A DNA stretch of 40,411 bases, taken from assembly GCA_003167475.1 (NCBI GenBank), contig PMTB01000268.1, positions 1-40,411 on the forward strand, in the 5' to 3' direction. A program made the position numbers and the translations under genes. Each line of letters starts with the position of its first letter. The stretch's first letter is position 1. Of the stretch, positions 1-40,411 are shown piece by piece. Origin of the DNA: a candidate division FCPU426 bacterium (GTDB lineage Bacteria; Oederibacteriota; PGYV01; Palsa-1178). The notes beneath the pieces are model-generated. The model worked only from the letters and a program-made list of their open reading frames with translations. It was not told where the DNA came from and ran no database searches.

Positions 1-1053
1 AACAACCTGGCGTATGGGTTCTGCTACGATGACGTCAGTAACCAGTCAACTACGTTGGTCAGCACAAACCCCCGCGGTATGGTGGTTGTGATCGGAGCCA
101 ATAACCTGGCCACCCTGACAAAGACAATGACGCCTGTCAACACGGCAACCAGGACATTTACAATGACAGCGACCAGGACAAGCACAAGCACAAGCACTTC
201 AACTGCAATATCAACAGCGACAAGCACGGCTTTAGCGCTGACAGTGACTGCAACAGCCACAAATACAAGGACACTCACGGCTGTAAATACGCCGACCCTT
301 ACCCCTGTAATAACAAATACCGCTCAAAATACGGCCACCAGGACATCAACAGCCGCCGGCACTTTTACTCCGCTTCTGACATCTACACCCGCCAACACGG
401 CAGTAAATACTGCCGCAGCGACGGCAACACCTTCCAATACCACGGCAGCCACAGCCCTCAATACTTTCACCCGGACAACGACGGCAACCGTCTTCATGAC
501 CCAGCCGCCTACCGCCACACCAAGCGCGGCAGCCTCCATGTCCGCAACCCGTACATGGACAAATACGGCGGTAAATACTTTTACAGTCACGCCTTCAAAC
601 ACTGCCCAGTTTACTTCAACCCGGACATTTACATCGACCGCCACACAAACTTTCACTTTGACAAGCGCTGATACGGCCACACCCTTAAATACGCTTACTC
701 CGACAGCGACAAAAACGCAGGGCGGGGAATTTGAGATACAAGACCCTGTCGCGTACCCAAACCCGGATAATGTTATAAATAATACAGGGGTGAATATCAG
801 GTTCAAACTGACGGTAACAGCAACAAAGATAAAGTTCAGGCTGTTTACAGTGAGTTACAGGCACATAAGGGAAGAATCATTTACGGCCGGCCAGGTAAGT
901 GGGGGCCTTACAACCGGGACCAATGTTATTACCATACCGCCAAAATATTTTACAGGATTAGCCGCCGGCACCTATTACTATATGTTGTCCGCCGAGGACG
1001 GCAGCGGGAACAAAACCTCCTCAGGGCTTAAAATAATCATTATAATAAGATAA
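1..1053 (+). CDS. Thr-rich surface protein, C-terminal part (5' end outside window)
   Basis: The reading frame is open from base 1 to the TAA at 1051-1053, so the gene began before the window and only its last 350 codons are seen. From about base 112 to 720 it is a long linker in which threonine occurs at nearly every second or third residue (TNTATRT, TSTSTST), with Ala, Asn and Ser between. From about 730 to 1050 a compact domain follows with PVAYPNP near its start and GTYYYMLSAEDGSGN near its end. That pattern resembles the FlgD-like/T9SS-type Ig domains that close the other large Thr-linker proteins here. Likely exported and perhaps O-glycosylated on the linker; the function is unknown. 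A 6-bp hairpin without a T-run follows the stop at about 1056-1075. The frame is sure, the family only approximate. Confidence 0.8.
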   Translation, partial: NNLAYGFCYDDVSNQSTTLVSTNPRGMVVVIGANNLATLTKTMTPVNTATRTFTMTATRTSTSTSTSTAISTATSTALALTVTATATNTRTLTAVNTPTLTPVITNTAQNTATRTSTAAGTFTPLLTSTPANTAVNTAAATATPSNTTAATALNTFTRTTTATVFMTQPPTATPSAAASMSATRTWTNTAVNTFTVTPSNTAQFTSTRTFTSTATQTFTLTSADTATPLNTLTPTATKTQGGEFEIQDPVAYPNPDNVINNTGVNIRFKLTVTATKIKFRLFTVSYRHIREESFTAGQVSGGLTTGTNVITIPPKYFTGLAAGTYYYMLSAEDGSGNKTSSGLKIIIIIR

Positions 1054-1179
1054 AAGAGCGGGTACAGACCCCGCTGGCTGATAGTGATGGCAACGCATTG
1101 AAATTATTCATGTTTCAGCAATAAATCCCGTCCTTTTTCGTCTATATAGATGAGGGCCGTATTTAAAAGGAGGGATAAC

Positions 1180-1407
1180 ATGTTTGGGAACAAATCAACC
1201 GCGTTTGTCACTGTTAATACACATAATTGTATTGCCTGTAATAAGTGCGTGGAAGTGTGCGGCAACAGCGTTCTCGCCATAAAGGGGCCGTCATTCCACA
1301 GGCACGTGCACCTGATAAGGAAAGACGCCTGCAAAGGCTGCCTGAAATGCGTCCAATGTTGTGAAAACGGGGTTTTTGGGATAAAAACTATTTATACTTG
1401 TCTTTAA
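1180..1407 (+). CDS. 2[4Fe-4S] ferredoxin, small
   Basis: A 75-residue protein with two CxxCxxCxxxC cluster motifs, CIACNKCVEVC near residue 17 and CKGCLKCVQCC near residue 53. This is the classic pattern of bacterial-type ferredoxins, which carry electrons between oxidoreductases in the cytoplasm. I chose the ATG at 1180 because AAAGGAGGG lies 6-13 bases upstream; an in-frame ATG at 1150 has no ribosome site. The last 20 bases overlap the convergent lipoprotein gene on the other strand. No partner enzyme is next to it, so its electron donor and acceptor cannot be inferred. A His-rich patch (FHRHVHL) between the clusters is unusual. Confidence 0.9.
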   Translation: MFGNKSTAFVTVNTHNCIACNKCVEVCGNSVLAIKGPSFHRHVHLIRKDACKGCLKCVQCCENGVFGIKTIYTCL

Positions 1408-1891
1408 GTGTATAAAATTTTGTGGCAAGTTCTTTTATAACGGATGATATCGCTATGCTTATCGTCTTGTCAAAATCGCCCCGGATGCATACCCCGACTG
1501 CAGTGGAGTTGATCTGGTCAAATTCCTGGAACGACATCCTTACAGAATACGCGACCGGGTATACCGTGCCGGCCGTAACAATCTCAACATTGACGTGCCA
1601 GGTGCCCGCGTTATCGCCGGCCGTGCCGGTCACCCTGTCCGGGTTTGTCCCGGTTTCTTCGGAAGTGACTTCTGTTTTTCCGTTGTTGGATATTATCTTG
1701 TATGTGGAAAAATCATTCTTAAGCTCGTCGGCTATCTGCGAAACCACGCTCTTCTTGTTGATCTTGATATCAGATGAGGAGTAAACGTGCGGGATATCTA
1801 TAGTAAAAGACGTTACTTCTTTGGCGGTGATTTCCTTTGAAAAAGCGCTGCACCCCAGCAACATGAACAAAACAACCAAAAATCTTTTCAT
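1388..1891 (-). CDS. Predicted lipoprotein of unknown function
   Basis: This 167-residue protein has a short signal peptide (MKRFLVVLFMLLGC) ending in a lipobox-like LLGC, so it is probably lipid-anchored in an envelope membrane. The mature part mixes beta strands and a C-terminal helix (about residues 140-165) and has only one further cysteine. I do not recognise the family. The start is supported by GGGAGG six bases before the ATG. The gene converges on the ferredoxin gene and overlaps its 3' end by 20 bases, leaving no room for a terminator between them. The gene itself is well supported; its role is not. Confidence 0.8.
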   Translation of the reverse strand: MKRFLVVLFMLLGCSAFSKEITAKEVTSFTIDIPHVYSSSDIKINKKSVVSQIADELKNDFSTYKIISNNGKTEVTSEETGTNPDRVTGTAGDNAGTWHVNVEIVTAGTVYPVAYSVRMSFQEFDQINSTAVGVCIRGDFDKTISIAISSVIKELATKFYTLKDKYK

Positions 1892-2192
1892 AAAAACCTC
1901 CCTATATACCTGTTATTTTTCAAGGCCGGCGCCTGCGTCAAAACCCGGACATAATAAGATATACACCTGATTAAACGGTTTGAGGATGGCTGTATTCCAC
2001 TTTTAACTGACTTTTATCCGGCACATATATGCCGGCGTTTGCGTGCAGGGTTATCATGAACGACTGGTTTAACTGGCCGTTGCCGGAGATTTTTATTGAT
2101 TTGCCATGAAAAATAGAAAAGGGTATACTGTAAAAGAAATTAATTATGCCGACCCGTAAACGCGAGGCAAATAATGACGGTGGTTCAATTGA
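1892..2192. other. Divergent intergenic region
   Basis: Three hundred bases between the divergent lipoprotein and YkgJ-like genes. The only element I can support is the plus-strand promoter at 2101-2129. No hairpin, repeat or further reading frame stands out. Confidence 0.5.
2101..2129 (+). promoter_or_regulatory. Sigma70-type promoter for the YkgJ-like gene
   Basis: TTGCCA at 2101-2106 and TATACT at 2124-2129 are separated by exactly 17 bases. Each hexamer matches four or five of six consensus positions. Expected transcription start is near 2136, leaving about 57 bases of leader before the ATG at 2193. Confidence 0.65.
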
Positions 2193-2621
2193 ATGGGATT
2201 TGAAACGGATTTTGAAAAGTGGAAAGCGGAATATTTCGGAGGGTATTGCATGACAAAATGCGATACGACGTGCTGCGATATGCAGAATGTTTCTTTGTAT
2301 GTGAACGGGAATGAACTGGCTGAGATCTATGGCGGAAAAATAAACCCTGAAAATTTTAAGGAAACGGGCATTAAATCCGCCAAGGCCATGGGGATGTATA
2401 GTATTGAAAGTAAATGCTTTTGCCGGAAATTTGACGAGAGCACGCGTAAATGCCTTATTTACGACCGCAGGCCTGTAAGCTGCAGGGAATACCCGCTGCT
2501 GGTGGAAAAGGACGCCGTTGTGATAAAAAGCGGCTGCCCCCTTACCAAGGGCGACCCGGCGTACAAAAAACTTGTTGAAATAGCGTCCTTGTATGGAAAA
2601 GTGATCGTAAAACGCGCGTGA
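2193..2621 (+). CDS. YkgJ-family cysteine cluster protein
   Basis: A 142-residue protein with the YkgJ (zinc/iron-chelating domain) signature: CMTKCDTTCC near residue 19, then CFC near 71, then C-x-IYDRRPVSCREYP around residues 86-101 and a last cysteine near 114. Members are thought to bind a metal or an Fe-S cluster through these cysteines; the cellular role of most is unknown. An in-frame TGA immediately precedes the ATG at 2193, so this is the first possible start. The ribosome site is weak (GGTGG, nine bases upstream). It stands alone behind its own promoter. Family confidence is good; function is open. Confidence 0.85.
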   Translation: MGFETDFEKWKAEYFGGYCMTKCDTTCCDMQNVSLYVNGNELAEIYGGKINPENFKETGIKSAKAMGMYSIESKCFCRKFDESTRKCLIYDRRPVSCREYPLLVEKDAVVIKSGCPLTKGDPAYKKLVEIASLYGKVIVKRA

Positions 2622-2624
2622 AAT

Positions 2625-2859
2625 CCCTTGCGGATACTTTTATCCCCGGGCCTGCAAACCATCCGGCGAAAGCCCGATCCTGGAATTGCCAGTCAAAGTC
2701 AAGGCCGGCGCTGAATGCGGTGCCTGTGTCCATGGCGCCGTTAAACATCATATATGATCTCCCATAAGAGAGCGTTACAGCCGCTGCCAATTGCCTGAAG
2801 AAAATCCTGTGGTAACCCGCGCTTTTCAATTGTCCTATCGCGGGTCCAAGGTCCCACAT
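2625..2859 (-). pseudogene. Possible remnant of a beta-barrel protein gene
   Basis: On the minus strand between two plus-strand genes, about 78 codons read like an outer-membrane barrel segment: AAAVTLSYGRSYM, then FSAGLDFDWQF, with alternating aromatic and small residues. There is no signal peptide, no ribosome site before its ATG, and the frame runs on into the antisense of the YkgJ-like gene. It may be the decayed end of a lost gene. A chance frame cannot be excluded. Confidence 0.3.
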
Positions 2860-2864
2860 ACATC

Positions 2865-2893
2865 TTTACAAATCACCGCGCACTGGGTATAAT
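2865..2893 (+). promoter_or_regulatory. Strong sigma70-type promoter for the barrel-protein pair
   Basis: TTTACA at 2865-2870 and a perfect TATAAT at 2888-2893 are 17 bases apart. It lies 60 bases before the ATG of the first outer-membrane barrel gene and should drive both tandem copies, up to the terminator at 4488. Confidence 0.8.
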
Positions 2894-2954
2894 TTTGTTA
2901 TTCCATACTGGCAACTGTCGGGCCTTTTGATGCAAAAAAAACAGGGAGGAAAAA

Positions 2955-3704
2955 ATGCGTAAAATCGCGGTTTCAGTATTATGTCTTTTATTTTCGGTTC
3001 CGGTTTTTGCAGGCATCGTGGTCAAACCTTTTGGGGGTTATACCACGGTTTCCATGGCGCGTGTAAACAGCGCTTTGGACGGCCTTTATAACTCATCGAC
3101 GTTTGACGGGCTTAATAAAAGCAGGACAAATTTCAGGGATGCCTATCTTGCCGGGCTTGACCTGGGGTATTCATTCATACCAGGGTTGGACGTTTGTTTA
3201 AGGGGCGAGTACATCGGGGCCTATTCGGAATTAAAAGGTAAAAATCCTTCGCCCCCGCCTGACAACCTCGTTTATTCATTTCCGGCCGATATCATGCCCG
3301 TACTTGCCGGTGTTTCCTATACTTATGGTTTTTCCGGATCACCTTTTTCAATAGGCGCGGAAGCTTACGCGGGTTATGGTTTCGCGCACCTGGCTTTGAC
3401 TCAGACTGAAGACGCTTATGACGGCACCTACTCGGTCAAATTCACGGCGCCGACATACGGGGGCGGGTTTGTGCTCGATTCGGCGGTAAAATTCGGCTAT
3501 GCCATATCCAGCATGATAAACCTGAACCTCACGGCCGGTTACAGACAGGCAAAAGTAAGTTATGTAAAATCCTTAAAAGACACAATAGGTTCGTCCATGT
3601 TCACATTTGCCAAGGACGAGGTCATAAAGGGTCCGGACGGCAAGGATCTGAACCTTGATTTCGGCGGATTGATCCTGAACATAGCATTAGGCTTAAACTT
3701 TTAA
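2955..3704 (+). CDS. Outer-membrane beta-barrel protein, first tandem copy
   Basis: A 249-residue protein with a signal peptide cleaved after VPVFA (about residue 19). The mature part is built of alternating strands typical of 8-10-stranded barrels, for example PFGGYTTVSMA, AGLDLGYSF, AEAYAGYGFA and NLNLTAGYRQAKV, and it ends in a hydrophobic strand with a terminal Phe (LNIALGLNF). A terminal aromatic is the usual barrel-assembly signal. It would sit in the outer membrane; no substrate can be named. AGGGAGGA lies just before the ATG. The next gene, 17 bases downstream, is a paralogue of equal length. The general class is clear; the precise family is not recognised. Confidence 0.85.
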   Translation: MRKIAVSVLCLLFSVPVFAGIVVKPFGGYTTVSMARVNSALDGLYNSSTFDGLNKSRTNFRDAYLAGLDLGYSFIPGLDVCLRGEYIGAYSELKGKNPSPPPDNLVYSFPADIMPVLAGVSYTYGFSGSPFSIGAEAYAGYGFAHLALTQTEDAYDGTYSVKFTAPTYGGGFVLDSAVKFGYAISSMINLNLTAGYRQAKVSYVKSLKDTIGSSMFTFAKDEVIKGPDGKDLNLDFGGLILNIALGLNF

Positions 3705-3721
3705 GGGCTAAGGAGGCCAAA

Positions 3722-4471
3722 ATGAAAAAAATAATATTTGCCGGGCTCCTCGCAGCCCTTTCTGCAGCGCAGGTTTTTGCCGGTTTTACTTTAACGCCTT
3801 TCGGCGGTTATACAAGTGTTTCCATGGCACAGCTAAATCACAGGCTGGACTATATCAAAACCTCGATGTTTGGTTCTTCCTCACTTAAGGATAAAAAAGT
3901 AAGTTATTTTCACGACGCGTGGTCAGCCGGGCTTGACGCGGGGTATGATTTTTTTTCCGGCTTTTCAGCGGGCTTAAGGTCGGAGTTCATCGGGTCAGGC
4001 GGATATGTGTATGCCAGGACCATCGCAAGCGTCACGGAGAAGTCCGGCGTTGACGCGAACCTCATACCTGTTATGGCGGGCATATCCTATATGCTCAACT
4101 GGAAGGGCTGCCCTTTCACCATCGGCGCCGACGCATACGCGGGAGTGGGATTCGGCAAAGGCGGATTTTTCCTTAATTATTATGACAGGGACAACCTTGA
4201 AAACCTTTCCATATATGTGCCCATGAGCGGAAATTGCCTTGTTCTTGACGGCGCGCTCAAGGCCGCTTATTCTTTCGGCAGAATGTTCTCCATAAACCTT
4301 TCCTGCGGTTACAGGCAGGCGAAGTTCGATAAGATATTCTGCGATAAGGACGGAACCGCTTATAACGCAAACTGGCAAAAGGGCAAGGAAGCAAAAACAT
4401 TGACCGGCGCGACGCTGGCCCCTGATTTTTCGGGGCTTACAGCAAAACTCGGCGGAAATATAAGTTTCTGA
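3722..4471 (+). CDS. Outer-membrane beta-barrel protein, second tandem copy
   Basis: This protein has exactly the same length (249 residues) as its upstream neighbour and shares its landmarks: a signal peptide ending QVFA, then PFGGYTSVSMA, AGLDAGYDF, SIGADAYAG-like and LSCGYRQAKF segments, and a last strand ending in Phe (LGGNISF). The two clearly arose by duplication and have since diverged, mostly in the stretches that would form surface loops. AAGGAGG sits ideally before the ATG, so the pair is one operon with independent translation. A rho-independent terminator follows at 4488. Likely an outer-membrane barrel of unknown ligand. Confidence 0.85.
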   Translation: MKKIIFAGLLAALSAAQVFAGFTLTPFGGYTSVSMAQLNHRLDYIKTSMFGSSSLKDKKVSYFHDAWSAGLDAGYDFFSGFSAGLRSEFIGSGGYVYARTIASVTEKSGVDANLIPVMAGISYMLNWKGCPFTIGADAYAGVGFGKGGFFLNYYDRDNLENLSIYVPMSGNCLVLDGALKAAYSFGRMFSINLSCGYRQAKFDKIFCDKDGTAYNANWQKGKEAKTLTGATLAPDFSGLTAKLGGNISF

Positions 4472-4487
4472 TGTGAATATACAAAAA

Positions 4488-4516
4488 GGCGGGCTGTAAA
4501 AGCCCGTCTTTTTTAT
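4488..4516 (+). terminator. Rho-independent terminator after the barrel-protein pair
   Basis: An 8-bp stem (GGCGGGCT at 4488-4495 with AGCCCGTC at 4501-4508, one G-T pair) closes a 5-base loop and is followed by a run of T. An A-run precedes it, so it could work in both directions. Confidence 0.85.
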
Positions 4517-4541
4517 TTGAAGGCTGTCACAGGGGGAAAAA

Positions 4542-5363
4542 ATGAAAAAAATTTGCGCCGCGATTTTAATAATTACAGCCATGATAGCCGCCTTGTCCTG
4601 CGGCTGTAAAAGCAATGCCTCGCCTTCTTCTGCCGGACCGGAAGGAACCGCTACCATTACTCCGACTTTTACGGCAGTGCCGTCACCCGGAACTTTTTCA
4701 GGGACTATAACCGGGTTAAGCAATGACCAGGCCGGAAAAAATCTGTATATCACACTCGATATGGACCTGGATTACGCGGACGGCTACGCCGCAAGGCTGA
4801 CGTTAACGGCCTCTTCCGGCACGTCCATTGCGTACAGTTTCCCGCAGGTTGCCGGAGGGCATTATAATGTCTCGGCCTGGATAGACATGGACTCCAACAC
4901 CATACCGGGAGTGGCCGATTATTACGGGAGTTACGGCGCAACATATCCCGCAATGCCGGCCGTGCAAAATGTGGAAATAAACGGCGACACGGCGGGAATA
5001 GACATAACTGTCGTGAAATTGACAGCCAATGTCAGCGGGACAATAACATTCCCCGGAGACGCGGCGGGAAAAAAATACATTGTGGCCATTGACAACGATA
5101 ATGTGGGGACCAACGGCGGGCAGAGGACCTATTACTCTGATTATTGTGCAACCCCCGGACCCACGACAGCCGTCAATTACAGTTTGTGCGTGCCTTTTCC
5201 CATGAATAATTTCACGGTTTACTGCCTTGTATCCATGAACGGGCATTTACTGGCAACCGGCAAAGAATCCGGCGATTATGTGAATTTTGTGCCGGGAAAC
5301 AACCTTGCTGACCCGGCTTTTCCTGTCAGCCCGATAAATTTCTCCCTCATTAAGATGCCGTAG
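4542..5363 (+). CDS. Lipoprotein with short Thr linker and beta-sandwich repeats
   Basis: A 273-residue protein with a signal peptide and a lipobox near residue 20 (ALSCGC). A short linker (TATITPTFTAVPSP) follows, then two related beta-sandwich segments with GTFSGTITGL and ANVSGTITFPGD starts. Each contains a calcium-like acidic loop: DMDLDYADG in the first, DNDNVGTNGG in the second. The layout resembles the carboxypeptidase-regulatory or Ig-like repeats found on exported proteins. Role unknown; a surface-exposed binding lipoprotein is a reasonable guess. The gene follows directly after the terminator at 4488 and has GGGGG before its ATG. It shares its linker style with four other proteins of this window. 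Confidence 0.8.
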   Translation: MKKICAAILIITAMIAALSCGCKSNASPSSAGPEGTATITPTFTAVPSPGTFSGTITGLSNDQAGKNLYITLDMDLDYADGYAARLTLTASSGTSIAYSFPQVAGGHYNVSAWIDMDSNTIPGVADYYGSYGATYPAMPAVQNVEINGDTAGIDITVVKLTANVSGTITFPGDAAGKKYIVAIDNDNVGTNGGQRTYYSDYCATPGPTTAVNYSLCVPFPMNNFTVYCLVSMNGHLLATGKESGDYVNFVPGNNLADPAFPVSPINFSLIKMP

Positions 5364-5376
5364 CGATAACAAAAAC

Positions 5377-5402
5377 TGTAGAGAGGGGGCTTGCTCCCTC
5401 TC
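5377..5402. repeat. TGTAG-led palindrome
   Basis: TGTA at 5377-5380 is followed directly by a 10-bp stem (GAGAGGGGGC at 5381-5390 against GCTCCCTCTC at 5393-5402, one G-T pair) with a two-base loop. It belongs with the other TGTAG-led palindromes near 8471, 8516, 18284, 19166, 19232 and 27541. There is no T-run, so a terminator role is doubtful. Confidence 0.6.
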
Positions 5403-5441
5403 CGGGCGGGGCGTTTCTTTTGACCCGGGAAAGGAAACGAA

Positions 5442-5639
5442 ATGAAATGCACCCTGTGTAAAAAGGACATAGTCAGCTACAATCCAGAGTTTCACCATTT
5501 TGTCATCGATGAGAAGCATTCCACGGATATCTGCGGGGAGTGTACGGACAAGTTTTTCAAATGGCAGGGGAAGAAGATGTCCGTGCTTTTTCCCACAAAC
5601 GCCATGAAGAAGCGTTATGGCGGGGGGAAGCGGGAGTGA
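5442..5639 (+). CDS. Small zinc-ribbon-like protein
   Basis: Only 65 residues, with two CxxC knuckles: CTLC at residues 3-6 and CGEC near 31-34, plus HH between them. This spacing fits a zinc ribbon. The C-terminal third is basic (KKRYGGGKRE), which might suit nucleic-acid or ribosome contact. No signal peptide, so cytoplasmic. GGAAAGGAAA precedes the ATG. It lies 78 bases after the lipoprotein gene, with a palindrome between. I do not know the family, and function cannot be assigned from sequence. Confidence 0.65.
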   Translation: MKCTLCKKDIVSYNPEFHHFVIDEKHSTDICGECTDKFFKWQGKKMSVLFPTNAMKKRYGGGKRE

Positions 5640-5740
5640 ACCCGGAATTGCGCCGTTGACCGCGGAAATGGATTTTTTCATCAACGGACTAATGTTTTCA
5701 GGCCCCCGTCTTTTTGATAATACATCCATCCTGTTTATTG

Positions 5741-5769
5741 TTGTATCGCCGGCGCACTTATGATATTAT
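5741..5769 (+). promoter_or_regulatory. Sigma70-type promoter for the TPR/barrel gene
   Basis: TTGTAT at 5741-5746 and TATTAT at 5764-5769 with 17 bases between. The start codon of the next gene is 62 bases further on. Confidence 0.55.
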
Positions 5770-5831
5770 TACTCATGGGGGATACAAAAAACTTTTGATT
5801 ATTTTCTAAAATATCATTCAGGGAGGATTAA

Positions 5832-6677
5832 GTGAAAAAACTTTTTATTGCTTCGCTTTCCATGGTTTTTCTTGTTGTTTTTTGTGCAAGCGCTTTTTCG
5901 GCGACTGCGAAGGATTATTATGATTATGGAAAAAAACAACTCGACAGCGGGGACGCTAAAGGCGCCATCAAGTACTTCACAGCGGCGGCGAAGCTCGAAC
6001 CCAGGAACGCGGATTATTATAGGGCCATCGGTGACTGCTATAAGGAAACAGGGAACAAAGCAATGTCCGATAAATATTACGCGTATGCCGACAAGCTTGG
6101 GAAGGGAAGCGCTTCCTTTAAGAGCAATGAGGCAAAAGTCGAGATAACAATGTTCTCCGGAGGCACGTCCTCCACCGGCACCAGCTCCTTTATTCCCGTG
6201 TTCGCCCTGGGTTATACCAAGTACTTAAACCCGACGTTTGACATAGGCGGAAGCGTTGGATATGCCTACGGCGGTAACCAGACATCGGGCATGTCTGGCG
6301 ATTCAGTGTCGCTTTCAGGGGGCGGAGTGATGGTGCAGGCCAAATGTAACTGGCATCTTGATAATCTCATGAAAGGTGTTTTTGTCGGCCCGAATATCGG
6401 TTATCTTCCTATGAACTATCAATACAAGGTTGATATGAGCGGTTTTTACGGAAGCCCGTCTACATCCACATCCAACATTAACATAACCATAATCATGGGA
6501 GGAATGCAGCTGGGTTACATATACACCCTTGACAGCGGGTTCAAACTTACGGGCTTTTTATGCTTTGACATCGCCTCTGAATCCGTAAAAAGCGACGAGG
6601 GATTATTCGGAGGAATGGCGGCGTCAGAGGTGGGATTAATTCAATTCTATGGTATAAGCGCCGGATACGGTTTTTAA
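5832..6677 (+). CDS. Secreted TPR-barrel protein
   Basis: A 281-residue protein that starts at GTG behind AGGGAGGATTAA. A signal peptide ends near residue 24 (ASAFSA). Residues 27-90 form about two tetratricopeptide repeats (YYDYGKKQLDSGDAKGAIKY, then ADYYRAIGDCYKETGN). From about residue 100 the chain becomes beta-rich with glycine and aromatic alternation (SVGYAYGG, VFVGPNIGYL) and ends GISAGYGF, with the C-terminal Phe of outer-membrane barrels. The design suggests a periplasmic TPR that recruits partners, fused to a small barrel anchor. Its partner is unknown. Own promoter upstream, double terminator downstream, so a single-gene unit. Confidence 0.8.
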   Translation: MKKLFIASLSMVFLVVFCASAFSATAKDYYDYGKKQLDSGDAKGAIKYFTAAAKLEPRNADYYRAIGDCYKETGNKAMSDKYYAYADKLGKGSASFKSNEAKVEITMFSGGTSSTGTSSFIPVFALGYTKYLNPTFDIGGSVGYAYGGNQTSGMSGDSVSLSGGGVMVQAKCNWHLDNLMKGVFVGPNIGYLPMNYQYKVDMSGFYGSPSTSTSNINITIIMGGMQLGYIYTLDSGFKLTGFLCFDIASESVKSDEGLFGGMAASEVGLIQFYGISAGYGF

Positions 6678-6765
6678 TTTTCATCGCGACAGGCATGATC
6701 TGCACGCAAACGGATGATTTTTTGCCATAAAGCCGCAACCTTTGGGTTTATAGCGGAGATAAAAT

Positions 6766-6806
6766 AAAAAACACGGGCTGGTTTTTGGACCGTGTTTTTT
6801 GTTTTA
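6766..6806. terminator. Rho-independent terminator, probably bidirectional
   Basis: An 11-bp perfect stem pairs 6766-6776 (A-run plus ACACGG) with 6790-6800 (CCGTG plus T-run) around a 13-base loop. It ends the TPR/barrel transcript. Confidence 0.8.
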
Positions 6807-6808
6807 TT

Positions 6809-6838
6809 ACCCCGGGTATTTGACAACCGGGGTTTTTG
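6809..6838 (+). terminator. Second terminator hairpin in tandem
   Basis: ACCCCGG at 6809-6815 pairs with CCGGGGT at 6827-6833 over an 11-base loop, followed by a short T-run. It backs up the terminator just before it. The loop contains TTGACA, but no well-spaced -10 follows, so I do not call a promoter there. The rest of 6678-7031 holds nothing else I can support. Confidence 0.6.
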
Positions 6839-7031
6839 CGTGTTGTATAAATAATATCCCCGGAATTTCAAACTAAAATCACACATCCGACCCGCCACGG
6901 TCATACTTTTAACGGCGGAAAAAGTGTCAGTTTAATGGGGAATACAGTCATGCTCCCTGAAGGGGTTTAATTGTATATTAAATGCAGCCGCCCTACACAA
7001 GGCCGGTTAAATACACTTTTGGGAGGTAATT

Positions 7032-7811
7032 ATGAAAAAGTCATTTTTGTTCCTGTTTTTGGCATTGACCTCAGCTTTTCTTGCCGTGATCGTGCCCGGA
7101 TGTTCCAAAGGCACACCCTCATCCCCGAACTCCACTGACACTCCGGTGATAATCCTTAACACACATACCATAACTCCGACATGGACCAATTCTCCTGCCG
7201 TATCGCACACGAATACGCCCACCATCACCCAGACCGCCACTATTTCACCCACAAGCACTTCTACACCTTCCGGTTATATCGTGGATAATTTCGAGTCGGG
7301 CGTGGACAACTGGACCACTGCAAAAGACGGCGGCAGCCTGTCCAACATACATACCGGGATAGTCGGCTCGCCCAATGCCGGCTTATACGGCTCATACGCG
7401 CTCGGAGTGACCGGCGAGGCATGGGCTGAGACAGGTTCCTACTTCGGGTTTTCCAGCGCGCAGAAAACTTTCGGGCCGGTTGATCTAAGTGCTTACGCAA
7501 CGCTAGACCTTGCGGCTTCGGAAAAGATCACATTCACCCCATTATACGGAGGAAGTGTGGTTTATAAGGTGAAAATACAGAGCGGCGCAAACCTGATAGA
7601 AACAACAATCCCGGCTCCGGCCGCTTCAATGGCAAACGTATCTTTGCCGCTTACGGGTTTCACGCTCCCATCAGGGGCCGGCGGTTACACGGCTGCGTCG
7701 GTCCTGGCAAACGCTGACGGGATAATAATCGAGGTTGATATGGTTTCAGGGGTGCAAAACGATTGGATAGGGTATGAGATATACCTTGATAATATCGAAT
7801 TCAAAATGTAG
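7032..7811 (+). CDS. Lipoprotein with Thr linker and galactose-binding-like domain
   Basis: A 259-residue protein with a signal peptide and lipobox VPGC near residue 24. A Thr/Pro/Ser-rich linker of about 50 residues (TPVIILNTHTITPTWTN and on) leads to a beta-sandwich from about residue 80. That domain opens with IVDNFESGVDNWTT and ends with YEIYLDNIEFKM, the hallmark start and finish of CBM11-like and other galactose-binding-fold domains, which often bind sugars. A cell-surface carbohydrate-binding lipoprotein is the best reading; the ligand is unknown. GGGAGG precedes the ATG. The peroxidase gene begins 24 bases after its stop, so the two are probably cotranscribed. Confidence 0.8.
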   Translation: MKKSFLFLFLALTSAFLAVIVPGCSKGTPSSPNSTDTPVIILNTHTITPTWTNSPAVSHTNTPTITQTATISPTSTSTPSGYIVDNFESGVDNWTTAKDGGSLSNIHTGIVGSPNAGLYGSYALGVTGEAWAETGSYFGFSSAQKTFGPVDLSAYATLDLAASEKITFTPLYGGSVVYKVKIQSGANLIETTIPAPAASMANVSLPLTGFTLPSGAGGYTAASVLANADGIIIEVDMVSGVQNDWIGYEIYLDNIEFKM

Positions 7812-7835
7812 AAAGTCTTTTTAAGGAGGGATAAT

Positions 7836-8399
7836 ATGAAATACGCGGTTGCTTTTGCGGTTGCGGCCGGGTTATTTTTGGCCGGGTGCGCCAATAATGG
7901 CGGTGATATAAAAAAACAGGAGGTTACGGCTTTGAACATTTATGACATCACGGTTAAGGATATGGCGGAAAAAGATGTTGTTTTATCGGAGTACAAGGGC
8001 AAGGTGCTTCTTATAGTGAACACGGCAACGCATTGCGGTTTTACACCGCAATACCCCGGCTTGCAGGCGCTTTACGCGAAGTACAAGGACAAAGGATTTG
8101 AGATACTTGATTTCCCATGCAACCAATTCATGGGCCAGGCGCCGGAAGGGATAGAGGAGTACCATAATATATGCACAACAAGGTTTGGCGTTACATTCCG
8201 GCAGTTTGCGAAAATAGACGTGAACGGCGGGAATGAATCCCCGCTTTACACCTATCTCAAGAAAAACTCAGACGGAAAGAATATAGGATGGAATTTCACG
8301 AAATTTCTCATAGACAGGGAAGGCTCTCTGGTGAAAAGATTTGATTCCAAGGACAAGCCGGAAAGCATAGACCCGGAGATCGCGAAGCTTGTGGAATAG
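7836..8399 (+). CDS. Lipoprotein glutathione peroxidase-family thiol peroxidase
   Basis: A 187-residue Gpx-family protein that reduces hydroperoxides. It carries a signal peptide and lipobox (FLAGC, Cys18), so it is anchored in the envelope rather than cytoplasmic. The catalytic set is complete: peroxidatic Cys67 in NTATHCGFT, Gln101 in QFMGQ, and Trp152-Asn153 in GWNFTKF. Cys95 in FPCNQF and Cys113 in NICTTRF are also present. Cys113 sits where plant and yeast-type enzymes keep the resolving cysteine, so thioredoxin-like proteins rather than glutathione are the likely reductant. AAGGAGGG precedes the ATG. It follows a sugar-binding-like lipoprotein, suggesting a joint envelope role, perhaps against oxidative damage. 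Confidence 0.92.
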   Translation: MKYAVAFAVAAGLFLAGCANNGGDIKKQEVTALNIYDITVKDMAEKDVVLSEYKGKVLLIVNTATHCGFTPQYPGLQALYAKYKDKGFEILDFPCNQFMGQAPEGIEEYHNICTTRFGVTFRQFAKIDVNGGNESPLYTYLKKNSDGKNIGWNFTKFLIDREGSLVKRFDSKDKPESIDPEIAKLVE

Positions 8400-8470
8400 T
8401 TGAAAGTTGAGGTTTGTTTCCATAGCAGTATGGGTTTAAGGCTCCAAACAATGGAGTCTTACCGGTACTT

Positions 8471-8494
8471 GTAGTGGCGGATATTATCCGCCAC
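8471..8494. repeat. TGTAG-led palindrome
   Basis: A GTAG lead at 8471-8474 runs into a perfect 9-bp inverted repeat: GTGGCGGAT (8474-8482) and ATCCGCCAC (8486-8494) with a 3-base loop. Same architecture as six other palindromes in this window but different arm sequence. Confidence 0.7.
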
Positions 8495-8495
8495 A

Positions 8496-8543
8496 TCGCG
8501 GGAAGTCAATAGGCTGGCGCATCATTATATGCGCCGCAACACA
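8496..8543. repeat. Dispersed palindromic repeat, left copy flanking the giant gene
   Basis: About 44 bases here match, in inverted orientation, the sequence at 18283-18326 with three substitutions and one 3-base insertion. The core is GGCGCAT (8516-8522) paired with ATGCGCC (8529-8535). The shared outer part includes CGCGGG, AGTCAA and AGGCTGGCGCAT. Confidence 0.7.
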
Positions 8544-8559
8544 TGCTTTAAAACACCTG

Positions 8560-8608
8560 ATAGTGTTTAAAAACCTACACTATGTATTAAAACCCGACAG
8601 TTGGGTTT
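8560..8608. repeat. Two small hairpins upstream of the giant gene
   Basis: ATAGTGT (8560-8566) pairs with ACACTAT (8577-8583), and AAACCC (8590-8595) with GGGTTT (8603-8608). Neither is followed by a T-run. They may shape the end of the upstream transcript. Confidence 0.4.
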
Positions 8609-8666
8609 CGCTGGACAAAATCCTTTCATAAAATCCCATGTTTATAAGCCGAAATATTGAAAATAT

Positions 8667-8682
8667 TGGTATGAATATTGCT
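8667..8682 (+). promoter_or_regulatory. Sigma54-like -24/-12 element
   Basis: TGGTATG, four bases, then TTGCT. The GG and GC pairs are 12 bases apart, as sigma54 promoters require (consensus TGGCACG-N4-TTGC). Expected transcription start is near 8693, 42 bases before the TTG start of the giant gene. TATAAT at 8696-8701 lacks a matching -35. Confidence 0.45.
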
Positions 8683-8734
8683 TATAAACTTATGGTATAA
8701 TTATTTATATCCTCAGCTGAAAGGAAAGAAACAT

Positions 8735-11700
8735 TTGAAAAATAACACTAAAACCGGCAGGCTGCTTTCATCCAATCAGTTGTTTTTTATGTTTTTGTCC
8801 TTGCTGTTATTTTTACCTGTTTTATCATCCGCGACAACCTGGACCAATGTCGGCTCCCCAGGGTTTTCAGTTGGCACTTCGAACTATCCCACGCTTAAAG
8901 TTTACAACAGCGTCCCTTATGTATCTTTCATGGACGCGGCCAGCAACTCGAAAACATCGGTCATGAGGTATTTGGCCGGTTCCTGGCAGTATGTGGGCGC
9001 CCCCGGAATATCAGCCGGCACGTCGCAGTATGTTTCAATGGATATAGACCAGGCAAACGGGAACATATATATAGCCTATCAGGACAGCGCAAATGGAAAC
9101 AGGCTCAGTGTTATGAAATATGACGGGACCTCGTGGGGTTATGTCGGGGCCCCGGGATTTTCTTCCGGCGCGGTATATGTGGCGCTGCCTTTTGTGCGTA
9201 ATGGAATTCTTTATGTTTTTTGCGACGACAACCAGGGGTCAGTATATAAATTTAACGGGTCCAGCTGGGCGCTGGCGGCGCCGCAGGGATTTATCACAAG
9301 CGCTTCGGACTATTCTTTTTTTGTGGCTGACGATCTCACCATGTATGCCGCGTACAAGGATTTTAACAACTCGAGCAAAATATCCGTGCAAAAATCAAGC
9401 GGTTTGTCCTGGACCTATGTCGGCGGCTCGCCGGGCATCACGCCCGGGGCGGCGCAGGCAAGTTCAATATGGATAGATAACGGGACGCCCTACCTGGCGT
9501 ACTCGGACCAGCTTAACGCAAGCAGACTTTCCGTGATGAAGTTTGACGGCTCGTCGTGGGGATATGTCGGAGCGCAGGATTTTTCAGGGGCGGCCGCGTC
9601 TTTTGTTTCGCTGTTTATGTACAACGGGACCCCGTTTGTCGGGTTTCAGGACAGCGCGAACGGGAACGGTGCTTCTGTCATGAAATTTGACGGGACTTCA
9701 TGGGGATATGTGGGCACACCGGGATTCTCGGCAGGCCTTGTATGGTTCACTTCGCTTTACGTGAACCTCGGAACGCCCATCATCGCGTATATGGACAACG
9801 CGTACAGCGCCATGGATACGGTCATGAGTTACGGGCCGTTGACGGGGGTGGATACTCCCACTTTTACTTGCACCATAACACCCACGCCGACTTCCACGGG
9901 CACGCAGTGCGTACTTCTGCCTGTGTCGACAATAACCTATCCGGGAACGGCTTTCACAAACAGCGCTTCGTATATTTCAGGAACCGCCTTTGCGGCCTGC
10001 GGCACCATCACGCAGGTTGACGTTTCAATATATTCGGCTCCGCTCGGCCAGTACTGGAACGGTCTCACATGGCAGGCCGTGCAGTTCTGGGTTCCGGCAA
10101 CGGTCGCAATAGGATGGATATATAATTTTACGCCGCCGTCCGACGGGCAGTACACGATACGCAGCAGGGCTCACGATTCTTCAGGCAATATAGAAATTCC
10201 CGGCGCGGGTATAATGCTCAACTACGACCACACTGTCCCGTTATCTGTCATTACTTCGCCTTCAAACAATGTTTACTACAACACCATCCCGCCGAATTTC
10301 GCCGGCACAGCGGCTGATACGGGTTCGGGAGTGGGGAAAGTACGCCTAATGCTTTACAACATAACCAATGACGTATACTGGGACGGCTCCAGTTGGATAC
10401 CGTTCGCGACCCAGTGGTTTGACGCGTCAGGGACGAACAGCTGGTTTTATTCCTCGGCCAATCCCGGATGGACATCCGGAAGCTACGATTTCGCGTCCGA
10501 GGCAGTGGATAATGCGGGGAACACCCAGGCCACACTGACAACAGGGGTGAACCACATTAGTTTTATTTTTGACAACACCGCGCCCGCAAGCGCGATAAGT
10601 TATCCCATAAACTCATCCACGCTCCCGAGCCTGACAAATATTTCCGGAACGGTTACGGAGAACACAGACGGAAGCGGATTATCGACATCCGGTGACGCTT
10701 TGCAAATATATATATATAACCTCACGGATAACGTCTACTACGACGGCGTCAGCGGTTGGACAGCGGCCCAGACATGGATAAACACAAACGTATTATGCAC
10801 AGCCTGCGTATCAAGCGGATGGACCTACGCCGTATCTGACTCCATCTGGATCTCCGGGAAAACATACCAGATAATGGCAAGGGGAAAAGACAAGCTTGGA
10901 AATACGGAAACAACAGGCGCATGGGTGGATTTTACGTTCCTTCCGCTTACTGCGACGTATACTGTCACAATTACCCCTACATTTACACAGACACCGACCC
11001 GTACCGTGACCCCGACACTAACCATAACGCCCACGTCCTGCGTGAGGCTTGACACTTCTTTTAACGGAACAGGGTTCGTGACACTCAACGGCGGCGGGAC
11101 GGGCGGGTCCGCAAATGATTTTGGTTTTGACCTGAAACTGGACGGATCCGGCCGCATAATTTTAGCCGGAGTCCGGTATAACGGGACAAATGGCGATATG
11201 GCCCTCTGGAGGTTTAACAGCAACGGGACATTGGACACCACCTTCAACGGAGGCGCCGGCTATGTGATGAACAACGGCACGGCCGGTGGAAATGGAGCCG
11301 ACGCAGCCAATGCTGTTGTAATAGATTCTTCAGGCAGGCTCGTCGCCTGCGGGTACAGCACAAATGCCACCGCTTATCAGAGCATGGTTATATGGAGGTA
11401 TAATAGCGACGGCACGCCGGATACATCTTTTAACGGAACGGGTTATATCACGCGCAGCGGCACGGCTGGAGGAACGGCAAGTGACGGCGGAACGGACCTG
11501 AAGATTGACAGGCTTGGCAGAATAACGGTATGCGGTTACAGCACAGCTTTGAGCGGGGATACATACATGGCAATCTGGAGATATTTAAGCGACGGCACCC
11601 CAGATACATCGTTCAACGGTACGGGTTTTGTGACGAACCACAACGCGGCCGGCGGTAACGGTTCGGACTACGGGAGCGCCATGGCAATTGACGCCAGTGA

Positions 11701-14700
11701 CAGGATAATAGTAACCGGATTTTCCGACGAGCAGCCGGGAGGGGGGCATAATTTCGACATGACAGTCTGGAGATATAATCCGGACGGGACCATAGACACC
11801 ACATTCGGCGCGGGGAACGGGTATATGACCCATAATAACGCGGCCGGAGCGAACAGTGATGACCGTGGAAATTCCGTTATCATAGATAATTCCGGGAATA
11901 TTGTGGTGGGCGGCGCTTCCGCCAAAAGCGGAGCCCTGACAGCCATGGCTGTATGGAGGCTTCTGCCGAACGGACAGCTTGATAGCACTTTCAACGGACT
12001 CGGTTACGCGGTCATGTCGGTCAGTTCTTCAAATGACGCCGCGAACGCAGTTGCCATAGACGCTAACAACAGGATAGTTCTCGCAGGAATAGTCTTTAAT
12101 CCGGCGGCAGGTTATGACCTGGCTATATGGAGGTACAATAATGACGGCACTCCTGATACGACATTTAGTTACAACGGATACGTGACGCATAACAGCGCGG
12201 CTGGAGGCAACGGCAGCGATGAAGTGTCGGGCCTGGCAATCGACGCGCAAAACAGGATAGTAGCCGGGGGAGACTCGGTGAGCGTTTCCAACAGCTATGA
12301 TGTGGCCGTTTGGCGCTATACGGACAACTGTTCCGTGTTCAATACGCCGACACGCACGGCCACTTCCGCAACGTCAGCAACGCCGACCAATTCAGTTACT
12401 GCAACCATGACTTCCACTCCGGCGGCCCTGCCAAACGCCGGGAATTCATGGACCATGGCCGCGTGCTCGGCTCCGTTCGCGGACAGGAGCGCTTTCGGTT
12501 TTGCTTCATATAACGGCCTGATGTGGGTTGCGGGCGGTACTTCGGGCGGCACGCCTTACCAGGATGTGTGGAACACTTCCGACGGCATCAACTGGAACCT
12601 TGTAACCGCAACTGCGTCCTGGCAGGCGCGAAGCGGGTTTGCCATGCTGCCGTTTAACGGAAAACTTTACATAATTGGCGGCGTCGGCGGGATGGGATAC
12701 ACAAGCGAAGTATGGTCCACCTTAAACGGAACAACATGGAACCTTGAAACAACGGCTCCTTTCACAGGCAGGGACGGATTCACTGCCGTGGTATATAATA
12801 ATGAAATCTGGGTCATAGGCGGGTTCGGGCCGCCGACCGGGCTGAAAAATGACGTGTGGCATTCAGCTAACGGGGTGGACTGGACTTTAGCCACGGGCAA
12901 CGCGGCTTTTGGGCCGAGGTCGGGGCATACGAGCGTGGTAATGAACGGCTTTATGTGGGTGATAGCCGGGGCCAACAGCACGCAGCAGGTAAATGACGTG
13001 TGGTATTCATCCGACGGAGCGGCATGGACCCGGATGACGAACTCCGCTGGATTTGCAATAAGGGAAGGCCACGCGAGCGTGGTATATGACGGGAAGATGT
13101 GGGTCATAGGAGGACAGAGCGGCAACGGCACAAACGAATATAACGACGCGTGGTACTCTTCAACAGGCGGGGTATGGACAGCGGCGACAGCCGGCGGAGG
13201 TTTTGAAACGCGCAGCGGGCTTGGGGCGGATATTTTCAACAATCAGATATGGATAGCCGGCGGATATCATGATTCAAACGGCGCTTATTTGAATGACGTG
13301 TGGTATTCACCTCTTGCCGGGACCGTGACACCGGTAAATACCTGCCCTCCCGCGTCAACATATACATTTACGGCCACCAGCACGCGGACGAACACCATTA
13401 TACCAACGCTCACGCATACGGTCACGCCCTCGCTCACCCCCACGCCGGGCGCGCCGCCGTGCAAGACGTTCCTTAATTACGCGGGCAACGAATGGCTCGG
13501 CAGGACATTTGGCAACGCCAATGCGGCGGCAGTCGGGCCGAATAATTACACTTACGTTATCCTGCCCGGGCAGGTGCTTGTTTATGATGAATTCGGATTT
13601 TATAATTCCTCGTTCGGCGCGACCGGGTTCGGCAACGGCGGATTCAATAATGCGATGGGAATAGCAGTGGACGCATCCGGTAATATATATGTGGCCGACC
13701 AGGAGAACAGCCTGATACAAAAATTCGGGCCGGCCGGGAATTTTATAACGCAGTGGGGCGGATTGGGCTTGGGAGACGGGCAGCTTGACCAGCCTGACGG
13801 CGTGGCCGTGGATAACATCGGAAATATATATGTGGCCGACACGGGCAATAACAGGGTGGAAAAATTCACTAACACAGGGGTGTTTATCCTGAAGTACGGC
13901 TCAGCCGGGACCGCCATAATGCAGTTTGATTCGCCGCAGACTTTGGCCTGCGACGCCGCGGGCAATGTGTATGTCACCGATACGAACAATAACAGGGTGC
14001 AGAAGTTCAGCTCAACCGGAGTTTTCATCACAACATGGGGCGCGAACGGGTCCGCTGCCGGGCAGTTCATCAATGAGCACGGTATTTGCGTCGACGCAGG
14101 CGGCAACGTGGTTGTCAATGACAGGGGAAACAACAGGTTTGAAGTATTTGACACTAACGGCGGATTTATAAGGCAGTTTGGCGCCTTTGGCGACGCTGCC
14201 GGGCAGTTTGACGATGTCAGGGGCATAACGATGGACAATTCCGGAAATATCATAGTTGTCGACCAGGCCCCGAACATGCTTGAGTGGTTCGACATTAACG
14301 GCAATTATTTGAAAAAAGTCGGGAATGCGGACAATGCGCCCGGCAATACCATCAGGCCTTTTGGGCTTGCTTCCGGCGGGACGGGATTCCTTTACTTTAC
14401 AAATGACTCGGATTTTTACATACAAAAGTTTGCCCTGTCAGGCGCCTATATAGGCACGATCGGCAGCGGTTCAGGAAGCGGCAACGGGCAGTTCAATAGC
14501 CCCAGGGGCCTTGCGGTCGACGCGGCAGGCAACGTGTACGCGGTGGACCAGTCGAATTTCAGGGTACAGAAATTTTCCAGCGCGGGAGCGTTCCTGCTGA
14601 AGTTCGGCAGCCAGGGCACGGCTAACGGCCAGTTCAAAACCGCGCAGTATCTGGCGTTGGACGCTTCGGGGAATATATATGTGACTGACAATGACAGCGC

Positions 14701-17700
14701 GCTCAACAGGGTGCAGAAGTTCAGCCCCGCTGGCGTTTATATCACACAGTGGGGCGGCTTAGGAGGCGGCAACGGGAAGTTTAATTCGCCGGCCGGCATT
14801 GCGGTGGACGCGGCAGGGTATGTGTATGTGGCGGACCAGTATAATGACAGGGTTCAAAAATTTGACGCGAACGGGGTTTATATTTCGCAGTGGGCAGTGC
14901 CGGGCGCGCCCGTGGGGCTGGCGGCTGATATTTCCGGCAACATATGGGTATGCGACACGGACAACATGAACATAAATAAATATTCACCTGCCGGCGTCCT
15001 GCTTGATACCATAACCGGCGGCAAAGGCGAGGCTCCGGGCCAGTTTAACGCATTAAACGCGGTAGCGGTAAGCAACAACGGCGACATATACGCCGGTGAT
15101 TATTGGGCATGCAGGGTCGCGCATTATTACTGCTCCATGCCCGCGGCAACCGCCACATTTACCGGTACATACACGGTCACCATGACAATAACGCCGAGCG
15201 TGACACCGTCGTGTACGATGACTTTTACAGCCACCCCGACCGCGACATTTACCGGGACAATTACCAATACGTTCACAAATACCCAGGTTACATCGACCTT
15301 TACGCCGTCTTCCACGCGGACATCCACCTTTACACAGTCTTCAACGGTAAGCCCGACATTTACCATAACGCAGACATGGACAACTCTGCCGGTTGCGACC
15401 GCAACCTCAACGCCGAACGGGTTGTACACGCTTGCCGGAAATATAATAACCGACGGATATCTAAACGCGGTGACAGCCGATTCTTCAGGGGTGTTCCTCG
15501 GGGGCCTGTTCAATTATATCGGGCCGCGGACCGGTCAGGGAATTTCGCTCAATAAAAATACCGGCACAGCGGTTGCGGGTATGCCGGAGATAGCCGGCGG
15601 CGGGTCTTACGGCGTCGACACAGTCGTGCCGGACGGCGTTGGCGGATGGTACATAGGAGGCGACTTCACATCTGTCGCGGGCCAGCCAAGGGCGCACATC
15701 GCGCATATACTTTCCAATGGCGTGCTTGACGCGCAGTTCAACCCCGGAGCGAACGGGACCGTCATAGTACTAGCTCTTGACGGTAACGGCAATATATTTG
15801 CCGGAGGATTCTTTACCGTCATAGGGAGTCAGAACAGGAACCTAATAGCAAAATTAAACGCGGTGACAGGGGCGGTCAACGGCAGCTTTAACCCGGCGCC
15901 TGTCGGCAGTTATGTGCAGTCACTGGCGCTTGATACGGCCGGGAATATTTACGTGGGCGGAACATTTACGAACATAGCCGGCCAGAATATAAACTACCTG
16001 GCGAAACTTAACGCTGCAAACGGAGTTGCGGACACGGGGTTCAACGCGAACCCGAACGCCACGGCGCACTCAATACTTCTCGACGGCTTGGGAAGCCTGT
16101 ATGTTGCCGGAGATTTTACAACAATTGGAGGGCAGGCATATTACGGTCTCGCCAAAGTTGACGCGGAGACAGGTCTTGCGGACACCAACTTTACGCCCGT
16201 GGTCGATAATATAATGCAGACAATGGTTTTGGACGGCAGCGGCAATTTGTTTATCGGAGGCTGGTTCACCCATGTGAACGGCTCAGTCAGGAATTACATA
16301 GCCAAGATAAACGCCTCAACTGGCGCGCTTGACGGCTCATTCAATCCCGGGGCGGACAATCCGGTGTATCCGCTGGCTCTTGACGGCTCCGGAAATATAT
16401 ACATCGGCGGATCGTTCACAAACATGGGCGGGTCCCCCAGGGGCCGCATAGCCAAGGTAAACGCCTCAAACGGAAGTGTTGACCCGTCATTTACACCATA
16501 CGCGGACAACAATGTGTCGGCAATAGCCTTTGACGGAAGCGGGAATGTTTTTGTCGGTGGGCTTTTCAACTCGATCGGCGGGTATGCCAGGCAGAACATC
16601 GCGAGACTGCACGCTGCGGACCTGTCCGTGGATACGGCTTTCAACATCAATTGCAATAATGAAGTGCTTTGCCTGCTGCTGCAGGGAAGCGACAATCTTT
16701 TTGTCGGCGGAAAATTCACAACCATAGCGTCGAGCGCGAGGCTTAATGTCGCGAAAATAAATGCCTTGAGCGGGGCGGCGGACGGAAGTTTCAATCCCGG
16801 CGCCGGCGCGTGGGTTTATTCCATGGCCATTGACCAGTCCGGGAATATTTACCTGGGCGGGCTTTTCACCATGATAAACAGCGTGGTGAGGCCGCATGTG
16901 GCAAAACTCAGCGCCTCAAATGGCGCCGTAGACGGGACTTTCAGCGCAATAGGCGCTGATTCGACGGTATTTTCCCTAGCCCTTGACCCAAGCGGCAGCC
17001 TTTACGTTGGCGGGATATTCAGCAATATAGGCGGCCTTTCCAGGAACTCACTTGCCAAAATAGATATGGGCAGCGGCAACGCTGACCCGGCTTTCAATGC
17101 GACGGCGCCAGTGGGTATAACTGTTGCGGCGCTCGCGCTTGACGGCGGCGGAAATATTTACGCTGCAGGCACATTCGCCTCCATCGGCGGCATAGCCAGG
17201 AGCGATATCGCCAGACTAAACGCAACAACAGGCTCGGGCGACGCGTCATTCACAATAAACTCGGACAATTCCGTGAATACCCTTTTAACGGATGGTTTCG
17301 GGGATATATACGCGGGCGGCAATTTCGGGGCCATGGGCGGTCAGGCCATATCTTACCTGGATAAAATAGCGATGTCATCCGGCACGGTGGACACAACTTT
17401 TAACATGGCCGTTAACAATCATGTAAACTCCATATATTTCTCGCCGGACAAGACCACGCTTTACGTTGGCGGTAATTTTACATCCATGCAGGGGAAACCC
17501 GCGGCCAATTTCGCGGCCATACACATGCTCGCGGGGATAGCGACGCCCACGTCGACATTTACAAAGACATTCACCGTGTCCCCGACACATACTTTTACCA
17601 GGACAGCCTCACCGACATATACAGCCACAGCCACGTCCACTCCGACATACACGGCCACGAACACCCCAACCCCTACCTTTACGGCCACGGATACGGCGAC

Positions 17701-18274
17701 ATCGACGCCCACGTTCACATCCACTTCAACCCGCACGGATACTAACACATCCACATATACGCCGACATTTACCATGACTTTCACGGACACGCAAACTTAT
17801 ACGGCAACTCCGACATTTACCGGGACATTTACATTTACGGCCACGGCGACGGCGACAGGGACAATGACCGCGACCCCGACATATACTGATACGCCGCTGC
17901 CCACGGATACTTTCACGATAACGCAGACCTGGACGGTAACTTTGACCGCGACCATAACGCCGACATTCACAAACACGCCCACGCCGTACGTGGACATAGC
18001 CATAGACCGGAACTATGTACAGCCGGGCAAAGGGGAAACAGTCAATATAAAGATCAATGCCGGCGCCATAGGCGTGGAAGTCACGGCGAAGATATATAAC
18101 CTTACAGGCGAATTCCTGAAGGAAATAAAATATACCACCACAGCCGTAGGCTGGAACGACATCAACTGGGACGTCAAAAACGCGGCCGGAAAAACAGTGG
18201 GGCAGGGGATTTACTTTATTCACATAAAGAACGGTTCTCAGAGCGTGATACGGAAGGTATTTGTTTTGAAGTAA
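8735..18274 (+). CDS. Giant multi-beta-propeller surface protein with Thr-rich linkers
   Basis: A 3179-codon gene. I take TTG at 8735 as start: AAAGGAAAG precedes it and a signal peptide (LFFMFLSLLLFLPVLSSA) follows; the earlier in-frame TTG at 8678 lies inside the promoter. Modules in base positions: seven WGYVGAPGFS-type repeats (8838-9846); three Ig-like repeats (9908-10948); seven delta-60 repeats with D-TSFNGTG (11039-12330); six Kelch-like repeats with MWVIGG and NDVWYSSDG (12449-13320); about twelve NHL repeats with GIAVDASGNIYVAD (13461-15129); fourteen DUF5122-type repeats with GG-F-IGG-R (15421-17528); and a FlgD/T9SS-like Ig end domain (17989-18271). Six T-x-T-x linkers separate them. 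Blade counts fit seven whole propellers. Exported and probably cell-surface; binding or adhesion is inferred, and no catalytic site is visible. Confidence 0.93.
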   Translation: MKNNTKTGRLLSSNQLFFMFLSLLLFLPVLSSATTWTNVGSPGFSVGTSNYPTLKVYNSVPYVSFMDAASNSKTSVMRYLAGSWQYVGAPGISAGTSQYVSMDIDQANGNIYIAYQDSANGNRLSVMKYDGTSWGYVGAPGFSSGAVYVALPFVRNGILYVFCDDNQGSVYKFNGSSWALAAPQGFITSASDYSFFVADDLTMYAAYKDFNNSSKISVQKSSGLSWTYVGGSPGITPGAAQASSIWIDNGTPYLAYSDQLNASRLSVMKFDGSSWGYVGAQDFSGAAASFVSLFMYNGTPFVGFQDSANGNGASVMKFDGTSWGYVGTPGFSAGLVWFTSLYVNLGTPIIAYMDNAYSAMDTVMSYGPLTGVDTPTFTCTITPTPTSTGTQCVLLPVSTITYPGTAFTNSASYISGTAFAACGTITQVDVSIYSAPLGQYWNGLTWQAVQFWVPATVAIGWIYNFTPPSDGQYTIRSRAHDSSGNIEIPGAGIMLNYDHTVPLSVITSPSNNVYYNTIPPNFAGTAADTGSGVGKVRLMLYNITNDVYWDGSSWIPFATQWFDASGTNSWFYSSANPGWTSGSYDFASEAVDNAGNTQATLTTGVNHISFIFDNTAPASAISYPINSSTLPSLTNISGTVTENTDGSGLSTSGDALQIYIYNLTDNVYYDGVSGWTAAQTWINTNVLCTACVSSGWTYAVSDSIWISGKTYQIMARGKDKLGNTETTGAWVDFTFLPLTATYTVTITPTFTQTPTRTVTPTLTITPTSCVRLDTSFNGTGFVTLNGGGTGGSANDFGFDLKLDGSGRIILAGVRYNGTNGDMALWRFNSNGTLDTTFNGGAGYVMNNGTAGGNGADAANAVVIDSSGRLVACGYSTNATAYQSMVIWRYNSDGTPDTSFNGTGYITRSGTAGGTASDGGTDLKIDRLGRITVCGYSTALSGDTYMAIWRYLSDGTPDTSFNGTGFVTNHNAAGGNGSDYGSAMAIDASDRIIVTGFSDEQPGGGHNFDMTVWRYNPDGTIDTTFGAGNGYMTHNNAAGANSDDRGNSVIIDNSGNIVVGGASAKSGALTAMAVWRLLPNGQLDSTFNGLGYAVMSVSSSNDAANAVAIDANNRIVLAGIVFNPAAGYDLAIWRYNNDGTPDTTFSYNGYVTHNSAAGGNGSDEVSGLAIDAQNRIVAGGDSVSVSNSYDVAVWRYTDNCSVFNTPTRTATSATSATPTNSVTATMTSTPAALPNAGNSWTMAACSAPFADRSAFGFASYNGLMWVAGGTSGGTPYQDVWNTSDGINWNLVTATASWQARSGFAMLPFNGKLYIIGGVGGMGYTSEVWSTLNGTTWNLETTAPFTGRDGFTAVVYNNEIWVIGGFGPPTGLKNDVWHSANGVDWTLATGNAAFGPRSGHTSVVMNGFMWVIAGANSTQQVNDVWYSSDGAAWTRMTNSAGFAIREGHASVVYDGKMWVIGGQSGNGTNEYNDAWYSSTGGVWTAATAGGGFETRSGLGADIFNNQIWIAGGYHDSNGAYLNDVWYSPLAGTVTPVNTCPPASTYTFTATSTRTNTIIPTLTHTVTPSLTPTPGAPPCKTFLNYAGNEWLGRTFGNANAAAVGPNNYTYVILPGQVLVYDEFGFYNSSFGATGFGNGGFNNAMGIAVDASGNIYVADQENSLIQKFGPAGNFITQWGGLGLGDGQLDQPDGVAVDNIGNIYVADTGNNRVEKFTNTGVFILKYGSAGTAIMQFDSPQTLACDAAGNVYVTDTNNNRVQKFSSTGVFITTWGANGSAAGQFINEHGICVDAGGNVVVNDRGNNRFEVFDTNGGFIRQFGAFGDAAGQFDDVRGITMDNSGNIIVVDQAPNMLEWFDINGNYLKKVGNADNAPGNTIRPFGLASGGTGFLYFTNDSDFYIQKFALSGAYIGTIGSGSGSGNGQFNSPRGLAVDAAGNVYAVDQSNFRVQKFSSAGAFLLKFGSQGTANGQFKTAQYLALDASGNIYVTDNDSALNRVQKFSPAGVYITQWGGLGGGNGKFNSPAGIAVDAAGYVYVADQYNDRVQKFDANGVYISQWAVPGAPVGLAADISGNIWVCDTDNMNINKYSPAGVLLDTITGGKGEAPGQFNALNAVAVSNNGDIYAGDYWACRVAHYYCSMPAATATFTGTYTVTMTITPSVTPSCTMTFTATPTATFTGTITNTFTNTQVTSTFTPSSTRTSTFTQSSTVSPTFTITQTWTTLPVATATSTPNGLYTLAGNIITDGYLNAVTADSSGVFLGGLFNYIGPRTGQGISLNKNTGTAVAGMPEIAGGGSYGVDTVVPDGVGGWYIGGDFTSVAGQPRAHIAHILSNGVLDAQFNPGANGTVIVLALDGNGNIFAGGFFTVIGSQNRNLIAKLNAVTGAVNGSFNPAPVGSYVQSLALDTAGNIYVGGTFTNIAGQNINYLAKLNAANGVADTGFNANPNATAHSILLDGLGSLYVAGDFTTIGGQAYYGLAKVDAETGLADTNFTPVVDNIMQTMVLDGSGNLFIGGWFTHVNGSVRNYIAKINASTGALDGSFNPGADNPVYPLALDGSGNIYIGGSFTNMGGSPRGRIAKVNASNGSVDPSFTPYADNNVSAIAFDGSGNVFVGGLFNSIGGYARQNIARLHAADLSVDTAFNINCNNEVLCLLLQGSDNLFVGGKFTTIASSARLNVAKINALSGAADGSFNPGAGAWVYSMAIDQSGNIYLGGLFTMINSVVRPHVAKLSASNGAVDGTFSAIGADSTVFSLALDPSGSLYVGGIFSNIGGLSRNSLAKIDMGSGNADPAFNATAPVGITVAALALDGGGNIYAAGTFASIGGIARSDIARLNATTGSGDASFTINSDNSVNTLLTDGFGDIYAGGNFGAMGGQAISYLDKIAMSSGTVDTTFNMAVNNHVNSIYFSPDKTTLYVGGNFTSMQGKPAANFAAIHMLAGIATPTSTFTKTFTVSPTHTFTRTASPTYTATATSTPTYTATNTPTPTFTATDTATSTPTFTSTSTRTDTNTSTYTPTFTMTFTDTQTYTATPTFTGTFTFTATATATGTMTATPTYTDTPLPTDTFTITQTWTVTLTATITPTFTNTPTPYVDIAIDRNYVQPGKGETVNIKINAGAIGVEVTAKIYNLTGEFLKEIKYTTTAVGWNDINWDVKNAAGKTVGQGIYFIHIKNGSQSVIRKVFVLK

Positions 18275-18282
18275 GCTGTGGG

Positions 18283-18326
18283 TGTAGCGGCGCATATAAT
18301 GCGCCAGCCTTTTGACTGCCCGCGGT
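18283..18326. repeat. Dispersed palindromic repeat, right copy flanking the giant gene
   Basis: Inverted copy of 8496-8543. It starts with TGTAGC and has GGCGCAT (18289-18295) paired with ATGCGCC (18299-18305) over a 3-base loop. It begins nine bases after the giant gene's stop codon. No T-run follows, so it is not an obvious terminator. Confidence 0.7.
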
Positions 18327-18365
18327 GTGTTAGTAATTCCGCATAACAAAGTAAAAGGGGTGTTT

Positions 18366-19124
18366 ATGGCCAACAACAAAAAAACAGCCGTCATTACAGG
18401 CGGGGCGCAGGGTATAGGGCTTTGTCATGTGAAGGAGTTTTTGAAATCCGGATACAATGTTGCCTGCGCGGACCCGGATAAAGAGGCCGGGATTGAAATG
18501 ATGAAAGCCTTAAAGGCGGGCAAAAAACTTTTTTATTCCGATTGCGATGTTTCATCAGAAAAAGAAGCAATAAAATTCATAGGTTCGGCCATAAGGAAAT
18601 TTAACGGCATAGACGTCCTAATAAACAACGCGGGAATAGGGATAAATAAACCTGTCACGGAGCTGACGCTCAAGGAATGGAACCGCGTCATCGGCGTAAA
18701 CCTGACGAGCGCATTTTTATGCGCAAAACATTCCGCAAAACACCTTGAAAAATCCGGCGGCGTCATCATAAATACCGCATCGACCAGGGCGATTATGTCC
18801 GAAAAAAACACCGAAGCATACTCAGCCACCAAAGGCGGTATACTCGCCCTTACCCACGCGCTTGCCGTGAGCCTGGGGCCGAAGATAAGGGTGAACAGCA
18901 TCAGCCCGGGGTGGATAGAGGTTTCCGACTGGAAAAAGAAAAAGGATTTCAAAATACCGGTCCATTCGGAAGCGGACAAAAGCCAGCATCCCGCGGGCAG
19001 GGTTGGGACGCCGTATGATATATCAAAACTCGCGTTGTTTCTTGCATCGGAAGACGCGGGATTCATAACCGGGCAGAACTTCGTGGTGGACGGCGGCATG
19101 ACGAAAAAAATGATATATGTGTGA
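18366..19124 (+). CDS. SDR-family NAD(P)-dependent oxidoreductase
   Basis: A 252-residue classical short-chain dehydrogenase/reductase. The Rossmann motif TGGAQGIG lies at residues 11-18, NNAG at 87-90, and the catalytic tetrad is Asn112, Ser139, Tyr152 and Lys156 (in EAYSATKGG). Asp36 at the end of the second strand favours NAD(H) over NADP(H). The C-terminus VDGGMTKKMIYV is typical of one SDR subgroup often labelled 3-oxoacyl-ACP reductase-like. The true substrate cannot be told. The ATG at 18366 follows AAAGGGG; an upstream in-frame extension to 18312 would run into the repeat and lacks a ribosome site. Cytoplasmic, with no functional link to its surface-protein neighbours. Confidence 0.9.
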   Translation: MANNKKTAVITGGAQGIGLCHVKEFLKSGYNVACADPDKEAGIEMMKALKAGKKLFYSDCDVSSEKEAIKFIGSAIRKFNGIDVLINNAGIGINKPVTELTLKEWNRVIGVNLTSAFLCAKHSAKHLEKSGGVIINTASTRAIMSEKNTEAYSATKGGILALTHALAVSLGPKIRVNSISPGWIEVSDWKKKKDFKIPVHSEADKSQHPAGRVGTPYDISKLALFLASEDAGFITGQNFVVDGGMTKKMIYV

Positions 19125-19157
19125 TAATGTAAATTCGTTGTTTATGTTGCCGCAACA

Positions 19158-19266
19158 GGACAAGGTCCGCAACCTAAAGGTTGCGCCTACACAAACAAAT
19201 GCAAAACGTGGTTAGCAGGTTTTTTGGATTATGTAGCCGCAACCTTTAGGTTGCGGATCTTGTTTG
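19158..19266. repeat. Small element with inverted TGTAG-palindrome ends
   Basis: The left end (about 19160-19191) and right end (about 19232-19265) are near-identical inverted copies of roughly 30 bases. Each is itself a palindrome: CGCAACCT with AGGTTGCG around two bases, led by TGTAG on the inner side and ACAAG on the outer side. About 40 bases of unrelated sequence lie between. The whole could fold as one cruciform, like a miniature element. Confidence 0.65.
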
Positions 19267-19275
19267 TTTCGTAAC

Positions 19276-19302
19276 TGAAGAACTCGCTCCCCCGCAATGA
19301 CA
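19276..19302. repeat. Solo end of the CGCAATGAC repeat
   Basis: GAAGAACTCGCTCCCCCGC followed by AATGAC resembles the right end of the fold-back element at 28732-28883 (AGCTCGCTCCTCGC then AATGAC). No left end is present here, so this is a partial or decayed copy. Confidence 0.5.
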
Positions 19303-19380
19303 ATCATTAATGATGAAAATCGTAGATATTTGTGTTATATCATTAGTATGCGTTAAATATCAGACCCGAAGGTGGAATGA

Positions 19381-19968
19381 ATGAAAAGAATATTAATTAT
19401 CGCGGTGTTGGCCCTTGCCTTATCCGCGTCCTGCAAGAATGCCGCAAACCCTACGGGCCCTTTTGCGGCCGCCACTTTTTACAGTTTTGACTCCTCGCTT
19501 GACGGCTGGAACAGTATGGGAACAGCCAATGAAACGCTCTCCATTAATACTGACGCGGCATATATCAAGGCCGGGGCAGGGTCGGTGAAATGCACGGCCA
19601 CTCTTTCTTCAACCGGATCCAAAGCCATCATATTCTATAAAGCCTTTGGTACCAACCAGAGCCTGACAAGCCGGACAGTCACTCTCTGGGTGTACGTCCC
19701 AGTGGCTTTGTCTGCAATGAGCCCCGGATATTACATAGACCTGAATATCAAAAGGTCGAGTATGCCCAATCCCGACACAATTTACGGACCTGCCCTTAAC
19801 ACATCAGGATGGAAAAGCTGCACGTATACCATACCGGCATATTCTTCCGACGGGAACGTCACGCATGATTATTCCGACGTGACAATGATGTATTTCATCG
19901 TCGAAAATACCGGCCAAACGCCGGCCGACTGGACAGGGGATTTATACTTCGACGAGCTCAGCTGGTAA
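19381..19968 (+). CDS. Lipoprotein with galactose-binding-like fold
   Basis: A 195-residue protein with a signal peptide (MKRILIIAVLALALSASC) and a cysteine at residue 18 that is probably lipidated, though Ser at -3 is not ideal. The mature domain starts YSFDSSLDGWNSMG and ends DWTGDLYFDELSW, the usual first and last strands of jelly-roll carbohydrate-binding modules. It lacks the long Thr linker of its relatives. Likely an envelope-anchored sugar- or polymer-binding protein; the ligand is unknown. GGTGG precedes the ATG. It is a monocistronic gene between repeats on one side and a 480-base gap on the other. Confidence 0.75.
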   Translation: MKRILIIAVLALALSASCKNAANPTGPFAAATFYSFDSSLDGWNSMGTANETLSINTDAAYIKAGAGSVKCTATLSSTGSKAIIFYKAFGTNQSLTSRTVTLWVYVPVALSAMSPGYYIDLNIKRSSMPNPDTIYGPALNTSGWKSCTYTIPAYSSDGNVTHDYSDVTMMYFIVENTGQTPADWTGDLYFDELSW

Positions 19969-20258
19969 TAAAGTTTTCTGATGGAAATTTTATTAGGTTT
20001 GAGGAGTAAGGGCGGGCTGGTTTAAAACAACTGACATTTTTTCCTGTTTTTTCCATCGTTGGACTTCCAAAAAATATATGCAACCGTTTTTGTATAATTA
20101 TAAAACCACGGGTCGACAAATAAAATACACTTTCGTATTTTTCCTCCTCTGATTAACTCTTTAAGCAAAAACGCCTATTTTCAACTATTTTAATTTCATT
20201 TTCACGTAAAATCGAGCCAGTTTTAAAGTTAAGAAAACGTTGGTAATTATTTTGTTAT

Positions 20259-20274
20259 TGGGCAAAAATTTGCT
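20259..20274 (+). promoter_or_regulatory. Sigma54-like -24/-12 element
   Basis: TGGGCAA, four bases, then TTGCT, with GG and GC 12 bases apart. The sequence just after it (TTTATAAAC) also recurs after the similar element at 8667 (TTATAAAC). It would start transcription about 160 bases before the coding region. Confidence 0.4.
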
Positions 20275-20364
20275 TTATAAACGGCGGGTTGTTATTATCA
20301 ATATAAGAAGAACGCATTGGTCTTACAGAACACTGTAACGTTATATCGTTTAAACAGTAATTAA

Positions 20365-20382
20365 TTGTGATATACGTCACAA
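20365..20382 (+). promoter_or_regulatory. CRP/FNR-type operator palindrome
   Basis: TTGTGA and TCACAA are separated by six bases (TATACG). The core TGTGA-N6-TCACA is the exact E. coli CRP consensus. It is centred about 75 bases before the ATG of the surface protein gene, an expected position for a CRP-family activator. Which regulator binds in this organism is unknown. Confidence 0.65.
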
Positions 20383-20448
20383 AAATACAAGTTGTTTTGA
20401 AGTTGTAAGGATCAAAGAGACTTACTTGTTTCTAAAACGGGGGCATTT

Positions 20449-22971
20449 ATGATTTTAGACGCTATCTATTCAGGCATACAGAAAAGGACATTTCCCAGGG
20501 CGATATTCGGTTGCTTATTTCTGATTCTTTTTTTTCCCGCTTTAACCCGGGCTGCCATCATTAACGGTGATTTTGAAAATGGTATGACGGGTTGGACCGT
20601 CACCACTCAATATGTCAGCGCGACCGCCCTCAGCACAAACTCAGTAGGCGATAAATTTCCATACGCGACAACCATAACCCCCGGCGTCGCCCCGTATTCC
20701 ACAAACATGACGTCCGGGGCGTTTCTTAACGATGTATATGCCGGAAATTATTCAGCCAAATTATTTTCCGGTTACGGGGAAAACGGGAGGGTCGACTGGT
20801 CGAGGATACAGCAGACCGCGGCCGTGCCGGACGGGTACTGTTACCTGGAGGTATATCTTGCAATGGTCCTGCCGGGATACCATCTTACGCAGGGCCAGCC
20901 GAACGACGACCCTTATGTGGAATTTGATGTGTTTAACAGCACTACGGGAGCCACCCTTTATAGCAAAACCTACAGGTTTGGAGACCCGGCGCTGCAGCCT
21001 TTGTTGATCGACGGCAATACAACAACCGCGTCAGGAGGGCCGTTTAAGTTCCTGCCGTGGACAAGGATATTGATAGACCTTACTGCATTCAGCGGACAGA
21101 CAATCACCATAGCCTTTACCGCCAACAAGTGCGCCCAGACCGAGCATTTTTCATACGCTTACCTTGACAATGTGAGTTTCCTTCCGTGCAACACGCCTAC
21201 TGTGACCAAAACAGTGACGCCGACCAGGACCATTACAAGGACAATAACCCCGACAAATACAATAACCCGGACCGTCACGCCGACATTTACGCCGAGCTTT
21301 ACAGTGACAGTTACGGTTACAGTTACCGTCACAAAAACTTTTACCCCGACCTTCACACCCACTTTTACCGTGACATACACGCCGACCTTCACCGTGACCA
21401 AAACCCCCACTCCCACCTTCACGCCGACCTTTACGGTGACTTTTACCAGGACAGATACCCCAACTTTGAGCCCGACCGTAAGCAAAACAATTACGCCCAC
21501 TGTCACAGCAACGCCGACGTACACGGACACCGTTACTTCCACTCCTACGTTCACGGCCACACCGACTTTTACCATGACCTTTACCCAGACCGACACGCGG
21601 ACTTTTACGCCCACATTTACGGCCACGCCGACGTTCACCATGACCTTCACGCTGACCGATACGCCCACATCCACGCCCACATTCACCTGTACTAGTACAA
21701 TGACCGCCACCCCGACTCAGACCCCCACGTCTACTTTTACAATGACATTCACGGATACATACACATGCACGGACACAAAAACAAATACTCCGACTTTTAC
21801 GTCAACTCCGACCTTTACGGAGACGTTTACATTCACAAACACGCCAACATTCACGGCCACTTATACATCCACATTCACAAGCACCGCGACGCCGAGTTTC
21901 ACCCCCACATTTACGCAGACCTCAACCGCGACAATAACGCGCACGGTTACGGACACAAATACCCCGCCGCCGTCGCCCACTATCACGCCTACGCCGCTTA
22001 AAGGCGGATATCTGATCACTATAAAGGTTTACAATGAAGCCGGCGAAGTGGTCCGCACGATAGCCGTACTGCCGTCATATGACCCCATTACAAACATCAT
22101 TACAAGCATAAACGGGGACACGGGCGCTACGGCAATCGGCTACGGCGGGATAATGAACATATTACTGCCCGGTGTGGGATTGAACGGGTCGGACGTGAAT
22201 ATTACATGGGACGCGAAAACAGACGGCGGGCAGTACGCGGCATCAGGGTCCTACTCGATCAGGGTCGAGCAGGTTGACACGTATAACCGCGAAAAAGATA
22301 CGATTATCCAGGTCACGGTGATAAGAAATGAAACATACATACAAATGAACGTTTATAACAGCGCGGGCGAGCTGGTAAGGCAGGTCACAAATTATGACTT
22401 TGTCATGCCCCCTGATTTTACGCCCGGTCCCGGGGTCGGCGTGAATATGGATATTCCGCCCCTGGTAATTTCCAACAAAGGTGACCCGTCCACGGTGCAG
22501 ATAAGGTTCGGGTCCGCGACCGAAGACTTCATGCTATGGGACGGGAAGAACAATTTCGGTCAAGCGGTCTCAAGCGGTGTGTATGAGGTAAAAATCGTTA
22601 TTAAAACCGAATCATTGCTGATAACCGTCGCCACGGACAGCGTGACCGTTTTAAAAGAGGACAGTGTGATATTAAGCAACCTGAAGGCCGTGCCGAGCCC
22701 GTATGACGGCACCGGGCCGGGCATAGAACTTCGTTGGGATTCCGGGTTGACAGGCGAAGTTACCGTAAATATTTATAATTTAAACGGCGAGGTTGTGCGC
22801 GTAATGCACGAGAAACTTGAAAGCACGAGTGCCATGTGGGATATCAGGACCTCCAGCGGCAATCTTGTATCAAATGGTATATATATAGCAGTGCTGCAGG
22901 GAATTTCGTACGACGGAAACAGGGGAACCAGGAAGTTGAAAATAGCGGTTAACAGGAGGACAGGGCTGTAG
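20449..22971 (+). CDS. Large Thr-linker surface protein with triple FlgD-like end
   Basis: An 840-residue exported protein. After a signal sequence ([17 protein letters not shown], about residues 19-35) comes a jelly-roll domain opening [15 protein letters not shown] and ending [11 protein letters not shown] (to about residue 245), as in carbohydrate-binding or PEP-CTERM-type domains. Bases 21195-21996 encode some 267 residues of [11 protein letters not shown]-type linker. The last 325 residues contain three FlgD-like Ig segments, each with a V-YN-G-VVR strand ([36 protein letters not shown]) and an SNGIY-type turn. The linker probably acts as a rigid, perhaps glycosylated stalk. GGGGG lies before the ATG. 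A CRP-type site and sigma54-like element upstream point to conditional expression. Confidence 0.88.
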
Positions 22972-23106
22972 AATAATGGCCGGCCGCTGATTCTTAAGAA
23001 AGCCGGGCAAAAGTATTTAAGGCGCCGCAAAGGGCGCTTTCATAAACATCCTTATTTCTAAGGCGGAAAAAAGCAAAAAAACATGCGATATTTAATTAAA
23101 ATATTA

Positions 23107-23134
23107 TTGACATAACGGATAAAAAGTGTAAAAT
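23107..23134 (+). promoter_or_regulatory. Sigma70-type promoter of the tRNA-Lys/rplU unit
   Basis: A perfect TTGACA at 23107-23112 and TAAAAT at 23129-23134 are 16 bases apart in an AT-rich setting. It should drive the structured leader, tRNA-Lys and probably rplU-rpmA. Confidence 0.75.
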
Positions 23135-23140
23135 ATAGCC

Positions 23141-23460
23141 TTGCTGTCTTGATACAGCTGTAGAATCATGGAAGTTAAGGTAATCCCTTGTTTTCCTGAT
23201 TTAAAAGCAAACAAAACAAGCAGATTTTTATTTTTTTTTGTGTTCTTTAAAAACAAAGCAGTTGTGTCGGCGACAGTAGGCCGGTATCGGCCTTCCGATA
23301 GGCTGAGTGGAATGACTGATGATAAGGTGTTCGCCTTAAGGCGAATACAGGCAGCCAAGCTCAGTTACACGTTGCCCTTTGGGCAACGTGTAACTGAGCT
23401 CCTTAGCTTGTAAATTATGCTGGGCGAGTTTAACAGAGACAGTTGGATAGAATATAAAAT
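23141..23460 (+). ncRNA. Highly structured leader, possible ncRNA
   Basis: Successive hairpins lie between the promoter and tRNA-Lys: GCTGT/ACAGC just after the expected start; TATCGG/CCGATA (23285-23300); GTGTTCGCC/GGCGAATAC (23327-23348); and a perfect 20-bp stem pairing 23358-23377 with 23381-23400 across a 3-base loop. No T-run follows the long stem, so it is not a standard terminator. It matches none of the RNase P, SRP, tmRNA or 6S signatures I know. It could be a processed leader or a stand-alone RNA. Confidence 0.4.
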
Positions 23461-23468
23461 AATTAGGT

Positions 23469-23544
23469 GGGCCGGTAGCTCAGTTGGTAGAGCACCGCCC
23501 TTTTAAGGCGGGCGTCGCGAGTTCGACTCTCGCCCGGCTCACCA
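23469..23544 (+). tRNA. tRNA-Lys (UUU)
   Basis: A complete 76-base cloverleaf with encoded CCA. The acceptor stem GGGCCGG pairs with CCGGCTC (one G-T pair). The D arm is GCTC/GAGC, the anticodon stem CCGCC/GGCGG with loop CTTTTAA (anticodon TTT), and the T arm GCGAG/CTCGC with loop TTCGACT. The anticodon reads AAA and AAG lysine codons. Confidence 0.98.
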
Positions 23545-23545
23545 G

Positions 23546-23700
23546 AAATTTTCGCTCAAGCGAAAATTTGGAGCAAGTGAGCAGATTGACACGCCTTCGT
23601 TAATACTTTGGCGTGCGAGCCAGTTGAGCAGGTTGACAAACAAGGCTTTTGCGAACCTGCGGTCAAACTGCTCAATCTGTTTAATCTGCTCAGGTTCAGG
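23546..23700 (+). repeat. Nested inverted repeats between tRNA-Lys and rplU
   Basis: A hairpin directly after the tRNA pairs AAATTTTCGC with GCGAAAATTT (23546-23569). Then GAGCAGATT near 23579 faces AATCTGCTC near 23684, and inside it TTGAGCAGGTTGAC (23624-23637) faces GTCAAACTGCTCAA (23662-23675) with one mismatch. A small CACGCC/GGCGTG stem lies between. This may process the tRNA from the mRNA or regulate rplU. Confidence 0.55.
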
Positions 23701-23745
23701 TTTGTTTGAAAACAGAAGACGGAACATACATAAGGAGGCTTTACA

Positions 23746-24057
23746 ATGTACGCAGTGGTTGAGATCGGCGGGAAGCAGTACAAGATGGCTGAAGGCCAGG
23801 TGGTAAAAGTCGAACAGATTATCGGAGTTGGCAAAGAAGTCACTTTTGACAGTGTTCTTTTAATAGCCACAGAAGGCGAGATCAAGGTTGGCAAGCCCAA
23901 ACTTGAGAACGTTAAGATAGTTTGCCAGGTTTTGGACGCGGAAGTGAAAGGCGAAAAGTTCATGGTTTTCAAATGGAGGCGCAGGAAGAACTCCAAGAAA
24001 CGCATGGGCCACAGGAGAAAATTCACGGTGCTCAAGGTAAAATCAATACAACTGTAG
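23746..24057 (+). CDS. rplU: Ribosomal protein bL21
   Basis: A 103-residue 50S subunit protein that binds 23S rRNA. The N-terminus MYAVVEIGGKQYKM and the C-terminal KWRRRKNSKKRMGHRR stretch are diagnostic for bL21, and the length is standard. AAGGAGG is well placed before the ATG. It is followed 47 bases later by rpmA, its usual partner, and sits about 200 bases after tRNA-Lys. A structured region just upstream could mediate autoregulation, but I do not recognise a known L21 leader. Confidence 0.98.
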   Translation: MYAVVEIGGKQYKMAEGQVVKVEQIIGVGKEVTFDSVLLIATEGEIKVGKPKLENVKIVCQVLDAEVKGEKFMVFKWRRRKNSKKRMGHRRKFTVLKVKSIQL

Positions 24058-24104
24058 AAATAACAGTTTAAATTTAAAAATCAGGTTAGGATGGTGAAGC
24101 TCAA

Positions 24105-24368
24105 ATGGCACACACGAAGGCACAGGGCAGTTCAAGGAACGGAAGGGATTCAGCCGGCCAGAGGCTCGGCGTTAAGGCATACGGAGAGAACCTCGTCACA
24201 GCTGGTTCCATTATTGTAAGGCAGCGCGGAACGAAGATCAAAGCGCACCTCAATGTAGGCATGGGCAAGGACCACACCCTTTTCGCGAAGGTAAACGGCA
24301 TTGTGAAATTCGAAAAGACAGGAAAAGGCAAGTTTGTGAGCGTAATACCGGTAGCCGCGGCACAGTAA
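24105..24368 (+). CDS. rpmA: Ribosomal protein bL27
   Basis: An 87-residue 50S protein near the peptidyl-transferase centre. [24 protein letters not shown] is the conserved N-terminus, with [11 protein letters not shown] and HTLFAKVNG in the core. It begins directly at MAHTK, without the cleaved N-terminal extension seen in Firmicutes. A GGTGA ribosome site precedes the ATG. A strong terminator follows at 24391, so the rplU-rpmA unit ends here and the downstream gene needs its own promoter. Confidence 0.98.
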
Positions 24369-24390
24369 ATTCACAGTTTATATTATTATA

Positions 24391-24418
24391 AGCGGGCCTT
24401 ATGGCCCGCTTTTTTTTT
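24391..24418 (+). terminator. Rho-independent terminator after rpmA
   Basis: A perfect 8-bp stem (AGCGGGCC with GGCCCGCT) closes a 4-base loop and runs into eight or more T. Confidence 0.95.
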
Positions 24419-24441
24419 GCCGCTTTTCCCCGGATTAAATA

Positions 24442-24450
24442 TGCTATAAT
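24442..24450 (+). promoter_or_regulatory. Extended -10 promoter for the sulfatase-fold gene
   Basis: TGC followed by a perfect TATAAT gives an extended -10. No clear -35 is present because the region upstream is the rpmA terminator. Expected start is near 24457, about 40 bases before the chosen start codon. Confidence 0.6.
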
Positions 24451-24497
24451 TGTGATGGTTGCTTTGTTTTAAAAAACATCCCGCGAGAAGGTGTAAG

Positions 24498-26171
24498 TTG
24501 AGCTTAAAAGAAAAAATTCCGGGTTTTTACGCGGCCGCGGTATATATATGGAACAGCACCGTGAAGGCATTTTTTAACATAAAAAATTTTCATGTCTTCC
24601 TTTTTTCCGCGTATCCTGTGCTTTTTCTCTATGAAAATAACTGGAAATACCTCGGTTTTAATGAGATTATATTTCCGCTGTGCCTTGTCATGGCCGGCGC
24701 TTTCGCGCTTTTCTGCCTGGTAAACCTCATTGTCCGCGACGGGCTAAAAACCTCGGCAATGGTCTCTCTTTTTCTGGTGGTGTTCTTTTCCTACGGACAT
24801 GTTTATTCGTTGTATATGGACCACTTCCACGGGCATACCGGGCACGGCCCCCTGCTTACTTTTACCGTCCTGTTTTACCTGGCCCTTATCCTGCCGGTTT
24901 TTTTATATCCAAAGTTCAGGGACGTTTTTGTAAGGTATCTGGGTGTATTGTCGGTGCTGCTCATAACGGTCACCATATTACGGTTTACCGGAACGGGCAT
25001 ACATAATTTTAAGGAGTATCTGTCCAATCCCAACGCCAATGCCTTTGCCAACGCCTATAAAAACACCGCCAGTCCGGCGGTGCCTTTTGACGTAAAAGAT
25101 CACAGTGACGACCCCGACATATATTACATAATCCTCGATTCGTATTCCAACTCGCGCGCACTTAAGGAATATTACCGGTTTGACAACGGCGCTTTTATTT
25201 CCTGGCTGAGAAAAGCCGGGTTTGTACTGCCTAAAAATCCATGGACCAATTATTGCCAGACAGCGCTGTCCCTGGGCTCCTCGCTTAATATGGATTATCT
25301 GTTTAACCTGACAAAGGTACCGGACGAAAAGACCAATGATGACAGGTCATACATGTCCAAACTCATAGAGAACAGCGCCGTAAGCAGGTACCTGAAATCC
25401 ATCGGATATACCACGGTCAAGTTCTTATACGGCTATGACATCACGGATGCCTTTAAGGCGGATGTGATAATAAGTTCCGCGGGCGATTACTTTATTCATG
25501 AGTTTGAGAACGAACTCGCCAACACAACCCTGCTTATAAGCTTTAAGATTTTTATGGAAAGCCAGGGTGAGATCGCCGCCAAATCGCGCAGGGTAATGAC
25601 CATGCTTGAGGGGCTGCCTATGGTGGCCACAAAGATCAAATCGCCAAAATTTGTTTTTGTGCACATACTTGTCCCGCACCCGCCTTTTGTTTTTGACAAG
25701 GACGGGATGACCGATAAATACATCAACGCGACCGAGTCGCCCGGGGATGAGCCGAGTTCGGAGCTGACACGCGTTTATAAGGAAGGCTACATAGGGCAGA
25801 TTGAATTCATAAACAATCGTATAGAGCAGGTTATCCAACAGCTGATCCAGAATTCATCAAGGCCGCCGGTAATAATACTTCAGGCCGATCATGGCTCCGG
25901 AATGACTTTTTTTCGCCAGCTGAAAAACACGAATATCTACGACAGATTCTCGATCTTAAACGCATATTACCTGCCGCTCGGGGGAAGTTCGGTTATTTAT
26001 AACGGCATAACTCCGGTTAACTCTTTCAGGATGATATTGAATTACTATTTTGGGACCAACTACAGCAGGCTGCCGGAAAGGAGTTTCTTCTCGGCATTTT
26101 TCAGTCCATATAATTTTACAGAAATAACCGACAGCCTGAAAAAACACAATATTGATGGTCCGGCCCGTTAA
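24498..26171 (+). CDS. Membrane-bound sulfatase-fold hydrolase/transferase
   Basis: A 557-residue protein: about five hydrophobic helices in the first 180 residues, then an alkaline-phosphatase-superfamily domain. Its motifs are DIYYIILDSYSN (metal ligand strand), TNYCQTALSLGSSLNM (Thr as likely nucleophile), VHILVPHPPFVF and ILQADHGSG (metal-binding Asp-His). Related membrane proteins transfer phosphoethanolamine or phosphoglycerol groups onto envelope lipids or polymers, so envelope modification is the best guess. TTG at 24498 is chosen because GAGAAGG lies seven bases upstream; the longer frame from 24459 starts inside the promoter zone. It sits between rpmA and obgE, which are usually adjacent, with its own promoter. 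Confidence 0.85.
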   Translation: MSLKEKIPGFYAAAVYIWNSTVKAFFNIKNFHVFLFSAYPVLFLYENNWKYLGFNEIIFPLCLVMAGAFALFCLVNLIVRDGLKTSAMVSLFLVVFFSYGHVYSLYMDHFHGHTGHGPLLTFTVLFYLALILPVFLYPKFRDVFVRYLGVLSVLLITVTILRFTGTGIHNFKEYLSNPNANAFANAYKNTASPAVPFDVKDHSDDPDIYYIILDSYSNSRALKEYYRFDNGAFISWLRKAGFVLPKNPWTNYCQTALSLGSSLNMDYLFNLTKVPDEKTNDDRSYMSKLIENSAVSRYLKSIGYTTVKFLYGYDITDAFKADVIISSAGDYFIHEFENELANTTLLISFKIFMESQGEIAAKSRRVMTMLEGLPMVATKIKSPKFVFVHILVPHPPFVFDKDGMTDKYINATESPGDEPSSELTRVYKEGYIGQIEFINNRIEQVIQQLIQNSSRPPVIILQADHGSGMTFFRQLKNTNIYDRFSILNAYYLPLGGSSVIYNGITPVNSFRMILNYYFGTNYSRLPERSFFSAFFSPYNFTEITDSLKKHNIDGPAR

Positions 26172-26211
26172 AGGCTGCGGTAAAAACAATCGAAATCCCC
26201 GTTGTTTTATG

Positions 26212-26220
26212 TGGTATAAT
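26212..26220 (+). promoter_or_regulatory. Extended -10 promoter for obgE
   Basis: TGG followed by TATAAT at 26215-26220, without a good -35. The ATG of obgE is 27 bases downstream, so the leader is very short. Confidence 0.6.
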
Positions 26221-26246
26221 GTCTAAAATTCAAAGCGGAGAATAAA

Positions 26247-27500
26247 ATGTTCATAGATCACTCAAAGATAAAAGTCATATCAGGCAAGGGCGGGGACGGG
26301 GCCAATACTTTCCGGCACGAAAAATTCACCCCCAAGGGCGGTCCTGACGGCGGGGACGGCGGAAGGGGCGGGCATATCATATTTGAATCCGACAGGAACA
26401 TGACCACCCTTATTGATTTCCATAATAACAAACAGTTTAAAGCCAAAGAAGGCGGCAAGGGATTCGGGTCAAAAATGCACGGCAGGAACGCGGAAGATAT
26501 TACCCTGAGAGTGCCGCTGGGGACCATGATAAAGGATACCAGGACCGGGCTGCTGATCAAGGACATGACTACGGACAAGGAAACATTTATAGTGGCAAAA
26601 GGCGGCCGGGGCGGCAGGGGTAACTGGCATTTCAGAACATCCACAAGACAGGCGCCGACATTCTATGAAAAAGGCGAGCCTGTTGAGGAAAAGGAAATAA
26701 CCCTTGAGCTTAAGATCATGGCGGACGTCGGGATCATCGGGATGGCGAACGCGGGCAAGTCGACTTTATTGTCAAAGATATCGAACGCGCACCCGAAGAT
26801 AGCCGACTATCCTTTCACTACGCTCTCCCCGGTGCTCGGAATAGTAAAATACGGGGATGTGGACTCTTTCGTGGTAGCCGACATTCCCGGCCTTATAGAG
26901 GGAGCTTCCCACGGCAAGGGCCTCGGGTTTGATTTTTTAAGGCATATCGAAAGGACGAGGCTTTACATACACGTGGTGGACCCGACCCAGGGCAACGCGT
27001 ACAGGAATTATATAATGATCAACAAGGAATTGAAAGCATACGATAAAAAACTTATAAAAAGGCCGCAGATAGTCGTGGTCAATAAGACGGAACTGCTCAG
27101 CCCAAAGGAAATAAAGCAGATCAAGGCTGATTTTAAGAAAAAGAAGATAGAGATCGACATGATATCGGCCAAAAATAATGTGGGGCTGGACAAAGTGCTG
27201 CATAAAGTCTACAAATTGTTCAAAAAACTCGAGCCTTTGCCGGAGGAAATGCCGCAGGCCATACCCGAAGTGCAGGACAAATTATGGCTTGAAAAAGAGG
27301 ACGAGGGAGTTTATATTTTAAGGAGCGTCAAGGTTGAGCGTTTTGTCTCCATGCTGGATTTTAAATCCGACGAGACGCTGCTGGTCTTCAGGAAATACCT
27401 GGAAAAAGAGGGCCTGAATGATTTCTTCAGGCATAACGGAGTGGAACCCGGGGACGCGATAATCATCGGGGATAAGGAATTTGTATACGAGGAAGGATAG
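26247..27500 (+). CDS. obgE: GTPase Obg
   Basis: A 417-residue ribosome-associated GTPase that acts in 50S assembly and stress responses. The glycine-rich Obg fold spans residues 1-158 (GKGGDGANTFRHEKF, GGDGGRGG). The G domain has G1 GMANAGKST (165-173), switch I YPFTTL, G3 DIPG (212-215) and G4 NKTE (279-282). A C-terminal OCT domain (about 345-417) is present, an extension found in only part of the family. GCGGAG precedes the ATG. The gene order rplU-rpmA-obgE-proB is a widespread cluster, here with one gene inserted before obgE. Confidence 0.97.
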   Translation: MFIDHSKIKVISGKGGDGANTFRHEKFTPKGGPDGGDGGRGGHIIFESDRNMTTLIDFHNNKQFKAKEGGKGFGSKMHGRNAEDITLRVPLGTMIKDTRTGLLIKDMTTDKETFIVAKGGRGGRGNWHFRTSTRQAPTFYEKGEPVEEKEITLELKIMADVGIIGMANAGKSTLLSKISNAHPKIADYPFTTLSPVLGIVKYGDVDSFVVADIPGLIEGASHGKGLGFDFLRHIERTRLYIHVVDPTQGNAYRNYIMINKELKAYDKKLIKRPQIVVVNKTELLSPKEIKQIKADFKKKKIEIDMISAKNNVGLDKVLHKVYKLFKKLEPLPEEMPQAIPEVQDKLWLEKEDEGVYILRSVKVERFVSMLDFKSDETLLVFRKYLEKEGLNDFFRHNGVEPGDAIIIGDKEFVYEEG

Positions 27501-27540
27501 TTTTTAAGAATAATCGGTAATTACAAATTTGAAACGCGGC

Positions 27541-27567
27541 GTAGGGAACGCATATATGCGTTCCGCC
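27541..27567. repeat. GTAG-led perfect palindrome before proB
   Basis: A GTAGG lead and then a 20-base perfect palindrome, GGAACGCATATATGCGTTCC (27545-27564). It sits 22 bases before the proB start and belongs to the same architectural family as the TGTAG-led palindromes. In RNA it could fold close to the proB ribosome site. Confidence 0.65.
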
Positions 27568-27586
27568 GGGGCAAACGGAGCGTCTT

Positions 27587-28687
27587 ATGTACAAACGCAT
27601 TGTGGTAAAGGTAGGAACAAACCTGTTAACCGACGGCAAGGGAATCAAAAAGACATTTTTAAACTCCCTTGTTGGCCAGCTTAGCAGCCTCCATTCAAAG
27701 GGCAAAGACATCATCCTTGTCACGTCGGGCGCCATCGGCATGGGCATTAAAAAACTCGGAATGGATAAAAAACCCACAGCCATTTCGGAAAAGCAGGCGG
27801 TTGCCGCAGTCGGGCAGATCGTGCTCATGCAGTCTTATGAAACGGCGTTTACTTCAAATAACATTTCTGTCGCACAGGTGCTCCTCGGCCACGATGACAT
27901 AAAGAACAAAACCAAAAATGCCAACGCGAGGAACACGCTTAACAAACTCCTTGAATGGAAAGTGATACCCGTAATTAATGAGAACGACACCGTCGCCACC
28001 GACGAGATCAAGTTCGGCGATAATGACACCCTGGCAGGCATAGTGGGCAGCCTTGTTTCGGCCGATATGGTCATCATCCTTACATCGGTCGACGGCATAT
28101 ATGACAAGAACCCGGACTGCAACGCCGACGCGAAGATCATCAGCGAGATCACGGACATCAATGAAGCCATTAAGAATATAAACACGGACGGCCACACAAG
28201 CATGGGTACGGGCGGTATGATAACAAAGCTCGAGGCCGCAAGGAAACTTAACTATGTGGGAATACCGCTGGCCATAGCCAACGGCAACAAAGAAGGCGTC
28301 ATAGAGCATATAGTATCCGGGAAGAACGGCGGGACCATAGTCAGGCAGAAGGATATTAAAGTAGGGTCAAAAAAGACGTATATACTCATGTCTTTGAAAG
28401 AAAAGGGCAAGATCAAGGTTGATGACGGTGCTAAAACAGCGCTTTTAACATCCGGAAAAAGCCTGCTTGCGGTGGGTATTAAGTCCGTCAGCGGAGAATT
28501 TAACTTTGGCGACGCGGTTGAGATAGTGGACGGGGACGGCAATAAACTGGGCAAAGGCATAACCAACTATTCCTCGGAAGACGTGGCCGCGATAAAAGGC
28601 AGAAGGAACGCGGAGATAAAAAAGGAACTAGGGGATTTGTTCTATGAGGAAGTTATAAACAGGGACAATCTGTTTATATATAAATAG
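27587..28687 (+). CDS. proB: Glutamate 5-kinase
   Basis: A 366-residue enzyme that phosphorylates glutamate with ATP, the first committed step of proline synthesis. The amino-acid-kinase domain shows RIVVKVGTNLL, LVTSGAIGMG, VINENDTVAT and KFGDNDTLAG (about residues 1-255). A PUA domain follows (about 270-350), as in standard bacterial ProB, where feedback inhibition by proline acts on the kinase domain. GGAG precedes the ATG. The next enzyme, proA, is not in the window: a repeat element and polX follow instead. It lies downstream of obgE as in many genomes and may be read through from it. Confidence 0.97.
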   Translation: MYKRIVVKVGTNLLTDGKGIKKTFLNSLVGQLSSLHSKGKDIILVTSGAIGMGIKKLGMDKKPTAISEKQAVAAVGQIVLMQSYETAFTSNNISVAQVLLGHDDIKNKTKNANARNTLNKLLEWKVIPVINENDTVATDEIKFGDNDTLAGIVGSLVSADMVIILTSVDGIYDKNPDCNADAKIISEITDINEAIKNINTDGHTSMGTGGMITKLEAARKLNYVGIPLAIANGNKEGVIEHIVSGKNGGTIVRQKDIKVGSKKTYILMSLKEKGKIKVDDGAKTALLTSGKSLLAVGIKSVSGEFNFGDAVEIVDGDGNKLGKGITNYSSEDVAAIKGRRNAEIKKELGDLFYEEVINRDNLFIYK

Positions 28688-28731
28688 CGGTTTAATTTTT
28701 TTGGATTATTGTTTGGATAAAAAGGCAGGCT

Positions 28732-28883
28732 GTCATTGCGAGGATCCGTTCCTGTTGTTTGGCGACGAAGCCTACAGTCCATGGAACATGGAAATCTCTG
28801 TTCCACGATAAGCCTTAGACTACGGTTCTCCACAAAAGTACAGAGATTGCTTCGTCGCTGAAAAGCTCGCTCCTCGCAATGAC
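28732..28883. mobile_element. 152-bp fold-back (MITE-like) element
   Basis: The ends are perfect 13-bp inverted repeats (GTCATTGCGAGGA and TCCTCGCAATGAC). Moving inward, GCGACGAAG (28762-28770) faces CTTCGTCGC (28850-28858), and AATCTCTG faces CAGAGATT. The three collinear arm pairs let the whole element fold into one long hairpin. There is no coding capacity. I recall similar GCGACGAAG / CGCAATGAC repeats in unrelated bacterial genomes. No clear target-site duplication is visible. Confidence 0.75.
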
Positions 28884-28924
28884 GGTCCATAGAACACAAA
28901 ACAATCCGTTTCGGAAAGGCAGTT

Positions 28925-30661
28925 ATGACCAACCGCCAGATCATAGAAGTACTCCACAAAATATCCGAACTGCTCGAACTCAAAAACGAGAACAAATTCA
29001 AGATACGCGCGTATGTAAAATTATCCCAGTTCCTGTCCGGCTACGAGCATGAACTTGAGGATATTTATAAAAAGGGCGGCTTGAAGGCACTGACGGAAGT
29101 CCCCAACCTAGGCGAGGGTATAGGCAAGAAAATAGCCGAACTCATAGACACGGGCAAATTAAAATACGTCGAGGAGCTTGAAAAAGGGCTGCCTCCGGGG
29201 GTGGATAAGTTCCTGGACATACCCGGAATGGGGCCAAAGACCGCTTTGTTTGTGGCTGACAAACTTAAAGTCAACACTGTTGAAGAACTCGAGGAAGCCA
29301 TTAAAGAGCATAAATTAAAGGATTTCAAGGGCTTTGGGGAAAAGACCGAGGCAAAGATCCTAAGCGGCATAGAAAAACACAAAAACGGGATGCAGAGAAA
29401 ACTCCTCGGTTACGCCTATCCGATTGCCGAAGCCATAATAAAACAGCTAAAAGCCTCCCATAAGATCGACAGGATAGAGGCAGCCGGGTCCCTGCGGCGC
29501 ATGAAAGAAACCGTGGGGGATATAGACATACTCGCGGCTTCGCCTGATAAATCCATAATGGAAACTTTCTGCACTTTAAAAGATGTAAGCGCTGTCATTT
29601 CAAAGGGGGAGACAAAGTCCTCCATATACACGGTTTACGGCATACAGGTGGACATTAGGCTTGTGGATAAAGAAGCGTACGGCGCGGCATTGCAGTATTT
29701 CACGGGGTGCAGGGAACACAATGTTTTCATAAGGGAACTGGCTGTAAAGTCCGGTCTTAAGCTGAATGAGTACGGGCTTTTTAAAGCCAAAACCGGCAAG
29801 CTTGTGGCGTGTGAGAACGAGGAAGAGATTTACGGGGCGCTCGGATTGCAGTATATACCGCCGGAACTGCGTGAAGGTTCGGATGAGATAGAGGCCGCCG
29901 CCGGGAAAAAGATACCGGAACTTATAAAACAGAGTGATATAAAAGGCGATCTGCACTGCCACACGTCGTATTCGGACGGGTATGATACCATAGAAGCCAT
30001 GTCTGAAGCGGCGAAGAAATACGGTTATGAATATATGTCCATAAGCGACCACTCGCAATCCCTGAAGGTGGCCCGCGGGCTTACCCCGGAAAGCCTCGTA
30101 AAGCAGGAAAAGGAAATCGACGCACTGAACAAAAAAAGCGGGGGGTTTTGGATATTCAAGAGCGCGGAAGTGGATATACTTAAGGACGGGTCGCTTGATT
30201 ACGATGAAAGAACACTTGAAAAATTGGATATTGTCATAGGTTCGGTCCACAGTAATTTCAATATGACCAGGAAAGAAATGACGGGGCGTTTTCTCAAAGC
30301 CATGGACAACAAATACCTGACAATGATAGGGCATATAAGCGGCCGCGTCATTAACCACCGCGACCCATACGAGCTCGATTACCAGGAGATTTTTAAGAAG
30401 GCTATAAAAAACGGCATCGCGATAGAGATTAACGCCAACCCGGAAAGGCTTGACCTGATAGACGTAAGGGTAAAAGAGGCCGTCAGGATGGGCGTCAAAC
30501 TCTGCATTAACACGGATTCGCACGCCAAAGACAACCTGAACCATATGCGTTATGGTGTTGGCACGGCCCGACGGGGTTGGGCGACAAAGGCGGATATAAT
30601 CAATACTATGACCCTTAAGCAGATTGAAAAGTGGATCAAGGGGAGGAGGCAAGTCGGCTAA
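28925..30661 (+). CDS. polX: DNA polymerase/3'-5' exonuclease PolX
   Basis: A 578-residue bacterial family-X DNA polymerase, acting in base-excision and gap repair. The N-terminus has helix-hairpin-helix motifs (NLGEGIGKKIAEL, DIPGMGPKTAL). The nucleotidyltransferase site is GSLRRMKETVGDID with Asp199 and Asp201, and Asp243 in VDIRL. A C-terminal PHP domain (about 340-570) supplies the metal-dependent 3'-5' exonuclease, with His344, His346 and Asp351 (HCHTSYSDG), then SDHS, SAEVD, SVHS and NTDSHA. All catalytic residues appear intact. The ATG follows GGAAAGG. The stop codon abuts the stop of the convergent minus-strand gene with no base between. Confidence 0.97.
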   Translation: MTNRQIIEVLHKISELLELKNENKFKIRAYVKLSQFLSGYEHELEDIYKKGGLKALTEVPNLGEGIGKKIAELIDTGKLKYVEELEKGLPPGVDKFLDIPGMGPKTALFVADKLKVNTVEELEEAIKEHKLKDFKGFGEKTEAKILSGIEKHKNGMQRKLLGYAYPIAEAIIKQLKASHKIDRIEAAGSLRRMKETVGDIDILAASPDKSIMETFCTLKDVSAVISKGETKSSIYTVYGIQVDIRLVDKEAYGAALQYFTGCREHNVFIRELAVKSGLKLNEYGLFKAKTGKLVACENEEEIYGALGLQYIPPELREGSDEIEAAAGKKIPELIKQSDIKGDLHCHTSYSDGYDTIEAMSEAAKKYGYEYMSISDHSQSLKVARGLTPESLVKQEKEIDALNKKSGGFWIFKSAEVDILKDGSLDYDERTLEKLDIVIGSVHSNFNMTRKEMTGRFLKAMDNKYLTMIGHISGRVINHRDPYELDYQEIFKKAIKNGIAIEINANPERLDLIDVRVKEAVRMGVKLCINTDSHAKDNLNHMRYGVGTARRGWATKADIINTMTLKQIEKWIKGRRQVG

Positions 30662-30988
30662 TTATTTTTTACAGACATAATCCTTCGTATAATCCCTTCC
30701 TTTATGCCTCACCCTGAGTCTTATGTATATCCTGTATTTATCTATCTCGCTTATGGTGTGATAAAGCACGTCCCGCCCCAGGTTGTCTTCGCCTGACATT
30801 TCCGGCTGGGAGCCGTTGTCTTCGTAGTCATGCACTGCAAGGGTGAGGGCCGAGTTGAGCAGCCACTTCACTTTCATGCTGTCGTAATAAGCGCCGGCGG
30901 AAAGCCTTGCGCCCAGCCCGTAGATGAAGATAAAAAAATTAAGCGTTATGACCAGGAGGCTTAAAAACAGCACAAGGAGTTTTTTCAT
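30662..30988 (-). CDS. Small membrane-anchored protein, last of the mnmE-tail genes
   Basis: A 108-residue protein: one N-terminal hydrophobic helix (LVLFLSLLVITLNFFIFIYGLG), then a small exported domain with charged and beta segments (YRIYIRLRVRHKGRDY). The N-terminus lacks the G-F-x-x-x-E processing site of type IV pilins. Its ATG overlaps the previous gene's stop by four bases (ATGA), which implies translational coupling. Its own stop touches the polX stop on the other strand, so there is no separate terminator. I do not recognise it. Context suggests it works with the three genes before it at the envelope. Confidence 0.65.
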   Translation of the reverse strand: MKKLLVLFLSLLVITLNFFIFIYGLGARLSAGAYYDSMKVKWLLNSALTLAVHDYEDNGSQPEMSGEDNLGRDVLYHTISEIDKYRIYIRLRVRHKGRDYTKDYVCKK

Positions 30989-31479
30989 TTGAATATGTCC
31001 GTTCCTTTTTCAGGAACCGGGAGGAAGTCCGGAAGCACAGAGGAAAACTGCTGAAAATTTACCCCGCCTATGGAGCATGTGAATTCGAGGACATTGCCGG
31101 ACGAGTTAAGGGCGCACTCCGGAAAGTCCCTGTAATAGATGGTCCTGTGTTTTCTTCCAGTCGCCGGAGACGGGATCATGGAGAACATCAGTATATGCCC
31201 GGATATCGTGATCGCGCAGTGGTCAAAATTTTCAGGCATTATCGTGCCGTCCAAATTGACTGAAGGTATCTTTATAATGGCTGTGTTTGCGTCCGCTTTC
31301 AAACCCCCAAGGGTATCTTCCAGGGCGCAGGCAAGGCCCGTTGCGCCGGATATTTTGGAACGGGCGCGCATGAAACCGTCATAAGCGGTAAATTTGGATA
31401 TGCAGGAGAAAAACAATATCAAAATTGCCACGGTCGCGGCGCAGGACAGGATAAATATTATTTTTTTCACGGGTATCAC
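30985..31479 (-). CDS. Exported protein of unknown function, mnmE-tail gene
   Basis: A 164-residue protein with one N-terminal transmembrane segment (IIFILSCAATVAILILFFSC). The exported part has four cysteines (GLACALED, DHCAIT, ECALNSS, FTCSIG), which could form two disulfides. The remainder looks beta-rich with hydrophobic strands (HILMFSMIP, GNVLEFTCSIGG). Start and stop codons overlap both neighbours by four bases, so it belongs to a tightly coupled set. No family is recognised. The general plan (helix plus small outside domain) recalls minor pseudopilins, but the required cleavage motif is missing. Confidence 0.65.
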   Translation of the reverse strand: MIPVKKIIFILSCAATVAILILFFSCISKFTAYDGFMRARSKISGATGLACALEDTLGGLKADANTAIIKIPSVNLDGTIMPENFDHCAITISGHILMFSMIPSPATGRKHRTIYYRDFPECALNSSGNVLEFTCSIGGVNFQQFSSVLPDFLPVPEKGTDIFK

Positions 31480-31835
31480 CTGCGTTCCCTTGCGTCAAGA
31501 AGGGTTTCAAGGGTTACGGATGAAAACCCCGGTTTTTTGACCACTACCGCAGCCTGGCGGATTGAAAAAACAGATTTATAGTAGGAACTATATAAGGTGC
31601 CGCGCAATTGCCTGTCCTGTTCAAGGATCACATTCGACTGGTATGCAGGGAGCCTGACGGGTTCGGCCGTATTACCGGCTATCTGGGGCATGGAGCGCAG
31701 GAACTCAAGCTGGTTTTCAGCGGCCAGAAGGGCCATCCTTGTGTTATAAGAATCGGCTGTCATATATATTCCCGCCACCCCGAGCAGGACAGCCATGGCG
31801 AGGGCGGCGTGAAGCGGGCTTATTTTTCCGCGCAT
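31476..31835 (-). CDS. Single-span membrane protein, mnmE-tail gene
   Basis: A 119-residue protein with one N-terminal transmembrane helix (LHAALAMAVLLGVAGIYMTA), a helical, possibly coiled-coil stretch (NTRMALLAAENQLEFLRS) and a small C-terminal part ending in charged residues. The ATG overlaps the upstream TAA as TAATG. No known motif. Together with the two genes that follow, it looks like part of an envelope complex whose members share the plan of an N-terminal anchor and a small exported domain. Confidence 0.65.
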   Translation of the reverse strand: MRGKISPLHAALAMAVLLGVAGIYMTADSYNTRMALLAAENQLEFLRSMPQIAGNTAEPVRLPAYQSNVILEQDRQLRGTLYSSYYKSVFSIRQAAVVVKKPGFSSVTLETLLDARERR

Positions 31836-32353
31836 TATTTTGCTTCCCTGAGCCAGTTCCTGACGTCATCCAGGCAAGTCGGGGAATAACCCACGTATAT
31901 GAACTGTATTATCCCGCGCGGATCTATGATAAGTATGGCGGGCCGCGCGGGAAACGAGTATGCCTTTGGAATATTCCCGGAAAGCGTGCGGTAGCGCAGC
32001 TTAAGCAGGGAAGTGGCTTCGCTTATTTCAGCGTGTTGTTTGTCCGAGGTTATATTGAACCATAACAGCCCCGGCCTTAAACGTGCCATGGAAGCGACTG
32101 TGCCTGTTATGAGCGTTTTTAGTTTTGAGGATCCGGGGGATAAATCCAAAAACGCCAGCACTATGAAGCGTTTTCCCACAAGGGCGCTCAGATTATATAC
32201 TGTGGTATTTTTCATCCCCAGGATGAAGTCGGTGAAAGATACGCCTGTTTTTATCGAATCCTTATTGTTCATCACGCTTGTGCCGGATAATCCGGCGGCG
32301 GTAAAGAGCAAAAACAGCACAATGACGACCGCAGGTTTTAACTGTTTCAACAT
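31835..32353 (-). CDS. Redoxin-fold protein lacking the active-site cysteines
   Basis: A 172-residue protein with an N-terminal anchor or signal (VVIVLFLLFTAAGLSG). The rest follows the TlpA/ResA-like thioredoxin fold: FIVLAFLDLSPGSSKLKTL where the active enzymes have W-C-x-x-C, a cis-Pro region PARPAILIIDPRG, and the closing strand FIYVGY. Both redox cysteines are serine (SPGS), so thiol-disulfide activity is not expected. A binding or chaperone role is possible. I use the ATG at 32353, with GGGGA eight bases upstream, two bases after the mnmE stop; a TTG at 32371 would overlap mnmE. First of four small genes trailing the mnmE operon. Confidence 0.7.
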   Translation of the reverse strand: MLKQLKPAVVIVLFLLFTAAGLSGTSVMNNKDSIKTGVSFTDFILGMKNTTVYNLSALVGKRFIVLAFLDLSPGSSKLKTLITGTVASMARLRPGLLWFNITSDKQHAEISEATSLLKLRYRTLSGNIPKAYSFPARPAILIIDPRGIIQFIYVGYSPTCLDDVRNWLREAK

Positions 32354-32355
32354 TT

Positions 32356-33744
32356 TTATTTCCCCATGCAAAAGTTTGAAAATATTCTTTCCAGGACGTC
32401 TTCCGTGGCTATTTCACCCGTGATAGACGCCGTTTCTCCGGCGGCGGACTTTACGTGCTCGGCCGCTATTTCATAACCCAATAAATAGTTCAGGGAAAGC
32501 AGGCCTTCCTGCATTTCCTTAAGCGCCCTTGCCAGCGCCGTCTTATGGCGTAGCGCGGATATCACGGGCTCTTCCCGGTCATCCAGGCCCATGGAACTTA
32601 TTATAGTATCTTTAAGGGTTTTTGTTAAGCCGTTTATATTTTCATTTTTAAGGGCGCTGACCAGCACGACAGGAACCGCGGCATTGAGTTTTTGCATGAT
32701 AAAATCGGGTTCAAAGGCGTGCTCCAGGTCGGACTTGTTAAGGGCGACCACATGGGGCCTGTCCTTGAGTTCCATGTAAAGCAGGCCGTCCTCTTCAGTG
32801 AAGGGAGAAGAAATATCCACTGCAAATATGACGGCATCACAGCCGGTCACCGCCGCTTTTGCCCGCCTTATGCCCTCTTCTTCGATCGGGTTTGAGGCGT
32901 TCCTTATGCCGGCTGTATCTGTAAGCGTCACGGGAATGCCTTCCATAACCACGGATTCCTCCAGGGTATCCCTTGTTGTACCGGGTATGTCGGTCACAAT
33001 GGCCCTGTTCAGGCCGGTAAGCGCGTTTAAAAGGCTGGATTTTCCGGCATTGGGCCTGCCTGTTATGGTTACCCTGACGCCTTCCCTGATAAGCAGGCCC
33101 TTGTCCGCGCTTTTGATAAGCTTTTCAAGCGAGATTATTATGGACTCAAAACGCGCGGCCACGTCAGCCCTGGCCGACGGTTCCTCTTCATTTTCAAAAT
33201 CCACGTCAGCCTCGAGCATGGCCAGGACGCCTATGAGCTGTTCCCTGAGTTTTTCTATCACTTCTTTTTCAGCGCCGAAAAGCTGGTTCAGCGAGAGTTT
33301 AAGCGCGCCGTCTGTGCGCGCGGAAATTATATCGCATACCGCCTCGGCTTTTGTAAGGTCCATTTTTGAGTTCAAATAAGAGCGCCTTGTAAAATCCCCG
33401 GGCCCGGCGGGTACGGCCCCGTATTTGACAAGCAGCTCCATGACCTTGCGCAATATGAGCGGATTGCCGTGGCAGGAAAGTTCGGCCATATCCTCGCCAG
33501 TATATGAGTCGGGGGACCTAAAGACCGAAAGCAGGGCCTCGTCAAGGGCCGTTTCATTGTCACGTATCACGCCCAAAGACAGGGAGCCGCGGGGGGTATT
33601 GGCCATGTTCCTTGACCTGTTCCTGAAATGGAATATTTTTTGTATTATTTCAAAGGTTGCCGGCCCCGAGACGCGGATAATGCCGAGCGGAGCGCGTGAC
33701 ACGCCGGTCGCTATGGCGGCTATTGTGGCGTTTTGGATCTTCAT
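32356..33744 (-). CDS. mnmE: tRNA modification GTPase MnmE
   Basis: A 462-residue GTPase that, with MnmG, makes the carboxymethylaminomethyl modification at wobble uridine 34 of certain tRNAs. The N-terminal tetrahydrofolate-binding domain carries FTRRSYLNSKMDL near residue 118. The G domain inserted in the helical part has GRPNAGKSS (229-237), switch TTRDT, DTAG (276-279) and NKSD (336-339). The C-terminus ends FCMGK, the expected C-x-GK motif with catalytic Cys459. Its ATG overlaps the jag stop by four bases (ATGA). Last conserved member of the rpmH cluster; MnmG is not in the window. Confidence 0.98.
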   Translation of the reverse strand: MKIQNATIAAIATGVSRAPLGIIRVSGPATFEIIQKIFHFRNRSRNMANTPRGSLSLGVIRDNETALDEALLSVFRSPDSYTGEDMAELSCHGNPLILRKVMELLVKYGAVPAGPGDFTRRSYLNSKMDLTKAEAVCDIISARTDGALKLSLNQLFGAEKEVIEKLREQLIGVLAMLEADVDFENEEEPSARADVAARFESIIISLEKLIKSADKGLLIREGVRVTITGRPNAGKSSLLNALTGLNRAIVTDIPGTTRDTLEESVVMEGIPVTLTDTAGIRNASNPIEEEGIRRAKAAVTGCDAVIFAVDISSPFTEEDGLLYMELKDRPHVVALNKSDLEHAFEPDFIMQKLNAAVPVVLVSALKNENINGLTKTLKDTIISSMGLDDREEPVISALRHKTALARALKEMQEGLLSLNYLLGYEIAAEHVKSAAGETASITGEIATEDVLERIFSNFCMGK

Positions 33745-34391
33745 AAAAGCGAGGTAATGACTACCTTTTTGTAGGAACCCCTGCCTATGGAAAAAGTTTT
33801 TATGTTGCCCATATTTTTCACCTCTTCGTGTATCAGCTTCCTCTCATATGATGGGAGAAAATCCGTGATACTTTCAGAGAGCGTTTCCGCGGCTTTTTCC
33901 GCCATGGTCTTTACCACGCCCTTAAGGTACGCGGCGCGTTTGTCCACGTATGAATCGACGTCTATGATAACCTGGGTATGGCGTTTTAAGTTTTTGTCCA
34001 GCGCGTTTGAGAGAAGGTACTGCATGGCCATGATATTCTGGCCGTTTTTTCCTATCAGAAGGCCGTCTTTGCCTGGGGTTGTGACACGCAGAATGACAGC
34101 GTCCCCGTGTTTTACAGACTCGGTCTTAAATACCGTAAAACGCATGAGGGTGAGCAGATTTTCGACTATTTCCCTGGCATAAGCCGTATCATCGTCCGAT
34201 ATGAAGGCGGGCCTTGGTATGGAACCCGGCGCGGGCCGTACTGAGCACTCCACGGTATATTCTTTTTTATCAATGAATACTTTTTCGCAAACGAGGTTTA
34301 ATGAAACCGACTCAAGCGGGACATTCGCCTCGTTTAAAAATTCCCTGACCGCGTGTGAAACCGTCGCCCCTGTTTTTTTGACGCTGTTCAT
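33741..34391 (-). CDS. jag: KH-R3H RNA-binding protein Jag/KhpB
   Basis: A 216-residue RNA-binding protein. The N-terminal Jag domain (MNSVKKTGATVSHAVREFL) is followed by a KH domain with GLLIGKNGQNI (110-120) and a C-terminal R3H domain with SYERKLIHEEV (R184, H188). Family members (Jag, KhpB, EloR) bind many transcripts and influence cell elongation and division in Gram-positives; the role in diderms is less clear. GGAGG precedes the ATG. It lies between yidC and mnmE as in most bacteria that retain this cluster, and its stop overlaps the mnmE start. Confidence 0.95.
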   Translation of the reverse strand: MNSVKKTGATVSHAVREFLNEANVPLESVSLNLVCEKVFIDKKEYTVECSVRPAPGSIPRPAFISDDDTAYAREIVENLLTLMRFTVFKTESVKHGDAVILRVTTPGKDGLLIGKNGQNIMAMQYLLSNALDKNLKRHTQVIIDVDSYVDKRAAYLKGVVKTMAEKAAETLSESITDFLPSYERKLIHEEVKNMGNIKTFSIGRGSYKKVVITSLL

Positions 34392-34421
34392 GTAAACCTC
34401 CGGATCTTTTTAATGCTTTAT

Positions 34422-36071
34422 TTATTTAGACTTGTTAACCAGCATTTGCTGCGCTATACCGAGTACGTTTGATATGCTCCAGTAAAGCATGAGGCCGGCC
34501 GGCCATGAAAATGCCATATAGGTCAGGAATATCGGCATGCCGTACATCATTATTTTTTGCGACTGGTCGTTTTCTGTGTTCATGGAAGGCTGTGTCGACA
34601 TCTTCTGCTGAAGCAGCATGGTAAGACCCATGAATATGGGGAGCACGTAGAACGGGTCGGGTTTGGACAGGTCCTTAAGCCAGAACGCGAAATTGGCGCC
34701 CTTTAATTCCACGACATTGATGAGCGTGCCGTAGAGCGCGATGAATATGGGAAGCTGCAGGAGCATGGGCAGGCATCCGCCAAAGGGGTTTATTTTATAT
34801 TCCTGGTAAAGTTTCATGGTCTCTTCGTTAAGTTTCTGGGCGTCGTCCTTATATATTTTTTTCAGCGTTTCCATGCGCGGCTTTATCACGGCCATCTTTG
34901 ACTGCGTTTCCTTCATCTGTTTAAAACTGGAATTTGAAGGTATCCATAGGATCACCCTGATAAGGAACGTGAGCAGCAGTATGGCTATACCGTAATTTTT
35001 TGTCAGTTTATAGATGTAATCCAGGCCGTAGAACATCCACTCCCCCAGGAACCTGATGGCGCCGAGGTCTATGATCTTGTCCATGCCGAGTTTTTTGAGC
35101 CTGTGGAATTCCGCCGGACCTATATACGAGTCTATTGATATATCCTCTTCCGAGCCGCCGTTGACAAGCACGTCGCGCAGGTTCATGCCGAGGTACACAA
35201 AGCCGCCTGCTTCGTCCTTGATGACGGAGCTCTTGATGTCGGCTTTTAGGACCGGTTTGAGCGCCGAGGTGAAGTAAAGGTCCTTCATGGCGATCCAGTC
35301 GGGAATAGCGTCCAGGACGGTTATTTTGTTCTCCCTGCTTTTTAAGTTGGTGGTGATCAGCTTGAAAGTTTTGGCGTATGTGTAAACAACCTTGTTGTAC
35401 CCGCCGCCCGTGCCGCTTTTTACATGGGTAAGTTCGCCCGGAAGGTAGTGCACGTTGGGGCCGTATGAGTATTGGAGGTCCTTGAAAGCGTATGGGGCCC
35501 CTGATTTATTGATGAATCTTAGTTTCGTGTTAACCGTATAGGAGTCGTCCGGGACGGAGAATTCTTTTATTACGGTTATCCCGGGTTTTATCTGTTTTGA
35601 AAAGGATATGGTCTGTGTGCCGTTGGCCGAGGATATACCTTCATTTTTCCAGGCTGAATCCACGAGGTTTGTTTCGGCCGAATAAAGGCTTAAGTATGTG
35701 GAAACGCTCCTTGCGGGGAGCATTTCGAGCTGTTCTTCCTTCCCGTTCTTCATGTCATTGTATTTTTTGAGCTTAAAACTTGAAAGCGATCCGCCTATGT
35801 TTGAAAATGAAATGACAGCGAGGTTATTTTCCAGCGTAAATAATTTCTCGTCGGTAGTCCTGATAGTGGAAGGTATCATTTGCGCGGAAGGGACCTGTGC
35901 CGAGGCCGTCAGGGAGCTTCCCGCAGGGGCCACAGCCGGGTTCTGGGCCGTGCCTGTTGCCGCGGCGGCGCCCGGAGCTTTCGGTTTCGGCCCGTAAAAA
36001 TAATTAAAGCCAAAAAAAACAGCGCCGGATATCAGGAAAAACACTATAAGCCTTGTAGTTTCGTTTCTCAT
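34422..36071 (-). CDS. yidC: Membrane protein insertase YidC
   Basis: A 549-residue inner-membrane insertase that helps proteins enter the membrane, alone or with Sec. The N-terminal helix (RLIVFFLISGAVFFGFNYFYG) is followed by an Ala/Pro-rich stretch and a large periplasmic beta-sandwich (about residues 60-330), the Gram-negative form of the protein. The C-terminal five-helix core includes LLTFLIRVILW with the conserved Arg, the cytoplasmic hairpin (KMAVIKPRMETLKKIY) and NPFGGCLPMLLQLPIF. I place the start at 36071, where AGGAGG lies seven bases upstream; a longer frame to 36101 has no such support. A hairpin at 36116-36163 precedes the gene. Confidence 0.97.
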   Translation of the reverse strand: MRNETTRLIVFFLISGAVFFGFNYFYGPKPKAPGAAAATGTAQNPAVAPAGSSLTASAQVPSAQMIPSTIRTTDEKLFTLENNLAVISFSNIGGSLSSFKLKKYNDMKNGKEEQLEMLPARSVSTYLSLYSAETNLVDSAWKNEGISSANGTQTISFSKQIKPGITVIKEFSVPDDSYTVNTKLRFINKSGAPYAFKDLQYSYGPNVHYLPGELTHVKSGTGGGYNKVVYTYAKTFKLITTNLKSRENKITVLDAIPDWIAMKDLYFTSALKPVLKADIKSSVIKDEAGGFVYLGMNLRDVLVNGGSEEDISIDSYIGPAEFHRLKKLGMDKIIDLGAIRFLGEWMFYGLDYIYKLTKNYGIAILLLTFLIRVILWIPSNSSFKQMKETQSKMAVIKPRMETLKKIYKDDAQKLNEETMKLYQEYKINPFGGCLPMLLQLPIFIALYGTLINVVELKGANFAFWLKDLSKPDPFYVLPIFMGLTMLLQQKMSTQPSMNTENDQSQKIMMYGMPIFLTYMAFSWPAGLMLYWSISNVLGIAQQMLVNKSK

Positions 36072-36115
36072 TAAAAAACCTCCTAATAAAGTGGGTAACA
36101 ATTACATTAGTTTAA

Positions 36116-36163
36116 AGTTCTAAGTTTTAAGAGAATTCAAAAGCAATCTTAAAACTTAGAACT
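36116..36163. repeat. 17-bp perfect hairpin between yidD and yidC
   Basis: AGTTCTAAGTTTTAAGA (36116-36132) pairs perfectly with 36147-36163 over a 14-base loop. There is no T-run on the minus strand, so it is more likely an mRNA-processing or stability element than a terminator. Confidence 0.7.
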
Positions 36164-36177
36164 GTTCTTATCTGTCT

Positions 36178-36387
36178 TCAAGGTAAAGGATCGTACCCGC
36201 CCTTGCTCCACGGATTGCACCGCAGGACCCTTTTTATTGCCAGCAGGCCTCCTTTTACAGAACCATATTTTTCTATGGCTTGCATTCCGTATTCGGAGCA
36301 TGTCGGGTGGAACCTGCAGGACTGCGGCAGGTAAGGGGAGACCGCCTTTTTGTAAAACATTATCAGGGTTATCAGCAGTTTTTTCAC
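36178..36387 (-). CDS. yidD: Membrane insertion efficiency factor YidD
   Basis: A 69-residue protein of the YidD family, a small membrane-associated helper near Yid[22 protein letters not shown], with the conserved cysteines, and [15 protein letters not shown] are diagnostic. I choose GTG at 36387 because it gives the usual MKKLLI start and AAGAGG lies seven bases upstream, inside the end of rnpA. An ATG at 36414 would add nine residues and overlap rnpA by 26 bases. It sits between rnpA and yidC in the standard order. Confidence 0.95.
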
Positions 36388-36388
36388 T

Positions 36389-36724
36389 TTAAAGCCTCTT
36401 TTTTGCCCCTTCAAATAGCCCGGCCAGGTTCGCGTCTATTTCGGCGAAAGACTTCAAGGCCGGCATACCGCGCCTGGGCATTATAAGAACGGTAACGTCA
36501 TTCAGGGAACTTTTATGTTTATGGTAAGCGGCCCTGATCCAGCGTTTATACCTGTTGCGGTCAACGCTTAAGTTTATGGATTTTTTTGCGATATTGGCCA
36601 CAAAAAAGCCAGTTTTATGACCCACGGGTTTTGTCATATATACGGAAAAAAAGGTATTTCCTTCTTTTATCCCGTTTTTAAGGATGAATTTTATATCCTT
36701 TGTCTTGGGCGTCTGGCGTCCGAT
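36389..36724 (-). CDS. rnpA: Ribonuclease P protein component, apparent ATC start
   Basis: The protein subunit of RNase P, which matures tRNA 5' ends with the catalytic RNA. The RNR signature is in [15 protein letters not shown]. The first ATG in frame (36637) gives only 82 residues and cuts off the conserved first helix and strand. Upstream of it the frame stays open and reads [18 protein letters not shown] and NTFFSVYM, a good match to the RnpA N-terminus, back to an in-frame TAA at 36743-36745. No ATG, GTG or TTG exists in that stretch. ATC at 36722-36724, nine bases after GGGG, would give 111 residues, the normal length. A sequencing error is the alternative. Confidence 0.85.
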
Positions 36725-36771
36725 GTATGTAACCCCGGGTTTTTATATAGTTTATAGTGTGAATTTAACAT

Positions 36772-36799
36772 TTAAATTCAAAATTTAAACTTAAATTTG
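36772..36799. repeat. AT-rich hairpin between rpmH and rnpA
   Basis: AATTTAACATTTAAATT pairs imperfectly with the following AATTTAAACTTAAATT-type sequence, with one bulge. Entirely A/T apart from two bases, so it could be a processing site that uncouples rpmH from rnpA. Confidence 0.4.
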
Positions 36800-36801
36800 T
36801 C

Positions 36802-36945
36802 CTATTTGGGCCTTGTAAGGGCCTTACGTCCCTTGCGGCGCCTGGCATTGATGACCCTTCTGCCGTTCTTTGTGAGCATTCTTTTTCTGAAGCCGTGTTT
36901 CTTTTTTGCTTTTCTTCTATTGGGCTGAAACGTCCTTTTTGGCAT
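36802..36945 (-). CDS. rpmH: Ribosomal protein bL34
   Basis: A 47-residue, highly basic 50S protein. [20 protein letters not shown] is the standard bL34 start and [14 protein letters not shown] the standard end. The longer frame beginning at 37026 is wrong: it starts inside the promoter, while GGAGAG precedes the ATG at 36945. First gene of the rpmH-rnpA-yidD-yidC-jag-mnmE operon. In many bacteria dnaA and the origin lie upstream of rpmH; here they do not. Confidence 0.97.
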
Positions 36946-36997
36946 CTTTTCTCTCCGTTTTATATAGAATATAAGGGTTTTGTAAAAAACCGTAAGA

Positions 36998-37026
36998 ATT
37001 ATAAAGGAATAAGGCGTATGTGTCAA
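36998..37026 (-). promoter_or_regulatory. Perfect-consensus sigma70 promoter of the rpmH operon
   Basis: On the minus strand TTGACA (37026-37021), exactly 17 bases, then TATAAT (37003-36998). Every consensus base is met, fitting the high demand for ribosomal protein and RNase P. The leader before rpmH is about 45 bases. Confidence 0.9.
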
Positions 37027-37104
37027 TAGTAAAGGTATGTCAATGGTCCATGGTACAAAGGTCCGGTGTCCAAGGAAAATGAGGCAAAAACAGACGCGTT
37101 TTAT

Positions 37105-37133
37105 TTGACTTTGAGTGATTAAGCGGCTATACT
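37105..37133 (+). promoter_or_regulatory. Sigma70-type promoter for the small secreted protein
   Basis: TTGACT at 37105-37110 and TATACT at 37128-37133 are 17 bases apart, 41 bases before the start codon. Confidence 0.75.
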
Positions 37134-37173
37134 TGGCCTAATTCACATTCAAATTAAGGAAGGAGGTGAATAT

Positions 37174-37590
37174 ATGAAAAAAATGTTAATATTGGTTTTA
37201 TCGCTGGTTTTGACGGCTTCCGTGGCTTTTGCGCAGGAGAAAGCGGCTGCGGCTCCTGAAAAAGCCGTACAAATGGAAGGGACCATCATAGACAACGCTT
37301 GCGCCACGGCTAATAAGGCAAAACTTCCCGAATTCATCAAGACACATCCCAAATCATGCGCCTTAATGCCGAACTGCGTCAAGAGCGGGTATTCTTTGTA
37401 CCTGCCGGACGGCACTTTAAAAGCTTTTGACAAAACAAGCAACGTAAAGATCGAGATGTTCCTTAAGAAAAAAGCGAGCAGGCTCGATGTCATGCTGACC
37501 GTCAAGGAAAAGAACGGGGAACTTCAATTAATAACTATAATGAACTCCATGAAAAAAACCGCGCCTGCAAAGACCGCGGCAAAGGCGTAA
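37174..37590 (+). CDS. Small secreted three-cysteine protein
   Basis: A 138-residue exported protein. The signal peptide ends after SVAFA (about residue 20), followed by an Ala-rich spacer. The domain has IIDNACATA and HPKSCALMPNCVKSGYSLYLPDG: three cysteines in a short span followed by a beta-rich part (IEMFL, LDVMLTVKEKNGEL). I have seen this I-D-x-x-C / H-x-x-CA-x-x-C-G layout in uncharacterised periplasmic proteins; metal binding is plausible but not shown. The C-terminus is Lys/Ala/Pro-rich. AGGAGGTGA, a near-perfect ribosome site, together with a good promoter suggests strong expression. A strong terminator follows, so it is monocistronic. Confidence 0.8.
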   Translation: MKKMLILVLSLVLTASVAFAQEKAAAAPEKAVQMEGTIIDNACATANKAKLPEFIKTHPKSCALMPNCVKSGYSLYLPDGTLKAFDKTSNVKIEMFLKKKASRLDVMLTVKEKNGELQLITIMNSMKKTAPAKTAAKA

Positions 37591-37662
37591 TCTGAATGTT
37601 TTGATTTACGGAACTTCCGGGGTCCGCCATTCGTCTAATTTTTGTAGGTCTCAAAAACCTAT

Positions 37663-37710
37663 TCCCCGGGAGTTTCCCTACCCCTCCCAAACCCCTTATA
37701 CTCCCGGGGA
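37663..37710. repeat. Hairpin with G-quadruplex motif in its loop
   Basis: An 11-bp perfect stem (TCCCCGGGAGT at 37663-37673, ACTCCCGGGGA at 37700-37710) encloses a 26-base loop. On the minus strand the loop reads GGGG-TTT-GGG-A-GGGG-TA-GGG, a canonical quadruplex motif; on the plus strand it is an i-motif candidate. It lies just before the terminator at 37724. Confidence 0.7.
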
Positions 37711-37723
37711 TTCTAAAAAAATC

Positions 37724-37754
37724 ACCCCGGCCGCAAACGGCCGGGGTTTTTTTA
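37724..37754 (+). terminator. Rho-independent terminator
   Basis: A perfect 10-bp GC-rich stem (ACCCCGGCCG with CGGCCGGGGT) closes a 4-base loop and runs into a T-run. An A-run on the left makes it usable in both directions. Confidence 0.95.
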
Positions 37755-37756
37755 TC

Positions 37757-37833
37757 TGTTCTGTGTTATCTGTTCTATGTTCTATGTTTTAACGCCCTTC
37801 AAACACAGAACACAGAACAGAGAACACAGAACA
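37757..37833. repeat. 33-bp GTTCTGTG hairpin
   Basis: Each arm is made of iterated GTTCTGTGTT-like units. Arm 37757-37789 pairs with 37801-37833 with three mismatches over an 11-base loop. It starts three bases after the terminator. A shorter relative lies at 39002-39041. Confidence 0.7.
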
Positions 37834-37846
37834 AACCGAAAAATCC

Positions 37847-37876
37847 TTTACAACAAACTCCCCGTTATGATATATT
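37847..37876 (+). promoter_or_regulatory. Promoter for the DUF3795 gene
   Basis: TTTACA at 37847-37852, 18 bases, then TATATT at 37871-37876 preceded by TGA (extended -10). It lies 24 bases before the ATG. Confidence 0.6.
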
Positions 37877-37899
37877 GAAAAAAAACGGGAGGCGTCAAA

Positions 37900-38346
37900 A
37901 TGGATAATTTAAACATCAGGGAAAACACTGCGGCTTGCGGAATAGATTGTTTTAACTGTGAATTTTTCCACACCAATATTCAGGGATTTTTTGAGACCAT
38001 GGACCCCCAGCGCAAGGCGGGATTTTTGGCCAGGGGCGCCACGGTTGAAAAATTGAGCTGCAAAGGCTGCAGGCTCGACGGCTGCAAGATGCTTGGGGGC
38101 GCCTGCGAAACCCTCAAATGCATAAAGGAAAAAGGCCATGAGTTCTGCTATGAGTGCGCTTCTTTTCCGTGCTCCAAACTCCAGCCGCTTGCCGAAGGCG
38201 CCGACAGGTACCCGCACAATTTGAAAGTATATAACCTCATGCGCATTAAGAACGTGGGAGTAGAGGCATGGGCTAAGGAAACCACAGAGATAAGGAAAAA
38301 ATATTTTAAAGGGAAGTTCATGGTAGGCGCGGGCCCGCAGATATAG
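37900..38346 (+). CDS. DUF3795-family Cys-rich protein
   Basis: A 148-residue cytoplasmic protein with the DUF3795 cysteine pattern: ACGIDCFNCEFF at residues 12-23, CKGCRLDGCKML, CETLKC, and CYECASFPCSKL. At least ten cysteines in close pairs suggest one or two bound metals, probably zinc. Function of the family is unknown; members turn up singly in anaerobes. CGGGAGG precedes the ATG and a promoter lies just upstream. The next gene starts about 100 bases later and may be cotranscribed. Confidence 0.88.
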   Translation: MDNLNIRENTAACGIDCFNCEFFHTNIQGFFETMDPQRKAGFLARGATVEKLSCKGCRLDGCKMLGGACETLKCIKEKGHEFCYECASFPCSKLQPLAEGADRYPHNLKVYNLMRIKNVGVEAWAKETTEIRKKYFKGKFMVGAGPQI

Positions 38347-38448
38347 CCGGAACAGTAATTGGACCAACTTTTGAACATTTAAACAATAAACAGCGGCGTG
38401 GTATCTTGTTGTTGCGAGGGAAATTTTAAAATATAAATGGGATGTTTT

Positions 38449-39000
38449 ATGTATAAAAAAGAAAATGAAGACGGGTTGGGCGGCCGGATTATCAGGGACC
38501 TTTCCGGACTTGACCCGAAATTCAGGCAGAGTTCCAAATTTGCTGCCGAAGAAATAATCCGGGGAGGCATTGACCTGTACGATATTGTATTTAATGCGGC
38601 CATTTCGGGTGATGGGTATGACGCGGCAAGGTGCGCCGAAGCTTGCGCCAGGGCTGCCGCTATAAAGCCGGAAATTGCCGAAAACTCGGTAAAGAAACTC
38701 ATGGCAGCCATACTAAAAGGGCAGGACGGGGAAATAAGGTATTATCTCAGCGTTATACTGATCTATGTGAATGTTCCAAAAAAACAGGCAAAAAAATGCG
38801 CCGTTATGCTAGCCGAATGGATTAAAGAAGAGACCGGCAGGGGGGCAAGGGCGGCTTTTCTTGAGGCTATAGCGTATCTATCATTCATTGACCCGGAATT
38901 AAAGCCTCTTGCTTCAACACTCCTGGGAGAAGCCCTAAAATCGCCAATTCCATCCTATGCGGCAAGGGCAAGGCAGATAATAATGCGGATGGGGAAGTGA
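38449..39000 (+). CDS. Helical-repeat (HEAT-like) protein
   Basis: A 183-residue soluble protein made almost wholly of alpha-helices in pairs (DAARCAEACARAAAIKPEI, VKKLMAAILKGQDGEIRYYL, KKCAVMLAEWIKEE, ARAAFLEAIAYLSFI). This fits an alpha-solenoid of HEAT type, used for protein-protein contact. No catalytic motif or signal peptide. I prefer ATG 38449, which has GGGA about seven bases upstream; ATG 38437 has its purine tract 15 bases away. Partner unknown. It is followed by a hairpin at 39002 shared with the convergent flavodoxin-fold gene. Confidence 0.7.
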   Translation: MYKKENEDGLGGRIIRDLSGLDPKFRQSSKFAAEEIIRGGIDLYDIVFNAAISGDGYDAARCAEACARAAAIKPEIAENSVKKLMAAILKGQDGEIRYYLSVILIYVNVPKKQAKKCAVMLAEWIKEETGRGARAAFLEAIAYLSFIDPELKPLASTLLGEALKSPIPSYAARARQIIMRMGK

Positions 39001-39001
39001 A

Positions 39002-39041
39002 TTGTTCTGTGTTCTGTGTTGAAACAGAGAACAGAGAACAA
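39002..39041. repeat. GTTCTGTG hairpin, short form, between convergent genes
   Basis: The 18-base arms 39002-39019 and 39024-39041, made of GTTCTGTG-like units, pair with two G-G mismatches over a 4-base loop. It lies between two convergent stop codons and may act as a shared 3' end. Confidence 0.6.
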
Positions 39042-39048
39042 CCCAGCC

Positions 39049-39741
39049 TTACTTGGGCTCCGGGCTTTGGGCTATGGCAACTTTTTTATACGGCTTATCA
39101 AACCGATTTTCATAAGCTGTATTCCTTTTCAACCAGCTTGTGAAATACCAGTCGGCCAGGCCCGTTATTTTCATGAGCAAGAACACCGGGTACATCAGCG
39201 GGCTGAATTTGTAAGGCAGTTTCATCCTTGATATGATGGTTTTATCCAGGTATTCTGTCCTGCCGAATATCCTGCCAAGTTCCGTGAAGTCCGCGAAAAG
39301 TTTTTTTGTCATTGACGGCGGCATGACCTGTATGCCCTCAACCCCGCCTTTGGCTATGGTTCCCAGATAAAAGCAGCCCAGTTTTACGCACAGCTTTTTC
39401 AGGTATTTTTCCAGGAAGGCTATGTTTGCGCCCTCGGTAAAACCGGACTGCACTATGAAGCCTAGCTGCGGATTGGTTTTTTTCCCCTTGAATTCCTTAA
39501 GAGACTCTATGAATATCTTGACCTTCGCCGGCATGGAATCGGCGTAAAGGGGGAACGCTATTATGACAGCTTCCGATTCTTTGAAGAGCTTTTTGCCTGC
39601 CTGGTGATCACCGACGGACAGGTAAGCCAGTTCAAAACAATTACCCGGCGTTTCCATGAAACCCGTTGTGAATTTTTCAAGCAATATCTTTGTATTGCTT
39701 GCCTTATACCTTGGCGAGCCGTTAAAAATCGACAGTTTCAT
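39049..39741 (-). CDS. Flavodoxin-fold NAD(P)H-dependent oxidoreductase
   Basis: A 230-residue protein of the flavodoxin-like fold. The FMN phosphate loop is NGSPRYKASNTKILL at residues 7-21, and AFPLYADSMPAKVK (about 62-75) is the second flavin-contact loop, as in NADPH-dependent FMN reductases. The C-terminal 60 residues (MKLPYKFSPLMYPVFLLMKITG and on) are an extension that may lie on the membrane. Substrate unknown. Its ATG, with GGAG seven bases upstream, lies inside the preceding flavodoxin-fold gene; the frames overlap by 20 bases, so the two are translationally coupled and may form a heterodimer. Confidence 0.82.
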   Translation of the reverse strand: MKLSIFNGSPRYKASNTKILLEKFTTGFMETPGNCFELAYLSVGDHQAGKKLFKESEAVIIAFPLYADSMPAKVKIFIESLKEFKGKKTNPQLGFIVQSGFTEGANIAFLEKYLKKLCVKLGCFYLGTIAKGGVEGIQVMPPSMTKKLFADFTELGRIFGRTEYLDKTIISRMKLPYKFSPLMYPVFLLMKITGLADWYFTSWLKRNTAYENRFDKPYKKVAIAQSPEPK

Positions 39742-40273
39742 GTATGAGCTCCATTGGCGGTTTTTTTGTTGACGCGTAAAATATTACGGTGCTCCTGAAA
39801 TTAAGGGCGAACCGTTCAAATATATCCCTGTTTATCTGCACATCCTCTTCGTCGGTATCGGCTTCGGCCTTGTATATGAAGGCAAGTTCGGGCGTGGTGC
39901 CATAACGCAGCGTATGGCGCGTCTCGCCCATGACAAGCTCGGAAAAGGGCAAAAGAAGCGGTACCATGCGTTCCTGCAGGGTTTTCGCCAGCGAGTGCAT
40001 GAAACCCATGGCATAAGGCGCCGCGAAGACCACAAGGTCATTGTGGTTGATATGCGTGAGGATCTTATACACGTCATCCTTCAAAACGCATACGCCCGGT
40101 GTTTTTACCCAGCAATCCCAGCAGCCGATGCATGGTTTGACGTCCATATCGCGGACAGTCAGGTATTCCACGCTGTGAAGTTTAAGTTCCAGCCCGTTTT
40201 TGAATTCGACGGCGTACTTTTCAAATTCGGCGTCTTTTTTGTCCGGGTTTAGATTAAGCAATAGTATATTGAT
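39722..40273 (-). CDS. Flavodoxin family protein with Cys motif, apparent ATC start
   Basis: A flavodoxin-fold protein of about 183 residues with PCIGCWDCW (Cys at the FMN-binding region, as in iron-sulfur flavoproteins and NADPH-dependent FMN reductases) and FAAPYAMGFMHSLAKTLQERM as the second flavin loop. The first standard start is TTG at 40261, but it lies 20 bases from the GGAGG and removes most of the first strand. ATC at 40273 is eight bases from GGAGG and gives (M)NILLLNLNPDKK, the expected strand-loop start. No ATG, GTG or TTG lies between the in-frame stop at 40291-40289 and 40261. A likely partner is the overlapping flavodoxin-fold gene downstream. Confidence 0.78.
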   Translation of the reverse strand: MNILLLNLNPDKKDAEFEKYAVEFKNGLELKLHSVEYLTVRDMDVKPCIGCWDCWVKTPGVCVLKDDVYKILTHINHNDLVVFAAPYAMGFMHSLAKTLQERMVPLLLPFSELVMGETRHTLRYGTTPELAFIYKAEADTDEEDVQINRDIFERFALNFRSTVIFYASTKKPPMELIHETVDF

Positions 40274-40344
40274 ATGAAGTACCTCCGGTTAAGTGTTTAA
40301 GATGTTTATAGTCGGATGTTTTAGCTGTAACCTTTTATGGGAAT

Positions 40345-40373
40345 ATGATAGCAAAAAAGCCAGCCATAATCAA
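40345..40373 (-). promoter_or_regulatory. Possible promoter of the flavodoxin pair
   Basis: On the minus strand TTGATT (40373-40368), 17 bases, then TATCAT (40350-40345). A better -35 (TTGACA at 40395-40390) lacks a good -10. Confidence 0.45.
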
Positions 40374-40411
40374 TGGCGGATTAAGCAAGTGTCAATGCAA
40401 AATAAGAATGT

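Follow-up and report, generated by a model that had tools for sequence, protein, structure and literature searches.

A conserved ATC as the very likely start codon of a flavoprotein gene in an uncultured bacterial lineage

Where does translation begin in a gene whose conserved N-terminus lacks a well-placed standard start codon, and does such a gene point to a wider habit of its genome? The window (the whole stretch of 40,411 nucleotides analysed here) raises this question with gene 1 (39722..40273, minus strand), which encodes a 183-residue FMN-reductase/flavodoxin-like protein beginning I-NILLLNLNPD. Around the start the minus strand reads 5'-ttaaccGGAGGtacttcatATCaatatactaTTGcttaatctaaacccggac (longer read ttaaccGGAGGtacttcatATCaatatactaTTGctt). 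An in-frame TAA at 40289..40291 (minus strand) sets the upstream limit on possible starts, and the stop-to-stop frame begins at 40288. A GGAGG Shine-Dalgarno sequence at 40282..40286 (minus strand) is followed, after a spacer of 8 nt, by an ATC at 40271..40273, the positions and spacing being those proposed in an earlier note made from the letters of this DNA. The only ATG, GTG or TTG near the conserved N-terminus in the window is a TTG at codon 5 (40259..40261, minus strand). Among near-cognate codons ATC alone lies at Shine-Dalgarno distance, in the window as in its sister species. The bare motif GGAGG-N5-9-ATC is not enriched in the window, with 3 copies against 4.4 expected (mean of shuffles), and the case for an ATC start consequently rests on comparison and conservation.

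The closest comparison is with the other genome of the same genus (G001), in which the orthologue (L024) is 79% identical at the protein level along the entire frame that opens with the ATC. Its leader reads ttaaccGGAGGtaagctgccATCaacatacttattttaaacttaaacccc (longer read ttaaccGGAGGtaagctgccATCaacatacttattttaaac) and shares with the window the 13 identical bases TTAACCGGAGGTA, that is, a strictly conserved Shine-Dalgarno sequence. The ATC is likewise kept, with a spacer of 9 nt from GGAGG instead of 8 nt, and an in-frame TAA stands two codons 5' of it. Between the two species nine of codons 1-15 are changed, seven of them synonymously, whereas just 5' of the ATC the 1-nt length difference breaks the frame. 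As judged from these two leaders, coding-type change starts at the ATC. The presence of the ATC in two separate assemblies makes a base error very unlikely. The ATC form of gene 1 is confined to these two species, and the remaining 12 genomes of the order yielded no orthologue.

Homologues from elsewhere in the phylum (G034 and G031, 41-43% identity to the gene 1 product) place the start at the same point. Their genes begin GTG AAA ATC/ATT ACT ATT TTT/TTA AAT GGA AAT CCC, and the GTG falls exactly on the position of the ATC. In a weak match (E-value 0.047), residue 2 of the sister protein is the first to align with the Flavodoxin_2 model, at model position 2. In a structure model built from nine homologues (mean pLDDT 79, residues 1-10 with pLDDT 91), the predicted first strand of the gene 1 product comprises residues 3-7, in agreement with the earlier note's expectation that the ATC opens the first strand of the fold. 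We interpret these observations as making AUC initiation of gene 1 very likely, and give a probability of about 0.9 to the fuller reading, in which gene 1 would be translated from the AUC at 40273 by weak, IF3-restrained initiation, placed by the Shine-Dalgarno sequence and with a low ceiling. A structured leader was also considered and is discarded, because the leader RNAs of both species show no advantage in folding over shuffled sequences (z-scores of -0.33 and +0.83) and an Rfam search of the window returned a tRNA and nothing else.

A broader explanation would be that selection on start codons is relaxed throughout the lineage, with AUC, AUU and CUG serving as everyday starts. This is close to the suggestion of the earlier note that the organism uses AUC freely, which was based on a second ATC case within 4 kb. 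The latter is presumably rnpA (36724-36389, minus strand, in the stretch 36389-36742), and here the observation stands: the ATC start at 36722..36724 recurs in G001 and in three other genera (G002, G003 and G007), while the start is ATT in G004, G008 and G009 and TTG in G005, G010 and G013. Its first standard start in the window, an ATG at 36637, lies 29 codons downstream and would remove the conserved N-terminus. An AAGGAG-type Shine-Dalgarno sequence precedes the rnpA start in several of the compared genomes; in the window genome (G000) and G001 it is a weak GGGGTTA. Read in this comparative way, the AUC/AUU start of rnpA is a lineage trait extending across several families. The start of rnpA in the lineage is also AUU or UUG, however, and its pairing with gene 1 is thus weak evidence for a genome-wide habit.

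An argument for relaxed selection could also be drawn from the initiation machinery. The window genome has an intact IF3 gene (infC, L069), whose product gives a good alignment with solved IF3. In each of the 11 IF3 sequences of the order that were examined, the residue corresponding to E. coli Arg116 is Glu, in contrast with the Arg of one genome elsewhere in the phylum (G014), and the IF3 of the window genome has a one-residue insertion near this site relative to E. coli. Across the order the start of infC is likewise AUU or AUC, but infC is a classic exception elsewhere too. It is conceivable, though unlikely, that infC, rnpA and (in one genus) the flavoprotein operon form a small AUC/AUU regulon that reads out IF3 activity and is tied to the Glu-altered C-domain of IF3.

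The frequency of non-standard starts argues against a lineage-wide relaxation. The stretches sampled came to about 0.58 Mb in G000 and 1.10 Mb in G001 (approximately 1.68 Mb together, a partial sample giving small counts). Local alignment ends proved too noisy as a test of starts because the alignments run into the leader; orthologues of G000 and G001 were compared instead for shared standard starts with a Shine-Dalgarno sequence. A standard start and its Shine-Dalgarno sequence are shared by 83 of the 99 coding pairs, and in the remainder gene 1 alone is without a plausible standard start while sharing Shine-Dalgarno sequence and ATC. A scan centred on the Shine-Dalgarno sequence covered 559 genes of both genomes in which this element is clear, and 532 of them have a standard start at it. 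Inspection by hand of the other 27 left as non-standard gene 1 (in both genomes), infC with ATT (G000), ruvC with CTG (G001) and one possible ACG (G001). Neither the approximately 1.68 Mb nor the 99 pairs yielded a further AUC start, and the free use of AUC supposed earlier is not borne out. On these counts near-cognate starts are rare, at an estimated order of 0.5-1% of genes with a Shine-Dalgarno sequence, known exceptions included, and AUC appears confined so far, within the sampled stretches, to gene 1 and rnpA. The rnpA starts across several families, the starts of infC, the CUG of ruvC and the altered IF3 residue notwithstanding, we regard relaxed selection as unlikely.

Two of the rarer starts deserve separate mention. 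In G001 the ruvC gene (L211, L212) begins with CTG and in G000 with TTG, ahead of ATCATACTTGGC/ATCATTCTTGGC, while its start is ATG in most other genomes of the order; this is ordinary drift of a weak start. The possible ACG belongs to a 406-residue frame (G001:C52:27988-28227, minus strand) in which AAGGAGG is followed at a distance of 6 nt by an ACG, and a standard codon is absent over 23 codons. It has no match in G000, G002, G003 or G004, and may reflect either initiation at the ACG or a change in the assembly or the strain.

Returning to gene 1, translation might instead begin at the TTG of codon 5, leaving the ATC untranslated. TTG is a standard bacterial start and would be the choice of a standard gene caller, but 20 nt separate it from GGAGG. 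The sister species has ATT here, so that the TTG is no conserved start, and its first in-frame ATG, GTG or TTG is not reached until codon 35 (a GTG). Moreover, codon 5 is situated within the predicted strand of residues 3-7, which initiation at the TTG would cut in half. Both the distance and the damage to the strand had been anticipated in the earlier note, and a start at the TTG is highly improbable. The concern that standard callers miss the start is likewise justified, as a caller limited to ATG, GTG and TTG would trim gene 1 by four residues in the window species and by 34 in its sister.

Only one other near-cognate codon nearby, the ATA at codon 3, is common to both species, and for AUA as a start there is precedent in Staphylococcus aureus (PMC13009471). 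As the start of gene 1 it would nevertheless stand 14-15 nt from GGAGG, compared with 8-9 nt for the ATC, and the homologous GTG aligns with the ATC and not with the ATA, which leaves this alternative very improbable as well. That gene 1 is decaying, its ATG or GTG lost and its conserved frame a relic, is hardly credible: a change of start codon did occur, GTG being found at this position in the nearest relatives beyond the genus, but both species retain an intact frame, third codon positions account for 71 of the 118 base differences over the whole gene and 57 of the 96 changed codons are synonymous (the mark of a living gene), the Shine-Dalgarno sequence is strictly conserved, and gene 2 is still linked.

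For initiation at the AUC of gene 1 we propose the following course. The strong Shine-Dalgarno sequence would set the 30S subunit over the AUC, where the ordinary initiator tRNA (anticodon CAU) could pair with the first and second positions, leaving a C-C mismatch at the third. The protein would then start with formyl-methionine, at a low rate. IF3 would restrain this initiation further, and initiation should rise when IF3 is scarce. In vitro, IF3 discriminates in favour of strong pairing at the third base, and the output from weak pairs is very low (PMC10158994). The weak AUC start would in this manner impose a low, IF3-tunable ceiling on the flavoprotein, whose expression it probably keeps low, and the 20-nt overlap between the genes would probably extend this ceiling to gene 2. 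In this model we infer from the sequences that methionine is inserted, that output is low, that initiation is sensitive to IF3 and that gene 2 is coupled to gene 1. An initiator-like tRNA with a GAU anticodon was sought in the sampled stretches of the genomes, which contained neither a CAU nor a GAU tRNA.

The classical precedent is infC of E. coli, which starts with AUU and is under autocontrol by IF3. Gene 1 resembles it in having a near-cognate start that is expected to be sensed by IF3, in a lineage whose own infC starts with AUU or AUC. It differs in that its product is a flavoprotein, which leaves no autoregulatory loop. In Listeria, where non-standard starts amount to less than 0.3%, rnhC starts with ATC and infC with ATT, and the initiation sites are said to be experimentally confirmed (PMC13068326). 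Listeria rnhC parallels gene 1 as a conserved gene other than infC with a fixed ATC start; the gene is, however, a different one, and its start is said to rest on experiment, whereas that of gene 1 is deduced from sequence and belongs to an uncultured lineage. In S. aureus, cvfC1 (AUU) and ccpN (AUA) have strong Shine-Dalgarno sequences and yield approximately 10% of the output of AUG, and infC starts with AUA (PMC13009471). Common to these genes and gene 1 is a conserved weak start combined with a strong Shine-Dalgarno sequence in operon-leading or regulatory genes, with the low output of the S. aureus genes presumably shared by gene 1. The differences are that the codon here is AUC instead of AUU or AUA, and that the Shine-Dalgarno sequence comprises six bases (GGAGGT) and is not extended.

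Conserved near-cognate starts are thus already established, and gene 1 adds one in an uncultured lineage by a mechanism that is not new. As a metabolic gene whose AUC start is well supported and shared by two species, it speaks for the comparative detection of near-cognate starts as an addition to annotation. With rnpA it makes up a short list of genes in this uncultured lineage that are candidates for IF3 sensitivity and open to test.

The assignment of the gene 1 product to the FMN-reductase/flavodoxin-like proteins is based on the alignment of nine homologues, the structure model, Foldseek and a profile match to 7d38. With the model as query, the best solved matches in Foldseek are SP1951 (FMN complex), flavone reductase and several azoreductases (TMq 0.6-0.73), and the same flavone reductase (7d38) is the only sound sequence-profile match of the protein. 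Searched by itself, the gene 1 protein gives no Pfam match at 1e-3, and FMN_red is found in the homologue L025. All nine homologues share CIGCWDCWxKTPGxC, a CX2CX2CX7C arrangement in which C48, C51, C54 and C62 are invariant. It fits CX2CX2CX4-7C, which we take to be the cluster motif of iron-sulphur flavoproteins (Isf-type), and by this cysteine motif the product is a candidate iron-sulphur flavoprotein of the Isf type. The sequence-profile search of the gene 1 protein returned no Isf structure.

Gene 2 (39049..39741, minus strand) starts with an ATG, shares 20 nt with the end of gene 1 and encodes a second flavodoxin-like protein (FMN_red). In Sedimentibacter a single chain of approximately 410 residues (L033) matches the products of gene 1 and gene 2 in its successive parts (34% identity each), and open frames of similar length occur in Acetoanaerobium and Acholeplasma-related genomes. 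Both domains of the window pair are accordingly found there in one chain, apparently with a TTG start in L033, as opposed to the two overlapping genes of the window. Their fusion in Sedimentibacter suggests that the two products probably work together, and a low-abundance role in electron transfer or as a reductase may be envisaged.

Upstream of gene 1, the outermost 67 bases of the window (40345-40411) recur at the ends of two further contigs of the same genome (C25 and C200; 76-79% identity). This repeat is a dispersed element at contig breaks and contains a promoter-like match to TTGACA.
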